Position numbers and translations under genes: made by a program. The notes beneath the pieces are model-generated. The model was not told the DNA's origin. It saw only the letters and a list, made by a program, of their open reading frames with translations, and made no database searches. A stretch of 64,000 bases of DNA. Source: Sulfurimonas hydrogeniphila. Lineage in GTDB: Bacteria; Campylobacterota; Campylobacteria; Campylobacterales; Sulfurimonadaceae. Below are positions 1 to 64,000 of this stretch, piece after piece; position 1 is the stretch's first letter, and every line of letters starts with the position of its first letter. The DNA lies in NCBI RefSeq assembly GCF_009068765.1, contig NZ_CP035534.1, positions 434,001-498,000 on the forward strand, written 5' to 3'.

Positions 1-72
1 TGGAGAGTGCATAAGAGTTATTTTATTCATGACTCTTTAATGATTCGTGCCGATAAGTGCGAGCTACAATAA
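1..72 (+). CDS. 3' end of an unidentified gene
   Basis: The first 23 codons of the window are open in frame 1 and end at a TAA at 70-72, just upstream of a good ribosome binding site for the next gene. The residues (ending RADKCELQ) are too few to assign a family. It is probably the C-terminus of a gene that starts outside the window, and the 21-bp gap to the next start suggests a shared transcript. Confidence 0.5.
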   Translation, partial: WRVHKSYFIHDSLMIRADKCELQ

Positions 73-93
73 AAAAAGAAGGAGAGAAGAGAA

Positions 94-456
94 ATGGTTG
101 GATTTGAGACAATGCTCTTTGATTATAATGAAGGATTAACACGCTTGGGTATTAATCACCCCTACATCACCGGTTTTGATTTTTTTATGAATATTATTCT
201 CACTGCAATTTTAATGTTTGGATTTGAAAAGACAGTTGTTGCAAGTGGCATATTTGATAAGTATGAAGATCATATAACACTCTTTACGATGAGTATAGTT
301 GTAGTGGGACCAATTGTTATAGGAATATATTTTCATGAATATACAGAAGTACTTCTATTTACAGTCTTTGTTCTTATTGTTCTTGCAGTAGCAATATTTG
401 ATATATTTGAAGATTTTAGAACCTATCTTGATGAGAAGTTTGGATGGCTTTTTTAA
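94..456 (+). CDS. small inner-membrane protein of unknown function
   Basis: A 120-residue protein. After a polar N-terminus of about 25 residues there are three hydrophobic segments, roughly residues 27-50, 62-78 and 85-105, then an acidic C-terminal tail (DIFEDFRTYLDEKFGW). This predicts a three-span inner-membrane protein. The start is supported by an AAGGAGAGA Shine-Dalgarno sequence 8 bases upstream. I do not recognise the family. It closely follows the preceding gene end, so it may be the last gene of an operon that enters the window from the left. Confidence 0.7.
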   Translation: MVGFETMLFDYNEGLTRLGINHPYITGFDFFMNIILTAILMFGFEKTVVASGIFDKYEDHITLFTMSIVVVGPIVIGIYFHEYTEVLLFTVFVLIVLAVAIFDIFEDFRTYLDEKFGWLF

Positions 457-514
457 AAAGGCAGGGCATGTTTATTTTTGAGTTTTTTGCTCATATCACA
501 CGAATTTATTAATT

Positions 515-545
515 GACAAAACTTGTCCATCTAATTTCCTATAAT
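515..545 (+). promoter_or_regulatory. shared island promoter, copy 1 (before repeat protein)
   Basis: GACAAAACTTGTCC at 515-528, an almost perfect dyad (GACAA/TTGTC), then 11 bp and TATAAT at 540-545. The start codon of the repeat protein is 30 bp beyond the -10 box. This is one of sixteen promoters in the window with this architecture. A normal sigma-70 -35 box would need 16-18 bp spacing; the TTGACA overlapping this element is 21 bp away, so the element is not simply a -35 box. Confidence 0.75.
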
Positions 546-574
546 CCTTACACTTCAAAAAAAGGAACAAGAAG

Positions 575-880
575 ATGAAAAAAATAATAATAGGTGCAGT
601 TTTGGCATCAACAATGGCATTGGCAGGTAGTTACACTTTAGCTCCAGATGGTAGTTATGTTAGCGGGGATACTGCAACTTTAGCTCCTGACGGCACATAT
701 GCAGGAGGTAATAGTGCAACACTAACTCCAAATGGTTCTTATGTAGGGGGTTCGAGCAGTACTATGACGCCAAATGGTAATTATGTAGGTGGATCAACAA
801 GCACTTTGGCCCCTGATGGCTCTTATGTTGGTGGTAATACTGCAACTTTGGCGCCTGACGGTTCTTATGTAGGGCAATGA
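575..880 (+). CDS. secreted 14-residue-repeat protein
   Basis: A 101-residue protein. Residues 1-18 form a signal peptide (MKKIIIGAVLASTMALAG) with a likely cleavage site after an alanine or glycine. The rest is six tandem 14-residue repeats with the pattern T-L/M-x-P-D/N-G-x-Y-V/A-x-G, the last one cut short at VGQ. There are no cysteines and little charge. Such regular Gly/Ser/Pro/Tyr repeats suggest an extracellular or periplasmic structural peptide; no enzyme motif is visible. It has a Shine-Dalgarno AAAGGAACAAG and lies behind copy 1 of the island promoter, so it appears to be a member of the same regulon although it lies at the edge of the island. Confidence 0.8.
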   Translation: MKKIIIGAVLASTMALAGSYTLAPDGSYVSGDTATLAPDGTYAGGNSATLTPNGSYVGGSSSTMTPNGNYVGGSTSTLAPDGSYVGGNTATLAPDGSYVGQ

Positions 881-885
881 TTTTT

Positions 886-908
886 AGCATAGCTTTTATT
901 GCTATGCT
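886..908. terminator. hairpin between convergent genes
   Basis: AGCATAGC (886-893) and GCTATGCT (901-908) form a perfect 8-bp stem with a 7-base loop, between the ends of two convergent genes (880 and 940). Neither side has the usual T-run directly after the stem, so termination activity is a guess from position. Confidence 0.4.
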
Positions 909-939
909 CATGTAAAAGTTCTTTGCATGCAAAAATAAG

Positions 940-2067
940 CTATCGTTGCGGCACCCAATTTTCTTTCACATCACCAAACTCTTCTTCTTTATCAGGATGC
1001 AGAAATTTTTTTACCATCTGCTCAATATATCTATCCATTTTTTGGTATTCCTGTGCAAACTCTTCATGTGAAATATACTTGACAAGAGGTTCTTGTTTGT
1101 AGCGATGGGTGATTATTTTCATCTGCTGTGCCTCTTGAATATACTCATCATGGCGGCTTATAACTTCAAAGCCTTCTTTTAACAGCTTTTTGTTGGGTAA
1201 TGTGTCAATTGTATATACTGTTTCTGAATATTTTATCTTGATATAACCACGGGAGATAAGCTTGTCTATAGATGCTGGAAGTACATCTAATTCCCTTTTT
1301 CCATAATCAAACTCTTTAAGTTTTGGTAAGTGACATAGATCTTCTCGTATCTCTGTAAGCGAATCACATATAAGCACTTCTAAGTTTTTTAGATTTGCTA
1401 TCTCTGATGGCAGTTGTTTTATTTTTGTATCACGCATAGTTAAATTTTTTAGATTTTTTAAACTACACAATGAGACTGGAAAATTTACAAAAGGGATTCT
1501 ACACAAACTTACCTCTTCAAGCTCCGGGAATTGTTTGATAAAATCTAATATACAAAGCCTTTTAAAAGACTGTATAATGAGCTTTTTAAGGTTATGCAGC
1601 GGTTTTTGCGATATTGGCAAAATCTCAAGGTCTAAGCAATTCTCTAAAACAAGCATTTCCAAACCTGGTATCTCTACAAGACAAAGCGGCAAAGATTTAA
1701 CATGGGTACAGGCAGCTATAACAAACTCTTTTAAATTTGTTAATTGTCCAATCTCTTCGGGAATCATTTTTAGTTTCAGTGAAATGAGCTTTAAACTCTG
1801 CAGCTTTTTCAATCTTGTAATTTCAAGAGGCAGAGCTTCCAATAGATAAACAGTATCTATAGTGAGATCTTTGAGGTTTTGCAGATACTCTATCTCTGGT
1901 GCTATAAAGCCGTCTAATTTTTTTGATGCTTCAAAGCTGATCTTTAAAGTTTCAAGTGAGAGCAGTTCCTCTTTACTCTTGCCTATGAGGTCATCTATTT
2001 TATACTCGTCTGCCCATGCTAAAAGCTTCTCTGTCCAAGTTTGTTCGTTGTGTGATGTCTCATTCAT
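940..2067 (-). CDS. leucine-rich repeat protein
   Basis: A 375-residue protein built largely of leucine-rich repeats. From about residue 40 to 290 it repeats a 22-24-residue unit of the type LxxLxxLxLxxxxLxxLPxxIxxLxNL (for example LEITRLKKLQSLKLISLKLK and IANLKNLEVLIC). There is no signal peptide, so it should be cytoplasmic. The C-terminal 90 residues are charged and end VKENWVPQR. LRR surfaces bind proteins; here the partner is most simply the ClpX-like ATPase whose gene overlaps this one by 8 bp upstream. Related LRRs occur at 4075-4647 and in the DnaB-like fusion at 33157. Its exact role is unknown. Confidence 0.8.
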   Translation of the reverse strand: MNETSHNEQTWTEKLLAWADEYKIDDLIGKSKEELLSLETLKISFEASKKLDGFIAPEIEYLQNLKDLTIDTVYLLEALPLEITRLKKLQSLKLISLKLKMIPEEIGQLTNLKEFVIAACTHVKSLPLCLVEIPGLEMLVLENCLDLEILPISQKPLHNLKKLIIQSFKRLCILDFIKQFPELEEVSLCRIPFVNFPVSLCSLKNLKNLTMRDTKIKQLPSEIANLKNLEVLICDSLTEIREDLCHLPKLKEFDYGKRELDVLPASIDKLISRGYIKIKYSETVYTIDTLPNKKLLKEGFEVISRHDEYIQEAQQMKIITHRYKQEPLVKYISHEEFAQEYQKMDRYIEQMVKKFLHPDKEEEFGDVKENWVPQR

Positions 2068-3175
2068 AAAATTGCTCTTTGTTGTATCTAATGGTATGTG
2101 TTGTGTTTCCAGGATTTGGCGCTAAAAAGAGTGCCTCTGCAAAAAGTTTTTTAAGAATTTGTCGAATGGAACGAACACCCAGATCACTTTTTGATGCATA
2201 CTCAGCTATTGCATGAATGACTTTATCCTCTATCTCAACATAATCTCCATGAAAATTGATTTTGTCAATAAACTCCTGAAGTGGTGATGCGGCACTTTGT
2301 GTTAAAATCTTGTAATAATCCTCTTGCGTGAGCGGATAGAGATTTACGATCGTATGCATTCTTCCAAGCAACTCCTTTGGCACATCTTCTTCATAAAGAT
2401 CTTCAAGGCTTACTCCTTTGCGTTTTTTATTGTTAGGGATATCATTGTTATGTAAAAATCCCATATTTTTGCCTGAACTGCTCTGCTCTTTTTTATCAAG
2501 TATCCATTGAAAGGCACCGCCTAAGATAAACTGCATTTTATGTGTAGAAAGTGCAGTGGCTTCACTGCCATTATGCAGGTCCTGTTTAGGAATATTTACT
2601 GTGGTACCCTCTATAAATCGTAAAAGCTGATGAGAAACTTCCGAACCGTATTCATCATTGTCCGGATGAAACAGTTTGTCCATCTCATCGAAAAAAACAA
2701 CACAATGCTCTGCTTTTTTTAAGTCATTTTCTGCTTTTTGCAGTATATCAGCCGCGAGTTTTCCTATATTGTACCCAACTATCCCTTCTGAAACCATGCT
2801 TGATGTATCTACATGTATATAGACAGTATCTATGAGTTTGCACGCTTCTTGCACTATAAAAGTTTTTCCTGATCCAGTCGGACCTATGAGCATAACAGGT
2901 CCACTGGAGTCTGTCCCGTTTGCATCAAGATAGTACATCTTTAGGCTATGGTAGTAGAGTGCTACAGCTATCTCTTTTTTTGCATCATCTTGTGCAATGA
3001 CAAGCTTGTTAAGATGTTGCAGTATAGATTCCGGAGTGTGTTGTATCACTTGACTTGTTGTTTGAGATGTTCTTATAATGGTAGTCCCTGGATTTTTTTT
3101 GGCATACTCTTGTGCAGAGAGCGGATTAGAAAAATAAATTGATTCGCCAACAACTTGAAAACACGCATTGTTCAT
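2060..3175 (-). CDS. ClpX-like AAA+ ATPase without zinc finger
   Basis: A protein of 372 residues from the chosen start at 3175, which has AGAGGGGC 5 bases upstream; an open frame continues to 3229 but runs into the promoter element. Walker A GPTGSGKT lies at about 98-105 and Walker B VVFFDEMDK at about 159-167. The flanking sequence (QDDAKKEIAVALYYH before Walker A, PKELLGRMHTIVNLYPL and LGVRSIRQILKKLF after it) is that of ClpX/HslU-type unfoldases. The N-terminal zinc-binding domain of ClpX is absent and replaced by about 60 unrelated residues. In this family ATP hydrolysis drives protein unfolding. The tight overlap with an LRR gene suggests an LRR-guided unfoldase or sensor; that is inference. 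Confidence 0.8.
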   Translation of the reverse strand: MNNACFQVVGESIYFSNPLSAQEYAKKNPGTTIIRTSQTTSQVIQHTPESILQHLNKLVIAQDDAKKEIAVALYYHSLKMYYLDANGTDSSGPVMLIGPTGSGKTFIVQEACKLIDTVYIHVDTSSMVSEGIVGYNIGKLAADILQKAENDLKKAEHCVVFFDEMDKLFHPDNDEYGSEVSHQLLRFIEGTTVNIPKQDLHNGSEATALSTHKMQFILGGAFQWILDKKEQSSSGKNMGFLHNNDIPNNKKRKGVSLEDLYEEDVPKELLGRMHTIVNLYPLTQEDYYKILTQSAASPLQEFIDKINFHGDYVEIEDKVIHAIAEYASKSDLGVRSIRQILKKLFAEALFLAPNPGNTTHTIRYNKEQFYE

Positions 3176-3204
3176 TCTTTGCCCCTCTGTCATAAATTCT
3201 AAAA

Positions 3205-3235
3205 AGTATAACAACAATAATGGACACATTATGTC
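3205..3235 (-). promoter_or_regulatory. shared island promoter, copy 2 (ClpX-like/LRR)
   Basis: Read on the minus strand: GACATAATGTGTCC (3222-3235, dyad GACA/TGTC), 11 bp, TATACT (3205-3210). The gene starts about 30 bp downstream at 3175. Confidence 0.75.
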
Positions 3236-3286
3236 TTTTTTGTTGATTTGAAATTTTTAGAATCAATAAAAGAGCTGATACAATAA

Positions 3287-3376
3287 CTATTTACAAATAG
3301 CATCCTTTATCGCATCATAGCTCTCAAGTGCAGCATCTCTGCCTACCTCTGTAACTGTGAATTTTTCCTTTTGCAT
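3287..3376 (-). CDS. 29-residue peptide resembling an FtsZ N-terminal fragment
   Basis: A short open frame with a clear AAAAGGA site 7 bases before its ATG, 13 bp after the preceding gene in a tight operon. The central stretch EVGRDAALESYDAIKDAI resembles the segment after the GAGANPEVG loop of FtsZ/tubulin proteins. A longer, clearer FtsZ-like remnant with the matching peptide EVGRASALESYEDIKEML lies at 35013-35208. It may be a decayed end of a tubulin-like gene, or a small retained peptide under its own ribosome binding site. Confidence 0.5.
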   Translation of the reverse strand: MQKEKFTVTEVGRDAALESYDAIKDAICK

Positions 3377-3389
3377 TGTTTTATTCCTT

Positions 3390-3746
3390 TTATTTTTCAA
3401 TAAGAAAAACGGTAATGCCATACTCTTTGGCAATGAGTTTTAATCGCTTTAAATAACGACGCTCTTTTTCTCTATTGATAATGAATCCTACTGCAGGTTT
3501 TTTCCCTGTCATTTTTGCATAGTAAAGTGACTGTCCTATGCTCTCTGCCCATTTTTTTGCAAAATCTACCTCTATGGCATACTCAGGTGTTAAACAATCA
3601 ACCCGTGTTCTGTCTTTGAGGGTGTATTCCATTATACCATCCATCTTCTTACAAAGCTTAGTTTGGTAGTAGCGCTCATGATGCACCTGTGTATCTGCAC
3701 AGCCAATAAACAACCATGAAAATATGACAACAGCTATAAGCTTCAT
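3390..3746 (-). CDS. lipoprotein with nuclease-like fold signature
   Basis: A 118-residue protein starting MKLIAVVIFSWLFIGC, a typical lipoprotein signal with the acylated cysteine at residue 16. The middle contains DCLTPEYAIEVDFAKKWAES followed by IGQSLYYAKMTGKKPAVGFI. The order D...EVDFA..W..(I)GQ..YY resembles a PD-(D/E)XK-type fold, as seen in small hypothetical proteins of mobile elements, although the catalytic ExK is ExD here, so activity is doubtful. The gene overlaps its upstream neighbour by 4 bp. A 15-base stretch of this gene recurs in a CRISPR spacer (see rejected items). Confidence 0.6.
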   Translation of the reverse strand: MKLIAVVIFSWLFIGCADTQVHHERYYQTKLCKKMDGIMEYTLKDRTRVDCLTPEYAIEVDFAKKWAESIGQSLYYAKMTGKKPAVGFIINREKERRYLKRLKLIAKEYGITVFLIEK

Positions 3747-4078
3747 ATTTTCTTCCTAAGTGAGAGTTGTTGGATCTTCTCCTCTAAAGCTTTTTCTTGC
3801 TGCTCTTTTTTATACTCTTTCCACTCCGTTTCAATCTCATTGATAAGTTCTCTTTTTATAGCGGCTGTTGCCACTACAACTTTTGGTGCATTCTTTATAG
3901 CACAACCGGTTGCACTGAGTGTAAGCTTTGTTAGTGATGCCCCAAAACGAAAGAGACTCTTGGCAACATCTCTTTTCTTTTTCTTCTCATCAACCATGTT
4001 TTCCAGGCACTTTGCAAAGTCTGAAAAAGTTCCTTCTGCTTTTGAAAGCAACACTTCGCAATCACTTCTGTTTTTCAT
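3743..4078 (-). CDS. hypothetical protein, operon member
   Basis: 111 residues, highly charged at both ends. A weakly hydrophobic, alanine-rich segment lies in the middle (about residues 45-75, LTLSATGCAIKNAPKVVVAT). The C-terminus is rich in Lys and Glu and likely a coiled coil (EWKEYKKEQQEKALEEKIQQ). No family is recognised. It overlaps both neighbours by 4 bp (ATGA type), so it is translationally coupled within the eight-gene operon read from the promoter at 5735-5765. Confidence 0.6.
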   Translation of the reverse strand: MKNRSDCEVLLSKAEGTFSDFAKCLENMVDEKKKKRDVAKSLFRFGASLTKLTLSATGCAIKNAPKVVVATAAIKRELINEIETEWKEYKKEQQEKALEEKIQQLSLRKKI

Positions 4079-4647
4079 GACAAATCTCCTATAAACGGGA
4101 ATGGTTCATCAAGCATCACACAACACTGCGTCTCTTTTCGCAGCCTTTGTATAAGGTCACTCTCATAAAGAGTTGTTTGTGTCATCTGAAGATAGAGCAG
4201 ATTTTTTAACTCCAACAACTCGTTAGGAAGCTCTTGTAAAACATGGAGGTTTCTGATATCTAAAATCTCTAATTTTTGAAGATTTTTGATATCTGCAGGA
4301 ATTTTCTCTATGGGATTGCCTCCTGCAATATGATTTCCGAGTGTGAGTTCTTTGAGATTACCCATGCTCCAAACCCACTGCGGAACTTCTTCTATATAGT
4401 TTCCAGCCAAATTGATATGTTCTAAAGTTGTGAGGTAGCTCAATGCAGATGGCATTTCTACTAGCAATGAGTAGCTTAAGTCCAACTCTTTGATGGTGTA
4501 TAAATCTTCAACGCCCCAAGCAATAATCCCTTTTTTTAACCAAAGGTCATATTGATATTTACTGCCGCCTTGAAGGGATCTTTCATAGAGTGCCTGATCA
4601 AGATCTTTGAAAAAATCGATTACTATTTCATATGATTTCGTTATCAT
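4075..4647 (-). CDS. short leucine-rich repeat protein
   Basis: 190 residues. After about 50 N-terminal residues there are four or five LRR units (for example LKELDLSYSLLVEMPSAL and LEHINLAGNYIEEVPQWV) with the bacterial IPxxI/LPxxL signature. It has no signal peptide. It overlaps the membrane protein gene upstream by 20 bp and the next gene by 4 bp. Beside small membrane proteins, an LRR could act as a sensing or scaffolding subunit; this is inference from operon position. It is a separate, shorter relative of the LRR protein at 940-2067. Confidence 0.7.
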   Translation of the reverse strand: MITKSYEIVIDFFKDLDQALYERSLQGGSKYQYDLWLKKGIIAWGVEDLYTIKELDLSYSLLVEMPSALSYLTTLEHINLAGNYIEEVPQWVWSMGNLKELTLGNHIAGGNPIEKIPADIKNLQKLEILDIRNLHVLQELPNELLELKNLLYLQMTQTTLYESDLIQRLRKETQCCVMLDEPFPFIGDLS

Positions 4648-4996
4648 GTTTTGCCTTTACATATTTTTCCATGATCTGTTCACTCTGCGTGAGTAACTTT
4701 TTCTTTGAGAGCAAATGCTCTTTTTTGGAATCGGTTTTTTCTTTTGAGAAAGGTTGTGAAGCCATAGTGAAAATCCGGATAATTTTTAAAACTATCAGCC
4801 ACAAAAGAGCAAATACAATTACCCATTTAATGAGCAACATAAAATATGCCACACTCTCCTGAGAGACACTTATGAGGTCATTCATAATCAGACTCACAAG
4901 GAGCAATACAACGCCATAAAGTATGAGCATGCCGATATGACTTTTTGCTTTTTTGTAAAAGTTCGCCAAATAGAGATATTTTAATATTCGTAACAT
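4628..4996 (-). CDS. two-span membrane protein, operon member
   Basis: 122 residues. Hydrophobic segments at roughly residues 20-40 (IGMLILYGVVLLLVSLIM) and 52-74 (FMLLIKWVIVFALLWLIVLK) give two membrane spans, followed by a basic cytoplasmic tail (KEKTDSKKEHLLSKKKLLTQ). The start codon follows the stop of the upstream gene by one base. I do not recognise the family. It could anchor the neighbouring LRR protein at the membrane. Confidence 0.65.
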   Translation of the reverse strand: MLRILKYLYLANFYKKAKSHIGMLILYGVVLLLVSLIMNDLISVSQESVAYFMLLIKWVIVFALLWLIVLKIIRIFTMASQPFSKEKTDSKKEHLLSKKKLLTQSEQIMEKYVKAKHDNEII

Positions 4997-4997
4997 C

Positions 4998-5243
4998 TCA
5001 CACCCCCGCTATCAATGAAATAGCCACAGCAAATGCAGCTCCCACACCAAAACCTTTGAGGGATGTCTGCATATCTTTTACCTGAGCTGCTACAAGTGTC
5101 TCTATATCCTCATCACTCACTTCATCAATCTCGATCCCTTTTTCTTGAAGCTTGTTTTCTACTTCCATATAGGCTTTTTCTCGCAGAAGTGTCTCTAAAC
5201 TCTTTTTCCCTTTGCTATAAAGTTTTTGTGTTTTTTCCAGCAT
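4998..5243 (-). CDS. small glycine-rich tail-anchored protein A
   Basis: 81 residues from the ATG at 5243, chosen because AAGGAG lies exactly six bases before it (a TTG two codons upstream would overlap the Shine-Dalgarno). The N-terminal 60 residues are charged and helical (MEVENKLQEKGIEIDEVSDE). The last 20 (FGVGAAFAVAISLIAGV) form a short glycine- and alanine-rich hydrophobic segment. It is a paralogue of the next gene at 5255-5479, with the same order of an acidic helix then G-rich hydrophobic end. A tail-anchored or pore-like peptide is possible. Confidence 0.65.
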   Translation of the reverse strand: MLEKTQKLYSKGKKSLETLLREKAYMEVENKLQEKGIEIDEVSDEDIETLVAAQVKDMQTSLKGFGVGAAFAVAISLIAGV

Positions 5244-5254
5244 TGCCAACTCCT

Positions 5255-5479
5255 TTATATACCAGTAACTAGGCTAATCAAAATTCCAATTCCAATCCCA
5301 GCACCCACTTTTTTGCTGTCACTTTTTAGAATTTTTATCTCATCGGCTATAAGCTCTTTAAACTCTTCTTCATCTAATAAAGTATAGTCAACTCCCTGCT
5401 TTTGAAGTTTTTTGATGATATTTTGGCGAGCAAACTTTTTGATTTCTTTGTCAAAGGTTTGTTTCGTTTGATTAAACAT
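5255..5479 (-). CDS. small glycine-rich tail-anchored protein B
   Basis: 74 residues from the ATG at 5479, which has AAGGAGA five bases before it; the longer open frame reading to 5590 lacks a site and overlaps the upstream gene. It has an N-terminal charged helix (FDKEIKKFARQNIIKKLQKQ), then LLDEEEFKELIADEIKIL, then the hydrophobic end VGAGIGIGILISLVTGI. It is clearly related to the 81-residue neighbour at 4998-5243, so this is a tandem duplication. It overlaps the stop of the upstream DUF4258-like gene by 8 bp. Confidence 0.65.
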   Translation of the reverse strand: MFNQTKQTFDKEIKKFARQNIIKKLQKQGVDYTLLDEEEFKELIADEIKILKSDSKKVGAGIGIGILISLVTGI

Positions 5480-5705
5480 GAGCTTCTCCTTTTGGAACAA
5501 TGGTGATGAGCGTATTTGCTCTATAGATTGCTTTGTAGTTTTCAAATCCGGGAAGAACAAATGGTTTTGCATAGGATGAAACCACAACATTTTGAAGCAG
5601 TTTTTCCAAGTATCTCATAGAAAAATTTACATCTCTGTATGTATAAGTGGATTTTCGCATGACTCTTTCTAAAAACCGTTGTGCTGCGTGTACTGTAACT
5701 TTCAT
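5472..5705 (-). CDS. small DUF4258-like protein, possible toxin
   Basis: 77 residues. The N-terminus MKVTVHAAQRFLERVM carries the H-x3-R...R arrangement seen in DUF4258 and related small RelE/BrnT-like folds. The rest is YRDVNFSMRYLEKLL, a conserved FVLPGFE and a C-terminal strand TLITIVPKGEA. A close paralogue is at 16316-16588. It is the first gene of the eight-gene operon and sits about 30 bp behind a copy of the shared island promoter. An RNase role would fit the fold guess but no catalytic evidence can be read. Confidence 0.6.
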   Translation of the reverse strand: MKVTVHAAQRFLERVMRKSTYTYRDVNFSMRYLEKLLQNVVVSSYAKPFVLPGFENYKAIYRANTLITIVPKGEAHV

Positions 5706-5734
5706 CTGCTATCCTTTTTGTTTTTGATAGTAGC

Positions 5735-5765
5735 AGTATATGAAATGTTATGGTCGTATTATGTC
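5735..5765 (-). promoter_or_regulatory. shared island promoter, copy 3 (eight-gene operon)
   Basis: Minus strand: GACATAATACGACC (5752-5765), 11 bp, TATACT (5735-5740). It reads into the operon 5705 to 3287. Confidence 0.7.
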
Positions 5766-5825
5766 TAGATAACCATTTTATTTCTAAGAAAATGTTTTTC
5801 ATATGTGAAGAGTAAAAATATAAAA

Positions 5826-5948
5826 TCAGTATTCAATTTTGAAGTTTTTTCTAGTGTAGATTTTTTTACTTTTTATAACTCTGCTAACAGGGTTAAAACC
5901 CCAAGTTATTCTTTTTTTTACTTTTGATATTTTTACTGTAGTTTTCAT
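5826..5948 (-). CDS. 40-residue basic protein
   Basis: A short gene beginning MKTTVKISKVKKRITWGF and ending IEY, with about 14 Lys/Arg residues. AGGGATAATTC precedes the ATG, and a copy of the shared promoter ends 27 bp upstream, so transcription and translation signals are both present. It has no hydrophobic segment. A small, very basic protein would bind nucleic acid or a partner protein; the function is unknown. It occupies most of the 334-bp gap between larger genes. Confidence 0.6.
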   Translation of the reverse strand: MKTTVKISKVKKRITWGFNPVSRVIKSKKIYTRKNFKIEY

Positions 5949-5974
5949 GAATTATCCCTATAAATATTTTAGAA

Positions 5975-6005
5975 ATGATATGAAATTATTTGGACTTATT
6001 TTGTC
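5975..6005 (-). promoter_or_regulatory. shared island promoter, copy 4 (40-residue protein)
   Basis: Minus strand: GACAAAATAAGTCC (5992-6005), 11 bp, TATCAT (5975-5980). About 40 bp around it is almost identical to copy 5 (8260-8299) and similar to copy 13 (35590-35628), so the whole promoter segment was duplicated. Confidence 0.75.
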
Positions 6006-6040
6006 TTAACATAAAGTTTTTACTTTAAGAATAAACATCA

Positions 6041-7027
6041 CTAATCAAATCCAGGTAACTTTCCATCTATAAAGGATTGTTTGTTTTTTATATCACCAAT
6101 AATTTTTTCTAAATTTTTATTTGTCAAAATCATAGTACTGCTATTCTCTTTTATTAACTGCCTGTTTAAATCAAACATAGGGTTGTTGTTGTCAATATTG
6201 TCATTATACATAACAGCACATGTAATATTGTATTTTTTTGCATCTCCCATGGCTAATCTAGCGCCACTGTCTAGTTTTTGATTATGTATGTTCCATCGAC
6301 TTGCTGAATCTTGTGCATAACTTGCAATTAAAATTATTGTATCGCAAAATAGAGCTTGTAATCTATCTCTTTCTTTGTATCTACTGCTTAATTCGTTTCT
6401 GCTTTTAAAATCTTCGTAATATTCAGAGATTAAAAGACCACCTTCTTCTAAAATTTCGTATGCCAAAGCTTTATTTTTTGCAGGTAGTATATTATTAAGA
6501 GGGCTTGGCAAAATTGCAATGGTTTTACCACCTTTTATAGCCTCTTGATGAGCAATACTATCACAACCAAAGGCTAATCCACTAACAATTGTAATATCAT
6601 GTTTTATAATTTCTTGAACTATTTTTCTTTCTCTTTGTTCAATTTCCTCGTCTGGATTAAGTAGTCCAATTACTGTTATATTGTTATTTTCAATATGTAG
6701 TAAATCAATATCACCTTTATAAAAGAGAAAAATTGGCTGTTCACTTTCTTTTACAGTTCCTCTGTATTTTGGAAAATTTTTATCTCCCATAGCTATTAAA
6801 CCATCACAGCTATCTTCTAAAGTTGACAGTTTTTTTAATATTTGATTTTTATTAAACTCAAAATCATCAATAGTAACTTCTTCCACTTGTTTTGATTTAG
6901 TATTTAATAATGAAACTATTGTCTCTACACTTTCCTTTCCTTTTAAATTTTTAACAATCCAAGCTCTACCGATACCTTTATATGTTATTGTTGTTAAGAT
7001 GTTTACTGCGTTTTGTGTATATATCAT
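6041..7027 (-). CDS. DprA-like Rossmann-fold protein
   Basis: 328 residues. The central region ITIVSGLAFGCDSIAHQEAI then KGGKTIAILPS is the DprA/Smf signature. ISEYYEDFKSR and a ...ERDRLQALF motif follow, as in DprA and the wider SLOG superfamily. The first 100 residues are not the usual DprA SAM domain. Classical DprA loads RecA on incoming DNA, but this copy lies in a defence island in one operon with a phosphoribosyltransferase and a HAD phosphatase. That suggests nucleotide-ligand sensing or processing rather than transformation. It overlaps the upstream gene by 4 bp. Confidence 0.8.
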   Translation of the reverse strand: MIYTQNAVNILTTITYKGIGRAWIVKNLKGKESVETIVSLLNTKSKQVEEVTIDDFEFNKNQILKKLSTLEDSCDGLIAMGDKNFPKYRGTVKESEQPIFLFYKGDIDLLHIENNNITVIGLLNPDEEIEQRERKIVQEIIKHDITIVSGLAFGCDSIAHQEAIKGGKTIAILPSPLNNILPAKNKALAYEILEEGGLLISEYYEDFKSRNELSSRYKERDRLQALFCDTIILIASYAQDSASRWNIHNQKLDSGARLAMGDAKKYNITCAVMYNDNIDNNNPMFDLNRQLIKENSSTMILTNKNLEKIIGDIKNKQSFIDGKLPGFD

Positions 7028-7626
7028 TTTGTTTTTCCTATTGCATAAAATATTACTGATTTTGCACCATTATCTAATAATGCCTGTATAGCATCTTCAT
7101 CTATATTTACACTTTTTGTATAAATATCATCAATAAGTAAAATATATTTACCTTTTACATCTTTTGAAATATTACATGTATCTTTTGTAATACCAGGATA
7201 TGGCATACTCCCATTTCCTGCAAATTCAGCTCCTTTTTTAGAATGAGCCAGATGAGTTGTTTTTGTATCAGTATGTCGTATTATATAATCTGAACCATCG
7301 TTAAACCCCAGTTCTTTTATAAGCATCTTTACAACTCCTTTAAAAAAAAGTTGCTCAAGGCTATAACTGTTTTGAGCTTTTGATCTTGGAACAACACACA
7401 CAGTAAATTCTCTATCAAAGTTAGATAAATCTTCTTTAAGGGCATTATATAATTTAGTTGCTGCATTATGCAACTTTTCCTTTGGATAACTATTAAAAGT
7501 ATTTTTCAAATCATTTAAATAGTCTGGATTACCGGGGTTTCCATATCTTACATAGTCTGTATGAAAATAACCTTGAATAGTATGTTTTAAATACTCACTA
7601 TTAGCATAAATTTTAAATTTATTCAT
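7024..7626 (-). CDS. phosphoribosyltransferase-like protein
   Basis: 200 residues. The C-terminal half holds KGKYILLIDDIYTKSVNIDE, the phosphoribosyl-pyrophosphate-binding motif of type I PRTases (hydrophobic run, D-D, then a T/S loop), then ALLDNGAKSVIFYAIGKTK. The N-terminal half contains FTVCVVPRSKAQNSYS. The classical loop T-x-x-T/S is altered (YTKSVN). It is the middle gene of three overlapping genes: HAD, PRTase, DprA-like. In such sets PRTases are proposed to act on nucleotide-derived ligands (SLOG-linked systems described by Aravind and colleagues); the substrate here is unknown. Confidence 0.75.
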   Translation of the reverse strand: MNKFKIYANSEYLKHTIQGYFHTDYVRYGNPGNPDYLNDLKNTFNSYPKEKLHNAATKLYNALKEDLSNFDREFTVCVVPRSKAQNSYSLEQLFFKGVVKMLIKELGFNDGSDYIIRHTDTKTTHLAHSKKGAEFAGNGSMPYPGITKDTCNISKDVKGKYILLIDDIYTKSVNIDEDAIQALLDNGAKSVIFYAIGKTK

Positions 7627-8239
7627 AACTTCTTTCCCCTTTTGTTTTAAAGTTGATAATATTTGTAGACGGTATATTTAAGAGCATAGCCTTTGTTATC
7701 TCATCTTTGGTATCTTCAAAAACTACCACATCATTTGGTTGCGCATTTAAATCATCTAAAATATATTTATATTTATTATTTTCTACACTTGTATAATTTT
7801 CCTTATAATATTTCTCATAAAAAATATCAGATAAACTATGATGTTTTAAAAGTAAATTTGCTTTTCGTTTATGGCTGTTGGTAGCTAAAATAATTTTATT
7901 TGTTTTTGCAAACTGTTTTATCACCTCCACAATAGCAATATTTAGTTTTGTATTTTGTAAATATTTATAAAATACATTGGTTTTTATTTCTATAATTCTT
8001 TTGAATTCTTTGGCAGTTAAATTTGGAATAATTACACGAAGTTTTTCTCTTGTAAATCTCTCATCACTTTGATACAACAAGTCTAAATCTATATTTTTAA
8101 CTTGTTTTACAGCTTCTTTATAGGCTAGAAAATTTGCTTCATCTGTATCAATCAAAGTGCCATCTAAATCAAAAAGCAGATGTATTTGAGAAGAAATTTT
8201 GTCGTTTTTTAATTTCTGTAGCTGTCGGGTAGTTGTCAT
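7619..8239 (-). CDS. HAD-family phosphatase
   Basis: Motif I LLFDLDGTLIDTDEANFLAY has the catalytic Asp pair DxD. Motif II is ILATNSHKRKANLLLKHH, and motif IV reads VVFEDTKDEITKAM. The length and cap match phosphoglycolate-phosphatase-like HADs. The start at 8239 is chosen because AGGA lies six bases before it; ATG 8245 is also possible, while the further open frame to 8302 overlaps the promoter. It overlaps the PRTase gene by 8 bp and is first in the operon behind copy 5 of the shared promoter. It probably hydrolyses a sugar or nucleotide phosphate linked to its partners. Confidence 0.8.
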   Translation of the reverse strand: MTTTRQLQKLKNDKISSQIHLLFDLDGTLIDTDEANFLAYKEAVKQVKNIDLDLLYQSDERFTREKLRVIIPNLTAKEFKRIIEIKTNVFYKYLQNTKLNIAIVEVIKQFAKTNKIILATNSHKRKANLLLKHHSLSDIFYEKYYKENYTSVENNKYKYILDDLNAQPNDVVVFEDTKDEITKAMLLNIPSTNIINFKTKGERSYE

Positions 8240-8268
8240 AATCATTCCTCGTATCTTTTTGATTAGAA

Positions 8269-8299
8269 ATGATATGAAACTATGTGGACTTATTTTGTC
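8269..8299 (-). promoter_or_regulatory. shared island promoter, copy 5 (HAD/PRTase/DprA)
   Basis: Minus strand: GACAAAATAAGTCC (8286-8299), 11 bp, TATCAT (8269-8274). Confidence 0.75.
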
Positions 8300-8433
8300 C
8301 ATTCTAAATATTTTTTAATTTCAAATTCAAATTTTATTTTTTTATAATCCACTTGAAATCATATGGTCTTGGATATTGTAACTTTGTAAAAAATTTGTCA
8401 CTCTTTCATTAATGTGCAATTAATGTCTATACT

Positions 8434-11400
8434 TTAATTAATCATTCCTCCTATTAGATTAAAGTTCTTATTCAATTTAACTTGCGGTATTTGCTTAAAA
8501 TGAAATTTCTTTTTCGAAATTTTTGGAACAGTGTCAGTAACTATATCTGCTAACTTAAATACATTTAGGTTACTGTTGCTTTTGAAAGCATCTATTACAC
8601 TGTATGTAAATACACCATGACCTTTATAGCCTTCAAGAGCAACTTGATACAATGTAGTTTATCTTTGCACTATCATGAGCAAGTCTATTTTTAGTAGCTT
8701 CATCATATATACTATCTATTGCTGCACCACTTTTACAAGTATCTAACATCACTAAGTATTTATTAGTATAAATTTTGGAAAAGTTGTTTTTGAGAAAATC
8801 TATAGATATTTTGCTACTAATTTTATATGGTATTAGTTGATATTTACCATCTTTATAAGTTCCATGTCCTGCTATATAAAGAAGAAAGGTATCACCATAT
8901 TTTATCTTTTTAGAAATCTCATCAAAAGTGTTTGTCAATGCTTCCTTTGAAACATTGCTGTCATATAGATTGTATTTATGGATATGATTGAAAGAATTTT
9001 TATTCTTAGCAAGATAACTTTCTTGTATAGCTTCTGCATCTTTGACAGAATATTTTAAATCATACTCACTCTTTTCATAGTTGCTGATTGCAATAGTTAG
9101 AAAGTATAACTCTCCTTTTTGTTCAGATGCATCTGTTTTTACATTTTGAGAAGAGTATGTTTTTATTTGATTATTTATAATATAGTTAGCAACTATTTTT
9201 AAAATTTTGCTGGAGTTTGCTATATTTTTATCTTTGTCATATGCTTTAAATGAAATGGTATTTGTGCCTGGATCTAAAGTTAATACACTCCTATAGATTT
9301 TACAGCTTTTATTTTTTAATTTAATTTTTTTAATGCTAAAACCTCGACTGCTTGGTGGGTTTATCGCTTGTCCATTAATAAGCAGTTTCGGATCAGCTAT
9401 ACCATTACCAGCATCACATATCTGGTATGTGAGTTCGACATCTTTATCATTGAGCATATTGTGTTGCAGTAAGCTTAATTTAGGAGGCTTAATATTAAGA
9501 AGAACAGATTTTACATCCATTGGAATAGTAACTTTTTTACCTGCAAGTATTTTTTTGATAAGATCTGGGCGGTAAAACTTATCGAATAGTCTATCATTTA
9601 CTACAATACGAGCTTCTTTATATAAGCCTTGGTTTTGATGATATTTTAATAAGTCTTTACCTTTGCCGTCATAGGTGAATAATCCTTCAGGAGTATACAT
9701 AATCCAGTCATTGTTATTTTTTATGTAGAGAGAAGCAAGAGGTTTTACAATTTTTCTTTTTTGTAATCCTTCAATCATTACAAACTTTTTAATTTCTTTT
9801 GAAGTAGGCATATAACCAAAATAATAGTTTGATGATTTTCCAAAATATTTATCTTGATCTTTAATTACTGATTTTATAAGAGATTTAGCATTTCCATATT
9901 TAAAACTATCTAATTTAACTGGAAGATTTGAGAGTCCTTCTAAATTTACATTAAATATATTAATTATATTATTTGTTCCAAATGTATAAAGATAGCCATT
10001 TTTATAATATGCATCTTTCTGAAAATCATTAATATTTGTAAGTTGACATAACAAATTACCGTTAATGTTAAAAATGAATTGATATTCAATATTTTTTGTT
10101 GCGATAAAAATATATTTATTATTCAATATCTTATAATATTTACAACCAAGATACAGCAAATTAATTTTCGACATAAGTTTATTTTTTTGATTATAAATCT
10201 TTAAAATACCCTTATTGTGTTCGAATTTTATATGCAACTTTTTATTTGATTTTTTTGATGTACTAGCATTTTTATATTCACTTAAAGAAAGTGCATCCAT
10301 ATCAAAATTATATTTATTTTGTGCACATTGAATAAAAAGCATATTCTTTTCTGTATAAATATTTTGAATATTCTCTTTATTATGCCTGTTTTTTAAATAA
10401 ATTTGTTTACATGTACTCTCAGATAAGTTGTTTATCTTTTGAAAAGTAACTTGATTGTTAAATTTTTGCTTTTTTATTCTTTTGCGTTCTTTTACAGAAA
10501 AAGTATATAATAGATCATAATCTGTCAAAACATAAATAAAGTAATCATTTTTCTCAAATTTTATTTTAACATTTGAAATAAAACCAGAAAAAGCATAAGG
10601 ATTAAAATATTCTTGAGTGCGATTTTTATCAATTGGGTTTATATACAATCCCCGTTCATCAAACATTACTATCACTTTGCCATCTTCACTTTTTCTAAAA
10701 TGTCCTTCTCCAAGTCCTTTATGCCTGATTACATTTATAAGTTTTGAATTCTTAAGATCAAATATATCAATAATATTAATAGACTCACCAAGTTTTTTTA
10801 CTGTTAATAATAAATTCTTTTTTTTATCATATAGCAGATCACTTATTGCACCTTTAAAGCCATCTCCAATATAGCCATGAAATTTTCGAGTAAATGATTT
10901 TTTCTCCTTATCATACATAAGCACTGATTTGTTTCCTGTTGGAAAAAAACAATAATTTTTATCTTCTATAAATTTATTTTCATGCAATAGAGGAATATCT
11001 AAAATTGGAAATATATTTTGATGAAGCACATCTTTGTTTGTTATATTTTTTATTTCTTCAAAAAAACTAGTTTTGCTTAAATCAAGATAGCCTTTTTTAT
11101 GCCATTTTACTGCTTGTTTAAAATCGCCTTTTTCTAAATAAAGATCCGTTAAAACATATGGGTTATTAGAAGCTAATTTAAAATACTGAATTGCTTTATC
11201 AATATTGCGTGGTCTGTTAATACCAGAATAATAAGCGCCCAACACATTGTAACATTGAGACAATTGAATACTTTTAGGTTCTGTTTTTAGCATTTTTTTA
11301 GCAATTTTATACGCATGTTCTTCGTCACCTAGCTTCAAATAACAATCAGCTAAGTCACATTTATTTATTGTAGTATTTAGTTCAATTGCTTGTTTATAAT

Positions 11401-12313
11401 ATTTCTTCGCAAGAATGTATTTATTTTCTATAGAATACACAGATGCCAATAATGCATAAGCCTTTTTATCTCCAATATCAATAGCTTTCTTATAGTATTT
11501 CTCTGCAAGGCTATATTTTTGTTGTGCGAGATATATAGCTCCTAATGTAAAATTATAGTAGGGTTGATAATAACCTAATTCAATAGCTTTTTTATAATAT
11601 TTCTCTGCAAGATTATATTTATGTTGTCCAAAGTATACAGTTCCTAATAATTCATAAGCCTTTTTATCCCCAATATCAATAGCTTTCTTATAGTATTTCT
11701 CTGCAAGACTATCTTTTTGTTGTGTGAGATATATAGTTCCTAATTCTATATAAACTTCTTTATAACCACTTTCAATTGCTTTTTCATAATAAAATCTTGC
11801 TTTTTCATAATTATTAAGATTTATTAAATACACTCTTCCTATATTGTAAAATCCAGCTCCTTTATTTATACCATTTTTAAGAGCCTTAGCATAATATTTA
11901 ATTGCATCCTTGTAATCTTGTAAGTTAAAACGATATAAATCTCCAAGGTTGGCATACGCCTGAGCTTTATTTTCGCCATTAACTGCTTGCATAAAATATT
12001 CCTCAGCTTTTTTATAATCCTTGAGTGTATATTGATATAATTGTCCGAGACTTATGCAAGCTTTCATATTATTTTGTTTTAAAGCTTCTTTGTAATAAAT
12101 AATTGCTTTTGAAATATTTTTGTCGACACCTAAACCATTTAAGTAAGCTCCTGCTAAATAATATTGTGACTCATTATTTTCTGGAAAATTTTGAAATATT
12201 TCTATAGCTTTCTTGTATTGTTTCTTTTTATATAAGTTTATAGCTTCACCTATAGTTTGAGCAAAGAGAAGTGAAGACAATAAAATCAATAGATATAAAT
12301 AATTTTTTTTCAT
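8434..12313 (-). pseudogene. caspase-like protease with TPR/Sel1 repeats, frameshifted near its C-terminus
   Basis: A 1,226-residue frame (8633-12313) begins with a signal-like segment (LYLLILLSSLLFA). About ten TPR/Sel1-type repeats follow (A-x-x-Y-Y-x-K-A), then a long beta-rich region, then a caspase domain: FLLYIAGHGT has the catalytic His and YLVMLDTCKSG the catalytic Cys. The frame ends prematurely after IVSSCS. The expected continuation VALEGYKGHGVFTYSVIDAF is in another frame at 8434-8652. A short deletion with a frameshift around 8640-8652 therefore separates the last 65 or so residues, though both catalytic residues survive. TPR-caspase proteins act in bacterial conflict and cell-death systems; this copy may be inactive. 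Confidence 0.8.
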
Positions 12314-12337
12314 TTTATTTCTGTCATTTTTGATTTA

Positions 12338-12368
12338 ATTATAAAATAAATTATAGTCAAATTTTGTC
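12338..12368 (-). promoter_or_regulatory. shared island promoter, copy 6 (caspase gene)
   Basis: Minus strand: GACAAAATTTGACT (12355-12368), 11 bp, TATAAT (12338-12343). The caspase gene starts 25 bp downstream. Confidence 0.75.
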
Positions 12369-12376
12369 TATGCATT

Positions 12377-13252
12377 TTATTTTCTTCTTGTATTTTGTCT
12401 TATAGAGACAATAAGTTGATATATCAAGTAAGCAATAGATACTTTATATATCAATACTGAAAGTGGAAAATGTGAATTTTCTGATATTTGTGAAAATTGA
12501 TAAAATATTTTACTTACACAAAGGAGTTGATAATCATTTGTTACAATACCATAACAAGCATAATTGATAATATTGAATATTAAAAAGACAATGAATTTAT
12601 TGATTTTTTTTGACTCCATTAATACTATTGATTCAATAAATACAATTATTGAAGAAATACTTAAAAGGCTATACAACATTAACTGATTACCACCACTGCA
12701 ACCACTGTAGTATTTTTGCTTAAAACCTGAATAAAGAAATGTTAAACTTAGTATCCAGAATAAAACAAGCATCCAATCTTGTGAATGATTGGATGAAATT
12801 TTATGAATTTTAAAAACTATCCAATCTAATGGATTTTCATTGAATTTTAATTTTTCTTCCATCTTTTGCATTTCTAAAACATAAAACTTATTTGCCTCTA
12901 TTATATTTTTTTGCTGTTCAAAAGAATTTTTTATAATTCTTGCAGTTTCTCTATTCTTAACACTACATTGTATGCCTAAGAAATTGGCAAACTCTTTAAA
13001 TGATATACTTGTTAAATCCAAAGGTTCTTTTATTTTCACGTCTGTAAAATTTACAAAACTTAAAAATATAGAGCTTTGTAATAAAAGTTCATTGAAAGAT
13101 TTTTTTTGCAATATTACTTGATTCTCAAAGGTCGAAAATTCTAACAATAGATTTTTACTCTTTATGCTCTTATTGTTTGAATAATTAAAAACCCCTTTAA
13201 TATAACAATTGTTTAAACAAAGATGTTTTGAAAAATCTTCTTGTATATACAT
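12377..13252 (-). CDS. membrane protein with pentapeptide-like N-terminus
   Basis: 291 residues. The first 110 (for example LCLNNCYIKGVFNYSN and SFVNFTDVKIKEPLDLTSIS) have the spacing of a degenerate pentapeptide or beta-helix domain. A charged linker follows, then four or five membrane spans from about residue 160 (DWMLVLFWILSLTFLYSG and LMLYSLLSISSIIVFIESIV). This is typical of pentapeptide proteins with an ion-channel-like C-terminus. In-frame residues before the ATG (EFKNCEFHN) also look pentapeptide-like, suggesting the true protein begins earlier, perhaps fused by frameshift to the gene at 13279-13554. It is last in the 15869-to-12377 cluster. Confidence 0.65.
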   Translation of the reverse strand: MYIQEDFSKHLCLNNCYIKGVFNYSNNKSIKSKNLLLEFSTFENQVILQKKSFNELLLQSSIFLSFVNFTDVKIKEPLDLTSISFKEFANFLGIQCSVKNRETARIIKNSFEQQKNIIEANKFYVLEMQKMEEKLKFNENPLDWIVFKIHKISSNHSQDWMLVLFWILSLTFLYSGFKQKYYSGCSGGNQLMLYSLLSISSIIVFIESIVLMESKKINKFIVFLIFNIINYACYGIVTNDYQLLCVSKIFYQFSQISENSHFPLSVLIYKVSIAYLIYQLIVSIRQNTRRK

Positions 13253-13278
13253 ATTGTGAAATTCACAATTTTTAAATT

Positions 13279-13554
13279 CTAATTTTTTAATATTTTGTAA
13301 ATCATATTTTTTTCATTGATTTTAAGGATATTAACTTCTTTTTTTAAATTTTTTTGATCATCTGAAATATAATATTGCAAAAATATTTTATCATCATATA
13401 AAGATAAGAATTCAATATCATAAAAATTGATTTCTTGAAATGTTATAGTATTCTCTTTACAAGTTACAAACCCTTCTTCTTTATTATCTACTTCAATAAT
13501 TCTATTTTCAATATTTAAAACATCATCCCATGTTACTTTAAAGCTGTTTTTCAT
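13279..13554 (-). CDS. small protein, possibly the N-terminal part of the pentapeptide protein
   Basis: 91 residues with alternating hydrophobic and acidic strands (ITFQEINFYDIEFLSLYDD); no family is recognised. Its last codons overlap a run of seven A bases (T-run 13307-13313 on the plus strand). Shifting frame there continues into the pentapeptide-like sequence that leads into the next gene, so the two may be one gene with a frameshift, programmed or mutational. It overlaps the preceding gene by 17 bp. Confidence 0.5.
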   Translation of the reverse strand: MKNSFKVTWDDVLNIENRIIEVDNKEEGFVTCKENTITFQEINFYDIEFLSLYDDKIFLQYYISDDQKNLKKEVNILKINEKNMIYKILKN

Positions 13555-13780
13555 CTATTTTGATAACCTCAAACTCTTTTTGTAACTCTCTGTCCTCAAT
13601 ATTTTCTATGAATTTTTTACACTCCTTTATTGTGCCAACCTTATATACTTCAACAATTTCATTTTCAATACAGAATCTTTCTTCATATGTTTGAAGTTCA
13701 AGTTTTTGTATAGTCTCTTTCATATACAAATTTAATCGATTATGATCTTTTAACTTCACATAATATTGCATTTTTCTCAT
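13538..13780 (-). CDS. small hypothetical protein
   Basis: 80 residues, mostly charged, with predicted beta strands (YYVKLKDHNRLNLYMKETIQ) and a C-terminal acidic helix. No motif is recognised. It lies between the trypsin-like protease gene (14 bp upstream) and the 91-residue gene it overlaps, so it is probably co-transcribed with them. Confidence 0.5.
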   Translation of the reverse strand: MRKMQYYVKLKDHNRLNLYMKETIQKLELQTYEERFCIENEIVEVYKVGTIKECKKFIENIEDRELQKEFEVIKIDEKQL

Positions 13781-13794
13781 CCTCTACAACTTTT

Positions 13795-15072
13795 TTAATA
13801 ACTAGTTATCCTCTCATATGAACCATCTTCATCGGTATCATACGCTATTATATCCCATTTCCCATCACCATTTACATCTTTCATCATAGCATCAGGCTTA
13901 CCATTTCCATTTCTATCAATCTTCGCAAAACGGGCATTTTTATAAAGCCCTTTTTGTATTATATACTTAGTGTAAGTAGATAACGGTTTTCTTTTAATAA
14001 CAACACTCTCTTTAGCTTTTAAAAAATGTTTTATATCGGCAATCGATATTCCGAAGTTCAAATTTTGCCCACTTAGGTCAGAACCGGCAACAATTCCTAA
14101 TAATTCCAACTTATCATTTATAATTGGTCCTCCTGAATTTCCTCGATTGGAAGTCATAGAGTAGTGCAAGGCATAATCGACTTTATAAGTTATCCACATA
14201 TAATTTTTAATGATTTTATTAAGCATTCCATATTCAAAAGCAAAGAAATATTTGTGAGGATGTCCCATTGTATAAATATCTATCCCTTTTTTTATCTCTT
14301 TTATATTTCCAAATTTTAAAAAACTAAACTTATAATTTTTTTGTACACTTTTTGGCATTTCCAATAGTGCCAAATCTCTTATCATCTCCACTTTTAATAC
14401 TTTTGCTTTATAATAATTGTTTTTTGCTGGATTATCGCCTATTTCAGGTTTTAAAGCAATATAAATATTTTTTTGGTCAGGTGCTACTACATGATAATTT
14501 GTTAGAATATTATTTCCATGATTAATAATTACACCAGTTCCAATATGACCATCAGAAGAAACGACAACTGTTGATGACTCCAATTTTGGAATGATAATGT
14601 TAACCTCTTTATATCCCCTGTTATTAGAAATAACTTTACTTTCATCTATATAAATTCTTTTTGTAAAATAAGGTATTATAGGTACTTTTGAGCTGTTATG
14701 ATCGATTGATACAGTATCTGGATTGGTAACAAAAGAAAATTTTTGTGTTTGAGATTTTGTTTTAAATTGAAAATTTAGAACACCTTTTTGGTTATCAATT
14801 TCCATATATTCATCTTTTGCAGGAAAGTATAGTGGCGTATCTTTAACAAGTTTAGCTACTTTCAATAATTTCGGTTTGTTGTGTGTATAAGATAAGATGT
14901 TAACTTTTTGATCGCGATTTGAAAGAAGTTGAAACTGAATCATATTTTTTTCAAATAAAATGTCTTTGTTTTCAATTCTTATTTTATTGCTTTGAAATAA
15001 TGAATACGCGGTAATTTGCACATTTGCATACATATAGCTTGACATTAGTAAAAGCAGATAGACAATTTTCAT
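13795..15072 (-). CDS. secreted trypsin-like serine protease with calcium-binding-like tail
   Basis: 425 residues. Signal peptide residues 1-16 (MKIVYLLLLMSSYMYA). The protease domain has all three triad motifs: ILTNYHVVAP (His), RDLALLEMP (Asp) and SNRGNSGGPI (Ser), in the order of S1C/DegP-like enzymes. No PDZ domain follows. The C-terminal 40 residues contain repeated acidic loops (DRNGNGKPDAM, DVNGDGKWDI, DTDEDGSYE) with the D-x-N/D-x-D/N-G pattern of EF-hand or dockerin-like calcium loops. The gene overlaps the upstream membrane-HEPN gene by 4 bp and lies near the caspase gene, so two protease types sit together. Confidence 0.85.
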   Translation of the reverse strand: MKIVYLLLLMSSYMYANVQITAYSLFQSNKIRIENKDILFEKNMIQFQLLSNRDQKVNILSYTHNKPKLLKVAKLVKDTPLYFPAKDEYMEIDNQKGVLNFQFKTKSQTQKFSFVTNPDTVSIDHNSSKVPIIPYFTKRIYIDESKVISNNRGYKEVNIIIPKLESSTVVVSSDGHIGTGVIINHGNNILTNYHVVAPDQKNIYIALKPEIGDNPAKNNYYKAKVLKVEMIRDLALLEMPKSVQKNYKFSFLKFGNIKEIKKGIDIYTMGHPHKYFFAFEYGMLNKIIKNYMWITYKVDYALHYSMTSNRGNSGGPIINDKLELLGIVAGSDLSGQNLNFGISIADIKHFLKAKESVVIKRKPLSTYTKYIIQKGLYKNARFAKIDRNGNGKPDAMMKDVNGDGKWDIIAYDTDEDGSYERITSY

Positions 15073-15869
15073 GATTCAAATCCTTGTAAGAATTTTTGTG
15101 AATGTAATTCATTTAGCAAAGTAACCAATATACTAAGAACTAGCAGTGCATCTTTTGAATTGAATTTAATTGGTTTTTTTATACTCGGATGTGCTGCACG
15201 ATTTCCAAAAGCTTTTATAGTATGTGCATAACCGTTTGTCTGTGGATTTAAAAATTTCTTTCTATATAAAACATACATCATTTCACCCAAGGTCTCTTCT
15301 TGTATGTTATTATTCAAACAGATAGATAGTAAAACTTTTTCTAACACTGCGCGAGAACTAAATAGTATATAACTTATATCTTTATCAATTTTCTCATCTA
15401 GATGCTCGAGGGTAAGCTCTGGAGATAAAATCTCTTTATATTTTATCAGTTCATTTTCAATATTATTATATATGTTTATCTTTGATTGCTGCTTTTGCGC
15501 TTTTTCAATTTGAATTTTTTCATTTAGTTTTTCATCTATTGCTCGACTTCTTTCTCTGTATGTAAACAACATAGAGAGCGCAATGGAGTATATGATTAAA
15601 AACAGCACCAAGTAATTATTTTTTTCAGAAAAAAAAGAAGACGTTTCTGGTTGTAGCTTAACATTAATATCTGGAAAATCATAAACGCTTAATTCCTGAT
15701 TATCACCATCATAGCTATTCTCTTGAAATTTGGATTTAGAAGTAACTTCATGTTGCACAGGCACATTGTCAATATATGTATAAATAACCACAAAAGAAAG
15801 TATTAAAAAAATTATTGTTCCAATAAAAACAAAAGGGTTCGAAAAACTAAATCGCATCAACAACTCCAA
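15069..15869 (-). CDS. membrane protein with DUF4145/HEPN-like C-terminal domain
   Basis: 266 residues. Two membrane spans, about residues 12-30 and 85-103, enclose a periplasmic loop. The cytoplasmic part has a coiled coil (EKLNEKIQIEKAQKQQSK) and a helical domain ending IKAFGNRAAHPSIKKP. The GNxAAH motif is typical of DUF4145, a HEPN-related domain common in defence proteins. HEPN domains are often RNases, but the classical R-x4-H is not evident here. Overlap with the protease gene (4 bp) suggests a two-component membrane sensor plus periplasmic protease. Confidence 0.7.
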   Translation of the reverse strand: MELLMRFSFSNPFVFIGTIIFLILSFVVIYTYIDNVPVQHEVTSKSKFQENSYDGDNQELSVYDFPDINVKLQPETSSFFSEKNNYLVLFLIIYSIALSMLFTYRERSRAIDEKLNEKIQIEKAQKQQSKINIYNNIENELIKYKEILSPELTLEHLDEKIDKDISYILFSSRAVLEKVLLSICLNNNIQEETLGEMMYVLYRKKFLNPQTNGYAHTIKAFGNRAAHPSIKKPIKFNSKDALLVLSILVTLLNELHSQKFLQGFES

Positions 15870-15970
15870 ATAAAATATATTCTATTCTATCTAACATGTA
15901 CTAAAATCAAACTAACTATTTCAAATAAAATACAATTAAATGGATAGTAAACTTATTTTTATTTCTTATA

Positions 15971-16001
15971 AACATTATATGTCCATACATTCAATTATAC
16001 T
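15971..16001 (+). promoter_or_regulatory. shared island promoter, copy 7 (small membrane protein)
   Basis: AACATTATATGTCC (15971-15984), 11 bp, TATACT (15996-16001). The first half-site is weaker than in other copies. Confidence 0.65.
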
Positions 16002-16031
16002 TGTCAATATAAATCAACATGAGGATTTAAA

Positions 16032-16256
16032 TTGTCTAATTTTTTACATTTGAATAATTATATAGCATTATTAGCAGAAAACCATCTGCTAAGAAAATTA
16101 AATTTACAAGATATTTACAGAGCAGATATTGAACAAACAAAATACAAAGAATATCTACTTATGGAAACTCAAATACTAAAAAATAAACTTATACAAATGA
16201 GTGCATTCTATATTGCTTCTATTGCTTTTTCGGTAATGTTGATAATTATTTTATAG
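16032..16256 (+). CDS. small single-span membrane protein
   Basis: 74 residues from a TTG start with GAGG seven bases upstream. The first 50 residues are a polar helix (NHLLRKLNLQDIYRADIEQT). The end (FYIASIAFSVMLIIIL) is one membrane span, so the protein is tail-anchored with most of it in the cytoplasm. No family is recognised. It is the first of three consecutive small plus-strand genes, each with its own copy of the shared promoter, which is unusual for genes this close together. A toxin-like or membrane-stress peptide is possible. Confidence 0.6.
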   Translation: MSNFLHLNNYIALLAENHLLRKLNLQDIYRADIEQTKYKEYLLMETQILKNKLIQMSAFYIASIAFSVMLIIIL

Positions 16257-16286
16257 TCATTATATGTCCATAGAATTCTATATCAT
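16256..16286 (+). promoter_or_regulatory. shared island promoter, copy 8 (DUF4258-like paralogue)
   Basis: GTCATTATATGTCC (16256-16269), 11 bp, TATCAT (16281-16286). It begins at the last base of the upstream stop codon. Confidence 0.7.
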
Positions 16287-16315
16287 TCTCTTAACACAAC
16301 ACACAAAGGATGAAA

Positions 16316-16588
16316 ATGAAAGTCACAGTACATGCAGGACAAAGATTTTTAGAAAGAGTTATGAATAAAGAGCGATTCAGTTATATTGATATTGATTTTG
16401 CAATGAGATATCTTGTAAAGCTACTTAAAGATGTTGTTCCAATAGGAAGTGCCACAAGTTTCGTGCTACCTTGTTTTGAGCAGTATAGAGCTATCTGCAT
16501 TGAAGGTCGTATTGTCACAATCATTCCAAAAGACAGAGCTTCATATAATGATAAAAAGTCTAAATATAGACAATATATGTCTATTTAA
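16316..16588 (+). CDS. small DUF4258-like protein, paralogue of 5472-5705
   Basis: 90 residues from the ATG at 16316, placed after AAAGGATGAAA. It shares with the 5472-5705 protein the N-terminus MKVTVHA-x-QRFLERVM, then Y-x-D...F-x-MRYL-x-KLL, FVLP-x-FE-x-Y-x-AI and TI-x-PK. The C-terminal extra residues (KYRQYMSI) are encoded by the operator of the next gene: the shared promoter element at 16569-16582 lies inside this frame. Repression or use of that promoter could therefore interfere with this gene. A small RNase-like toxin fold is possible but unproven. Confidence 0.6.
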   Translation: MKVTVHAGQRFLERVMNKERFSYIDIDFAMRYLVKLLKDVVPIGSATSFVLPCFEQYRAICIEGRIVTIIPKDRASYNDKKSKYRQYMSI

Positions 16589-16599
16589 TACTTTATACT
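16569..16599 (+). promoter_or_regulatory. shared island promoter, copy 9 (121-residue protein)
   Basis: GACAATATATGTCT (16569-16582), 11 bp, TATACT (16594-16599). The element overlaps the last codons of the upstream gene. Confidence 0.7.
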
Positions 16600-16622
16600 T
16601 TTACAAATATCAGGAGGATGAC

Positions 16623-16988
16623 ATGATTTATTACAACTGTGAAACCAAAAACGAACTTTGGGAGAATGATTATTTGGATTGTAAATCATCATATGTAGAA
16701 TATGTTAACAGTGAAGAAAAATTTCATGCTGAAGTATATGAATATGTTCAGTTAATGAAACAAGAAGGTATTCATACTATTGTAAACATGAACAAATACC
16801 TTACTCGCAATAATTTATGGAATCGTTTTCCAACTATTAGAAGAAAAAATACTTATTCTAATGGTTTTAGCGCAATTGGAGTAGATAAAAAAGCTTACAC
16901 CGCAATAGCGAATCTGTATAAAACTAAAGATGAAATTAAATCGAGCCTCATACAACAAAGTAGAATCGACAATAACGGCTTAATGTAA
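16623..16988 (+). CDS. hypothetical 121-residue protein
   Basis: The start at 16623 is set by a strong AGGAGG seven bases upstream; the open frame extends further back to 16449 but runs through the neighbouring gene in another phase. The sequence is rich in Tyr, Asn and Glu (MIYYNCETKNELWENDYLDC), followed by a helical middle and NLWNRFPTIRRKN. No signal peptide, membrane span or known motif can be seen. It is third in the set of three small genes with individual shared promoters. Confidence 0.6.
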   Translation: MIYYNCETKNELWENDYLDCKSSYVEYVNSEEKFHAEVYEYVQLMKQEGIHTIVNMNKYLTRNNLWNRFPTIRRKNTYSNGFSAIGVDKKAYTAIANLYKTKDEIKSSLIQQSRIDNNGLM

Positions 16989-17033
16989 AATACGGGTGCT
17001 TAAATCATAGCTTTTTATGCTAAGCAATCAAAA

Positions 17034-18152
17034 CTATACAACAATAACATACCGAACATTCCGTCCAGCACTGTTTTCTACCTGTCTTATGCAACTTAGC
17101 CGTACCAATTCTGCTATATCTCTTGAGGCTGTTGGTGTTGTTGTATCTGCTATTTTTGTGTACTTTTTGGTGCTTAGATAACCTTTGAAATTATCTACAC
17201 CTATGTCGAGTATAAAATTCAAAACTTTTATCTGTCTTGCATTGAGTTTGTCATTTTTGTGTTTATCCCAAAAGGCTGTTTTTTGGGTGATGTGCTTGAG
17301 TTTTGACTGTGCATCATCAAGTGCATTTAAAATAGTTTTTAAAAACCACTCACACCAGTATGTGACATCAAGATGTTTATCGCTTTTTACTACATAGCCT
17401 GTTGTGTGTTCGAGTGCATTGTAGTATCTTTTTCTATCGTCATTTATAGCTGTTGAGATGGAGTACAGTTTTAGCGAATTTGATTTTTCAACATTCGATA
17501 AAACCATATCGCTCAATGCTCTTGCTATCCTGCCGTTTCCATCATCAAAGGGATGGATTATTACAAACCACAGATGTGCTATGGCTGCTTTTATGATGCT
17601 AGGTTTTGTTTCATTAAACCATTGTAAAAAAGCATACATTTCATCTTCTAGTCTCTCCCTCGGTGGTGCTTCGTAGTATATCGTCTCATGTCCTGCAAAA
17701 CCTGATACTATCTGCATAGTCTCATCCCCTCTAAAAGAAGCTACATTTATAGGGTATATCCCGCTCGCACTATTTACAAAGAGTCCATTATGCCATGCAA
17801 AAAGCCGTTGTAATGTTAAAGGTTTGTCATAGTTTGTGTGTGTATCTACTATGAGATCTATAAGGTTTTGGGTAGATGGATCGGTTTGTTTATGATGAAA
17901 ACCAAATTTTTTATTTACAGAAGATTTTACACTGCTTCTGTTTAATATCTCCCCCTCTATGGCACTTGTGTTTATCGCTTCATTTTCCAGGGCTTCCATC
18001 TGATTTTGCACGATACTCTCTTTTGACACAAGCTCACTCATAGCACTCAAGTAGCCCAGTTTTTGAGATATTTGCTCTGCTAACGGATTTAGTTTTTCAA
18101 AGTCATAACTAAAGTGAGGATACCCATCTTGTTGCCAAATCCATTTTTTCAT
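17034..18152 (-). CDS. Fic-domain protein (AMPylator type)
   Basis: 372 residues. The active-site motif HPFDDGNGRIAR (about residues 205-216) matches HxFx(D/E)GNGRxxR, the catalytic signature of Fic enzymes that transfer AMP or other nucleotide moieties to target proteins. Near the N-terminus NTSAIEGE matches the inhibitory (S/T)xxxE(G/N) helix, so this is a class II, self-inhibited Fic. The C-terminal 80 residues form a winged-helix-like domain (ARQIKVLNFILDIGVDNFKG, then TPTASRDIAELV). This layout is common in Fic/DOC proteins that also control their own transcription. It does not carry the shared promoter. Confidence 0.9.
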   Translation of the reverse strand: MKKWIWQQDGYPHFSYDFEKLNPLAEQISQKLGYLSAMSELVSKESIVQNQMEALENEAINTSAIEGEILNRSSVKSSVNKKFGFHHKQTDPSTQNLIDLIVDTHTNYDKPLTLQRLFAWHNGLFVNSASGIYPINVASFRGDETMQIVSGFAGHETIYYEAPPRERLEDEMYAFLQWFNETKPSIIKAAIAHLWFVIIHPFDDGNGRIARALSDMVLSNVEKSNSLKLYSISTAINDDRKRYYNALEHTTGYVVKSDKHLDVTYWCEWFLKTILNALDDAQSKLKHITQKTAFWDKHKNDKLNARQIKVLNFILDIGVDNFKGYLSTKKYTKIADTTTPTASRDIAELVRLSCIRQVENSAGRNVRYVIVV

Positions 18153-18263
18153 TATCTACCCTTGAGGTGATTAGTTTTTATAATCATATCATATTTGATG
18201 TGATTATGCTAATTTTTTATAAATTTCTGAATCAGATTTCCTAGCTAGCTACTATTCAGTCAG

Positions 18264-19299
18264 GTTTCAATCCCCTTGAAATCGGGTCAATGTTGTAATG
18301 ATGGTAAAACATATTCAGTAGCTAAAAGCAACGGGTTTCAATCCCCTTAAAATCGGGTCAATGTTGTAATGATGGTAAAACATATTCAGTAGCTAAAAGC
18401 AACGGGTTTCAATCCCCTTAAAATCGGGTCAATGTTGTAATTAGTAGAAATACTACACCATATCAAGGTTATCAAGTTTCAATCCCCTTAAAATCGGGTC
18501 AATGTTGTAATCTGTATACGGAGAAAGAAGATGACAATAATTAAACAGTTTCAATCCCCTTAAAATCGGGTCAATGTTGTAATTGGAGCATCTGCTTGAA
18601 AGTATAGATTAGTAGAGTTTCAATCCCCTTAAAATCGGGTCAATGTTGTAATAGTAAAGTGCGGTAGTAGCGCTCATACGGCTACTGGTTTCAATCCCCT
18701 TAAAATCGGGTCAATGTTGTAATAAAAGTAGCGGGTGAAATGCCTACAAATGGTTCTGAGTTTCAATCCCCTTAAAATCGGGTCAATGTTGTAATAGAGA
18801 TTACACAACTAGTAACATCTATTACAGGGTGTTTCAATCCCCTTAAAATCGGGTCAATGTTGTAATAATAGAATAGAATAGAATAGAATAATAAATAAAA
18901 TAGTTTCAATCCCCTTAAAATCGGGTCAATGTTGTAATCTATGACTTATACGATAGTTATAGCAAGTCTATTAAGTTTCAATCCCCTTAAAATCGGGTCA
19001 ATGTTGTAATTACTCTTATATATACTGCTACTGTTCATAGTATCACGTTTCAATCCCCTTAAAATCGGGTCAATGTTGTAATTGGAATGCATACTTAGCT
19101 AAAGGTACTAAAGGTAGTTTCAATCCCCTTAAAATCGGGTCAATGTTGTAATCGCTTGAAACGCTCTGCAGTAGAATTTGAGCTATACTGTTTCAATCCC
19201 CTTAAAATCGGGTCAATGTTGTAATTTGAGTGAAGTTCGTGCATATATGACTAGCCGTTAATTGTTTCAATCCCCTTAAAATCGGGTCAATGTTGTAAT
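18264..19299 (-). CRISPR. CRISPR array, 15 repeats and 14 spacers
   Basis: Fifteen 36-bp repeats (plus-strand start GTTTCAATCCCCTTAAAATC, end TTGTAAT) with spacers of 33-38 bp. The reverse complement ends GGGGATTGAAAC, giving the usual 8-nt crRNA 5' tag ATTGAAAC, so transcription is on the minus strand from the right, the same strand as the cas genes. The leftmost repeat (18264-18299) carries one substitution (G for A), as expected at the old end. Spacers at 18300-18334 and 18371-18405 are identical, a duplicated repeat-spacer unit. The spacer at 18867-18902 is low-complexity (repeats of AATAG). Confidence 0.97.
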
Positions 19300-19408
19300 C
19301 TATCAAAGCCCCAATAAACAGGGCTTTTATTTCTTAAAAAAAACTTTTATAAAAAATAACAATAATATTTCAAAAAACTATGTTTTGCGAGTATTTATTA
19401 TATCCAAA
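19300..19408 (-). promoter_or_regulatory. CRISPR leader region with hairpin
   Basis: A 109-bp AT-rich stretch between the newest repeat and the adaptation operon. AAAGCCC (19305-19311) and GGGCTTT (19321-19327) form a stem directly beside the first repeat. On the plus strand the stem is followed by TTATTT, so it could stop antisense transcription into the cas genes. Leader identity follows from position and repeat orientation. Confidence 0.6.
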
Positions 19409-19786
19409 TTATGCTGAATGTTTGTTGTTTTTTTCCATATTGTAAGCATATTTGTATACCATATAGGCTTCACTTCTTGAAAGCAATTTCAAATCTTTTT
19501 TATCATATAATAAGCCTTTAAAGTCAATACCTATATTTTTGCCATTATATTCAAAAGTAGGATAAATTTTGTTCACAACATCTGCTTTCATTTTTTTTCT
19601 AAATCTATCTATAAAATCATAAAATTCTTTATTGCTACTTTTATGTATTTGTTGTTTATATACAGTTTTTTGCTCTTTTAGCATACTTTTTATCTCTTTT
19701 AATTCTATTAAAATTTGTTCTGCCCATTTTGGAATTTCTTCAGATTCACCACTAAATATAGTATCAATTTGTTCATATATATTCAT
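19409..19786 (-). CDS. hypothetical protein at the end of the adaptation operon
   Basis: 125 residues. The N-terminus has an acidic helix and a Lys-rich coiled coil (IPKWAEQILIELKEIKSMLK). The C-terminal half is basic (FIDRFRKKMKADVV, then YNGKNIGIDFKGLLYDKKD). No recognised motif is present. It overlaps the cas2 stop by 4 bp and lies between cas2 and the leader, so it is a candidate accessory factor in spacer acquisition. The name is withheld because I do not recognise the family. Confidence 0.65.
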   Translation of the reverse strand: MNIYEQIDTIFSGESEEIPKWAEQILIELKEIKSMLKEQKTVYKQQIHKSSNKEFYDFIDRFRKKMKADVVNKIYPTFEYNGKNIGIDFKGLLYDKKDLKLLSRSEAYMVYKYAYNMEKNNKHSA

Positions 19787-20067
19787 AAATCATTCTTTAT
19801 TATATTTGGCTGTTTAAGGTTTATAGCACTTTTTAGATTCAAAGATGAGCTTTTATCAACTTTGTATATTCTTACATCATCATACTCTTCATCTATAATT
19901 TCTTCTAAAATTTTAGCAATCTCTTTAATCTCGTTTGTTGTTGTATCCATAAGATAAAAAATGGACTTTTGTATGCGAATTGAAACTTTTTCTAAAACTT
20001 TTGCAACTTTTGCTAATCTTTTGGAATCTGCTATATCATAACAGACAAGAGCATTAAATTTCTTCAT
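19783..20067 (-). CDS. cas2: Cas2 (second copy)
   Basis: 94 residues with the ferredoxin-like Cas2 pattern: NALVCYDIADSKRLAKVAKV (beta-1 with conserved Asp, then the RL-x-KVAK helix), RIQKSIFYLMD, and IIDEEYDDVRIYKV. Cas2 dimers bridge two Cas1 dimers in the integrase that inserts spacers. It overlaps the gene for the stand-alone Cas1 N-terminal domain by 14 bp. A different Cas2 lies at 21146-21415, so two Cas2 proteins flank Cas1. Confidence 0.9.
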   Translation of the reverse strand: MKKFNALVCYDIADSKRLAKVAKVLEKVSIRIQKSIFYLMDTTTNEIKEIAKILEEIIDEEYDDVRIYKVDKSSSLNLKSAINLKQPNIIKNDL

Positions 20068-20287
20068 ATAGTTTCACCTCTCCTAAAAGATTGCCATATC
20101 TATCGATGAAAAATACCTTGAAAATAGATGAAAGTTTTAAACATTCAGATATAGAGATATTTAACAGTTTATTGATATATAAACTTTTTATGTATCTATA
20201 TGCTATGACATTATCATCCACTATCATATAGTTTTGCTTTACATGTAACTTTGTTTTCGAGTTTTTAATTACAATTATTTGTTTCAT
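20054..20287 (-). CDS. stand-alone Cas1 N-terminal domain
   Basis: 77 residues that align over their whole length with the N-terminal beta domain of Cas1: a TKLHVKQNYMIV hairpin, IKSLYINKLLNISISECLKL, then FFIDRYGNLLGEV, which matches the Cas1 pattern ending F-x-x-x-x-G-x-x-x-G-x-v. The catalytic C-terminal helical domain is completely missing. It overlaps full-length cas1 by 23 bp upstream and cas2 by 14 bp downstream, with no sign of decay in the remaining frame. It may be a remnant of a second cas1, or a retained dimerisation domain that modulates the Cas1-Cas2 complex. Confidence 0.7.
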   Translation of the reverse strand: MKQIIVIKNSKTKLHVKQNYMIVDDNVIAYRYIKSLYINKLLNISISECLKLSSIFKVFFIDRYGNLLGEVKLYEEI

Positions 20288-21149
20288 TTATCATCTTTTT
20301 TAAATTGGCTATTTCATTATCTAATTTTGGTTTAAGAGTATCTACAAGTTCAACAAACTCGCTCCAAACTTTTTTTCTACCCTCATATTTTAGATAAACT
20401 CCACCCTTTTTTGTAAAATCTTCCAGTGTTAAGGTATTATGTTTAAAAACAGATAGAACAGCTTGATTTATTGCTGAACGAAAAAGTTCCAATATATCTG
20501 AAGATAGAGCATTGTGTGAACGAAATGGAGTGTGCAAATACCCCATAGCAGGCTCAAAACCATAACTGAGCAGTTTTACTGTAATAATGTTGTAGTAGAG
20601 TGAATACCAATATGACATCAAAGCATTTACAGGGTCTTGTGGTGGTTTTTTACTTCGTTTGCCTTTATGATATTCACGAGGTAATATGTTAAAAAATTCT
20701 TGAAAATATAACCTTGCAAATGAACCTTCAATACCCATTATCGCATCTATTTGAGTTGCATTTTTTAACTGTTCTAACTGAAATGTTATATCTACATTCT
20801 TCACACCATTTACTTCTAGTTGCTCTTTATGGGAAATAAGTTTTTGTGTTATAAAATATCTTGCAAGCTCTATTTTTTTATCAAGTGAATTATATTGAGC
20901 TAATTTTATATCACCGTTTTTTGTATTTGCACTGCTTGTGAGACTGAAGCTATCATTATTGTATGAGATTATGAGTATAGATATATTTTCTTTCGTTAAT
21001 TTTAGTATATCTTTTGTATGGAGTGTTGCTCGATGATTGAGTATGAGTATATCCATAAATCTAAAAGGGATGGTTTGTTCTTCAAATTTTATAGCATTGT
21101 TTTGGATTTGAAGTGTTATGTCTTTTTTATCTATTATGGCTATTTTCAT
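20265..21149 (-). CDS. cas1: Cas1 integrase
   Basis: 294 residues with both Cas1 domains. The N-terminal beta domain is residues 1-75 and the helical catalytic domain carries IMGIEGSFARLYFQEFFNIL (metal-binding Glu), MGYLHTPFRSHNALSSDILE (conserved His and Asp/Glu) and a C-terminal GGVYLKYEGRKKVWSEFVEL. It inserts prespacers at the leader end of the array with Cas2. It overlaps the upstream cas2 by 4 bp. It lies in one transcription unit with darT and darG rather than with the csm genes. Confidence 0.95.
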   Translation of the reverse strand: MKIAIIDKKDITLQIQNNAIKFEEQTIPFRFMDILILNHRATLHTKDILKLTKENISILIISYNNDSFSLTSSANTKNGDIKLAQYNSLDKKIELARYFITQKLISHKEQLEVNGVKNVDITFQLEQLKNATQIDAIMGIEGSFARLYFQEFFNILPREYHKGKRSKKPPQDPVNALMSYWYSLYYNIITVKLLSYGFEPAMGYLHTPFRSHNALSSDILELFRSAINQAVLSVFKHNTLTLEDFTKKGGVYLKYEGRKKVWSEFVELVDTLKPKLDNEIANLKKMINETNNCN

Positions 21150-21415
21150 AGTATGATGACTCCATTTTTTTCAAATGCTACCTGTTTTGCTTTACCAAGC
21201 AGTATGGTTTTATTTGCAACTTTTACTATGTTTACCTTGTCTTCATCTTCTAAAATATCCTCTAGCTCTTTTATGAGTGAAGTCATTAGAGATTTATCTA
21301 GTGGTGCTTCCAAGGCTGATTTCTGACCACCAAGTGCATATGAGTATGCAATTTTTTTAATTTTTGGTAATCGTTTTTTGTCAAATATATCATATATTAT
21401 GAGAAAATTTTGCAT
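21146..21415 (-). CDS. cas2: Cas2 (first copy)
   Basis: 89 residues from the ATG at 21415, one base after the darG stop (TAAGATG); a TTG four codons upstream is less likely. MQNFLIIYDIFDKKRLPKIK has the Cas2 beta-1 Asp and following RL helix, and VNIVKVANKTILLGKAK forms the later strands. Its sequence is clearly different from the second Cas2, particularly an insertion GGQKSALEAPLDKS after helix 1. It could form a homodimer or a mixed dimer with the other copy. Confidence 0.85.
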   Translation of the reverse strand: MQNFLIIYDIFDKKRLPKIKKIAYSYALGGQKSALEAPLDKSLMTSLIKELEDILEDEDKVNIVKVANKTILLGKAKQVAFEKNGVIIL

Positions 21416-21416
21416 C

Positions 21417-22100
21417 TTAAAAGTCAAAAAGTGTTTTTTCTTTTTTGTAATTATCTATATATATAAATAATTTTTCTAAAGATCTATCTCCAACCCCTTT
21501 GACTCTTAGCAGTCCACTTAGTGAATTTATCTCTGGAATTTGTAGTGCATTTTTTATCTTTTTGAGTATATCTGCTCTTATTTTTGATTCTTTTTTTATA
21601 ACATCTTCTTCTAATGATAAAAATATATTCTTAAAATTATTATACAAATCATCTTCTGCTGTTGGATCAAAGTGCCATATTTCCACATCAATGTCGCATT
21701 GACTTAAATATTTTGTCATAATTTCAAGGGATTTTTCAGGTTTTAAACCACCTTTGTCGGCTCCAAGTAGCGGAAAAGCTATGGATGTAATTCCTTTTTG
21801 TTTATAAGTTGCTACAAACTTTTCTAAACCTTTGGTAAGATACTCCTCTTTAGACGGAAATTTCCAATCTTTTTTTGTTGGAAAATTGAGTATATTTTTC
21901 TCTTTGCTTTTGTATATCCAGAGTTTGCCTATTGTTATTTGTTTATTGTCACAAAGCGTTTGATATTTAGTGAACATATCATGGTGTCGCAGTCTAAACT
22001 CATAAGCTATCCCAGCTCCCATAATACCTACGCAGTTTACTGTATTTACGATTGTTTGTGCTTGTGTTGTAAAAATATTTCCTCTTTTTTCTATGACCAT
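21417..22100 (-). CDS. darG: DarG-type macrodomain antitoxin
   Basis: 227 residues. The N-terminal macrodomain starts MVIEKRGNIFTTQAQTIVNT, then VNCVGIMGAGIAYEFRLRHH, which is the ADP-ribose-binding NAVNxxGxMGxGIA loop, and continues to SIAFPLLGADKGGLKPEKSL. DarG removes the ADP-ribose that DarT attaches to thymidine in DNA. The C-terminal 70 residues (SLSGLLRVKGVGDRSLEKLF) look like a short helix-hairpin-helix and differ from the larger DarT-binding domain of classical DarG. It follows darT by one base and precedes cas2 by one base. Confidence 0.88.
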   Translation of the reverse strand: MVIEKRGNIFTTQAQTIVNTVNCVGIMGAGIAYEFRLRHHDMFTKYQTLCDNKQITIGKLWIYKSKEKNILNFPTKKDWKFPSKEEYLTKGLEKFVATYKQKGITSIAFPLLGADKGGLKPEKSLEIMTKYLSQCDIDVEIWHFDPTAEDDLYNNFKNIFLSLEEDVIKKESKIRADILKKIKNALQIPEINSLSGLLRVKGVGDRSLEKLFIYIDNYKKEKTLFDF

Positions 22101-22101
22101 T

Positions 22102-22713
22102 TTAGACTCCTTTGTAGTTAAAAAACATCTTTGGTTTTATCATAATCTGAGATTCTTTTAAAGCATATCGTTGCATAATATAATTTTTTTGTGTATGATT
22201 TTTTACATAAATACCTAAAAGATGTTGTATATCCACTTTATTATAGACTAACACTTCAGCCATCATTGTCTGTTTTACAATTTCTGGTAAATGATTCCAA
22301 CGCTTACTCCATACTAAATTCCAATTTATTTGTTGCAAATCGTTTACATCATAAAAAAATCTTACACCATTTGTCGCAGCATTTCTATCTGTAATGATAG
22401 TTTTCCCAAAATTTAAAAGTTTATTGCTAAAAGCAAGCACAACTATGTCTTCATTTTTGTTTTTCCACATCATAGCATTGCGAGGATTAAAGTAAAATGG
22501 AACATAATCATGAACATTATGATAAAAAATTGCATCATATTTATCTCTTCTATTATTAACTACTCTATTACTGATGTCTCTTTTTTTGTAAGGATTGTTA
22601 TGTGAGAGGAGTCCATATTTAAAAATAGAATCAAGATTATTTATATGTGTCATATGTTTAAGTGAACCAATTTGAAATCTTTTTAAAAGTTCTTTTGTTA
22701 GCATTTTGTTCAT
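22102..22713 (-). CDS. darT: DarT-type DNA ADP-ribosyltransferase toxin
   Basis: 203 residues. LKHMTHINNLDSIFKYGLLS is the NAD-binding His segment, YVPFYFNPRNAMMW the conserved core motif, and IVKQTMMAEVLVYNKVDIQH carries the catalytic Glu of the DarT (DUF4433) family. These enzymes use NAD+ to ADP-ribosylate thymidine in single-stranded DNA and block replication; several act in phage defence. A second start, MLTKEL, lies three codons in. The gene leads an operon with darG, two cas2, cas1, the Cas1 N-domain gene and a small gene, behind a perfect copy of the island promoter element. Confidence 0.9.
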   Translation of the reverse strand: MNKMLTKELLKRFQIGSLKHMTHINNLDSIFKYGLLSHNNPYKKRDISNRVVNNRRDKYDAIFYHNVHDYVPFYFNPRNAMMWKNKNEDIVVLAFSNKLLNFGKTIITDRNAATNGVRFFYDVNDLQQINWNLVWSKRWNHLPEIVKQTMMAEVLVYNKVDIQHLLGIYVKNHTQKNYIMQRYALKESQIMIKPKMFFNYKGV

Positions 22714-22739
22714 CTTCTATCCTTTATTTTGATAGAAGA

Positions 22740-22770
22740 AGTATAGAATTTTAAATAGACATTAATTGTC
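22740..22770 (-). promoter_or_regulatory. shared island promoter, copy 10 (darTG-cas2-cas1)
   Basis: Minus strand: GACAATTAATGTCT (22757-22770) inside a perfect palindrome TAGACATTAATTGTCTA on the plus strand, 11 bp, TATACT (22740-22745). The best dyad of the set. Confidence 0.8.
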
Positions 22771-22787
22771 TAGTTGAAAAGATTGTT

Positions 22788-23744
22788 TTATTTATTAGAT
22801 AAATTTTTTATTCCATTTTGAAGTTTTTTTTCATAAGCCTCTTTTAACTCTTGTGGTTCAAGTATGATCAAGTCAGGCAGCCATTTTTGAACAAACGGGA
22901 GAATCTCTAACTCTTGTGTATATGTAACACTAAAGAGTATGCTACCATCTGCCAACTCCTCTAAAAATGTTTGAGATGTTAGAAACTTTTTCATATCTTT
23001 TTTGAAGTATTTTGCTATGGGTGTTAAGGCTTTTAGTGTGGCTACTTTTTTCTCTACACCGTACAGTGTCATAGAGTTTTGCACTTCATTTTCTAAAAAG
23101 TTTAAATGTTTTTGCACTGATGATGGCTGGAAATGTCCTACTCTTGACCCAAAATCAACCCTTTTTATAAAACTTATACGACCAAATCTAAGTTTATCTT
23201 CACTATCTGCATAGGCAACATACCAGTTGTTGTCCATAAAAACAAGTTTTAAACACTTGAGGTTGTCATACACTGTTTCATCATACATAAAGGTAAGCTT
23301 TGCATACTCTCTTGCTTCTATGATTCTTTTTAGTCTTGAAAAGCTTTGTTTTGATTCTAAGTTGCTTATATCTTCAAAAGGGGTATTTTTAAACATATAT
23401 AGATGTTTGTCTTTTTTTGTAAGTTTTTCTAAATCTTTAAATATTTCGGGATCACCCTCATGAGCCATTTGTAAAAGCCAACCAATCTCATTCGAGTTTT
23501 TAAATGCTTCTGTAAAGATGTCTATGGGTTTTATAAGTTTATAAATATTTTTTTTACCATTTTTAAATTTTTCTATATTATCAAAATGTTGTTTTAACTC
23601 ATCTAACAATCTTCCAAGTTGTTTAGGACTTAGGTTTAATTCATAGAGTAGCACTTCATCATACGCATCAAGTGTTTTGTTCTGTCGTCTTTCAAACTCT
23701 TCTAATAAAAATATATATTTTTCAAATGTTGATATTTGTGCCAT
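22788..23744 (-). CDS. WYL-domain transcriptional regulator 1
   Basis: 318 residues. The N-terminal winged helix (residues 1-65: LNLSPKQLGRLLDELKQHF) is followed by a WYL domain around CLKLVFMDNNWYVAYADSED and LRFGRISFIKRV. The C-terminal extension (FSVTYTQELEILPFVQKWLP then DLIILEPQELKEAYEKKL) is typical of full-length WYL regulators. Family members such as BrxR/CapW repress defence operons and respond to nucleic acid or nucleotide ligands. The gene lies between MYG1 (2-bp gap) and the darT promoter. It is a candidate regulator of that promoter, but it is transcribed with the csm side. Confidence 0.88.
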   Translation of the reverse strand: MAQISTFEKYIFLLEEFERRQNKTLDAYDEVLLYELNLSPKQLGRLLDELKQHFDNIEKFKNGKKNIYKLIKPIDIFTEAFKNSNEIGWLLQMAHEGDPEIFKDLEKLTKKDKHLYMFKNTPFEDISNLESKQSFSRLKRIIEAREYAKLTFMYDETVYDNLKCLKLVFMDNNWYVAYADSEDKLRFGRISFIKRVDFGSRVGHFQPSSVQKHLNFLENEVQNSMTLYGVEKKVATLKALTPIAKYFKKDMKKFLTSQTFLEELADGSILFSVTYTQELEILPFVQKWLPDLIILEPQELKEAYEKKLQNGIKNLSNK

Positions 23745-23746
23745 GT

Positions 23747-24529
23747 TTATATCTTTCCTTTTAAATATTTACTCATTGTTTCTCTATCTTTTGCAACTGC
23801 AAAAAAACCAGCACTATGTACAAACTCCATACTCTCATCTTGTGGTAGTCTTCTAGCATTTAACTCAAATGAACCAACTTTTTTTGGTGAAATTTTTATC
23901 TTGTAACTTCCATCTGCTTCATCTTGCCAAACTACTGCTTTTATATGTGGAGTTTTATCACCATTTATATAACTTGACCAATGTTTAGTAAACTTTTCTA
24001 ACTCCAAGATAGAAGAGCTATTAGCGTTAAATAGATATGAGTTTGCTACTATCTCTTTTGCTTCATATATCTCATCTTGTGCATCTTTTAAAGATTTTAA
24101 AATCCTCTTAGCAAACAAAACTGCATCTCTAAATGCTTCATCTTGTTTTGGTGAGTTTATATCATCACTATTAAAACATCTAATAAGACTAGAGTATTCA
24201 AAAGGCTCTGCTTTTTTTACACCTGTATCGTTAGCATCTACCAACTTTATAAGTTTCGAGATTTTAGGATACTCTTTTGCAACTTCTAAATAGTCCCAAA
24301 TAAGTCCAGCACTACTTTTGCCACCACTATATTGATGATGATCAAAAAACTTCACACCATCAAACTTTTGTCCAATATCTATAACCATATCAAACTCACT
24401 AAAATCTTTAGTATTGTGTTCTACTCTCTTTACTACTATCTCATCATCACTAAAAAGCTCTAGTAATGCTATGGCTGTTATCTCATCTGAATGAAATATA
24501 CCATTATGAGTAGATATATATTTTTTCAT
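23747..24529 (-). CDS. MYG1-family DHH-like phosphoesterase
   Basis: 260 residues from the ATG at 24529, which has AAGGA nine bases before it. ISTHNGIFHSDEITAIALLE, DMVIDIGQKFDG and KFFDHHQYSGGKSSAGLIWD are the metal-binding motifs of the MYG1 (UPF0160) family, related to DHH phosphoesterases. Known members are 3'-5' RNA exonucleases. Placed directly after csx1 in a type III CRISPR operon, it might trim RNA or degrade cyclic oligoadenylate; that idea is inference from the neighbourhood. The gap to csx1 is 56 bp. Confidence 0.8.
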   Translation of the reverse strand: MKKYISTHNGIFHSDEITAIALLELFSDDEIVVKRVEHNTKDFSEFDMVIDIGQKFDGVKFFDHHQYSGGKSSAGLIWDYLEVAKEYPKISKLIKLVDANDTGVKKAEPFEYSSLIRCFNSDDINSPKQDEAFRDAVLFAKRILKSLKDAQDEIYEAKEIVANSYLFNANSSSILELEKFTKHWSSYINGDKTPHIKAVVWQDEADGSYKIKISPKKVGSFELNARRLPQDESMEFVHSAGFFAVAKDRETMSKYLKGKI

Positions 24530-24585
24530 ATGTCTAGTTCCTTTTTGTGGAAGTATAAAGAAAGTTTTAGACATAAAGTGACTAG

Positions 24586-25806
24586 CTATTTATCAAAATA
24601 CTTTTCAAATAAATCAATAAAATATGAAAGCTTTTTAATATCTTGATTGACCTTATCTTTTCTATTATCTAGTTGATGCACAATACTATGCCGTATAGAA
24701 GATAAACTATCTAAATTTTCATTTTTATTATCTTTATTTTCTAAAAATTCTATATTGTAAGGGTAATCTACCCTTCCTTTTATTTTATCTCTTACATCTT
24801 TATCAGAACTATCTAAATTTGGTTCTTTTAATTCACAAGTTTTTGTTACAACAGCTTCAAACAAAGCCATATAACTAAGTGCATAATTATGATTTTTAAA
24901 AAACCATTTTGCTAATGCAAACTGAAAATCTGATTTTTTATCGTAATTTAATTCATCTATAATTTTAATTATCTCAGGTGCTAAAAGTTTTACAATTTTA
25001 TTTGAAGAAGTTTCAATACTATTTAATTTTTTATGTGCTGTTTGAATGAATTGTTGCATAGCCGACATATTTGCGATATTTATTGTATTATTCAAATTTA
25101 CAAAAGTATTTTTTACTTGTTTTTCTAAAGAGTTATCTTGTTCAAGAAGTTCTATTAAAGCATTAAAGTCTCCATATCTTTTAATAGCTTCTATAGCTTT
25201 TATCCAATCTTGCAATTCTAATAATATTTTAATATCTACTATAGGTGTAATACCATCTTTATTTTCATAGCTATACTCGTACATTCCATAATATACTGCT
25301 TTAACAGTAAAGTTTTTATCTGATACAGATGAGGCAAATTGTGTCATAACGTAAGACATTAAAGATAAAGAACGAAAAGAGTGTGTTATGTCTAAATAAA
25401 TTTCATCTCCATCTTCAATAAATTTTGAAATTTCAATGAATTTTTCAAAATTACTCCATATTTCATTTTCATTTAATCCATAATCAATTAAAAATGGTTT
25501 GATCTTAAAATCAGTACCTTTTTCGATCTCTTTTAGAAGTTCTAAAGTTGTTTCTCCTAATTCTTTTTTATCGTATAACTCTTCATGAATTTCACTGTTA
25601 TCACCATCAAAAACAATATATGCTTCATCCCAAATAGATTTTTTAGTACCTATTAAAAATATCTTGTCTAAATTTATATGTTCATCTATTGCTTTAGCTA
25701 TAAAAGATGTTTCATAAACTTTGTCGTCTAATCTATATTTTGCTTTTTTGTAAGAACCTTCCTCTTTTCTTCCTGTACCTAACGAACTAATTAAAATTTT
25801 TGCCAT
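24586..25806 (-). CDS. csx1: Csx1/TM1812-type CARF-HEPN ribonuclease
   Basis: 406 residues. The N-terminal CARF domain begins MAKILISSLGTGRKEEGSYK. It carries DEIYLDITHSFRSLSLMSYV at about 135-154, the DxTHG-type motif that defines this CRISPR family. The C-terminal HEPN domain has R372-H-S-I-V-H377, the R-x4-H RNase signature. Such proteins bind cyclic oligoadenylate made by Cas10 and then cut RNA non-specifically. It sits 77 bp downstream of csm5. The matching Cas10 keeps its GGDD, so the signalling branch looks complete. Confidence 0.9.
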   Translation of the reverse strand: MAKILISSLGTGRKEEGSYKKAKYRLDDKVYETSFIAKAIDEHINLDKIFLIGTKKSIWDEAYIVFDGDNSEIHEELYDKKELGETTLELLKEIEKGTDFKIKPFLIDYGLNENEIWSNFEKFIEISKFIEDGDEIYLDITHSFRSLSLMSYVMTQFASSVSDKNFTVKAVYYGMYEYSYENKDGITPIVDIKILLELQDWIKAIEAIKRYGDFNALIELLEQDNSLEKQVKNTFVNLNNTINIANMSAMQQFIQTAHKKLNSIETSSNKIVKLLAPEIIKIIDELNYDKKSDFQFALAKWFFKNHNYALSYMALFEAVVTKTCELKEPNLDSSDKDVRDKIKGRVDYPYNIEFLENKDNKNENLDSLSSIRHSIVHQLDNRKDKVNQDIKKLSYFIDLFEKYFDK

Positions 25807-25883
25807 TTTTTCATCTCCTGAATTTTTTTAATACAAAAACCAAAATAACCATAAAGGCAATTAGTGATTATAAAATGTCTAAT

Positions 25884-27197
25884 TTATAAGCTTAACATCT
25901 CCATAATTTTTAAAGTTCTTTTATAAGCTGATTTTTTCTTAGGTTTGTCCCAAACTTTTTCTTCTATCATCTTTGATTTCACAAACTTTAAAGCTTCTTG
26001 CTTAAACTCATCTATTTGTTCATTTTCAATAGCTTGAAATACAACAACAGACTCACTTGCATTTTTGTCTGGATAGTTTTCTTTTAGCTCAACTATAAAT
26101 CTTTCAAAAGGTGTCATGCTATTTAACTCTTCTTCTATTCTTATAGCTTCCTCATTTAGCCTTTTTTGTTCCTCTTCTAACTCTTTTTGCTTTGCTTCTT
26201 CTTTGGCTTTTAGTTCCTCTTTTTTTTGTTTTAGAATTTGTTTTATATTATATTGTTTATGAGATAGTTCATCGAAATATTTTTTCTCATTTTGCTCAAT
26301 AGTTGCTAATGAATTTTTATACTCATTTTCACTAATTAGTTCAATATTTACCCAACCAAAAGGTGAATTATCTTCAAAAAGTGTATGTGTGGCAATTGGT
26401 TTATCATAAGTATTTAGAATATTATGCCCGTCATCTACCATAAAAGCTTTACCGCTAAATTTTCCAACTCTTGCTACAAAACTACTGTTTGTAGTTTTAA
26501 AGTAGCTGTTTTCTCTACTGTTTTGATTGAAATATTTTTTAAATTTTTCTATGATTGTATTAAATTCATAAATTGTTTTTATACTAAATATAAAACTAGA
26601 GTCATTATCTACAACCTCTACAATTTGAGGTATATCACTTCTTGCTTCTTTGTTTGGATTTTTGTGTTTTCTGTAACTATATCCTATTTTTACATTTGCA
26701 TTTAGTGAAATTGTATCTGAAATAATTAACTTTTGTCTTACACTATTTTCAACTCTACCACTTCTATCCGGATATATTTTAAAAACAGTATCTAGCATAC
26801 CTTTTATGCTACTACCTGGTATAATTGGAGTATGAATATTTACATTTTTAAAGGTTTTTTGTATTTCAAAAAGGTTTTTATTTTTACTGCCATCTTTGTT
26901 TCTTATAGTTTTAAATTTTGCCTCTACTTTTTTAGATACTTTTACTTTTGAAAATGCTATCTCTTTTACTTTTGATTTAATCTCATCTTTCTTATAAAAA
27001 TCTATTATTTGCAAATAATCATCAAGCTTTGATAAAAATGAATTTTTTGTTATTAAATCTAAACTTTGCATAAACAACATCTCATCAAACTCATACAAAT
27101 AGCCATCATCTATGATGAAATTTGTAGGTTCATAAACTTCACCTGTTCCTACATGTAATGGTGTTAGAGCTGTTAGTTTTAAGTAGTAAGTCTTCAC
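25884..27197 (-). CDS. csm5: Csm5 RAMP protein
   Basis: 437 residues. The N-terminus LKLTALTPLHVGTGEVYEPT is the RAMP first strand and glycine-rich loop, and NIHTPIIPGSSIKGMLDTVF is the Csm5 signature. A long charged coiled coil at about residues 325-370 (KKEELKAKEEAKQKELEEEQ) is an unusual insertion near the C-terminus. Csm5 caps the 3' end of the crRNA backbone in the type III-A complex. It overlaps csm4 by 4 bp. Confidence 0.9.
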   Translation of the reverse strand: MKTYYLKLTALTPLHVGTGEVYEPTNFIIDDGYLYEFDEMLFMQSLDLITKNSFLSKLDDYLQIIDFYKKDEIKSKVKEIAFSKVKVSKKVEAKFKTIRNKDGSKNKNLFEIQKTFKNVNIHTPIIPGSSIKGMLDTVFKIYPDRSGRVENSVRQKLIISDTISLNANVKIGYSYRKHKNPNKEARSDIPQIVEVVDNDSSFIFSIKTIYEFNTIIEKFKKYFNQNSRENSYFKTTNSSFVARVGKFSGKAFMVDDGHNILNTYDKPIATHTLFEDNSPFGWVNIELISENEYKNSLATIEQNEKKYFDELSHKQYNIKQILKQKKEELKAKEEAKQKELEEEQKRLNEEAIRIEEELNSMTPFERFIVELKENYPDKNASESVVVFQAIENEQIDEFKQEALKFVKSKMIEEKVWDKPKKKSAYKRTLKIMEMLSL

Positions 27198-28069
27198 AAA
27201 ATCTCCTTTATAGGTATAACCATGCTATATCCCTGATGAACAGTATTGTTGTGGGTAGATATACCTTTTATAGCTTTGCCTACAAACTCTAAGTTTGTTT
27301 TATCTTTAAAGTTTATAACTGCCTTAGTATCTGCTAAAATAATTGGCTTTTTAAATGGATTTGTGTTTGATAATTCTGCTCCATGTTTTCCAAACCTAGT
27401 AAATGGCTCATAATAAACATTTTTTGCATTTATGCCATTTAAAACAGATGGTGATAATGTCATAAATGTTTTTGAAGTAGTGTTTAGTTTTATCTCTTCA
27501 AACTCACCTATAGTAAATCTTCCTTTTCCAATAGTAGCTTTTTTGCCATAACCCATTTGAGAAACAGTATTTAAAGAAGTTTCTAACTCATCTAATGAAA
27601 AATTATCATCAATTAAAAAGTATATATCTTTTTTAGAGAAATACGCTTCAGTAATAGAGTATGGGTCAAATCCATTGCCCGTTGTGTTGGTTCTGTAATT
27701 TATAGCAGTTTTAACACTACTTTGAGTTTGGTCTTTATTATCGACCTGTATATCTGTTTTTGCTTTTTTATAGTTCCCATTTTGTAACTCATCTAAAGTA
27801 AGCCAGATTTTCTTACGATTTTGTTTTTTTAAATTGCCATCTTCTTCTAAAAGTAAGCTTGGCATATTTGGTTTTGGTAAGTATCCACTTGCAAAACCAT
27901 CAGATACAATTAAAAAAGGATTTGTTTCATAGTTATTTAATAGTTTATTTAATCTATCTTCACTAAATTGATACCTTATGGCCCAGCAGATCTGACCAAA
28001 TAGAGTATCACCTTTTAGAGTTGTAGCAAAATTTGATGTTGGAGTTATGGTAGTTTTATAAAGTATCAT
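27194..28069 (-). CDS. csm4: Csm4 RAMP protein
   Basis: 291 residues. FATTLKGDTLFGQICWAIRY is the Csm4 N-terminal motif (G-D-T-L-F-G), ASGYLPKPNMPSLLLEE follows, and VSQMGYGKKATIGKGRFTIG is the C-terminal RAMP glycine-rich loop. Csm4 binds the 5' tag of the crRNA and contacts Cas10. It is separated from csm3 by 2 bp and overlaps csm5 by 4 bp. Confidence 0.92.
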   Translation of the reverse strand: MILYKTTITPTSNFATTLKGDTLFGQICWAIRYQFSEDRLNKLLNNYETNPFLIVSDGFASGYLPKPNMPSLLLEEDGNLKKQNRKKIWLTLDELQNGNYKKAKTDIQVDNKDQTQSSVKTAINYRTNTTGNGFDPYSITEAYFSKKDIYFLIDDNFSLDELETSLNTVSQMGYGKKATIGKGRFTIGEFEEIKLNTTSKTFMTLSPSVLNGINAKNVYYEPFTRFGKHGAELSNTNPFKKPIILADTKAVINFKDKTNLEFVGKAIKGISTHNNTVHQGYSMVIPIKEIL

Positions 28070-28071
28070 AA

Positions 28072-28704
28072 CTAATTCTCTATATGAAATTTTACTCTAC
28101 CATAACCACGACTTCCACTACCACCAAGATAATCATTTGCTACCAAATCAAGCCCCTGTTTTACCATAGATACGAGCTCATCTCCATTATCATCATCTAG
28201 CACTTTTACTCTTATATCAAAATCAAACTTCACCCCTGCAGGCACCCTTTCTGTTTGTCTTGGGTTAGATGCAGTTCCTGTTTGTCTATCTATAACATTT
28301 TCATACTTTGCTTCACTAAGTTTTAACTCTTTATCTACTGTTTCTTGAGAGAGTGAACAATCTCCCACACTTATGCGAGTTATACCAAAAGCACACTCCT
28401 TGTCTCCAAAAAGTTTAAGTAGATTCTGAGCATAATTTTTTTTGGCATCATCATTAAAGATACTATCATTTAAAAGTTTAGAACTAAATGGATTGCCGTC
28501 ACCAATTCCTACAACTCCTATATGCCACTCTAAAAGGCTTCTCATCTTACCTTTTAAACTACTTCCTGGAATATATGGTTTATCTGTATTTATATCTTTT
28601 ATAACACCATTATCAATTCCACCTATTTTCATAGTATCATCTCCTCCACCTATGTGAAGACCGCTAAGTAGTTCGATTTGACCTTTTATATTTACTATTT
28701 TCAT
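28072..28704 (-). CDS. csm3: Csm3 backbone RNase
   Basis: 210 residues. IELLSGLHIGGGDDTMKIGG followed by IDNGVIKDINTDKPYIPGSS is the Csm3 signature: the GGGDD loop, and an Asp in GGIDN that corresponds to the catalytic Asp for target RNA cleavage every six nucleotides. The C-terminal loop is YLGGSGSRGYGRVKF. Several copies form the backbone of the Csm complex. It is 1 bp downstream of csm2. Confidence 0.95.
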   Translation of the reverse strand: MKIVNIKGQIELLSGLHIGGGDDTMKIGGIDNGVIKDINTDKPYIPGSSLKGKMRSLLEWHIGVVGIGDGNPFSSKLLNDSIFNDDAKKNYAQNLLKLFGDKECAFGITRISVGDCSLSQETVDKELKLSEAKYENVIDRQTGTASNPRQTERVPAGVKFDFDIRVKVLDDDNGDELVSMVKQGLDLVANDYLGGSGSRGYGRVKFHIEN

Positions 28705-28705
28705 C

Positions 28706-29101
28706 TTATTTTCTCCCTTCTAAACTTTTGTGAAATCCTACAACTGCTTCAAAAAATAATTTAAAAACATCTAGTTTATCTTTTGAATTTACCTGTTTTA
28801 TACAGCTCTCCATCATATCTACAAATGCTTTATTTACTAAGTTTCCACCTGCACTTTTTCTTGTACTTGCATAGGCTACTTTTGAGTTTAACATCTTTAC
28901 AAATGGTAGTAAATCTGTTTTAAACTCATCTTCACTTAAATCTTTTGACTTTTGTTTTAAATCTAAAACTTGATCATAAAATTTTCTTATTTGAGTGTTT
29001 TGCACTCCACCTCTTCCTGTGCCAATATCGTTTGCCCATTTTTTTGCAGTTTCATTAAACAGTTCAACATCTTTTTTATAATCTAAAATTATATTGCTCA
29101 T
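28706..29101 (-). CDS. csm2: Csm2 small subunit
   Basis: 131 residues, all helical. GVQNTQIRKFYDQVLDLKQK matches the conserved T-x-Q-I-R-x-F/Y start of Csm2, and LLPFVKMLNSKVAYASTRKS matches its middle. Csm2 lines the complex and contacts target RNA. It overlaps cas10 by 4 bp. Confidence 0.9.
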   Translation of the reverse strand: MSNIILDYKKDVELFNETAKKWANDIGTGRGGVQNTQIRKFYDQVLDLKQKSKDLSEDEFKTDLLPFVKMLNSKVAYASTRKSAGGNLVNKAFVDMMESCIKQVNSKDKLDVFKLFFEAVVGFHKSLEGRK

Positions 29102-30618
29102 ACTTCTCTCCTTTTATAAATAAATTCATTTAAAAACATCTTGCTCTCCTTTGGATTTTTCTCTATCATCTCATCTAAAACTTTTAACAACTCTAAATGC
29201 TCTTTACCTACATTTCTCATAAATGTATAGTTTAGTTTTGATTTCCACATAGTATTTTTGATATTTTTTTGTATATTTTTACTCATATCACAAAGCTCTA
29301 AAAGTCTATATAAAAACGAAGTGTTATTTACAACTTTTTCAAACTCTCTAAAACTATTTTGCAATTTATCATACACTTTTAAGTAGCTATCCCACTTAAC
29401 TGTTTCACCAAATAGTGAGATTGCATTTTTATCTTCATCTATCTCTTTTGCACTCTCTAAAAGCTCCTCTGTATGGTTTGCTAAATAACTAATAGGGGTA
29501 GATGGTTTTGCTAAAGATATACCAAAAGATATACTAAGCTTACCTTTTATGAATTTTTCAAAATCTTTATGAATTTTTCTTGCTAATTTTAAAACCTCGT
29601 CCCAACTTCCAACTAAAAACAGGTCATCTCCACCTGCAAAAACTGTATATGTATTTTTATAGTTTTCTCTCATAAGTTTTGGAACATATAAAGAGAAAAA
29701 GTTATCTAGGGTTTTTGAAAAAGTATCAAAATTTTCAAAGCTATCTGTTACATCACTATTTTGTAGAAAATTACCCATGCTATCAACATCAGCTTTTAGT
29801 ATAGCTAAAGATCTTACTCCACTCTCAAGCTCACTACAACTATTTTTAGCCAAAGTCTCAAAAGTAGCTGGGTTTTTACCATCTTTTAAAATATAAGATT
29901 TTAATTTTTTATCTATGAGTATGGTTGTAGAAAAATCTTTTAGATAATCTACTTTATAGTTTGTTTGCTCTTTTAGAGTTAAAATTCTTCCAATCTTTAT
30001 AAATTCATCACAAATTTTACAATTATCTGTAATCTTTTTTCGTATGTTACAAATAGAACATAAGTTGTGATTGTCTATATTGTTATCATAATTTAGCACA
30101 AATTCATCTCTTGAGATGAGTGAGAATTTACTAAATTTTTGCATCTCAACTTCATTTGCTATTTTTGTTCTAAGTGCTTTATATCTTTTTTTATCATTAA
30201 AATCATCTTTACTACATGTAACACTACAAATATTCATACCACTAAGCCCATAAAAATTAGCTATGAAGTAGTTATTTATCTTTTTTTGAATATTTTGCAA
30301 TATAGCTTCATCTCTTATGGGTGAAATTATTTCAAACTTACCAGCATTTGAAATTAAAATATAGTCCTCGTCTATGCCTAATTTATGGCATATATATTTT
30401 GCAATATACTTTGTAAAAACTTGAATAAAAGCAGATTTTGCTCTTAAAACTTTACTTGCATTTTTAGCACTTAATCTTTCGAATATAAACTTTTGAATAC
30501 CATAAAAATCCCCACAAATTATAAACATATCATAATCTAAAAGATGTGATATTTTTTTAGTTTCATTTTTAACTATATTGTCAAAATTTTCATCAAAATA
30601 TTTTTTATATATACTCAC
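29098..30618 (-). CDS. cas10: Csm1/Cas10 without HD nuclease domain
   Basis: 506 residues, far shorter than usual Csm1 (about 750). The HD nuclease domain expected at the N-terminus is missing, and the protein opens with the first palm-like domain. A zinc ribbon is at C187xxC190 and C200xxC203. The second palm has LAILKADVDSMGNFL (about 271-285) and VFAGGDDLFLVGSW with GGDD at 329-332, the catalytic site for cyclic oligoadenylate synthesis. The complex should therefore signal to Csx1 but lack single-strand DNase activity. It overlaps cas6 by 4 bp and csm2 by 4 bp. Confidence 0.92.
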   Translation of the reverse strand: MSIYKKYFDENFDNIVKNETKKISHLLDYDMFIICGDFYGIQKFIFERLSAKNASKVLRAKSAFIQVFTKYIAKYICHKLGIDEDYILISNAGKFEIISPIRDEAILQNIQKKINNYFIANFYGLSGMNICSVTCSKDDFNDKKRYKALRTKIANEVEMQKFSKFSLISRDEFVLNYDNNIDNHNLCSICNIRKKITDNCKICDEFIKIGRILTLKEQTNYKVDYLKDFSTTILIDKKLKSYILKDGKNPATFETLAKNSCSELESGVRSLAILKADVDSMGNFLQNSDVTDSFENFDTFSKTLDNFFSLYVPKLMRENYKNTYTVFAGGDDLFLVGSWDEVLKLARKIHKDFEKFIKGKLSISFGISLAKPSTPISYLANHTEELLESAKEIDEDKNAISLFGETVKWDSYLKVYDKLQNSFREFEKVVNNTSFLYRLLELCDMSKNIQKNIKNTMWKSKLNYTFMRNVGKEHLELLKVLDEMIEKNPKESKMFLNEFIYKRREV

Positions 30619-31436
30619 TTACTCTCCTTAATTTCAATCTTGCCAAGCCCAAAGACTGTACTTTTTCCAACACCTACAAGTTCGCCAATTCTTAAGATAT
30701 TGTACTCTTCTTTTGTTAAGCCTTCTATGGCTATCTCACCTATTAAGCCATCAAGGTTCATAGTAGTTTTTTGTCGGTTGCTTCTTCTGGTTAGTTGTTT
30801 ATAGTTTAACTCTTTTTTTACTATTTTACCCTTCATCTTGTAAGGAAATTTTCTATAATCTTTTCCCAAGAGTTTCATCTGCCTTTGATAGATTGAATTG
30901 ATTATATCTTTTAACTCTATGTTATCATCTCTTAAAAATCTATTGTTCTTTTTAATCCTTAAAGGTGTGATGAATTTGATTAAAACATCTTGGTAATAAT
31001 TTTCTATTGTAAAGGTTTTTGTGTAGTTTTGTGGAAGTTGGATTGTGCCATTTTTGTTTATGAGAGTATTATTTACAAATATATCAAAATTGCTAAATTT
31101 TAATCTGTCTCGACCAAGTCCAACTTCACCCAAAAGTTTAATAAAAGCCGAAATTACATAAGGTAGTTTAGAAACTGCATCTTCAAAAAGATAAAGATTG
31201 AAATCATAATAATTCAAACCTAACTCAAAATCAAATCTATATGAATGAAAAGAGTTCTTTTTCTCGTAAAAGTCATAGTAGAGACAACTATCTTTTGCAA
31301 AGCAGCCATCACATGTAAAAGAAGGATTTATACAAACAACTTTTTTAAGAGCATACCCAAATGCACCACGAAGTTGTGAACCTATAAAATATGGAGGTTT
31401 TGCATTTATAATAATAGATAATTTTGTAAAAATCAT
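30615..31436 (-). CDS. cas6: Cas6 pre-crRNA endonuclease
   Basis: 273 residues. It belongs to the Cas6 group with an N-terminal cysteine cluster (CDGCFAKDSCLYYDFYE) and the C-terminal RAMP loop GVGKSTVFGLGKIEI. The middle has LLGEVGLGRDRLKFSNFDI. Cas6 cuts the array transcript within each repeat to leave the 8-nt tag ATTGAAAC. It is the first gene of the interference operon cas6-cas10-csm2-csm3-csm4-csm5-csx1-MYG1-WYL. Confidence 0.9.
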   Translation of the reverse strand: MIFTKLSIIINAKPPYFIGSQLRGAFGYALKKVVCINPSFTCDGCFAKDSCLYYDFYEKKNSFHSYRFDFELGLNYYDFNLYLFEDAVSKLPYVISAFIKLLGEVGLGRDRLKFSNFDIFVNNTLINKNGTIQLPQNYTKTFTIENYYQDVLIKFITPLRIKKNNRFLRDDNIELKDIINSIYQRQMKLLGKDYRKFPYKMKGKIVKKELNYKQLTRRSNRQKTTMNLDGLIGEIAIEGLTKEEYNILRIGELVGVGKSTVFGLGKIEIKESK

Positions 31437-31494
31437 AATATTTTCACAATAACTTTATTTAAAGTGATTTTTTGTTTTTTCCATTGCATAATAT

Positions 31495-31500
31495 ATTATA
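31495..31500 (-). promoter_or_regulatory. candidate -10 box of the csm operon
   Basis: TATAAT on the minus strand in a very AT-rich 207-bp gap upstream of cas6. The 14-bp island element is absent from this gap, so the csm operon is not under the shared promoter. Nothing else is seen in the gap. Confidence 0.35.
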
Positions 31501-31643
31501 TCTTTTTATTATAAAAATAGTTTAAATAAAGTTTAAAATATTATACAATAGTTAGTTATTTAACACTTTATAAACTTTTTAAGGTTGTACTCTATTGTAA
31601 CTAAAAGCACCATATCTTGATAGATTTTTTATATACTCGTATT

Positions 31644-32881
31644 TCAATAAAATTCTACATCATTTTTTAAATCTATTATCACTTTTTTTATCTTTTTATC
31701 AACATTAAGCGATAATAGTCCTTCTGTATTAAGTCTTATCTTTGATATTTTTACACGACTTTCTTGGTCTGGATCTTCAAATTCATCACCTTTTGTTTTT
31801 GTAAAGTTTGGAATGTAGCTTTTTGAATCTAATTTTTCTACGTTGTAACTTTTTAGAAAATAGTATGTTTTAGTAAACTTCTTGATTTTTTTCTCATCAT
31901 ACTCTCTGTGAAATCTTTTAAAGAGTTTTTTTGTAAAATCATCTAATGAGTAGAGTAAAGTAAGATTGTCTATTTGTCTGAAAAAATATATCCAGCCATA
32001 TTGTTTATTTTTGTAAACACAGCCTGATATTTTTAGATTTAATTCTCTATAAAGTGTGGCATCATCATTTTTTATATTTTTGTAAAATACCCCAACAATT
32101 CTTTCCCTGAGTCTATCTACTGAGCTTTCTCTTACAGATATTTTATCTTTAAAAAACTCAAATCCCAGGTATTGAAATTTATCTTCTTTAAGTGAGCCGA
32201 CAGTTGATTTGTTACTGTGAGTTTTTATCTCATGCATAGTTAGTTTCAACAACTTCATTTGTTCAGATATTTCAGAGATTATTTCTTCTATATCATCTTT
32301 ATTGCAAAATATTAAAATATCATCAACATATCTAAAATATTTTAAGTTGCTTTTGGTAGAAAACTTTTTATCTAAATCGCTTAAATATATTTGAGATAAA
32401 ATATTAGAGATGGACAAACCTTGGGGAATGCCTTTTCCATTTTTTCAACCAAAATCGCATGGTCAATATTTGGGAAAAAGTTTTCAATATCTACTTTTAT
32501 AAAACTATCATACTGCTGTAGTTTTAAAGTTTTTATAATCTTTGAAACTTTTGTGTTTACATTATCATCAGATATGCTATCTTTAATTTCATCTTTTAAA
32601 AATTTTTGCAAGGCAGCAAGAGTCAATCTGTCTCTGTTAGTTGGTATAGATATTATTCTAGGATTTGAATCTTGACCTTTTAGTATGAGTTGTTCTTTGT
32701 AGGGAGAAAATTTATATGTATGATTTTTAATTTTTCTTTTTATGATATTTATTTCATCATCTATAATATTACTAAATTTTTTTGTAGAGATTCCATCTGT
32801 TCCTGTTATTTCACTGTTCTTTATTTTTTTTTCAAAAATCTTGTGAAGTGCTTTGCTTTTTAAATACTTTTTAAATTTCAT
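31644..32881 (-). pseudogene. reverse transcriptase with internal deletion and frameshift
   Basis: The 5' frame (32381-32881) holds fingers motifs PRIISIPTNRDRLTLAALQK and palm motif A DSFIKVDIENFFPNIDHAIL. The 3' frame (31644-32417) holds motif B GIPQGLSISNIL, the catalytic YVDDILIF, FQYLGFEF and thumb sequence. Only about 13 residues separate motif A's His from IPQG where 40-50 are usual, and the phase changes there (about 32417-32430). An out-of-frame deletion thus inactivated the enzyme. The type is retron-like or defence-RT-like; I cannot decide between them. A structured RNA leader and a shared promoter precede it. It starts ATG 32881 after GGAG. Confidence 0.8.
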
Positions 32882-32897
32882 TTAATCTCCATTTAGC

Positions 32898-33046
32898 AAG
32901 CAAAACATATAAAGTTTTCTATTTTATACCTAATAATAAATATTAAGCTTATTATATCTAAATGCCTAAGCATTAATTTTATCTATTTATATCTCTGATT
33001 AAACAGAGATCTACCAAATCAAAAGATAAGGTAATATGTTTTGCTT
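32898..33046 (-). ncRNA. structured leader RNA of the reverse transcriptase (retron/DRT-like)
   Basis: AAGCAAAACATAT at 32898-32910 and its exact reverse complement at 33034-33046 form a 13-bp closing stem around about 120 nt. That interval contains hairpins ATCTCTG/CAGAGAT (32991-33010) and AATGC/GCATT (32961-32974). The promoter's -10 box (33053-33058) predicts transcription to begin at about 33046, the first base of the closing stem. Placement just upstream of an RT gene, bounded by inverted repeats, matches msr-msd or DRT-type RNAs. It is inferred from base pairing only. Confidence 0.55.
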
Positions 33047-33052
33047 AATGTA

Positions 33053-33084
33053 ATTATACATTACAAGGTTGGTCATATTTTGTC
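33053..33084 (-). promoter_or_regulatory. shared island promoter, copy 11 (RT RNA)
   Basis: Minus strand: GACAAAATATGACC (33071-33084), 12 bp (the only copy not at 11), TATAAT (33053-33058). Confidence 0.7.
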
Positions 33085-33156
33085 TAAAATTATATTTTAT
33101 GGAAATGTTAACTTCTTATCTTCTTCTAACAGTTGCATATTCAAATCAAAACTATA

Positions 33157-34929
33157 TTAAGTCATCATTTCATAGGTAATATTTTCCAAATTTCTTTCAC
33201 AGCTTTTTATTGTAAGATTACCTATAGATCTAGCAATAGTATTATTTTCTATAGAGATAAATTCAATTTTTCTAAGATGCACAAGTTTTGCTAAAAATTT
33301 AAATACTTCTTCTGATAATAATCCACCATGGATAACAACTTCTTGAAGTGTATATATATTTTCTATAATTGTAATGTCTTTATTTAACAAATTTCCATCT
33401 ATACTTAGATATCTGAGAGATAGTTTAGAAAAGTTTTCAGGAATAACCTTGAGTGTAGGATTGTTACTAATATCCAACTCTCTTAAATTATGCAATCGAT
33501 CTATATCTGCAGGTAATGATTCAAGATGGTTGTTAGCCAAAGACAATATAGCTAATTTTTTTAGTTTGTATATATTTGGAGATATAGTTCTAACAGTATT
33601 GTTTTTTAATATTAATTCTTTTAGATTTACAAGAGAAAACACATCTTCAGGAATATTTTCTATATCTTTTTTATCAACATATAAAATCGATATATCTTTT
33701 ATAATTTCTTTTGATAATCCAGATGAATAACAAAAAGTTGCATTCATTTTTTGTAATAGAGACATTATCTCTTTATCATGTATCATTATTTTATCATCAA
33801 ACTCAAAAGAGAAAAATTTTCCAGTCTCAAATTGAAATACAAAATTTAAAGTTGAAGTTCCATATATATTTTTAATAATTGAAATAGTAACATCTGGCTC
33901 CCGTTTTTGGATATAACAATTATTTGGCTCTTTGCCTTGCAACAATGCGTTTTCCTCTTTAGTAAGTGCTATATCTTCTTCATAAAACTGGGGAATATAT
34001 ATCATTATAATTGTATTTGCTTCCATTTCAATATAATTATTTTGAATATCTCTGATGTATGGTCTTTTATTTATTCTATTCTCTATACTTTTATCTAACT
34101 GTGACAGCAATATTATGGGTAAGTCTAATTCAATTGCCAATTTTTTAAATTCTCTTGCAAGATTTGAATTATTATGATTTTCAATAAGTTGAAAATAATC
34201 TATTACAATCATCTTAATATTGTTCTTTTCTACCATTTTTTTAGAAATTTTTTTAATATAATCAAATGTGATGTATTTTGAATCATCTATATACAAATTA
34301 TTGATACTAGCTCCAAATTTTTCTATCTCTTTGATTAAAAAATCTGTGGCATTTTTTAAATTATTTAATGGAATATTAGTTGTCATACTAATTATTTTTT
34401 TTAACAATTGAATCTTTGTGAGATCTAATGAAAAATAGAGTACATTGTTGTTCTGCTGTATATTTTCTAATACACTACTTAGAATGAATGATGTTTTTCC
34501 AAAACCAACCCTTGCAGCAATTACATTTAGCTCTTTATTTCTAAATTTATTAATCCTGTTATCCAGTTCATTGAACCCAGTTGTTATCCCAGTATCTTCG
34601 CTATTTATAACAGAAAGTTCTTTTTTAATGTTTTCATTTTATTTATAATTCAACTGCTTTCTAAGGATAGTTGGAACATCATAATCTATATCTTTTGCAT
34701 TTCTTTTTTTCCTTCTTAAAGAGACATCACCTATAATTGGTTTTCTTATCTCCAATATTGTCTCTTTGGAGATATTGCCATAAGCAATTAATATCTGCTC
34801 TAATGTTGTACAATACCCTTTTATATGCGCTAAATCAACGTTGTCAGATCCAATTGCTAAGCACTCTTTATATTCAATATACCCAAGTTTTAAACTCTCT
34901 AGTAACTCTTCTGTTGATATTTGTATCAC
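33157..34929 (-). pseudogene. DnaB-like RecA ATPase fused to leucine-rich repeats, with an in-frame TAA
   Basis: One continuous frame is interrupted only by TAA at 34639-34641. The N-part (34642-34929, 96 residues) is charged and unknown. After the stop the frame reads DTGITTGFNELDNR, Walker A VIAARVGFGKTSFIL, Walker B KMIVIDYFQLIENH and LDLPIILLSQLDKSIENRIN, the order of the DnaB helicase core. From about 200 residues before the end the DnaB-like part passes into LRRs (LVNLKELILKNNTV, LKKLAILSLANNHLESLPAD). No ATG, GTG or TTG lies between the stop and Walker A, so the second part cannot start alone with a whole ATPase. It is a recent nonsense mutation, stop readthrough or a sequence error. 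Confidence 0.75.
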
Positions 34930-35012
34930 TTTCCTCTCCTCTAATGAATAAATTTTAATGTAAAACTATTCTTCTGTGCTATATTAGATCAGTTTTTTTA
35001 TGATAGATGTGA

Positions 35013-35208
35013 TTATACTATTTTTTTAAGCATTTCTTTTATATCTTCATAACTCTCTAAGGCTGAAGCTCTTCCAACTTCAGGATTCATACCGGCACCT
35101 TTACCATCCGTTATATTCTTACCGATTTGGAGCTTATGTTTGGCATTTGAATGAACTAGGAGTCTGTGTTGATGACTATTATTTAAGTATCTAACTAATA
35201 TGACTTTG
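35013..35208 (-). pseudogene. FtsZ/tubulin-like N-terminal remnant
   Basis: The minus-strand frame reads NAKHKLQIGKNITDGKGAG then MNPEVGRASALESYEDIKEM and stops at 35013-35015. Bacterial FtsZ proteins have the very similar order HKLQIGKKLTxGLGAGANPEVGRxAAEES in the GTP-binding N-domain; the rest of the protein is missing. The only ATG (35090) is inside the GAGANP loop, so the piece is a fragment. The small gene at 3287-3376 repeats the last part of this peptide. Copy 12 of the shared promoter sits just upstream, so a tubulin-like gene was once part of the regulon. Confidence 0.6.
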
Positions 35209-35244
35209 TTAAATATAGTTTTCTTCCTTTTTTTATTTTGTGGT

Positions 35245-35275
35245 AGTATAGAATTTTAGATGGTCATATTTTGTC
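35245..35275 (-). promoter_or_regulatory. shared island promoter, copy 12 (FtsZ-like remnant)
   Basis: Minus strand: GACAAAATATGACC (35262-35275), 11 bp, TATACT (35245-35250). Confidence 0.7.
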
Positions 35276-35368
35276 AATTTTTAATTATTTTGAGAGTATC
35301 GTATATAATGTGTTCTGTACTCTCCTTCGGTAACATTAAAAAGAGCTTCATTCCAAAATTTAAATCTG

Positions 35369-35589
35369 AAGTGCAATTTTTTTAGAATTTGAAAATAAAA
35401 AGTTGTAAACTTAGATTTGAAGAGGTTAAATGTTAAAATCTTACTTCAAATTCTAACCACAGAATATAGGAGAAGTAAAGATGAGTTATAAACATTTAAC
35501 CATAGAAGAACGATACCAAATATAAGCTTATAAAGAGGTAGATTTTTCTAAAAGTGAAATTGCTAAAAAATTAAAAGTACATCGTATTG
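35369..35589 (+). mobile_element. IS30-family fragment, left end
   Basis: AAGTGCAATTT (35369-35379) is a terminal repeat also found at the end of the other IS30 fragment (50015-50025). A transposase start at 35481 (AGGAG upstream) reads MSYKHLTIEERYQI, a TAA stop, then AYKEVDFSKSEIAKKLKVHR, the IS30 N-terminal helix-turn-helix. The element is cut off at 35589 directly against the orphan promoter, so it is a truncated, inactive copy. Together with the FtsZ remnant this accounts for the 730-bp stretch 34930-35660. Confidence 0.8.
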
Positions 35590-35597
35590 TTTTAGAA

Positions 35598-35628
35598 ATA
35601 ATATGAAAAATGTTAGACTTATTTTGTC
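35598..35628 (-). promoter_or_regulatory. shared island promoter, copy 13 (orphan)
   Basis: Minus strand: GACAAAATAAGTCT (35615-35628), 11 bp, TATTAT (35598-35603). It points into the truncated IS30 end, so the gene it served has been lost or displaced. Confidence 0.7.
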
Positions 35629-35660
35629 TATAAATTATCTTTTATAGATTAAAGAGCATC

Positions 35661-36854
35661 TTAGTATAAAAACCCAAACAACCATATGGGCACTCTGTTT
35701 CCACTACCCACTTCTATATCATCGGCTACGATAAAAGAGTTTGGTATATCCTTTATCTGTTTGTATTTTTTGTTTTTACCACCCACTTCCAAAGTGTATT
35801 TTTCATCTACAAGCAAATCACCTTTTTTTGCTGCTTGGATGGTGTGAGCTTGGCTCAACATACTTGCGACAAAAACCTCTCTGAGTGTGCCTGTGTTGTT
35901 ATGGCTGCAGTAGGCATAATGTAAGTTTGTATTGTTTAGGTAGATTTTATCTGGTTTGACAAAGATGTTATCCCCTTTTGATGCAGGTTTTAAAGTGGTA
36001 AATATTTTTGCACGACTGAGATACTCTATAAACCTGTAAAGCCCTTTGTAGTTGTCTTTCATATCCATTTTTGCTAAAAGCTCTTTGATGTTTGGAGTGT
36101 ATGGGTGTGATTCACAGAGGAGTCGTACTAATTTTTTTAGATTTTGTACACTGCTGTAGTCTATAGGAAAAATGGAAGGGATGTCCACTTCTATAACGGT
36201 ATTTATTGTCTCATTGAGTCTGATGAGATAATCCTCTTTATCTTCAAAGTAAAAGGGATAGTAGCCACTTTTGATATACTCTCTAAAAAGTAGTGTGAGA
36301 TTGAATTTTTGTAAAAGTTTGTACGCTATATCTATATGATTTGTCAAAATATCTTCAAGTGCAAACGCGGGGAGTTCGATGCCTTTTTCTAGCTCTATAA
36401 ACTCTCTAAAACTTAAACCATACACACTGTAAAGTCTTGCCCGTCTGCTAAGGTCTGCTTTTGCATTATTTATACTTAATGCACTGCTTCCACTAAAGAT
36501 AACTTTGAGATTTAACAAGTCATAAATCTTTTTTAACTCTATCTCAAAGTTTTTATATTTGTGTATCTCATCGATGATGAGCACTTCACCTTCCTCTTTA
36601 CTAAAAGAGTTGGCTACTTCAAACAGGGATGGAATGGTTATGATATCTGCACTGATGTAGAGTTTTTTAGAAAATGGCAAATCAAGCTCTTTGAGGTACT
36701 GCAAGAGGTACGTAGTCTTCCCAACCCCTCTAGCCCCTACAATACCGACAAGCTTTTTATCAAGATTTATAGTTTTATGAAAATATCTTTTGTATGTGAA
36801 GTTGTTATTTTCAAAAAGTTTTCGCTGATACTCTCTAAGTTCATCCAACTGCAT
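35661..36854 (-). CDS. AAA ATPase of the AAA_14/DUF4143 type
   Basis: 397 residues. Walker A LVGIVGARGVGKTTYLLQYL is at about 35-54 and Walker B EGEVLIIDEIHKYKNFEIEL at about 92-111, followed by VIFSGSSALSINNAKADLSR (sensor 1 and Arg). The C-terminal half contains LREVFVASMLSQAHTIQAAK and LEVGGKNKKYKQI, the nuclease-like DUF4143 region. Such proteins are common in prokaryotes and poorly understood; some are linked to mobile elements and toxin systems. A decayed copy of its 5' end lies at 38181-38240. Confidence 0.85.
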   Translation of the reverse strand: MQLDELREYQRKLFENNNFTYKRYFHKTINLDKKLVGIVGARGVGKTTYLLQYLKELDLPFSKKLYISADIITIPSLFEVANSFSKEEGEVLIIDEIHKYKNFEIELKKIYDLLNLKVIFSGSSALSINNAKADLSRRARLYSVYGLSFREFIELEKGIELPAFALEDILTNHIDIAYKLLQKFNLTLLFREYIKSGYYPFYFEDKEDYLIRLNETINTVIEVDIPSIFPIDYSSVQNLKKLVRLLCESHPYTPNIKELLAKMDMKDNYKGLYRFIEYLSRAKIFTTLKPASKGDNIFVKPDKIYLNNTNLHYAYCSHNNTGTLREVFVASMLSQAHTIQAAKKGDLLVDEKYTLEVGGKNKKYKQIKDIPNSFIVADDIEVGSGNRVPIWLFGFLY

Positions 36855-36893
36855 CTGAGAACCTTTTTTTGTTTTATTGTATCTAAATTGGAC

Positions 36894-36983
36894 TTATAAA
36901 CCTAATTTAGTTATATTTTTTTGGAAATGTTTATCTAAATCAATCTCATATATTTCTTTTAATAATGCTATTTCTTCTTTCAT
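36894..36983 (-). CDS. 29-residue peptide in AAA operon
   Basis: ATG at 36983 lies 10 bases after the stop of the AAA gene, with AGAAAG as a weak ribosome binding site. The frame starts MKEEIALLKEIYEIDLDKHF and ends KLGL. It is a strongly amphipathic, acidic-to-basic helix. It could be a small antitoxin-like peptide or a chance frame; the function is unknown. Confidence 0.4.
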   Translation of the reverse strand: MKEEIALLKEIYEIDLDKHFQKNITKLGL

Positions 36984-36992
36984 TTTACTTTC

Positions 36993-38114
36993 TCAACCTA
37001 TCGTTTCTAACCAATACTTCATAAATGGATCTACAAGGTAGTACCTGTCATCTTTTTTATCGCATATATCTTTTTTTAAAAGTGCTTCAAGTGTACTTTT
37101 TAGTGTTGTTGCACTGAAATTAAACTCTTGCAGATGATCGTTGCTATAGAGATTAAGCCCATCAACATGAACGATGTATTTTAATGTATTTTTTTGATTT
37201 GGAGTTAAACTTGACCAGATAAAACTATATAAATCATACTCTCTTTGTATGATCAGCTCTAAACTCTGTTTTAAAATATCATCATCTGCATTTTGAGATG
37301 TTTTTTCCCATATCATCGACATTATCTGTTGCATATAGTATGGAAAACCATCTGTTATATCAAAGACTTGTTTTATGTATCTTTTTTCTATCTCTTTGTT
37401 AGTCTGTTTAAATTTATTCTCTATAAAAACTATCCACTCATCTAATTTTATCTGCTCTATATGAAAATGTTTTACAGATTTGTAAAAGGCTCTTGAATTG
37501 TCGCTAAACATCTGGTTCAGTATGGACTTTTTGCTACCACTAAATATATACGAAACTTCTCTTGAGTGTGATTGTAAGATGGTTCTTAGCTTTTTTTCAA
37601 ACTTTAATTGCGCTATCTCTTGAAATTCATCAAAGATTACTACTACTTTTTTATTAAACTTTTTAGCATATATTGATGGTAAGTTCAAAACATCTTCTAA
37701 AGTTTGATTTTGCTCTTTTTTACTAATTGAAAGAGAGTAGGAGATATTACCCGTCTCATTTATACTCATAGTAACATTTGGTCTTATGTTTAATACCTCT
37801 TTTATATTTCGTAAAGCTTTTTGGGTGTTGTTTTCAAAACTATTGATTATGAGATTAAAATATTTTTGTATAAACTCATCTATGCTCGATACACTAAAAA
37901 GGTCTATAAAAATAACCTTATAATCTTTTTGCTTATCTAATTTATGTTTCAATTTTTTTAGAAGCGATGTTTTACCAAATCTTCTTGGAGCATAAAGTAA
38001 AAGATTTTGCCCACTAGATACATCTTGTGCTAACTCCTGCAACTCTTGAACTCTATTGCAAAAATCATCATCATATACTTCATTCCCATAGTAGAATGGA
38101 TTGGGTGTTTTCAT
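36993..38114 (-). CDS. archaeal-type STAND/AAA ATPase (PF01637-like)
   Basis: 373 residues. LLLYAPRRFGKTSLLKKLKH is the Walker A (APRRxGKT is typical of the archaeal ATPase group), and VVVIFDEFQEIAQLKFEKKL is Walker B. SYIFSGSKKSILNQMFSDNS is the sensor, and a C-terminal winged helix follows (LKSTLEALLKKDICDKKDDR then YLVDPFMKYWLE). These ATPases are STAND-like and often linked to mobile elements. Two direct repeats immediately upstream of the start look like an operator. Confidence 0.85.
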   Translation of the reverse strand: MKTPNPFYYGNEVYDDDFCNRVQELQELAQDVSSGQNLLLYAPRRFGKTSLLKKLKHKLDKQKDYKVIFIDLFSVSSIDEFIQKYFNLIINSFENNTQKALRNIKEVLNIRPNVTMSINETGNISYSLSISKKEQNQTLEDVLNLPSIYAKKFNKKVVVIFDEFQEIAQLKFEKKLRTILQSHSREVSYIFSGSKKSILNQMFSDNSRAFYKSVKHFHIEQIKLDEWIVFIENKFKQTNKEIEKRYIKQVFDITDGFPYYMQQIMSMIWEKTSQNADDDILKQSLELIIQREYDLYSFIWSSLTPNQKNTLKYIVHVDGLNLYSNDHLQEFNFSATTLKSTLEALLKKDICDKKDDRYYLVDPFMKYWLETIG

Positions 38115-38161
38115 ATTAGACCTTTTAATATTATAGTAATTAGTATTATACCTTTTAGTAT
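38115..38161 (-). promoter_or_regulatory. pair of 17-bp direct repeats before AAA gene
   Basis: ATTAGACCTTTTAATAT (38115-38131) and ATTATACCTTTTAGTAT (38145-38161) match at 15 of 17 positions, 30 bp apart (about three helical turns), touching the start codon of the AAA gene. Probably an operator. It is different from the shared 14-bp element. Confidence 0.55.
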
Positions 38162-38180
38162 AATTTGAGTCAAATAAAAA

Positions 38181-38240
38181 GTTTTCTTTGATACTCTCTA
38201 AGTTTATCTAATGGCATTTAAGAACCTTTTTTGTTTCATT
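38181..38240 (-). pseudogene. relic of the 5' end of the DUF4143 ATPase gene
   Basis: About 60 bp (plus-strand GATACTCTCTAAGTTTATCT and following) matches 36822-36881, the start and upstream region of the ATPase gene at 35661-36854. The copy has a stop where the original has a codon. It shows that a second copy of the gene existed here and was lost. Confidence 0.65.
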
Positions 38241-39915
38241 GCACCTTTTTTCTAATACCAGATTTTGTAATGATTGTCTCTCTTTGATGCAAAGGTTTTA
38301 CTTTTTTTGGAGCGTAAGGAATATAATGTGGAGGTTTTTCTATAATTTTGATGATAGTGAACAAAGTTTGAAACCATTGCATTATCTCATTTTTGGATAT
38401 TGCTTTATATCTTGTGTTCGAGTGTACATAATTATTTCTTCTTACTATAAAGGAGTTTATATTTTCAATTTTATAGCCAAATTTATGCATCAACGATATA
38501 ATTCTGTCTTCAAATTTTTTACTTCTGCACTCTTCACCGTCCCAATATATATTATCAATTTGCCTTTCTGTTATAAATACACTTAAAATGGCTTCTAAAC
38601 TACGGGCAATTGAAAGCATTGCATAAGGATATTTGTTTGATGTATTACTACTTAAAATATCAAAAATCTGGGGAATATCTTCTTGAAGTTGTATCCAATA
38701 TTTTTCATATTTAGTTTTGTGTAAAGTGTATTGATGAAAAATATCATTTTTTAATATTTTTAACATATTTTTTTGTATATCATAGATATCTTTAAGATAC
38801 TTTTCTGCTAATCCTCTATTGACCAATTTGATTAACTTGTTAATATTGCTTTGAGTCGTTAGATTATAGTTTTGAAGATGCTCTTTTTTTACATAACCCA
38901 AAATATTGCTATCATAATTATAGAGTTCATCAAGCAAAAGGCTATTGCTTGATGCTGTAAATATAACTATCTGAATACCAGGATTAAATTCTTTTATTTT
39001 GTTAAATATTTGAATACCTGTAAAATCAATTAGTTTAGTATCTTTTAAAAAATCATCTTCATGCAATCTCATATCTAATATAATCACATCTGGATTAAAA
39101 CTAATAATATCTGCCATGATAAGTGTGATGATCTCTTCTTGTTTCTTGTCCTTGTAAGTTGTTTCTACTGTTTGCAAGTGGCAACTATCAACTTCTTTAA
39201 ATATGTGTTCAAAAATGCTTTTCCAGCCTTTTTCCCACTCATCATCTATATAAAGGACTTTCCCACTTTCATGAAGTTTCTGCTTGTGCTTAGTAAAGAG
39301 ACTTTTTTGTATAGGAAATTTTTCTTGTAAATATTTAAAATATAACATTGAGGATATATCATTTTTAATTTGTGCTATATCGGTAGTTTGAACATCTAAA
39401 TACTTCGCCCATCTGTACATACTCCATTCATTCGCAATACCATGATGAGACAAGTAATCTTTTGGTTGTTCAACTGCTATTTTTTTCAAAAAATCAGTTT
39501 GATACTCTTCTAGGGATAGATGAGTAAAATGAAACATTTTACTATTTTCTATTGCTTTTTGAGTATTTGCAATTAAAAATATATTTTTAGTAAAAAGTAT
39601 TTTTGCCATCATATCAAGTTTATTTAATAGGCAAGCGTCAAGATCACTGATGATTACGATTGGTAGATACCTTTTAGTTTCTAACTCTTTTGAGAGTCGT
39701 ATATGGTAAGCGACTCTTAGCCCAAGTAGCTCAAGATAGTTTGAAGATAAATTGTCTTTGATAAAGATTATATCTGTATTGTTTGGTATTTTTGTTACAA
39801 TATTTTCTGATATATTTCTATCTGTATCATCTATTGGTGGATATTTTATTTCTGCTGTAAATAGTTTTATGTCTATTATGTTGTCATTATGTATAATTAA
39901 GCTATTCATTTTCAA
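38236..39915 (-). CDS. receiver-like domain fused to a HEPN-like RNase domain
   Basis: 559 residues. From about residue 215, KVLYIDDEWEKGWKSIFEHI, then FNPDVIILDMRLHEDDF (phosphoacceptor-type Asp), IVIFTASSNSLLLDELYNYD and GYVKKEHL (Lys) follow the order of a response-regulator receiver domain. The C-terminal 170 residues are helical and contain SFIVRRNNYVHSNTRYKAIS, an R-x4-H HEPN RNase motif. The N-terminal 200 residues resemble another degenerate receiver. This could be a signalled RNase. A relic of a homologous C-terminus lies at 44453-44527. It overlaps the next gene by 14 bp. Confidence 0.7.
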   Translation of the reverse strand: MKMNSLIIHNDNIIDIKLFTAEIKYPPIDDTDRNISENIVTKIPNNTDIIFIKDNLSSNYLELLGLRVAYHIRLSKELETKRYLPIVIISDLDACLLNKLDMMAKILFTKNIFLIANTQKAIENSKMFHFTHLSLEEYQTDFLKKIAVEQPKDYLSHHGIANEWSMYRWAKYLDVQTTDIAQIKNDISSMLYFKYLQEKFPIQKSLFTKHKQKLHESGKVLYIDDEWEKGWKSIFEHIFKEVDSCHLQTVETTYKDKKQEEIITLIMADIISFNPDVIILDMRLHEDDFLKDTKLIDFTGIQIFNKIKEFNPGIQIVIFTASSNSLLLDELYNYDSNILGYVKKEHLQNYNLTTQSNINKLIKLVNRGLAEKYLKDIYDIQKNMLKILKNDIFHQYTLHKTKYEKYWIQLQEDIPQIFDILSSNTSNKYPYAMLSIARSLEAILSVFITERQIDNIYWDGEECRSKKFEDRIISLMHKFGYKIENINSFIVRRNNYVHSNTRYKAISKNEIMQWFQTLFTIIKIIEKPPHYIPYAPKKVKPLHQRETIITKSGIRKKVQ

Positions 39916-40567
39916 TGCTTTTTTTAATATAGTTGCTTAGACTCTTTTTTAGTTCTAAAATATTCTCAAATGCAACCTTATTAAATTTGTCTTTTTCTAT
40001 TTTAAAATCAAATTGTATATCTTCTAATAAGTACATATCAACGACTTCGATCATTTTTTTATAATTTATAGTTTTTTGGTCTCTGTTTCTTTCTACAAAA
40101 AGTGATAAACTCTCAAAAATATTTAAGGCTATATTGAGTTTGTATCTCTGTCCATAAATTAACATCAAAAGATTATGATTATTTTCTCTATAGCTTTGTA
40201 AAAACAGTTCCAGATTTCTACTATAGAACACTTTTGAATTAGTGATAATAAACTCATAATTTGCATTGTGATAATAATTTTCATCAACGCCACCAGAAAA
40301 AAACACTAATGCTTTTTTATTGGTTTCACAATGAGTTTTCAATTTGTCAAGTATGAGAGTATTGTCATCTTCATAAGCTGATTTATGTGTAATAATAATA
40401 TCATAAGGGCTAAAATCAAAATTATCATTGAGCATATCTTTTACAAAAGTATCATATTTTTTCTCTATAAAATTATCTAAAATATCACTATACAAACCGA
40501 GATCTATATGCGTGTCTTGCATAAAAAGTGCTTGCCTTTTTGCTCTGTCTTCTATCAAGAGTATCAT
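39902..40567 (-). CDS. receiver-like hypothetical protein
   Basis: 221 residues. The first strand MILLIEDRAKRQALFMQD resembles the acidic pocket of a response regulator (E-D in place of D-D). FDFSPYDIIITHKSAYEDD and ALVFFSGGVDENYYHNANYE continue a Rossmann-like alternation without a clear phosphoacceptor Asp. The C-terminal half is helical (FNKVAFENILELKKSLSNYI). It lies between the ankyrin gene (17-bp gap) and the receiver-HEPN gene (overlap 14 bp), and is probably a signalling subunit. Confidence 0.6.
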   Translation of the reverse strand: MILLIEDRAKRQALFMQDTHIDLGLYSDILDNFIEKKYDTFVKDMLNDNFDFSPYDIIITHKSAYEDDNTLILDKLKTHCETNKKALVFFSGGVDENYYHNANYEFIITNSKVFYSRNLELFLQSYRENNHNLLMLIYGQRYKLNIALNIFESLSLFVERNRDQKTINYKKMIEVVDMYLLEDIQFDFKIEKDKFNKVAFENILELKKSLSNYIKKSIENE

Positions 40568-40584
40568 GATATGCGTTTTTCCCC

Positions 40585-43074
40585 TTACTTATAAAACCTA
40601 AGTATATGTGTAAATCCACTTGGTGCTTTATCTAGTTTTTCTATATTTCCTGCATTATTGCTTTTTAAATAATTAATTTTATTGTTTTCATTTTTATAGC
40701 TATCTAGCACGCTCCAATCGCATAAATTCTGCAATGCTTCTCGTATGTTTAAGAAATCACCATCATTTACTTGTTCTAACAACTCCTGAGGAGTTCTATT
40801 TGAGGATGAATTGAGATGAGTAATGTAGAGTTCTATATACTTTGCCAGACTCTCTTTTGGCTTATGTACTGCAACTAAAACTTCATCTAAACTGCTATTT
40901 GTAGTATGAAATTTTATAAATTGTTGGAATATTATATCTAAAGCACTTTTAAACTTTTCTACATCAGTATAAAAATCAACACCTTTAACAGATGCGTCAA
41001 TATCACAAGCTATATCATTATCATTTAATTTAATTTCAAAATCATCAAAAATTTTCTCTAGCATATTACTATCATTTCGTACTTCTATTTCCTCTTTAAA
41101 TAACGATACAAGCTCGCCAAAAGTTGTGATAGTTTGATTAGTAACTTTTATAGGTTCTTTTAATACAAACTCAAAAGGCTTCTTCCCATTGTTAATATGC
41201 TCTTTTAGTTCATCCACAGATGACCAACCAAGTCGTAACTTCTCATCTTTTGACCAAATAGTCGCTTCATCGGTATTTTTAAATATAAAGCTTTCTATTT
41301 TTTGATACAAATTTGGTGAAAGTTCTTTGAGTTCATCTTTTATAGTATTCCATTGGTTTTGAACTTTTGAAATAAAGTCATCAAAACGTAAAACATCTTT
41401 ATTCTCACAACTCCCTTCCCACGAATGAGTTGTACATTTTATAGGAGTGTCGAGAGTGAAAAATGTAAGTAATTTCATCAATGCTTGTGGATTGTTATTT
41501 GGTTGCAAAAAAGTTGAAGATTTTTCAATAAGTTCTATTAACTCTGTTTGTTGAAGATATTTAACTCTATCATATAAACTGTCGCCATTATTTAATTGAA
41601 TATTAACATCAGCACCGTTTTCTATGAGAAGTTTTACAACATCAATCAAATTTTTTTCATAGGCTATAGAAAGTGCTGTTTGATTTTTATTATTTTTAAT
41701 ATTTATATCACCGCCAAGATCTATAAATCGTTGAGTTAGTATGATAGGGTCTACATTTTTAAATTTTTCTTGCAATTGTTGAGAGAGATTAGATGATTTC
41801 ATATTCATAATATTAGATATGTTAGATAATTTCATAGATAACTGTTGCTGTTTTAGTAGCACATCAGATAAAATACTATTCTTATCAGGTAAGTTTTTTA
41901 ATGTCTTTTTAAAAGCTTCTAAGTTGCTTTCTATCTTTTTATTTGCATTATATACTGCTTGATAGAGATCTGGCATACTATTGAACATTTCCAGTAAAGC
42001 ATTTTGCATATTTTTTTCAAAATTTGCTATATCAAGATCTAAAAAAATCATTAATAGGCTATCATTGTCTTCATCTACATCTTGTATGTTTATATCTCTT
42101 CGTTTCAATAACTTTAAAGATCTTTCGTCACCAGATAAAAATAAAGCTCCGAGAAAATCAATCTCTGAAAGTTTTTTAGCGCCTTGTTCTATTAAATACT
42201 TTGACATTTCATGAGTGCCAAACATTATGGAAACCATAAGTGGAGAAGCTGCGTTTTCCGTATTAACTTTAGCACCATATTTTATAAGCAATTTTGCTGT
42301 ATCATTTTTATCAAATAGTATGCTAAAAACCAATAAATTATGCCCTTTAATTTCTTGATTAACATCAGCTCCATGCTCTATAAGTAATTTAGCAATATCA
42401 GTTTCGCCGAACATTATTGTATATGCCAATAGACTCAATCCTTCAATTTCTTGATTAACATCAGCTCCATGTTCTATAAGTAATTTAGCAATATCGGGTT
42501 GATTAAAATTAATGGCAGTTGCTAATAAATTTTTGTCTATACTAACATCAGCACCATTTTCCAGTAATATTTTTACTATATCACCCCTATCATATACTCT
42601 GGCGAATGTTAATAAACTCAAATCTTTAATTTTTTCATTTGGATTTAAACCATTATTTAGCAAAAACTCTATTGTGTCTGAGTTATCTTCAAGTAAAATA
42701 GATTTTATAAATTCTTTTTTACCAATATATTTAATTGTTATTTTTGATAACTGTTTATCTTTGGCTACATTAACAAATCTAAATAGTGAAATTGGTATCT
42801 CTTTTATAATAAAATAGGTATTAATATCGTTAGCTAACAATATCTCAATAATTTCATATCGCTTTTGTATAATAGCTAATAGTAATAGATCTTTTTCATT
42901 TCGTAAATCTATACCTTGTTCAACCAATAGTTTTGTATTTTCAATATCATTTAAAAGAACAGTTGCATCTAAAGTACGTGCAAGCTCCTTTTTTGATAGC
43001 TGTTGATTATTTTTAATTGCTGTAACATTTTTAGATATTATTTCTTTTATTAATTGATTATTCTTATCTTGCAT
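40585..43074 (-). CDS. large ankyrin-repeat protein
   Basis: 829 residues. Between about residues 20 and 330, and again near 440-490, it has ankyrin repeats (LLIEHGADVNQEIEGLSLLA is seen twice almost unchanged; LLIENGADVNIQ). The C-terminal 330 residues are charged, helical and of unknown family, containing WEGSCENKDVLRFDDFIS and LRLGWSSVDELKEHIN. There is no signal peptide. It is first of three genes behind copy 14 of the shared promoter. The ankyrin platform may recognise a ligand and pass it to the receiver/HEPN partners. Confidence 0.75.
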   Translation of the reverse strand: MQDKNNQLIKEIISKNVTAIKNNQQLSKKELARTLDATVLLNDIENTKLLVEQGIDLRNEKDLLLLAIIQKRYEIIEILLANDINTYFIIKEIPISLFRFVNVAKDKQLSKITIKYIGKKEFIKSILLEDNSDTIEFLLNNGLNPNEKIKDLSLLTFARVYDRGDIVKILLENGADVSIDKNLLATAINFNQPDIAKLLIEHGADVNQEIEGLSLLAYTIMFGETDIAKLLIEHGADVNQEIKGHNLLVFSILFDKNDTAKLLIKYGAKVNTENAASPLMVSIMFGTHEMSKYLIEQGAKKLSEIDFLGALFLSGDERSLKLLKRRDINIQDVDEDNDSLLMIFLDLDIANFEKNMQNALLEMFNSMPDLYQAVYNANKKIESNLEAFKKTLKNLPDKNSILSDVLLKQQQLSMKLSNISNIMNMKSSNLSQQLQEKFKNVDPIILTQRFIDLGGDINIKNNKNQTALSIAYEKNLIDVVKLLIENGADVNIQLNNGDSLYDRVKYLQQTELIELIEKSSTFLQPNNNPQALMKLLTFFTLDTPIKCTTHSWEGSCENKDVLRFDDFISKVQNQWNTIKDELKELSPNLYQKIESFIFKNTDEATIWSKDEKLRLGWSSVDELKEHINNGKKPFEFVLKEPIKVTNQTITTFGELVSLFKEEIEVRNDSNMLEKIFDDFEIKLNDNDIACDIDASVKGVDFYTDVEKFKSALDIIFQQFIKFHTTNSSLDEVLVAVHKPKESLAKYIELYITHLNSSSNRTPQELLEQVNDGDFLNIREALQNLCDWSVLDSYKNENNKINYLKSNNAGNIEKLDKAPSGFTHILRFYK

Positions 43075-43103
43075 TTCTACTAACCTCTGTTATATTTTAT
43101 CTA

Positions 43104-43134
43104 ATTATACTTATAAATATACCCATATCTTGTC
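43104..43134 (-). promoter_or_regulatory. shared island promoter, copy 14 (ankyrin operon)
   Basis: Minus strand: GACAAGATATGGGT (43121-43134), 11 bp, TATAAT (43104-43109). The second half-site is degenerate but spacing is exact. Confidence 0.6.
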
Positions 43135-43146
43135 ACTATTTTCTTT

Positions 43147-43827
43147 TTATTCAAAATTAAAAGTAGCTTGTTTACCATTATTCCGGTAAACAATTCTATT
43201 AAATTCTGCGGGAGACTTTATTGCATCATTTAATAAGTTCATTTTAATTAGAGAAACTAAAATTGCACATGTCCTTGCCTGACAATTGATTGACTTTTTT
43301 GGATTAAATTCTATATCGCTAAAAGCATCATATTGTGCAAGATTTTCTTTTATATACTCCATATGAGGGAGCAACGCTTTAATGTATATCCAATCATAAA
43401 AAGCGCTTTTTGGTTCAAGTTCCCAAGTGACTCCTTCAAACTTAAAACATTGCAGGTTTCCAGAAGTTTTTATTCTCTCATCTCGTTTTGCATTAAGAGA
43501 ATCTTTTGTATATATGTCATGATAAGGACCACCATTTTCAAATACTTTACTCCCCTGAAAAGCTGACTCAATGCTAATAGTTCCATAGTCATCAGTTTCT
43601 AGCATCAAATTAAACGCACTCAGTCTATGCCCAAGTTTTTCACTTGATTTTGTAGATACTTCAAGTATATTTTCATAACCTTCTTTTGCAGCACTTTCAT
43701 GCAAAGAAGTAATACATTTAGATTTTTGAGAGATCGCAAAACCATTATAATATTTAAAATCTATCTCTATCTCTTTAAACAACTCATTTTTATCATTTGT
43801 TGGTACAAATATTGGTCTTTTAGCCAC
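43147..43827 (-). CDS. NADAR-type antitoxin of DarT1
   Basis: 226 residues. The core VSTKSSEKLGHRLSAFNLML followed by ISIESAFQGSKVFENGGPYH matches the DarT-associated NADAR (DUF6977-like) proteins, in which E-x-x-F-Q-x-x-K helps bind ADP-ribose. LEPKSAFYDWIYIKAL and CQARTCAILVSLIKMNLL follow. NADAR proteins have been shown to remove ADP-ribose from guanine in DNA and act as antitoxins. The gene overlaps its toxin gene by 8 bp, which supports the pairing. Confidence 0.85.
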   Translation of the reverse strand: MAKRPIFVPTNDKNELFKEIEIDFKYYNGFAISQKSKCITSLHESAAKEGYENILEVSTKSSEKLGHRLSAFNLMLETDDYGTISIESAFQGSKVFENGGPYHDIYTKDSLNAKRDERIKTSGNLQCFKFEGVTWELEPKSAFYDWIYIKALLPHMEYIKENLAQYDAFSDIEFNPKKSINCQARTCAILVSLIKMNLLNDAIKSPAEFNRIVYRNNGKQATFNFE

Positions 43828-44347
43828 GATAAACTCCTACTATATCTTTTATGTCAATTTTATCTTGAATCATAATCTCTCCATATTTCGCATTTTTTCT
43901 TCTTTGTTGGATTTGAGGATCTCTCCAGTCAGTTCTACTCCATAAAACATCTAAATCAATATATTTGGAAAGATCATTAATATCGCCATAAATCTTTGCT
44001 CCAGTTTTATTTGCAATTCTATCTGAAAAGATACTTCTGTTTCTAAACAATACACTGGCATCAATTTTCAACCAAACAGGATTTGGAATATCTCCGTTTT
44101 GAGTTTTTACATGCTGCATAGGGTGTTCTTTAATAAAACTAAGATGTACAAATTGATCTAAGCCTTTGGATATATCTAAATTATGACTCAATTCATTCGC
44201 ACCATAACAAGCAACATCTATCCTATTATGTATAATATTACGAAGTGATAAAACACCATGCTTTTTAATCGATTCCAAATTACTTAAATCTGTAAAGTGC
44301 CAAATTGATTTAATGCCATAATTTTGTAGAGTTGCTTGAATGTTCAT
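43820..44347 (-). CDS. DarT1-type DNA ADP-ribosyltransferase toxin
   Basis: 175 residues. IKSIWHFTDLSNLESIKKHG is the NAD-binding His motif and FVHLSFIKEHPMQHVKTQNG the core. RRKNAKYGEIMIQDKIDI carries the catalytic Glu. It is shorter than the thymidine-specific DarT at 22102 and its partner is a NADAR protein rather than a macrodomain, so it belongs to the DarT1 group expected to modify guanine. The gene follows copy 15 of the shared promoter. Confidence 0.87.
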   Translation of the reverse strand: MNIQATLQNYGIKSIWHFTDLSNLESIKKHGVLSLRNIIHNRIDVACYGANELSHNLDISKGLDQFVHLSFIKEHPMQHVKTQNGDIPNPVWLKIDASVLFRNRSIFSDRIANKTGAKIYGDINDLSKYIDLDVLWSRTDWRDPQIQQRRKNAKYGEIMIQDKIDIKDIVGVYRG

Positions 44348-44379
44348 CTTTTCTTCCTCTTTTTGTTAGATATAGAGGA

Positions 44380-44410
44380 ATTATAGATTATACTATAGTC
44401 ATATTTTGTC
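44380..44410 (-). promoter_or_regulatory. shared island promoter, copy 15 (DarT1-NADAR)
   Basis: Minus strand: GACAAAATATGACT (44397-44410), 11 bp, TATAAT (44380-44385). Confidence 0.75.
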
Positions 44411-44452
44411 CAAAAATAAATATTTGATTAATTAAACTTTTTTTTCTAATAC

Positions 44453-44527
44453 TTATTTTGTAGTAATTATTTCCATTTCTGATAAAGGCTTTTTAGGTGT
44501 ATATGGTGTGTAGTTTGGAAGGGCATC
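44453..44527 (-). pseudogene. C-terminal relic of a receiver-HEPN protein
   Basis: The frame LPNYTPYTPKKPLSEMEIIT-TK ends in TAA at 44453-44455. It parallels the end of the receiver-HEPN protein at 38236 (PPHYIPYAPKKVKPLHQRET, then IITKSG). Only the tail remains, without a start. It fills most of the gap upstream of the transpeptidase gene. Confidence 0.5.
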
Positions 44528-44556
44528 AGATATGATTCAGATACCCATTTTTTTCA

Positions 44557-45615
44557 TTAAATCAATATCTCTTGCACTAAAATATTCAAAACATCCTTAA
44601 ATGCAACAGCAGCAGTCTCAGATGCATACTGACTTGTTTGAGGTTCTTGAACAAGTACAGCTATTGTATAACTTTTTTTATTTCCATTAACAAATCCGAC
44701 AAAGGAGCAATTGTACTCTTTGATGTATCGCCCATTTTTCGCAACATGAGCAGTACCAGTCTTTCCGCCTATCTCTAGGCCTTGCGCCTTTGCATTTTTA
44801 CCTGTACCTTTTTCTACTGTCTCTATCAAAATCTTCTTTACTGCATTGGCAGTTTTGGTATCTATCACTTTTTGAGGTTTTTGTGCTGCGCTACTGGCAA
44901 CTATTCTAGGTTTTATGAGTATGCCATCATTGTTAAAAACATTGTAGGCTTGCAGGAGTTGCAGAAGATTAACTTTTACTCCATATCCATAACTGGTAGT
45001 CGCTTTATAGATTTCATATTTCAAACGCTTACTATCAGGAATAAAACCACCGTTTTCAACACTCAATCCATCTACGGAATGTTGTGTAAAACCAAACTTT
45101 ACAAGCCCGTCGTGATAATCTTGTGCGGGCAACTTCTGTGCTATCTGTACTATACCTATATTTGAAGAGTATATCACTACATTTGCAGCACTCAGCCAAT
45201 CAAATGGATGATGGTCAGTTATAGTTCTTCCTTTGACCTGATAACGCCCCTGATGTCCATTAATAAGATCATCTGGAGTAATAAGTTTTTTCTCTAATGC
45301 CAAAGAAAATACAACCGGTGCCAGAACAAACCCAGGTTCATATGTGAGATTTGCTATGCGATTTTTTGGAAAATCTTTCACTACATCACTGTTAGAATCA
45401 GCCAGACTAAGAATCTTTCCTGTTTTTGAATCCATAACAGCTACTGCAACAGCCTTTGCCTGAAATCTCTTTTTCATAGATTGTGTGAGAGATTGTAGTT
45501 GTTTTTGCAGTGAGGCATCAAGTGTGAGTGGTATCACTTTTGTAACAGTTACATTCTCTCTTGCGCTAATAATAGAAGCCAAGAGTAAAAGTAGAACGAA
45601 TATATTTTTTTGCAT
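44557..45615 (-). CDS. penicillin-binding-protein homologue lacking the catalytic serine
   Basis: 352 residues. Signal peptide MQKNIFVLLLLLASIISARE. The fold is an FtsI/PBP2-type transpeptidase: TLDASLQKQLQ, AVAVMDSKTGKILSLADSNS, then YEPGFVLAPVVFSLALEK where active enzymes have EPGSxxKP. The catalytic Ser and Lys of the SxxK motif are therefore Phe and Ala. The other motifs remain: SSN (VVIYSSNIGIVQIA) and KTG (GGKTGTAHVA). The N-terminal dimerisation domain and PASTA repeats are absent. It is probably a non-catalytic regulator or decoy in peptidoglycan synthesis; beta-lactam acylation would not be expected. Confidence 0.85.
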   Translation of the reverse strand: MQKNIFVLLLLLASIISARENVTVTKVIPLTLDASLQKQLQSLTQSMKKRFQAKAVAVAVMDSKTGKILSLADSNSDVVKDFPKNRIANLTYEPGFVLAPVVFSLALEKKLITPDDLINGHQGRYQVKGRTITDHHPFDWLSAANVVIYSSNIGIVQIAQKLPAQDYHDGLVKFGFTQHSVDGLSVENGGFIPDSKRLKYEIYKATTSYGYGVKVNLLQLLQAYNVFNNDGILIKPRIVASSAAQKPQKVIDTKTANAVKKILIETVEKGTGKNAKAQGLEIGGKTGTAHVAKNGRYIKEYNCSFVGFVNGNKKSYTIAVLVQEPQTSQYASETAAVAFKDVLNILVQEILI

Positions 45616-45842
45616 AGTGAAAATCCTTTTTTAAATTTTGTTCGTATTTATAGCCTAAAATGGATTTTCATCATCCATATCCATATCTTAGAACCTTTGA
45701 GAATATCTTATCTCTATATCTCTTGTGCGATTTCCCACCAATATGATTTTGTTGTACATTTTGATTTTCCTATTTGTTTACGATGATATAGTATTCTTTA
45801 CTATGGAGAGATATTGTCAATGAATAAAACTATTGTGAAATA

Positions 45843-46808
45843 TTATAACAAATATGCTCTTACATCAGTTTCAATCTTCTCTCTTAAAGAATCAGGTGAA
45901 ACAACTTTCATATGTGGAATCCACTTTTTTACAAGATCTTCTATCTCCATCTCCTGTGTTACCGTAAATGAGAACAATATACTTCCATCATTCTTTTGCT
46001 CTATAATCTTTTGAGAAGGTAAAAATTGTTTCATCTTGAAATATTTTGCTTTCTTTGGGCTTACTTCTACCACTACCTCTATAAGGTGTCTTCTAAAAGA
46101 TGGCGTATATTTGGGGTAGGGGGTTTGTATGGTTTTTATAAAGTCAACTATATCTGGATTATGATGAAATGTTTTTTTATGAAGCACAATATCTGTAATA
46201 TTTGTAACTCTAAAAATACTAAAAGGGTAAGCTTCATTTGCATTCTCACCCACAAGATAAAAGTTTTCATTGATAAAGAGAATTTTATAAGGTTTGAGCT
46301 CATAACTGCTCTCTCCTTTTGCTTCTTGTTGTGTGATGGTAATATATTGCTTGTATGTGATTGCTCTCTCCATCTCACGCAGAAGCTTGACATCCTGTTT
46401 CTTTGTTTCAAAAGGTTTTGTGACAAATTCATAACACTCTTTTGATTTTTGGATTTTTGTATTGATAATTTTCTTATCATTCTCATCTATATTTAAACTC
46501 TCTAAAATATTGTTTCTTTGTGCAATATTAAACGTCTGTACCATTAAAGCTAAGGTGTCTTGGTCTAAAAAGTTGTTAAAGATCTCTTTTGTTATCGCTT
46601 TATAACATCCCTTTTCACCCTTGCCACCGCGAATAAGATCAAAACTCTCAGGAAAATACTCTTTGATTACATCAAGATCTCTACGGATTGTTTTTTCACT
46701 TTTTCCAAACCACATTGCATCGTTTTGTAAAACATCAATACAAACTTTTTCTCCACTGTTAAATCTTTTTAAAAGTTCTAAAACTCTCGCTGTTTGATTG
46801 GTTGTCAT
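45843..46808 (-). CDS. WYL-domain transcriptional regulator 2
   Basis: 321 residues. The N-terminal winged helix contains GKSEKTIRRDLDVIKEYFPE. The WYL domain reads ELKPYKILFINENFYLVGEN (the W-Y-L positions are degenerate), YPFSIFRVTNITDIVLHKKT follows, and the C-terminal extension is ILFSFTVTQEMEIEDLVKKW. It is related to the WYL protein at 22788, but the two differ throughout. Its own promoter carries copy 16 of the 14-bp element about 45 bp upstream of the start, the arrangement expected of a self-regulated regulator. It is the most likely factor acting at all sixteen sites; this is inference. Confidence 0.88.
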   Translation of the reverse strand: MTTNQTARVLELLKRFNSGEKVCIDVLQNDAMWFGKSEKTIRRDLDVIKEYFPESFDLIRGGKGEKGCYKAITKEIFNNFLDQDTLALMVQTFNIAQRNNILESLNIDENDKKIINTKIQKSKECYEFVTKPFETKKQDVKLLREMERAITYKQYITITQQEAKGESSYELKPYKILFINENFYLVGENANEAYPFSIFRVTNITDIVLHKKTFHHNPDIVDFIKTIQTPYPKYTPSFRRHLIEVVVEVSPKKAKYFKMKQFLPSQKIIEQKNDGSILFSFTVTQEMEIEDLVKKWIPHMKVVSPDSLREKIETDVRAYLL

Positions 46809-46834
46809 AACACACCTTCAAATTGTTTTAGAAA

Positions 46835-46865
46835 ATTATAACCTTATTTTTGGTCATATTTTGTC
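46835..46865 (-). promoter_or_regulatory. shared island promoter, copy 16 (WYL regulator 2)
   Basis: Minus strand: GACAAAATATGACC (46852-46865), 11 bp, TATAAT (46835-46840). Identical 14-mer to copies 11 and 12. Confidence 0.75.
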
Positions 46866-46986
46866 TAATGGTAATATTAATAGATTTGCTAAGTGATAAA
46901 ATTTTTGCTAATACTGTAATATAAGTAAAATTAAATCCAGAAAAAGATATACTTTTTTCTGGAAAATATAAGAAGGAATTACTTCA

Positions 46987-47604
46987 ATGAAGCTCTATGA
47001 TAAGGTATTTTATTTCATTGCTGGTCATGGTAGGGGGTGGGCATTCTCTCCAAGTGATTTACTTGAAAAATTTACCAGACAAGAGATTGACAGCACTTTA
47101 TCAGATCTAACTAAAAATAAGAAGATTAGAAGAGTAGCAAGGGGAATCTATGATTATCCTCAATATAGTGATTTTTTAGAAAAAGAGCTTAGCCCAGATA
47201 TAGAGCAGGTAGCCCGTGCATATGCAAGAAAGTTTAACTGGCAAATAGAAGTTAGTGGTGAAAGTGCATTAAATATTTTGGGACTATCTACACAAGTAGA
47301 GGGTATATATATTTATCTTAGCAATGGTCCAAACAAAACCTACATATTAAATAATGGTACAACTATCAAATTTAAAAAATCAGCATTAAAAAATATAGGT
47401 TTTAAATATAGAGAGAGTTCACTACTTGTTCAAGCACTTAAAAGTCTTGGCAAAGAACATATTAACGATGAAGTTATTTTGAAAATAAGAAAAAGAATTG
47501 ATGAAAAACTTTATAGTAAGATTTTAAAAGATACAAAAAACTCTACGGGTTGGATATATGAAGTTATAAAAAAAGCTTTAAAAAAAGAGCAAGAGCATGA
47601 ATAG
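46987..47604 (+). CDS. AbiEi-like antitoxin (DUF6088)
   Basis: 205 residues. The N-terminal winged helix (RGWAFSPSDLLEKFTRQEID, then LSDLTKNKKIRRVARGIYDY) is typical of AbiEi/DUF6088 antitoxins that bind their own promoter. EVSGESALNILGLSTQVEGI and IYLSNGPNKTYILNNGTTIK form the C-terminal domain. The gene has AAGGAATTAC before the ATG. The toxin gene follows with an 8-bp overlap. Confidence 0.88.
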   Translation: MKLYDKVFYFIAGHGRGWAFSPSDLLEKFTRQEIDSTLSDLTKNKKIRRVARGIYDYPQYSDFLEKELSPDIEQVARAYARKFNWQIEVSGESALNILGLSTQVEGIYIYLSNGPNKTYILNNGTTIKFKKSALKNIGFKYRESSLLVQALKSLGKEHINDEVILKIRKRIDEKLYSKILKDTKNSTGWIYEVIKKALKKEQEHE

Positions 47605-48577
47605 TATCGCAAAATTATCTCAAAAAGAGAGACAGGAACTATTTTCAGAAACTGCAAAAATGATGCAGACAACAAGTGCAATCATTGAGAAAGATTTTTG
47701 GGTTGTTTGGATTCTTGATAAAATATTTTCAGATGAAAAGTTAAGTAAAATATTAATGTTTAAAGGTGGTACAAGTCTATCTAAAGTGTTTAATCTTATT
47801 GGTAGGTTTTCTGAAGATATAGATTTGATTCTTGATTGGAATATTGTTACCAATGAAGATCCTAATGAACAAAGAAGCAAAACGAAGCAGGGTAAATATA
47901 ATAAAGAGGTCAATGAAAAAGCAAAAATATACATCAGAGATGAACTTTTACCTATTATTGCTGAACTTGTTTCCCCATTATGTAGCTGTAGAATAGATGA
48001 AGATGATGCATTTAATATTAATGTGTCATATCCTACAACTTTTGACGATAAATACTTAAGACCTGAAATATTACTGGAAATAGGTCCTCTAGCTGCATGG
48101 TTGCCATATAATAGTTTTGAAATAACATCTTATGCAGCAAAGTACTTTTCAGAGCATTTTAAAAAGACTAAAACTCATGTAAATGCTATTGTGGCTGCTA
48201 GAACTTTTTGGGAAAAGGCAACGATATTGCACCAAGAAGCAAATCGAAGTGAGGAAAAACCGTTACCTACAAGATACTCAAGACATTATTATGATTTAGC
48301 AATAATGACAAAATCAGATGTTAAAATTGAAGCTTTAGCAGATATGGAACTTTTAGAAAAAGTAATTGATTTCAAAAATAAATTTTATCCTGCTTCTTGG
48401 GCAAAATTTGATGAAGCTAGACCTAATACCCTAAAACTAGTACCACCAGAATATCGTTTAGGGGCATTAGAAAAAGATTATAAATCAATGGAGCATATGA
48501 TTTTCGATAAGAAACTTACATTTGAAGAAATTGTGAAAATTCTAAAACAGCTTGAAATTGAAATAAATAATATTTAA
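47597..48577 (+). CDS. AbiEii-like nucleotidyltransferase toxin
   Basis: 326 residues. ILMFKGGTSLSKVFNLIGRF, then SEDIDLILDW, is the GGTS...D-x-D nucleotidyltransferase motif of AbiEii/AbiGii toxins, which in known members add nucleotides to tRNA 3' ends. The C-terminal part has EEKPLPTRYSRHYYDLAIM, the conserved H-x-x-D region. With the preceding gene it forms a type IV AbiE toxin-antitoxin pair. It ends convergently with the integrase gene (4-bp overlap). Confidence 0.9.
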   Translation: MNSIAKLSQKERQELFSETAKMMQTTSAIIEKDFWVVWILDKIFSDEKLSKILMFKGGTSLSKVFNLIGRFSEDIDLILDWNIVTNEDPNEQRSKTKQGKYNKEVNEKAKIYIRDELLPIIAELVSPLCSCRIDEDDAFNINVSYPTTFDDKYLRPEILLEIGPLAAWLPYNSFEITSYAAKYFSEHFKKTKTHVNAIVAARTFWEKATILHQEANRSEEKPLPTRYSRHYYDLAIMTKSDVKIEALADMELLEKVIDFKNKFYPASWAKFDEARPNTLKLVPPEYRLGALEKDYKSMEHMIFDKKLTFEEIVKILKQLEIEINNI

Positions 48578-49689
48578 AATAATTTTTCTATTTCTATATT
48601 AGCAGTTTTAGATGCTTCTTTATGATTGACCGTCAAATAGAATTGGTTCACTGTATCTAAATTTGTATGTCCTAAAGATGCTGATAAAATGGTATTTGCA
48701 ATCCCGTGTTCTCCCATAGCACTTACTAGAATATGCCTAAAATAGTGCATAGTTAATTTTTCTATTCCTGTTGCCTGTTTTATTCTTTCAAGTTGTCTTT
48801 TTGGAGAATAAAGTTCTTTTTGAGTCTTTGGCGACTTGAAAATTAATCCTTGCCATTCATCAGGAACTTGTAATAAAGCATCTTTGATGACACCAGGCAA
48901 GTCATAATTCTGATCTATCCCTAGCTTATTATATTGGGCTAAAATAGTATATGAATTATGCTCAAAATCTATTTCTTCCCAGTGGAGAGTTCTTATCTCA
49001 TTCCATCTTCGTCCATATAAAGCAAACAAAAAGAGAGCTCTATAAAATGGATCATCATGAAAAATATTAGATATTTCCTTATATAATATTGTGAATTTTT
49101 GAGTTGCATTCTGAACTATTTTTTTATTTCGATACTGTTTAGGTGATTTTATAATTGGAACTTCTGATATTACTTTATTTTCATAAGCATATGTGAGTAT
49201 TGGTTTTAATATTTGAATTAAAACTTTTTTGATGCTTCTTGGACTGCATCCATTAAGTGTCTGTTTGGAATGACCTTGCTTTTCCATTGATTTGCGTAAT
49301 GCATCTATATCAACTTGGCGGATAAGTTTTATTTTTTTATTTCCTATACCATTTTTACAATAAAGATTATAAGTGTCTTGTCGATTTTTTGTCCAAGCCG
49401 AATCTTCACATGCTAGCTTGAAATAAATTTCAGCGACTGTGTTTAGTGTGCTGTTTTCATTAAAATTAATACCTTCATTTACTTCTTTATTCTTTTCAAG
49501 CATAAGTTGAGCTTTTGCATTGGAAATTCTAGTTCTTTTATCCCACTGCTTTTTAGAATAATCTAAAACTTTTTGTTTTGATTTTCCGTTGAACTTAAAA
49601 TTGAGATAAAATTTAGTATAATCATTATTCGATTTTATACCAGTTTCCACTTTTTTTGTAAATTGTGCTCTATCAACAGCCATTGTCAA
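48574..49689 (-). CDS. tyrosine recombinase of the large island
   Basis: 371 residues. The N-terminal DNA-binding arm and core-binding domains are followed by the catalytic set: LFALYGRRWNEIRTLHWEEI (first Arg), LTMHYFRHILVSAMGEHGIA (H-x-x-R) and ASLGHTNLDTVNQFYLTV (His, then Tyr). The enzyme integrates and excises DNA at a tRNA 3' end, consistent with the tRNA fragment 160 bp from its start. Two tandem 10-bp repeats lie just upstream. A decayed relative is at 51309-51413. Confidence 0.92.
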   Translation of the reverse strand: MTMAVDRAQFTKKVETGIKSNNDYTKFYLNFKFNGKSKQKVLDYSKKQWDKRTRISNAKAQLMLEKNKEVNEGINFNENSTLNTVAEIYFKLACEDSAWTKNRQDTYNLYCKNGIGNKKIKLIRQVDIDALRKSMEKQGHSKQTLNGCSPRSIKKVLIQILKPILTYAYENKVISEVPIIKSPKQYRNKKIVQNATQKFTILYKEISNIFHDDPFYRALFLFALYGRRWNEIRTLHWEEIDFEHNSYTILAQYNKLGIDQNYDLPGVIKDALLQVPDEWQGLIFKSPKTQKELYSPKRQLERIKQATGIEKLTMHYFRHILVSAMGEHGIANTILSASLGHTNLDTVNQFYLTVNHKEASKTANIEIEKLF

Positions 49690-49711
49690 CCTTTATTATC
49701 TAAAAGTATAG

Positions 49712-49734
49712 GACATACTTTGGGACATACTTTT
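49712..49734 (-). repeat. tandem 10-bp repeats before integrase
   Basis: AAGTATGTCC occurs twice on the minus strand, separated by 4 bp, about 25 bp upstream of the integrase start. The arrangement suits an arm-type recombinase site or an operator. Confidence 0.45.
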
Positions 49735-49850
49735 ATAAGAAACATTATACACTGAAAAGAATTAATAAAAAAATTAAATGCCTGTATAAAGGCTTTTAGG
49801 GGCTAAAAAGAACTCTAAAGAAAGATATGAATTATGCTTGCGGTACCAGC

Positions 49851-49882
49851 GGTCACATGTTCGAATCATGTCGGGCGCACCA
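49851..49882 (+). other. 3' tRNA fragment, right attachment site of the large island
   Basis: The segment reads as a T-arm (ACATG-TTCGAAT-CATGT), then CGGGCGC, A and CCA: the last 30 or so bases of a tRNA, probably an arginine tRNA by its acceptor sequence. The 5' half is missing, so it is a duplicated attachment core next to the integrase. I see no intact partner in the window. Apart from it, the 345-bp gap 49690-50034 holds only the repeats upstream of the integrase and the IS30 terminal repeat. Confidence 0.7.
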
Positions 49883-50014
49883 TTAACAAACTTCCTAAAT
49901 AACGGCATTCCAAGAGATTTTCAAAACTAATTTATTTGTTTAAGATTAAGTTACTCCCACTTTTATTTCCACTTTTTAAATAAAAATTGAAATACACCCG
50001 CCAATTCTAATATC

Positions 50015-50345
50015 AAGTGCAATTTCCACCTAATTTAACTAGCTAACTTTTTACTCATTTCACTAAAAAACACCTCATATGGAGTTTTATATCCAAGGAT
50101 TTTTCTAGGTCGATTGTTAAGTCTGTTCTGAATCATAATGATTTCATCCTTTGAGACATTTAAAAAGGTGCTTTTCTTGGGTAAATACTGCCTGATTAAT
50201 CCGTTAGTATGCTCATTCAATCCTCTCTCCCAAGAGTGATATGGATTAGCAAAGTAAAAATCTGTGTTCAGTGCAGCTGCTACTTGTTTATGATATGCGA
50301 ATTCCTTGCCGTTGTCACTTGTAATTGTATGAGTGATCTTTTTCA
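50015..50345 (-). mobile_element. IS30-family fragment, right end
   Basis: The transposase C-terminus (50035 to about 50340) has THTITSDNGKEFAYHKQVAA, then YHSWERGLNEHTNGLIRQYL and PKKSTF, with the last Asp and Glu of the IS30 DDE site. The terminal repeat AAGTGCAATTT is at 50015-50025. The 5' part of the gene is missing because the IS3-type element begins at about 50345. This and the 35369-35589 piece are complementary halves of the same kind of element. Confidence 0.8.
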
Positions 50346-50411
50346 TTGGTGTGATGCGGCTACACTTATTCATACTCAGAACATTTAGCAATTCTGAGAT
50401 AAAATATCAGT

Positions 50412-50771
50412 ATGAATAAGGATAAAAAGAAGATGAAAAACAGTAAATACACCAGAGAATTTCGAGATTCAAGTGTGCAGTTAGTGATGAATTCAAATGA
50501 ATCAACAGCAAAGATTGCCAAAGATTTGGATGTCAATGAAAAAACACTTTATAATTGGGTCAGAGAATACAAGAAATCCAATAATATTCCCATAACACCA
50601 CGAGGTGGATTTACAAACAACAGCACTATTAAAGAAACCGCAGAAGAAGAGAATAAACGCCTGCGTGCAGAGAATAAACTTCTCAAACAGGAACGAGACA
50701 TATTAAAAAAGGCAACCGCACCCCAAGGGCACTTCTTTCAGGGCGCGTATTTCGCCAAAGAAACTCTGTGA
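50412..50771 (+). CDS. IS3-family transposase OrfA
   Basis: 119 residues, or 115 residues from the second ATG (MKNSKY). It has the OrfA helix-turn-helix (KYTREFRDSSVQLVMNSNES, then IAKDLDVNEKTLYNWVREYK) and leucine zipper (EEENKRLRAENKLLKQERDI). The usual end LKKATAYFAKE is interrupted by PQGHFFQGA, encoded by one arm of an inverted repeat (50718-50731). Confidence 0.85.
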   Translation: MNKDKKKMKNSKYTREFRDSSVQLVMNSNESTAKIAKDLDVNEKTLYNWVREYKKSNNIPITPRGGFTNNSTIKETAEEENKRLRAENKLLKQERDILKKATAPQGHFFQGAYFAKETL

Positions 50772-50813
50772 AGTATGTGCCGTGAGCGAAGCGAGGAAAT
50801 GCCCTTGGGGTGC
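50718..50813. repeat. 14-bp inverted repeat spanning the OrfA/OrfB junction
   Basis: GCACCCCAAGGGCA (50718-50731) and TGCCCTTGGGGTGC (50800-50813) are exact reverse complements 68 bp apart. They are GC-rich compared with the surroundings and interrupt conserved IS3 sequence on both sides, so they look like added DNA, perhaps a small palindromic element. Confidence 0.6.
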
Positions 50814-51234
50814 ATGGATACAAGAACACTCAAACGAGTTTCAAATAGCAGTGATGTGTAGGATACTTCAAGTCGATAAAGCAAGTTATTACCACTGGAT
50901 AAAGCAAGGATGCCAGATGCAACAGATAGATAAAAAACTTAATGAACTCATTGAAATTATCTTTATGCAGGGAAGAGAGAACTACGGTACCCGACGAATT
51001 AAAGATAAACTGGTACAAAGGTATGGATTTGTTGTTTCTCGTCGTCGCATAGGGCGTATAATGCGTGAACTGGGGCTTGTTGCAAAGACGAAAAAACGCT
51101 ATAGAATCAATACAACAAACTCAAATCACAACTTACCTGTTGCACCAAATATTTTAAACAGAGATTTTTATGCTTCATATCCTGATGAGAAATATGTTGG
51201 CGATATCACTTATATTCCAACAAATCGAGTTTGA
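50782..51234 (+). pseudogene. IS3-family transposase OrfB, truncated
   Basis: 150 residues. AWIQEHSNEFQIAVMCRILQ, then YYHWIKQG, and the HTH_21 part YGTRRIKDKLVQRYGFVVSR are normal. The DDE domain ends after the first Asp (YPDEKYVGDITYIPTNRV) where a stop occurs. The second Asp and the Glu are missing, so the element cannot transpose by itself. The first codons carry the inverted-repeat arm. Confidence 0.8.
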
Positions 51235-51308
51235 AGAAAAAATGATGTTACAAGTTGAAACAGCAGCTTAGAATCTTTATGGATAAGTATGAAATAGGGT
51301 TGACACAT

Positions 51309-51413
51309 CATGCTTCTTAGACTGCATCCGTTAAGAATCTGTTTGGAGTAACCTTGTTTTTGCATTGATTTTCGTAATGTATCCATATCAACTTGGCGGA
51401 TAAGCTTTATTTC
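51309..51413 (-). pseudogene. integrase relic
   Basis: About 105 bp reads IKLIRQVDMDTLRKSMQKQG then YSKQILNGCSLRS, matching IKLIRQVDIDALRKSMEKQG in the integrase at 48574-49689. It is the remnant of an earlier related island at the same spot. Confidence 0.75.
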
Positions 51414-51457
51414 TATAAAAAAAGATTACAATACGTTTATAATTCTAAGGAGAAACA

Positions 51458-52078
51458 ATGAAAATACGAAATCTTTTATGTCTGAGTGGAATGCTTCTGC
51501 TTTCAACAACACTCTTTGCCGGCGAAGTTCCTGAGGAAGCGGATGCTTCTCGCGCACATATTGAGGCAAAACACCATGAAGAAGGAAACCTTTATATCGT
51601 TGCCAAAGGACTGTTGAGTTTAGGTGACAATTATACGGAAGAAGCAAAAGGCACAGAACCTGAAGCGATTTTAAAAGGTGACACCGGACAGGGTTTCGGA
51701 ATTGATTTGGGATATAGACTGGGCTATGGTTTTGCTACAGAATTTGATTTTTCATACACACATACTACGGTTACAAAATCTGTTGTCGGTGAGGCAGATG
51801 TAAGTGCGGGAGCAGATTATTACAGTTACGGTATAGATTTGCTGTACGGATATCATGTAAATGAAGAAATTGTTCTTTTTGGAAAAGCAGGATGGGAAAT
51901 CGAGAAAGAAAAAATCAGTGCTTTTGGTATTGACGGAACCAATGACGGATTTACCTATGCTGCCGGAATGGAATACGGTCTCTCTTCGCATTGGGCACTG
52001 ATAGGAGAGTATGAAGGCTCTTTAATAGACGGTCCGCGCGGAGATAACATTTTTGCCGGTGTAAGTTATACTTTTTAA
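51458..52078 (+). CDS. outer-membrane beta-barrel protein
   Basis: 206 residues. Signal peptide 1-21 (MKIRNLLCLSGMLLLSTTLF, then A). The mature part has alternating amphipathic strands separated by turns (GIDLGYRLGYGFATEFDFSY, SSHWALIGEYEGSLIDGP) and ends in an aromatic residue (FAGVSYTF), the recognition signal for outer-membrane insertion. The length fits an eight-strand barrel of the OmpW/OprF N-domain type. Its ribosome site is AAGGAGAAACA. It is probably a backbone gene between two islands. Confidence 0.8.
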   Translation: MKIRNLLCLSGMLLLSTTLFAGEVPEEADASRAHIEAKHHEEGNLYIVAKGLLSLGDNYTEEAKGTEPEAILKGDTGQGFGIDLGYRLGYGFATEFDFSYTHTTVTKSVVGEADVSAGADYYSYGIDLLYGYHVNEEIVLFGKAGWEIEKEKISAFGIDGTNDGFTYAAGMEYGLSSHWALIGEYEGSLIDGPRGDNIFAGVSYTF

Positions 52079-52097
52079 AACATTCAGACAGTCTCTG

Positions 52098-52122
52098 TGA
52101 GCAGGATCTTTCTGCTCACATA
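52098..52122 (+). terminator. candidate terminator after the outer-membrane gene
   Basis: TGTGAGCAG and CTGCTCACA form a 9-bp stem with a 7-base loop, 20 bp after the stop codon. The T-run is not immediate (TAAAAAAATACTG then six T), so strength is uncertain. Confidence 0.5.
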
Positions 52123-52139
52123 AAAAAATACTGTTTTTT

Positions 52140-52215
52140 CTCCTTATCGCTTAACTGGATAAAGCAGTCCCCTCCTAAGGGATAGCTCGTGGTTCGAGTC
52201 CACGTAGGGAGACCA
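52140..52215 (+). tRNA. tRNA-Arg (anticodon CCT)
   Basis: The 76 bases fold as a full cloverleaf: acceptor CTCCTTA/TAGGGAG, D-stem GCTT/AAGC, anticodon stem GTCCC/GGGAT with loop CTCCTAA (anticodon CCU), T-stem CGTGG/CCACG with loop TTCGAGT, and an encoded CCA. Its 3' end (52201-52215) is the integration target of the satellite island; the gene remains whole. Confidence 0.95.
52201..52215 (+). other. left attachment core of the satellite island
   Basis: CACGTAGGGAGACCA, the last 15 bases of tRNA-Arg, is repeated exactly at 58966-58980. The interval between is 6.8 kb and begins with an integrase gene, so these are the left and right attachment sites. Confidence 0.9.
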
Positions 52216-52328
52216 CCTATCAATTTAATGCAATCCAATAAATACATTTTAACCCCTAAAATACGAACTTTTAAGTACTTATTCTATAAAATACAAACAA
52301 CTGCAATATAATACAATTAACAAATTTA

Positions 52329-52345
52329 AGGGATAACTTTAGGGA
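52329..52345 (+). repeat. arm-type repeat, left end of satellite
   Basis: AGGGATAACTTTAGGGA occurs here and, with one change (T for C), at 58887-58903 near the other end. Paired 17-bp repeats inside both attachment sites suit integrase arm-binding sites. Confidence 0.6.
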
Positions 52346-52370
52346 TTAGTGGTAATATACTGTTATCCTT

Positions 52371-53603
52371 ATGAAAAGAGTTATCCCTATGGCACGAAAA
52401 ACGACACCTTTAACAGATACAGAAATAAGCAAAGCAAAACCAAAAGCAAAAGAGTACAAGCTTTTTGATGGTGGAGGACTTTATCTCTCTATAAGCCCTA
52501 AGGGTGGTAAATGGTGGCGATTAAAATACCTATTTGAAAACAAAGAGTATAGAATATCTTTAGGTACCTATCCAAGCACACCGCTAAAAGAAGCAAGAAA
52601 ACAAAGAGATGAACTAAAAGAAAAAATAGCTTTAGGGATAAATCCAAGTTCAGAACGAAAAGCAGAAAAGTTATCCCTTAAAACAAAACAAGATGAAGCA
52701 AAAAACACTCTTAGTCATGTAGCTGATGAGTTTTTTATGCAAATTATAGAGAGTGTTACACCTAAGTATCATAAGAAGTTGAGAAGTTACTATGATAATC
52801 ACGTGAAAGCCCCGTTAGGAACAAAACCAATCAAAGAGATACAAAGGGTTGATATTTTATCAATTGTTGATACAATGCAAGATAAGGGTATATTTGAAAG
52901 CACAAAAAAAACAATAAATCTTTTAGAGAGAATTTACAAATATGCAATAGTTAGGGAGTATGTAGAGCATAATATTGTTGCCGATTTTGATAAGAAAATA
53001 GTTATCAAGAAAAGGGCAGTGAAACATCATGCATTTTTTAAAGATGATAATATGATAAAGATACTGTTAGAAGCTGTAAATAATTATCAAGGCGAGATAG
53101 TTACAAAGTATGCTTTAAAAATTATTCCATATTTAGCAGTAAGACCGATAGAGTTGAGATCGTTAAGATGGGAGTATATCAACTTTAAAGATAATCTCAT
53201 AACAATACCAGCTGATAAAATGAAGATGAGAAAAGAGCACTTAATTCCTATGACTTCAACAGTTAAGAAGATGATACAAGAGCTACAAGAGTTCACAAGT
53301 GATAAGCCATATTTATTTGCAAACGCAGTCTATAAAGATAGATACATGAGTGAGAACACGATTAATGTAGCACTTAGACGAATGGGATTTAGTAAAGATG
53401 AGATAGTATCTCACGGTTTTAGAAGTATGTTTAGCACTATTGCAAATGAAAAAAGCCCTTTTAGTCGTGATGTAATTGATACGCAATTAGCTCATAGTGT
53501 AGGAAGCAGTGTAAGCCAAGCATATAACCGTGCCAAGTATCTTGATGAGAGAGTGGAGCTTATGCAGTGGTGGAGTGATTATCTTGATGAGGTGCAAAGA
53601 TGA
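52371..53603 (+). CDS. P4-type tyrosine integrase of the satellite
   Basis: 410 residues, or 404 from the second ATG at 52389 (MARKTT). The N-terminal DUF4102 arm-binding domain (LFDGGGLYLSISPKGGKWWR, then YRISLGTYPSTPLKEARKQR) is typical of P4/tRNA-targeting integrases. Catalytic residues: LAVRPIELRSLRWEYINFKD (Arg), IVSHGFRSMFSTIANE (H-x-x-R), TQLAHSVGSSVSQAYNRAKY (His, then Tyr). It is located 155 bp from the tRNA it targets, and its stop overlaps the next start (ATGA). Confidence 0.93.
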   Translation: MKRVIPMARKTTPLTDTEISKAKPKAKEYKLFDGGGLYLSISPKGGKWWRLKYLFENKEYRISLGTYPSTPLKEARKQRDELKEKIALGINPSSERKAEKLSLKTKQDEAKNTLSHVADEFFMQIIESVTPKYHKKLRSYYDNHVKAPLGTKPIKEIQRVDILSIVDTMQDKGIFESTKKTINLLERIYKYAIVREYVEHNIVADFDKKIVIKKRAVKHHAFFKDDNMIKILLEAVNNYQGEIVTKYALKIIPYLAVRPIELRSLRWEYINFKDNLITIPADKMKMRKEHLIPMTSTVKKMIQELQEFTSDKPYLFANAVYKDRYMSENTINVALRRMGFSKDEIVSHGFRSMFSTIANEKSPFSRDVIDTQLAHSVGSSVSQAYNRAKYLDERVELMQWWSDYLDEVQR

Positions 53604-54139
53604 TAACACAATGGATTAAAAAAATTTCAGAGCAATATAATTTAATAGACTCTCTTGTACTAAGGAGTAATGATTTTTATAGTTTAAATTCAAAAATAAA
53701 AGATATTCAAAAAAGAGAAATCTTTATAGTTCCGCCAGCAGATATAAATAAAATTGCAAATAATATCACTAAGTTAGCGGATAGAATTCCAGATGTCAGG
53801 AAAGGCTTAGATGTTTTAAATAAAACAGCAGCAGGTGCTTTTTTTTGGGAAGATGAACAAGAACAAGCTGAATTTGTTATAGAACTTATAAAGTTAAATA
53901 TTTTAGTTAGAAATATTAGTAAAGAGATAGGGCTTGATAATGCGATGAAAATACAGTTTTATTATGTTATTAAAATATTTAAACATTATCTTAATATTAA
54001 AAAAAGAGTTCCATTAGAAAAGTATGCAAATATCTCTATTACTTTGATGTTTGGAGAGTTGAAAGAGCGACAATATAAAATTACAAATGATATTTTAGAA
54101 AAAACTTGCATAAATATCACATTTAGATACTACAATTAA
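53600..54139 (+). CDS. hypothetical protein coupled to the integrase
   Basis: 179 residues, helical, with AINLTKLADRIPDVR-like amphipathic stretches (NNITKLADRIPDVRKGLDVL) and an aromatic FFWEDEQEQAEF. No family is recognised and there is no signal peptide. It is translationally coupled to the integrase by a 4-bp overlap, so it may assist or regulate integration. The 228 bp after it (54140-54367) is AT-rich and contains short dyads (CCCTT/AAGGG; AACACT/AGTGTT) just before the next gene, possibly a regulatory region or origin. Confidence 0.6.
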   Translation: MITQWIKKISEQYNLIDSLVLRSNDFYSLNSKIKDIQKREIFIVPPADINKIANNITKLADRIPDVRKGLDVLNKTAAGAFFWEDEQEQAEFVIELIKLNILVRNISKEIGLDNAMKIQFYYVIKIFKHYLNIKKRVPLEKYANISITLMFGELKERQYKITNDILEKTCINITFRYYN

Positions 54140-54367
54140 AATCAATTTCTTAAATATTTAAATACACAGCACACACTACATACTTTAAAACTTAAACTTA
54201 CTTAAGCTTAGATAACTCCTTGTTTAAGCTTTGTAGTAAATCACACTCTCAAAAAAAATATAATACATTACAAATAAGTTTAAACAAATACATCAAAAAA
54301 CTATAATTGATGTATAGCCACCCTTTGGCAAGGGCGAACACTTTTAAGAGTGTTTGGAGTTATTACA

Positions 54368-54544
54368 ATGGAAAAGCGATATTACAGAGCTAAAGAAGTA
54401 GCGGTGTATTTAGGCGTATCAATTACAACAGTATGGAACTATGCAAAAGATGGGAGATTAACTCCTAAGAAGTTATCTAATCACGCAACAGTTTTTGATA
54501 TTAAAGAAGTAGAAACACTTTTTGATAATGTAGAGGTGGCTTAA
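54368..54544 (+). CDS. excisionase/AlpA-like DNA-binding protein
   Basis: 58 residues from the ATG at 54368, which has GGAG nine bases before it. MEKRYYRAKEVAVYLGVSIT, then TVWNYAKDGRLTPKKLSNHA, is a MerR-like helix-turn-helix as in Xis/AlpA proteins, with the C-terminal recognition strand VFDIKEVETLF. It would control excision and early gene expression of the island. Confidence 0.85.
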   Translation: MEKRYYRAKEVAVYLGVSITTVWNYAKDGRLTPKKLSNHATVFDIKEVETLFDNVEVA

Positions 54545-54545
54545 T

Positions 54546-54812
54546 ATGAAAACTTTAAGTCATAAACTACACATATTAAAAACGCTACTTGAAAGTGATG
54601 TAAAACTCACGGCTACAGACTTTAGCTATGTATCAAATGCAAATCAATACTTTTGTGAATTGGAACTTCAAGGGCTGATAAAAAGCGAATGGGGCAAAAA
54701 AGGAAATGCAAAAGTAAAACTTAGATATGTGCCAAATGAGATAAGAGAAAAAGCGAGTAAATTTCTCTCAACTCACATAAAATCAAATGAAGCCCAGAAC
54801 GGCAAAGATTGA
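54546..54812 (+). CDS. small winged-helix-like protein
   Basis: 88 residues: HKLHILKTLLESDVKLTATD, then FSYVSNANQYFCELELQGLI and a basic wing (KSEWGKKGNAKVKLRYVP). This fits a small winged helix that binds DNA, as often found next to Rep genes. It starts one base after the stop of the previous gene and overlaps the next by 26 bp. Confidence 0.6.
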   Translation: MKTLSHKLHILKTLLESDVKLTATDFSYVSNANQYFCELELQGLIKSEWGKKGNAKVKLRYVPNEIREKASKFLSTHIKSNEAQNGKD

Positions 54813-55458
54813 CTCAATGAACTTTAGTAGCAAAAACTTAGAAGCATATTTTATCAATGATGATTATATCATAGAAACAGTCAAAAGCATAGGTGTATTC
54901 AATCCTGATGCCTGGTTGGAAGCATTTAAAAAGCCTCTCACTAAAAACATAGTGGAAGCTAAAATCTTGCATACATCAACAGGCTTGACGCTGCCTATCA
55001 AACGACACAGCAGAAGCCAGACAAAGCAAACTTTAGAGTTTGCAGGGCTACACAGTTACAATGAGAAATCAAAGCTTTTAAGTGAGCTACTAAGCAGTTT
55101 ATTGGAGCATATACAAAACGAGCAGGTCACACGGCTTGATGTAGCGATAGACTTCAAAGGAAAGATACCGAACAGAGTGATAAAAAAACTTTGTGAAGAT
55201 AGAGATCCTCTTAGAAGATGGAATACGACCTACTACAAAAGCAAGAGTGAAAAAAAGCAAAACTATTATATGAATATCAAGACTTATTCTAAGTCAAACA
55301 AAGAGAAACTTAGAGAAGAAATAAATAGGCTTGAGTTTGTATTTATGAGAGATTATCTCAAAAAAGTACAGGTCAAAGATATTGAAAAATCTTTTAAAAG
55401 AATTGCAAAAAGTATAAAGAAATTTAGCGGTCTTGATGTGCAAATCTCATACCTTTAA
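54787..55458 (+). CDS. Rep-like replication initiator
   Basis: 223 residues, or 212 from MNFSSK at 54820. EQVTRLDVAIDFKGKIPNRV, then TTYYKSKSEKKQNYYMNIKT and YSKSNKEKLREEINRLEFVF, match the order of Rep_trans/filamentous-phage replication initiators (R-x-D-x-x-x-D-F, then a Y-D-K-like helix and R-x-E-x-x-F). The catalytic Tyr cannot be fixed by eye. It would initiate replication of the excised satellite. Confidence 0.6.
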   Translation: MKPRTAKIDSMNFSSKNLEAYFINDDYIIETVKSIGVFNPDAWLEAFKKPLTKNIVEAKILHTSTGLTLPIKRHSRSQTKQTLEFAGLHSYNEKSKLLSELLSSLLEHIQNEQVTRLDVAIDFKGKIPNRVIKKLCEDRDPLRRWNTTYYKSKSEKKQNYYMNIKTYSKSNKEKLREEINRLEFVFMRDYLKKVQVKDIEKSFKRIAKSIKKFSGLDVQISYL

Positions 55459-55557
55459 GTTATATACTAAGAAATTCTTGCAAAACATCCACTTAAGCCC
55501 AAGAAATAGGGCTTTATCGGGTGTTAAAAACTGAACACAAAAAAAGGACAAAAAAAG

Positions 55558-55977
55558 ATGAAAAATACAGCAGTAAAAACAAAAGAAAAATATGAGAGAA
55601 AACTTGCAAAAGCGATCTCTAAAAGTGGCGGGATTACTCTTACAAATAATGGTGCAAATATTGACTATGTTTCACTTGCAGAACCAAAAGGATTATATGC
55701 AGTCGATAACTTTGATATTGAACTCGTAGCAGTAGAAGCAATAGTGCAGGAAGTATCAACAGGCAAAGTTTTTGCATTTAACGAAGAGTTTGGAGTGATG
55801 GGCATAGAGTTTGATTTTATGGGGAGTAAAGAAGATTGTTATAAATATCTACTTGATGATGCAGGAGAGAGTAAAAAAGAAAATCTGGCAGAAACAATTG
55901 CAAGTATCTATTTTAATGTTCACAAAGGCAAAGAGAAAATATACCCAAATGAGGTTATTAAGTTTGAAGAAGTGTAG
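55558..55977 (+). CDS. hypothetical protein
   Basis: 139 residues, mixed alpha/beta, preceded by AAAAGGACAAAAAAAG. The order SGGITLTNNGANIDYVSLAE, then VDNFDIELVAVEAIVQEVST, shows strand-rich segments and a C-terminal acidic end. No family is recognised. It lies between Rep and a small DNA-binding-like protein in the satellite. Confidence 0.55.
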   Translation: MKNTAVKTKEKYERKLAKAISKSGGITLTNNGANIDYVSLAEPKGLYAVDNFDIELVAVEAIVQEVSTGKVFAFNEEFGVMGIEFDFMGSKEDCYKYLLDDAGESKKENLAETIASIYFNVHKGKEKIYPNEVIKFEEV

Positions 55978-56038
55978 CAAAGAGTAAATACATACAAATC
56001 TACTTCTAAGTTTAAATAATGGCTTAGAGGTACTTTAA

Positions 56039-56299
56039 ATGCAATATTACAAGGCAAAAACAATGAACGACAATAGCCGAATAAGACCGTATATTGATAC
56101 AAGGATTGTTATCCTGCTGGAACGGTTGAGAGAGATACAAGGCGTATCAGTTGGCAAAATATTAACGGCTCTTCTCTATGAGTCAGAAACATTTAAAACG
56201 CTGATTGAAAATTATTATGATGCAACAGATAAAGAACTGAAAAAGATATTTTTAGGACTACCCTTTGATGCTAATAAATGTAAGAATAAACAATCTTAA
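56039..56299 (+). CDS. small ribbon-helix-helix-like protein
   Basis: 86 residues; a second start, MNDNSR at 56063, is possible. RPYIDTRIVILLERLREIQG, then VSVGKILTALLYESETFKTL, resembles a ribbon-helix-helix regulator (beta strand, helix, turn, helix). It is probably a transcriptional regulator of the satellite. Confidence 0.55.
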   Translation: MQYYKAKTMNDNSRIRPYIDTRIVILLERLREIQGVSVGKILTALLYESETFKTLIENYYDATDKELKKIFLGLPFDANKCKNKQS

Positions 56300-56314
56300 A
56301 AAAGGACAGAAAAA

Positions 56315-56635
56315 ATGGATAAAAATTTAGTGATGATGGCACTCAAAGAGATACCACGCATAAGTAAAAATCTCAATAATGGCAATGATGATGCAAAATC
56401 AGAGATGCGAGTAATAATTGCCGCATTAAAAAATGCACAGCCTGAACAGGGAATGGCAATGGCAATGGCAAGTACATCATTTTTATTAAAAGCAGTTGAG
56501 GGAAGACCTATAAGTGAGGATATGGCACGAACTATAAAAGATAGTGCCTTAAAAGAGTTGGCTTGTAAATTCAATTGTGAAGCTGATTTTAAAGATGAGA
56601 ATAAAATACAAATGTTAAAAGGACTTTTAAAATGA
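56315..56635 (+). CDS. hypothetical helical protein
   Basis: 106 residues, all helical (MALKEIPRISKNLNNGNDDA, then RVIIAALKNAQPEQGMAMAM and LKAVEGRPISEDMARTIKDS). Ribosome site AAAGGACAG. It overlaps the following gene by 4 bp. No family is recognised; the pair probably forms a module of the satellite. Confidence 0.6.
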   Translation: MDKNLVMMALKEIPRISKNLNNGNDDAKSEMRVIIAALKNAQPEQGMAMAMASTSFLLKAVEGRPISEDMARTIKDSALKELACKFNCEADFKDENKIQMLKGLLK

Positions 56636-57075
56636 GTGAACACAGAGAAATAATCGCAGCACTTCAAAAAATACCGAGCTTGATAAAAGAGTTTGACAAA
56701 CTTGATAAGTCAATCGCTGGCACAGATGAGAAGAGAAAAGCATTATCAAAAGAAGACTATCAACTTGTTCTCTTGAATTTTGATGCAAAAGATGCAAGAG
56801 GTACAGGCTTAAAAGCAAAGATATTGAGAACAGGACACGAACTATCAAGTGCAAAACCTGATTTTAATTTGTCGTGTCAAAACATCAACGCTCTGCATAA
56901 CTATGTGAAAGTCATTGGTAAAGATGCGATGAGTGAGAGAGTCTCAAAACAATTGGAGTTGTCGGAGTTGTTGGAAGTTCAAAAAGAGTTTCAATCAATC
57001 AACGATTTTTTAGATGATGCAAAGATAAAAGCATTAAACACATACTTAAAAGGGAAAAAACAAAATGACTTATAG
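56632..57075 (+). CDS. hypothetical helical protein
   Basis: 147 residues, helical and charged. The N-terminal part (IIAALQKIPSLIKEFDKLDK) shares a loose resemblance with the start of the preceding protein, so the two may be diverged paralogues. It overlaps its neighbours by 4 and 11 bp. No function is assigned. Confidence 0.6.
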   Translation: MSEHREIIAALQKIPSLIKEFDKLDKSIAGTDEKRKALSKEDYQLVLLNFDAKDARGTGLKAKILRTGHELSSAKPDFNLSCQNINALHNYVKVIGKDAMSERVSKQLELSELLEVQKEFQSINDFLDDAKIKALNTYLKGKKQNDL

Positions 57076-57634
57076 AGAGGCAGCGACTTACACAAACAGA
57101 AGTACGATAGAGATTAAAACAGAGTTTGAGGACATCCTCGAGGCATTAGAAGAAGCAGGGATTAAACAAGAGATTACAATAGAGTTGTTAGATTTTTGGC
57201 TCAATGGAAGCGTACTTGTAAATTATGATATTTATCTCACACGGCTTGATGCTGAAAAGCTATTGAAAGATAAGGGAATTCCGACACGACACATAAGTCA
57301 GGCACTAAGAAGCGATGCACTTGATAAGTATGTACTCTTTAAAAATGTTTGTTTGAATTTTATCGGAGAAGAGCTTACAGCAGATTTTAAAACTCTTATA
57401 CTTGATCCGATTAATGAAATGTATGTGAAGCCCTATGAAGCAAGCAAAGCACACAAAGCGAAACAGCTCAAAGTTGCCAGAGATTTAATAGTGAAGTTCA
57501 AGCCAGACTTAGGCAAAGCTATTGAACAGCTGCGAGGATTAGATCCTCATACAATAGCGGGAACTTTTGAAGAGACGATCCTCTTAAAGATGGAACAGAT
57601 GCAGCACTTGATTATAAATCAGTTGGAAGCATAA
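57065..57634 (+). CDS. hypothetical protein upstream of HNH nuclease
   Basis: 189 residues, beginning MTYREAATYTNRSTIEIKTE, then LARL-type helices (YLTRLDAEKLLKDKGIPTRH). Helical throughout. Adjacent to the HNH gene without a gap (57634/57635). In phages such proteins are often packaging or regulatory accessories, but I see no diagnostic motif. Confidence 0.55.
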   Translation: MTYREAATYTNRSTIEIKTEFEDILEALEEAGIKQEITIELLDFWLNGSVLVNYDIYLTRLDAEKLLKDKGIPTRHISQALRSDALDKYVLFKNVCLNFIGEELTADFKTLILDPINEMYVKPYEASKAHKAKQLKVARDLIVKFKPDLGKAIEQLRGLDPHTIAGTFEETILLKMEQMQHLIINQLEA

Positions 57635-57982
57635 ATGCCAAGCATATCAAGAAAGATATGTGGCAAGCACGGCATCTATACAGGTGCCAAGTGTAGTGAG
57701 TGCAAAGCTGAAAGAGACAAGCACTACAACAAGACATCAAGAAACGAAGAGGCAACAGCCTTTTACAACTCTACCAAGTGGAGAAAGGTTAGGAAGCAGG
57801 TACTTATTCGAGACGGTGGCGTGTGTTGTGTTTGTGGTTGTGCAAATCAAAAGATGATAGTTGATCACATCAAAGAGATTAGTGACGGCGGGTGCAAACT
57901 ATGTTACGACAACTTAAGAACGGTTTGTGTCTCATGTCATAACACAATCACAGCTGAAAATAAGAAGAACAGAGGACAATGA
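57635..57982 (+). CDS. HNH endonuclease
   Basis: 115 residues. CGKHGIYTGAKCSECKAERD is a zinc knuckle. VRKQVLIRDGGVCCVCGCAN, then KMIVDHIKEISDGGCKLCYD and NLRTVCVSCHNTITAENK, is the HNH nuclease (D-H...N...H) with four zinc cysteines. Phage HNH enzymes of this type usually sit next to terminase genes and are needed for DNA packaging, which fits the small terminase gene 140 bp downstream. Confidence 0.9.
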   Translation: MPSISRKICGKHGIYTGAKCSECKAERDKHYNKTSRNEEATAFYNSTKWRKVRKQVLIRDGGVCCVCGCANQKMIVDHIKEISDGGCKLCYDNLRTVCVSCHNTITAENKKNRGQ

Positions 57983-58089
57983 GAGTACACGGGGGCAGTA
58001 TAAAATTCTGGGAAACTAAAGGCTGTTGTTTATCGAACATACAGTCACGAAGAAAAGAACTTGAAATTTCAAAATATTTGAAAAGGTAA
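57979..58089 (+). CDS. 36-residue basic peptide coupled to HNH
   Basis: The ATG overlaps the HNH stop (AATGA). The frame starts MRVHGGSIKFWETKGCCLSN and ends YLKR. Its charge and coupling suggest a real small gene, but there is no other support. Confidence 0.4.
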   Translation: MRVHGGSIKFWETKGCCLSNIQSRRKELEISKYLKR

Positions 58090-58121
58090 CATAAATAATA
58101 ACATATAAGGAGGCTAAGAAG

Positions 58122-58745
58122 ATGCACACGCAAAAAGAAGCTTTGATTATCTTAAATTGTAGCAAGATGACTCTATCAAGATATGTGAAAGAGGGTAAAC
58201 TTGAAAGAGTGAAAAATGGAAGACGCACTTATTATGATGAACACGAAGTGGCGGTGCTTGTTAAAGAGATAGAGAACAAAAGAAGCAAATATCGAACAGA
58301 CCTGCCCAAAAGAGAAAAGAAGAGAATAGAGCTACCTGCTGAAGTTAAAGAAGTATGTAGAAATATTGCATCCGCTGATAATTTAACAAAAGTTGGATAT
58401 GAGTATCTTGCAGAAACAACATCATACTTGCAAAAGCTTAATTTGTACGAAGAGTGCGACAAAGAGATAATAGTCTTATATGCTCTATCTGTTCAAATGT
58501 ATCATAAATATTTGCATTTAGCGACAGAGGCACAATGTACTTTTGTTAGCGATACAGGGGCGATTACATTACATCCTTATTTTAAAGTATTGCAACACCA
58601 CGAGAAGATGATGTTAGCTTACGGCGATAGATTAGGACTTAATCCACTTGCAAGACAAAAGCTTGAACTAAAAAAAGACAATCGGACAGAGAAAGAGAAA
58701 CAAGAACAAGAATTAATGGACTCTATTCTGTTTGGAGATGATTAA
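58122..58745 (+). CDS. phage small terminase subunit (P27 type)
   Basis: 207 residues with AAGGAGG before the ATG. An N-terminal helix-turn-helix (ALIILNCSKMTLSRYVKEGK, then RRTYYDEHEVAVLVKEI) is followed by the P27-family helical body, ending DRLGLNPLARQKLELKKD (LGLxPxARxxL is the family signature). The small terminase recognises packaging sites. No large terminase or capsid gene is present, so the element would redirect a helper phage's packaging, as in PICI-type satellites. The 250-bp region after it holds the right arm repeat and attachment site. Confidence 0.8.
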   Translation: MHTQKEALIILNCSKMTLSRYVKEGKLERVKNGRRTYYDEHEVAVLVKEIENKRSKYRTDLPKREKKRIELPAEVKEVCRNIASADNLTKVGYEYLAETTSYLQKLNLYEECDKEIIVLYALSVQMYHKYLHLATEAQCTFVSDTGAITLHPYFKVLQHHEKMMLAYGDRLGLNPLARQKLELKKDNRTEKEKQEQELMDSILFGDD

Positions 58746-58886
58746 TCTTTAAATAATCATAGTAGGTTTGGCAACCTACTACCTACTACACAAAACTACT
58801 CACATATAAATAAAATCCAAGTTATGCTAAAATACACAAATAACTGCTATAAGAAAAAATAAATAAATTTAGTCACATTGATTTTT

Positions 58887-58903
58887 AGGGATAATTTTAG
58901 GGA
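58887..58903 (+). repeat. arm-type repeat, right end of satellite
   Basis: AGGGATAATTTTAGGGA, matching 16 of 17 bases of the copy at 52329-52345. Confidence 0.6.
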
Positions 58904-58965
58904 GTATAATATTTAACAATTAAGAAAACTCCTATAAATAGGCATTATATTAACTTCTTTGGTTT

Positions 58966-58980
58966 CACGTAGGGAGACCA
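58966..58980 (+). other. right attachment core of the satellite island
   Basis: CACGTAGGGAGACCA, identical to the tRNA-Arg 3' end at 52201-52215. It lies 16 bp before the next chromosomal gene; before integration that gene would have followed the tRNA directly. Confidence 0.9.
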
Positions 58981-58996
58981 AAAAAAGGCAAAACTT

Positions 58997-59917
58997 TTGA
59001 AATACTTTTTCTTTGCTTTATTGTTTTTTTTACAACTTCATGGACAAATTACTGCGTATAAAATTACTCCAGACAATACTTTACATGTAACGAAACAAAA
59101 AATAAAAATACTTGATGCAAAAATCTTACATTTTGAGACTAAAAAACGTATTCCTTTTCATGAAATTTCAGACCTTGTGTATGAAAACGGGGTTGTTTAT
59201 TTTGTCAGTGACCAGGGGTATTTATATAAGTTTTTCATAAATATTGACAAAAATAAAATCAACAGTTTGCAATATCTGGATGCTTATGTTTTGAAAAACA
59301 AAAAAGGGAAGAAATTAAAAAAGAAAAAAAGAGATGCGGAAGGTTTGGCACTTTGCAAAGACAGACTGCTGGTATCGTTTGAGAGAAAACAGCGTGTTGT
59401 TTGGTACTCAAAAAACGGATTGAAAATAAAGAAAATAAAAATTCATAAAGATCTGCAAAACAAAAATAATTATGCCAGTAAAAACAAAGGGCTCGAAGCC
59501 GTTACATGTAATGACAAATATGGTGTTGTGACGGCACCGGAACTGCCGCTGAAAAATACAGATGTAAAATATCATACACTTTATACGAAAGATCAAATAT
59601 TTAAATTCAGTGCTGGTGGCAGTATAGTAGGCATGGAGTTTTTTTCAGAAAATACTGTTTTGGTACTGCTGCGTGATTTTAGTTATTTGACACGCAGACG
59701 GGTAACTGCTTTGATGAAAGTATACTTAGATACATGCAGTGAGTTCAGAGTGTGCAAAAGTGAAGTTTTAGCTAAACTTGACTCCTCAAACGGTTGGAAA
59801 CTTGATAATTTTGAAGGCTTGACACATATGTATGCAAACAAATATTTGATGGTCAGTGATGACAATGAGAATATGCTGCAAAAAACACTTTTGGTGCTTT
59901 TTGAAATAAAGCCCTAA
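58997..59917 (+). CDS. secreted esterase-like/phytase-like beta-propeller protein
   Basis: 306 residues from a TTG start. Signal peptide residues 1-17 (FFFALLFFLQLHGQ). ISDLVYENGVVYFVSDQGYL, then RDAEGLALCKDRLLVSFERK, NKGLEAVTCNDKYGVVTAPE and DNFEGLTHMYANKYLMVSDD, are the repeated E-G/E-A strands of the esterase-like activity of phytase family (PF13449). The substrate is unknown. Its promoter region may have been changed by insertion of the satellite just upstream. Confidence 0.8.
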   Translation: MKYFFFALLFFLQLHGQITAYKITPDNTLHVTKQKIKILDAKILHFETKKRIPFHEISDLVYENGVVYFVSDQGYLYKFFINIDKNKINSLQYLDAYVLKNKKGKKLKKKKRDAEGLALCKDRLLVSFERKQRVVWYSKNGLKIKKIKIHKDLQNKNNYASKNKGLEAVTCNDKYGVVTAPELPLKNTDVKYHTLYTKDQIFKFSAGGSIVGMEFFSENTVLVLLRDFSYLTRRRVTALMKVYLDTCSEFRVCKSEVLAKLDSSNGWKLDNFEGLTHMYANKYLMVSDDNENMLQKTLLVLFEIKP

Positions 59918-60654
59918 GTGTTGATTTTATCTTTAATCACTTTTGCAAGTTCACAGCATTGAGTGATTTTTTGCATATAGTTTATATCATTATTGAGTAA
60001 AATTTTTACAAAAGCACTCCCGACTATGACCCCGTCAGCACCTTGCACTTTTTCTTTTGCTGTTTTTTCGTTTACACCGAAACCTACATATACGGGTGTT
60101 TTGGTGTATTTTTTGATAGAGTGCAAAAAAGGCTGCAGATCTTCGGCTTTTCCTGAGCCTGTTATCCCAGTATAAGCAACCATATAGATGAACTTTTGCG
60201 CATCGCTGACAACAGTCTGTATCCTCTCTTCGCTGTCTGTAGGTGCAACAAAAGAGATGTTTGCAATACCGTTGCTTTGAAATAAATCTTTGTATGTCAA
60301 CGCCTCTTCATGGGGAACATCCGGAATAATCAGTCCGTTTATGCCAAGTTCTTTTGCCAAAGGAATGAGATTTTGCATGTTTTGCTGGTAAAAACTGTTG
60401 AAATAACCCATCCAGAGTGTATCTACCTGAGGGGCAATCTCTTTGGAAATTTCAAGCAAATCTTTAAATTTAAATCCAAGTTCAAGTGATTTGTGATTTG
60501 CTTTTTCTATGAGAGGACCATCAGCTACAGGGTCTGAAAAAGGAACACCGAGTTCCAAAGTGTCGACACCGCTTTGTGCAAGGGCGAGACTCAAGTCAAC
60601 TGTAAAAGATTTTTCCGGATAGCCGGATGTTATGTATGCTACTAAGTTTTTCAA
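59914..60654 (-). CDS. trpA: tryptophan synthase alpha subunit
   Basis: 246 residues. DTLELGVPFSDPVADGPLIE carries the catalytic Glu and Asp of TrpA. LIIPDVPHEEALTYKDLFQS, VAYTGITGSGKAEDLQPFLH and PVYVGFGVNEKTAKEKVQGA, then DGVIVGSAFVKI, are the TIM-barrel phosphate-binding strands. It cleaves indole-3-glycerol phosphate to indole and glyceraldehyde-3-phosphate and passes indole to TrpB. It begins one base after the Hpt gene stop, away from the other trp genes. Confidence 0.96.
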   Translation of the reverse strand: MKNLVAYITSGYPEKSFTVDLSLALAQSGVDTLELGVPFSDPVADGPLIEKANHKSLELGFKFKDLLEISKEIAPQVDTLWMGYFNSFYQQNMQNLIPLAKELGINGLIIPDVPHEEALTYKDLFQSNGIANISFVAPTDSEERIQTVVSDAQKFIYMVAYTGITGSGKAEDLQPFLHSIKKYTKTPVYVGFGVNEKTAKEKVQGADGVIVGSAFVKILLNNDINYMQKITQCCELAKVIKDKINT

Positions 60655-60655
60655 A

Positions 60656-61057
60656 TTATTTTTCCAAGTCAGGGATTTTTAATAAGGAGTATTTTATTTT
60701 ACTGAGTTTGTTGTTCTGTCTCAAGTCGTCATTCCAAACAGCAAACATATCACTGATATTTAACAGCCAGTCTGTTGTTTCATCACTGACAGGCGGTTTT
60801 TTTTGACGTAAAGATTCAAGCTCATCTTCAACAAAAGCAGCCAGTTTATTCATTGGTATGATTTTCAAATAACCGCTTGCTGATTTTATATTATGAAATA
60901 CACGAAAAAGTTCATTGACACTTCTTTCGTACATATTGGGTTTTGAAAGGTCAAGAATCATAACTTCCATGCTCTCAACCATCATAGCATAGTGATCCAA
61001 AAACTCATCAATAATTTCAAAATCAAAGTTTTCTTCTAAATCACTTCTTACACCCAT
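60656..61057 (-). CDS. Hpt-domain phosphotransfer protein
   Basis: 133 residues. SVNELFRVFHNIKSASGYLK has the phosphorylatable His in the H-x-x-K-(G/S)-x-S/A form of HPt domains, in a helical bundle (FLDHYAMMVESMEVMILDLS before it, LAAFVEDELESLRQKK after). It probably relays phosphate between a histidine kinase and a response regulator encoded elsewhere. It has AGGAG before the ATG and forms a pair with trpA. Confidence 0.85.
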   Translation of the reverse strand: MGVRSDLEENFDFEIIDEFLDHYAMMVESMEVMILDLSKPNMYERSVNELFRVFHNIKSASGYLKIIPMNKLAAFVEDELESLRQKKPPVSDETTDWLLNISDMFAVWNDDLRQNNKLSKIKYSLLKIPDLEK

Positions 61058-61137
61058 AAAATAATTCTCCTGTATAGTTCAGATTATAGCAATTTTTGGC
61101 TAAAATACATCTATATAATATAATAAAGAGTTTTAAA

Positions 61138-61929
61138 ATGAGTAAAAAATTAACGATAACAGCTATAAAAAAAAGAAAGGGTGAAAAGCCTTTGGTAATG
61201 ATAACGGCCTATGACGCACTCTTTGCAAAACTGCTCGAACCAAGTGCAGATATGATTTTGGTTGGTGACAGTTTAAATATGAGCTTTGCAGGCCGCAATG
61301 ATACAATCAGTACCACATTGGAACAAATGATTTATCACACAAATGCCGTTTGTAAAGGGGCACCAAACAGTTTTGTGATTTGCGATATGCCTTTTGGAAC
61401 CTATACATGTAAAGAAGATGCTTTACATAATGCTATAAAAGTTTTTCAAAAGACACCGGCAGACTGTGTGAAGATAGAAGGCGGAACAGACAAAGCAGAG
61501 ATTATTCAACATTTGACAGATAACGGCATTGCAGTATGTGGACATATAGGACTTTTGCCACAGTCGGTAAGAAGTGAAGGCGGATACAAAGTCAAAGGGA
61601 AAAGTGCTGATGAAAGAGAACAGCTCCTCAAAGATGCCAAGGCAGTTGAAGAAGCAGGTGCCTTTTGTATGGTGATAGAAGGAACAAAAGCCGAGGTTGC
61701 AAAAGAGGTCGCACAGAGTGTGACGATACCGGTTATAGGAATAGGTGCAGGTGCTGATGTAGACGGCCAGGTTTTGGTATTTTCTGATATGTTGGGATTT
61801 TTTGAAGAATTTACTCCAAAATTTGTAAAAAAATATCTTGAGGGGGCTACTCTGGTTAAGAAAGCTTTGCAAGAGTATGCGGATGAGGTTGTGAACCGTA
61901 AATTTCCGACAGAGGAACATATATACTAA
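61138..61929 (+). CDS. panB: 3-methyl-2-oxobutanoate hydroxymethyltransferase
   Basis: 263 residues from the ATG at 61138 (AAGAG eight bases upstream); the frame extends to a TTG at 61096 without a site. [20 protein letters not shown], then [20 protein letters not shown] (magnesium-binding Asp and Ser), [30 protein letters not shown] and [20 protein letters not shown] are the PanB motifs. It makes ketopantoate in pantothenate and coenzyme A synthesis. Its stop overlaps the ruvB start (TAATG). Confidence 0.96.
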
Positions 61930-62942
61930 TGGAAAGAGTTGTAGATATTGAAACTTTTTCTCTTGAAGAAGAGAGCAGCGAAGTTACATTACGTCCTGAT
62001 GCCTGGAGTGAATATATAGGGCAGGAACAGATTAAAAAGAATCTTGCTGTTTTTATAGAAGCTTCAAAAAAAAGAGATGAAGCACTTGATCATGTTTTGT
62101 TCTACGGACCTCCGGGACTTGGTAAAACAACTTTAGCCTTGATTATCGCCAATGAAATGAATGCGAATATTAAAGTGACAGCCGCACCGATGATAGAAAA
62201 AAGCGGTGATTTGGCAGCAATTCTGACAAACCTGGAAGAGGGGGACATTCTCTTTATCGATGAAATACACAGGCTCTCTCCTGCCGTTGAAGAAATCCTA
62301 TACTCTTCTATGGAAGACTATAGAATAGATATTATCATCGGCAGTGGTCCTGCTGCACAGACGGTCAAGATTGATTTGCCTCGATTTACGCTTATAGGAG
62401 CGACAACACGGGCGGGAATGCTTTCAAATCCATTAAGAGACAGGTTTGGTATGAGTTTTCGCATGAATTTTTACAATCAGGAAGAACTGGCAAAAATCAT
62501 TGTGCAGGCATCGAATAAGCTCGAATGCCAAATCATTCATGAAGCGGCTCTGGAGATTGCAAAAAGAAGTCGTGGAACACCACGTATTGCCCTGCGTCTG
62601 TTGCGTCGCGTGAGAGATTTTGCGGAAGTTGCCGATGAAAAAAATATAAATCATCAGCGTACCCGATATGCATTGGATGAACTGGGCATCAATTCACACG
62701 GTTTTGATGAAATGGATCTGCGTCTGCTGACGCTTTTAGCAAGTGCCAAAGGACGTGCAATGGGGCTGAGCACGATCGCGGCAGCCTTGAGTGAAGATGA
62801 GGGAACGGTAGAAGATGTTTTGGAACCGTATCTGCTTGCAAACGGTTATTTGGAACGGACAGCAAAGGGCAGACGGGCAACACCCGCAACCTACGATGTC
62901 TTAAATATGTCATGTGTAAATGAAGACGGGACACTTTTTTAG
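61929..62942 (+). CDS. ruvB: Holliday junction helicase RuvB
   Basis: 337 residues. [20 protein letters not shown] is the RuvB start, [20 protein letters not shown] the Walker [21 protein letters not shown] the Walker B, and [20 protein letters not shown] sensor 1. The C-terminal DNA-binding domain reads [20 protein letters not shown], then [20 protein letters not shown]. It drives branch migration with RuvA. It is complete and typical, and is coupled to panB and the AI-2E gene. Confidence 0.97.
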
Positions 62943-63995
62943 ATGAAATCACAATATTTTATAGCTGTTTTGTTTGCTACATCTTTGTACTGGATGTATC
63001 TTCTGTATGAACCTTTTTTGCTTGTGATGACTATTGCCGCTTTATTGGCAATTTCTACGGCTACGATCAATAACTATTTTGAAGAGTTGTTTTCCTCTCG
63101 TTTGTTGGCGGCATTTGTATCAAGTCTGCTGCTTGCCATGCTCTTTTTTGCACCGCTTGGTTACTTTTTGGCAACACTCACAATCAAGCTGAACAATTTG
63201 GAGCCGAGCAGTTTGCAAAATATAGAACTCTATATAAACGGGCTGATTACCAATCCACCGAAATTTCTGCTCTTTTTAAAACCTTATCTTGCAGATTCTT
63301 TAAAAGGAATAGATATCAACAGTTTGACTACAAATGCTTTACATGTAGCTGCAAAAATTGGAACATTCAGTGCAGGTTTTGTAAAAAATGCTTTTTTGGT
63401 CATTGTTTTTTACTTTTTTGCTTTGTATAACGGTTCTACAATTGTAGAGTTTCTCAAACGTGTTGTCCAGATGTCTGTTGAAGACAGTACTTTACTTGCA
63501 CGGGAACTCTCCGCTGTTATGAGTGTTGTTTTTTATTCCATCATCGCTACGGCAATGTTTGAAGGTGCACTCTTTGGTATAGTAGTCTCTTTTATGGGCT
63601 ATAACGGCCTGCTCTTTGGCATTATGTACGGATTTGCTTCTTTACTTCCTGTTATAGGAGGAATTTTAATGTGGCTTCCGTTTATGATTTATGAATTTTC
63701 GGTAGGACATAATGCAAATGCTGTTTTTATAGCACTCTATTCAATTATTGTGATTTCCATTATAGCAGATACTTTTGTGAAGCCTTTGATAATTAAGGAG
63801 ATAAACAATCGACTGCTCAAAGAGAGTGATGCACAGCTCAACGAACTTGTTATTTTCTTTGCAATTATTGCAGGGCTGACAACTTTCGGATTTTGGGGAA
63901 TGATTTTAGGGCCTGCAATAACAGCTTTTTTTCTTGCAATTTTAAAACTTTTTGAAGCCAGAACGCAAGAGTGTGAAACGAAAAATCAGGTATAA
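62943..63995 (+). CDS. AI-2E family transporter
   Basis: 350 residues with seven or eight membrane segments, e.g. LVMTIAALLAISTATINNYF, LLAAFVSSLLLAMLFFAPLG, and the conserved C-terminal block YGFASLLPVIGGILMWLPFM followed by LVIFFAIIAGLTTFGFWGMI LGP. This is the AI-2E (PF01594) family, including autoinducer-2 exporters and sodium/proton antiporters; the substrate cannot be read. It begins directly after the ruvB stop. Confidence 0.9.
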   Translation: MKSQYFIAVLFATSLYWMYLLYEPFLLVMTIAALLAISTATINNYFEELFSSRLLAAFVSSLLLAMLFFAPLGYFLATLTIKLNNLEPSSLQNIELYINGLITNPPKFLLFLKPYLADSLKGIDINSLTTNALHVAAKIGTFSAGFVKNAFLVIVFYFFALYNGSTIVEFLKRVVQMSVEDSTLLARELSAVMSVVFYSIIATAMFEGALFGIVVSFMGYNGLLFGIMYGFASLLPVIGGILMWLPFMIYEFSVGHNANAVFIALYSIIVISIIADTFVKPLIIKEINNRLLKESDAQLNELVIFFAIIAGLTTFGFWGMILGPAITAFFLAILKLFEARTQECETKNQV

Positions 63996-64000
63996 ATTTC

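What the first reader, a model, noticed from the sequence alone, without database searches (positions are those of the whole stretch)
33157..34929. DnaB-type RecA ATPase fused to leucine-rich repeats, interrupted by one in-frame TAA
The DnaB core (Walker A ARVGFGKT, Walker B KMIVIDYFQ, ILLSQLDKS) is followed by LRRs, a fusion I do not know from described defence systems. The single TAA at 34639-34641 is the only interruption in 590 codons, and no normal start lies between it and Walker A. It may be a readthrough switch, a fresh nonsense mutation or an error. LRRs could detect a phage replication protein while the DnaB part mimics the host or phage helicase.
Basis: partly seen in the sequence, partly recalled or inferred. 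Interest (0 to 1): 0.75.

Follow-up and report, generated by a model that had tools for sequence, protein, structure and literature searches.

The report
Stop is a gene boundary, not interruption
The stop codon does not break a gene: it is the normal end of a small upstream gene, and behind it lies a separate, long-preserved but start-less gene that joins a worn-out copy of the DNA-unwinding enzyme DnaB to leucine-rich repeats, in a decaying part of a bacterial defence island.

Summary
The sequence features are real: a 493-codon open frame (33157-34638, minus strand) joins a DnaB RecA domain to leucine-rich repeats (LRRs), a TAA precedes it, and no ATG/GTG/TTG lies in frame before Walker A. 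The reading of the TAA is wrong. The 96 codons before it (34639-34929) are a complete small gene with ten relatives in 7 other genomes of the family (200 sampled, own included); 9 of the 10 stop at the same place.

The DnaB-LRR frame is a separate cistron. Coding bias and lack of stops show long conservation as protein, but it has lost catalytic and DNA-contact residues, and I found no relative with the same fusion. The ATG beside the ORF1 stop is one base out of frame, at an A AAA AAG run. The FtsZ-like remnant upstream and the reverse transcriptase downstream are broken, so I read it as recently start-less and probably silent; frameshift-driven expression is possible but weakly supported.

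New lead: four other genomes of the genus (Sulfurimonas) carry open frames joining a DnaB N-terminal-like domain (weak to moderate match) to LRRs. DnaB piece plus LRR may be a recurrent, apparently undescribed theme there.

The parts
34639..34929 (-). ORF1: complete 96-aa gene, GTG start; its stop is the TAA in question
34639..34641 (-). TAA: natural stop of ORF1
33157..34638 (-). DnaB-LRR open frame, 493 codons, no in-frame ATG/GTG/TTG before 34407
33811..34638 (-). DnaB-like linker and RecA ATPase domain (residues 1-276), with catalytic Glu and finger Arg replaced
33229..33708 (-). leucine-rich repeats and C-terminal part (about residues 311-470)
34605..34637 (-). ATG one base out of the DnaB frame, 10 codons plus stop, one base after ORF1's stop (TAAAATG)
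34620..34626 (-). A AAA AAG, in phase with that ATG; a -1 slip would enter the DnaB frame (possible, unproven)
35013..35183 (-). 5'-truncated remnant of an FtsZ-like mini-gene that precedes ORF1 as an open frame in G099; no ATG/GTG/TTG before codon 56 of the 81-codon open stretch (35013-35255)
31644..32881 (-). RT_UG17 (DRT10-type) reverse transcriptase pseudogene: about 24-30 residues missing plus frameshift

Best explanation
Two neighbouring genes were read as one. ORF1 is a small intact gene and the TAA is its stop (shown by homology). Directly after it lies a separate gene for a diverged DnaB RecA domain fused to LRRs. That gene was kept as a protein for most of its history (shown by the open frame and codon bias) and changed at catalytic and DNA-contact positions (shown), so it probably served as a non-helicase binding or sensing protein rather than a motor (inferred). 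It now lacks a usual in-frame start: the adjacent ATG is one base out of frame at an A6 run. With broken genes on both sides, it is most likely a recently silenced, or switched-off, member of a decaying defence-island locus (inferred).
For: ORF1 homologues: 7 other genomes of 200 hold 10 strong places; 9 of those 10 end 3-9 residues after a shared P-[TAS]-[IF]-x-R motif (window: 6), with TAA, TGA or TAG; one is an annotated CDS of Sulfurimonas paralvinellae. tblastn of the DnaB-LRR protein found nothing in 8 of 8 ORF1 homologue loci. The open frame scores 0.237 per codon on the codon table of 12 reference genes (their range 0.152-0.318); 0 of 60 neutral simulations kept zero stops even at 10% amino-acid divergence. 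Of 165 columns at least 95% invariant in 34 canonical DnaBs it keeps 73; the catalytic-Glu column is D72, the finger-Arg column I258, and RESG became gap-QNN. Decay: the RT lacks UG17 profile positions 156-179 and is frameshifted; the FtsZ-like remnant is 5'-truncated and has no start before codon 56 of 81.
Against: A true pseudogene usually gathers further stops; this one has none, so any loss is recent or the gene is still expressed. The genome is a single contig of 100% completeness, so a base-call error is not the default, though I could not see reads. The A AAA AAG heptamer has the right phase for expression by a -1 slip. DnaB-frame homology starts at residue 3, just upstream of the A run, which slightly favours 5' truncation over a one-base loss.
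Confidence: 0.66

Rival explanations
1. The DnaB-LRR cistron is alive: ribosomes ending ORF1 restart at the overlapping TAAAATG and slip -1 at A AAA AAG into the DnaB frame, so output is coupled to ORF1 translation and to slippage.
For: The ATG begins one base after the stop and the heptamer is in phase with it; AAA AAA GNN is rare, 17 of 6043 codon positions in 12 reference genes; a hairpin begins 4 nt downstream, -14.1 kcal/mol, 3 of 200 shuffles at least as good.
Against: The hairpin is not exceptional: 38 of 500 synonymous shuffles, 16 of 121 AAAAAAG sites in the window and 12 of 470 windows of the same open frame fold as well (the last two counts include or overlap the site itself). By eye the ATG has no good ribosome-binding site. 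No homologue exists to test conservation.
Confidence: 0.14
2. The gene is 5'-truncated: recombination joined the 3' end of ORF1 to the linker of a longer DnaB-LRR gene that once had its own start and N-terminal domain; what remains is dead. (This overlaps with the best explanation: silent, but by another route.)
For: Homology to replicative DnaB starts at residue 3, profile position 160 of 472, with no room for a start; ORF1's C-terminus has 6 residues after the motif Arg against 3-5 in 8 of the 9 relatives with the motif and 9 in the other; neighbours show similar truncations.
Against: The junction would have to fall within a few bases of ORF1's stop by chance. DnaB relatives without the usual N-terminal domain may exist independently.
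Confidence: 0.14
3. Stop-codon readthrough switch or fresh nonsense mutation in one 590-codon gene.
For: ORF1 and DnaB-LRR share a frame; the same frame is expected one time in three.
Against: ORF1 relatives are separate genes ending at this point in 9 of 10 cases; none of 8 loci holds the DnaB-LRR protein.
Confidence: 0.03
4. Assembly or base-call error in the A run; the real gene starts at 34637 and is intact.
For: Homopolymer runs are typical error sites (general knowledge); the frame is otherwise open over 493 codons.
Against: Only six A's. The neighbouring RT loss is a deletion of about 24-30 residues, not a homopolymer error.
Confidence: 0.1

Closest known systems
Replicative DNA helicase DnaB of the same bacteria (PF03796; best NCBIfam model PRK08506)
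   Same: Linker and RecA domain, including an insert seen in the aligned DnaBs of the genus; Walker A and B and the SQL motif present
   Different: No N-terminal domain; catalytic Glu to Asp, finger Arg to Ile, DNA-contact loop shortened; C-terminal LRRs; far below the PRK08506 cut-off (173 against 596 bits). The genome has its own DnaB (482-aa frame)
DnaB_N-like plus LRR proteins of the same genus (G081, G146, G047, G189)
   Same: A DnaB-like domain fused to LRRs; their tail (G081, G146) is the best partial match to the window's C-terminal 99 residues (E 9.7e-6)
   Different: They carry the N-terminal, not the RecA, domain of DnaB, and are uninterrupted. Over the whole LRR region other LRR proteins score higher (2.5e-14 against 1.5e-10), and the G047 tail matches poorly (0.43), so common descent with the window protein is not shown
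DRT10 (RT_UG17) defence system
   Same: The adjacent RT is of this class
   Different: The RT is broken. In G101 the intact RT has a SLATT_5 gene beside it (5.1e-31); I noted none beside the window's RT. DnaB-LRR does not appear in the passages read on DRT10 or among the genes near the three RTs fetched (by eye)

Membership tests
DnaB replicative helicase | RecA domain with Walker A and B | tested here: met
   PF03796 5.3e-27; motifs aligned
DnaB replicative helicase | DnaB N-terminal domain | tested here: not met
   Homology starts at PRK08506 profile position 160 of 472; ORF1 has no Pfam match at E 0.1
DnaB replicative helicase | catalytic Glu, finger Arg and DNA-contact loop (roles recalled) | tested here: not met
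   E to D72, R to I258, RESG to gap-QNN against 34 canonical DnaBs
DnaB replicative helicase | curated NCBIfam score | tested here: not met
   PRK08506 173 bits, cut-off 596; TIGR00665 163 bits, cut-off 385
LRR protein | tandem leucine-rich repeats | tested here: met
   LRR_8 3.5e-14, LRR_14 6.4e-11
Stop-codon readthrough gene | upstream and downstream parts form one gene in relatives | tested here: not met
   9 of 10 ORF1 relatives end there; 0 of 8 loci hold DnaB-LRR
-1 programmed frameshift gene | slippery heptamer in phase | tested here: met
   A AAA AAG at 34626-34620
-1 programmed frameshift gene | downstream stimulatory structure beyond chance | tested here: inconclusive
   3 of 200 shuffles but 38 of 500 synonymous shuffles
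-1 programmed frameshift gene | conservation in relatives | not testable with these tools
   no relative of the fusion found
Known anti-phage defence protein | match to a defence family model | tested here: not met
   0 PADLOC families at E 0.001 for DnaB-LRR and for ORF1

The most novel reading that the evidence does not exclude
In Sulfurimonas, defence islands repeatedly build proteins from a piece of the replicative helicase DnaB (N-terminal collar or catalytically disabled RecA domain) joined to LRRs. They act as decoys or docking sensors that watch for phage proteins attacking or hijacking DnaB. The window holds the RecA type, with output set by coupling to ORF1 and a -1 slip.
Probability: 0.12. 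Interest if true: 0.75.

Novelty: new variant of a known kind. Interest (0 to 1): 0.36.

Why it matters
It removes a false readthrough claim. It leaves a real and apparently undescribed protein architecture, DnaB pieces joined to leucine-rich repeats. The uninterrupted DnaB-N-like plus LRR genes in sister species can be tested directly for phage defence or helicase binding. If they are helicase decoys, they would be a bacterial counterpart of the plant 'integrated decoy' immune receptors (comparison from general knowledge).

Tried and rejected
Readthrough or nonsense reading: rejected on ORF1 homologues. Search for a related fusion: 200 family genomes at E 1e-8 (the list was cut, and no row shown except the genome's own reaches past query residue 293); 397 phylum and 135 genus genomes at E 1e-40. 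Apart from the genome itself, one search gave 4 hits, which align only up to residue 280, in frames of 461-488 aa, i.e. DnaB without the LRR part. The E 1e-40 cut would miss a diverged fusion reported as two separate matches. No phage record (0 of 846 with a match) and no plasmid record (0 of 1180) has one place covering 80% of the query. The genome-contig scan gave one ordinary DnaB; the viral scans gave none. These scans use exact peptide patterns and find close relatives only.

LRR-only search: 50 of 397 genomes matched, own included. I fetched 9 of the matching places as longer loci; in these the query's DnaB part had no match at E 0.001, only the LRR part. Frameshift hairpin: looked good against shuffles, weak against the other controls. 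Structure prediction of the DnaB-LRR protein from one sequence failed (mean pLDDT 38.6), so no fold search was run; ORF1 gave a tentative helical model (mean pLDDT 70.3 in the best of five models, the others 42-48). Rfam: 0 matches at E 0.5 in 31000-36000. In one search, L050 and L060 dropped out of the alignment because of my motif filter; the intact RTs of L078 and L079 were not aligned for the same reason, so the size of the RT deletion rests on one intact relative (L077) and the UG17 profile. One search suggested 33 missing profile positions because I gave it a piece trimmed at a TTG, on the whole open frames, shows 24 (156-179), and I use that. Paper searches with DnaB and LRR terms gave 0, 0 and 0 papers; frameshift terms gave 0; Sulfurimonas with LRR gave 3, none of which by its title concerns this (listing only).

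Full report
What is there. On the minus strand, 34929-34639 encodes 96 codons ending in TAA, and 34638-33157 continues in the same frame for 493 codons to the next TAA. The second part holds a DnaB C-terminal RecA domain and leucine-rich repeats. The DnaB domain starts almost at once: PRK08506, a replicative helicase model, aligns from residue 3 at profile position 160 of 472, though at 173 bits against a cut-off of 596, and the family's DnaBs align from residue 1.

The TAA is a gene end. ORF1 alone was searched in 200 genomes of the family. Ten of 200 matched at E 0.01: the genome itself, seven with strong matches (best E 7.5e-23 or better; ten places in all, the weakest place 1.1e-13), and two at E 0.003-0.004 in longer frames (351 and 258 aa), which I dropped. 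I aligned eight of the ten homologues with ORF1 and read the other two by eye. Nine of ten end 3-9 residues after a shared P-[TAS]-[IF]-x-R motif (the window: 6), with TAA, TGA or TAG. The tenth (L052, second copy) is diverged at its end. One homologue is an annotated protein on a Sulfurimonas paralvinellae plasmid, whose length equals that of contig G001:C2; G001 is listed as same genus, which places the window in Sulfurimonas. ORF1 in the window has GTG preceded by GGAGAGGAAA. tblastn of the DnaB-LRR protein against the eight homologue loci gave no match at E 0.001. So the shared frame is best read as a coincidence, expected one time in three.

The DnaB-LRR gene was a real gene. Its codon score is 0.237 in frame, against 0.026 and 0.039 in the other two forward frames; 12 reference genes in the window score 0.152-0.318. 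The DnaB, linker and LRR segments score alike (0.247, 0.303, 0.208). In a simple neutral model, drift to 10% amino-acid change already gave about 5 stops, and 0 of 60 runs stayed open. Catalytic-Glu column: D72. Finger-Arg column: I258. RESG became QNN with a one-residue gap (the roles of these residues are recalled). It is therefore unlikely to be a working ring helicase, although Walker A and B remain.

How it could be started. After ORF1's TAA comes AATGAAAACATTAAAAAAGAAC. The ATG is one base off the DnaB frame and meets a stop after ten codons; an A AAA AAG heptamer lies in phase with it, so a -1 slip would enter the DnaB frame. AAA AAA GNN occurs at 17 of 6043 codon positions in reference genes. 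A hairpin follows (-14.1 kcal/mol, 3 of 200 shuffles at least as good), but 38 of 500 synonymous shuffles, 16 of 121 AAAAAAG sites of the window and 12 of 470 windows of the same frame do as well. I consider frameshifting possible but weakly supported. Simple loss of the start is likelier, since the neighbours are broken too. The RT matches UG17 at profile positions 5-155 and 180-426 in two frames, so about 24 positions are missing; against the intact RT of G101 the gap looks like about 30 residues (by eye). Upstream of ORF1 lies a 5'-truncated copy (62% identity over 66 residues; no start codon before codon 56 of 81) of an FtsZ-like mini-gene that is an open frame just before ORF1 in G099 (PF00091 5.9e-18).

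Surroundings. The locus lies between a type III-A CRISPR-Cas operon (Csm2, Cas10 and Cas6 by Pfam; CARF-HEPN Csx1) with a repeat array at 18264-19225, and ATPases, an iREC gene and an ankyrin gene matching PADLOC PDC-M72A. Intact UG17 RTs were fetched from three relatives. In G101 a SLATT_5 gene lies beside the RT, as in DRT10. In G195 Cas6 and Cas10-type genes follow about 2 kb downstream. In G168 an SSB gene lies upstream. None of the three loci shows a DnaB-LRR gene (ORF lists, by eye). UG17 is the RT of DRT10, a system with a SLATT protein and an RNA (passages of PMC12632851 read).

Relatives of the architecture. No fusion of DnaB RecA with LRRs was found elsewhere (limits in Tried and rejected). 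But LRR searches led to proteins of G081, G146, G047 and G189 with LRRs by Pfam and an N-terminus resembling the DnaB N-terminal domain (PF00772, cut-off 23 bits). As full proteins they score 22.0 (G081), 22.9 (G146), 20.5 (G047) and 27.8 bits (G189); of two relatives without LRRs, G560 scores 29.2 bits and G069 gives no match at E 1. Trimmed to the N-terminus, 5 of 5 tested match at E 1 or better, best 3e-7 (only the first member's row was shown, 1.7e-5, 25.2 bits). Profile comparison with DnaB N-terminal domains gives probability 90, E 1.5e-6, over 43 columns. So the assignment is moderate, not firm. The family occurs in 6 of 135 genomes of the genus and in 3 of 298 of the order, all three in this genus. 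In G081 and G069 such a gene lies about 9 kb and 8.5 kb from an ORF1 relative. The G081/G146 tail is the best partial match of the window's C-terminal 99 residues (E 9.7e-6), but the G047 tail is not (0.43), and over the whole LRR region other LRR proteins score better. Shared descent is therefore not shown.

Mechanism. Shown: separate genes, fusion, loss of catalytic positions, no usual in-frame start. Inferred: a former binding or sensing protein, now off. That such proteins sense or mimic DnaB during phage attack is a hypothesis without direct evidence here.

Noticed in passing
L108:3037-4488, L109:1782-3233, L111:7768-9237, L110:8806-10161 (LRR); L113:2685-3332, L112:8253-8921 (no LRR): Family with DnaB N-terminal-like domain, four of six fused to LRRs, in 6 of 135 genomes of the genus; in G047 and G189 next to an AAA_2 (ClpX-like by eye) gene.
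   Followed up: partly
window 31644-32881: RT_UG17 (DRT10-type) pseudogene beside a type III-A CRISPR operon; intact relatives have SLATT_5 beside them in G101 (L077) and Cas6/Cas10 about 2 kb downstream in G195 (L078).
   Followed up: partly
L052:8817-9170 and window 35013-35183: FtsZ-like mini-gene (only the first part of the GTPase domain, PF00091 5.9e-18) directly before ORF1; remnant in the window.
   Followed up: partly
window 32898-33046: Inverted repeat with 26-nt arms (81%) in the gap between DnaB-LRR and the RT; possible remnant of an RT-associated RNA; no Rfam match.
   Followed up: no
window 33070-33101 and 35261-35292: Imperfect (75%) 32-nt direct repeat starting TGGTCATATTTTGTC on both sides of ORF1 plus DnaB-LRR; could mark an insertion or be chance.
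   Followed up: no
window 38236-43074: iREC protein and ankyrin protein (PADLOC PDC-M72A); genes with iREC and with HisKin-conflict plus ankyrin domains lie near an ORF1 relative in G081 (L056).
   Followed up: no
window 3390-4996 and L052:7455-8529: By eye, a set of small genes (one in the window an LRR protein) resembles genes beside the ORF1 homologue of G099.
   Followed up: no
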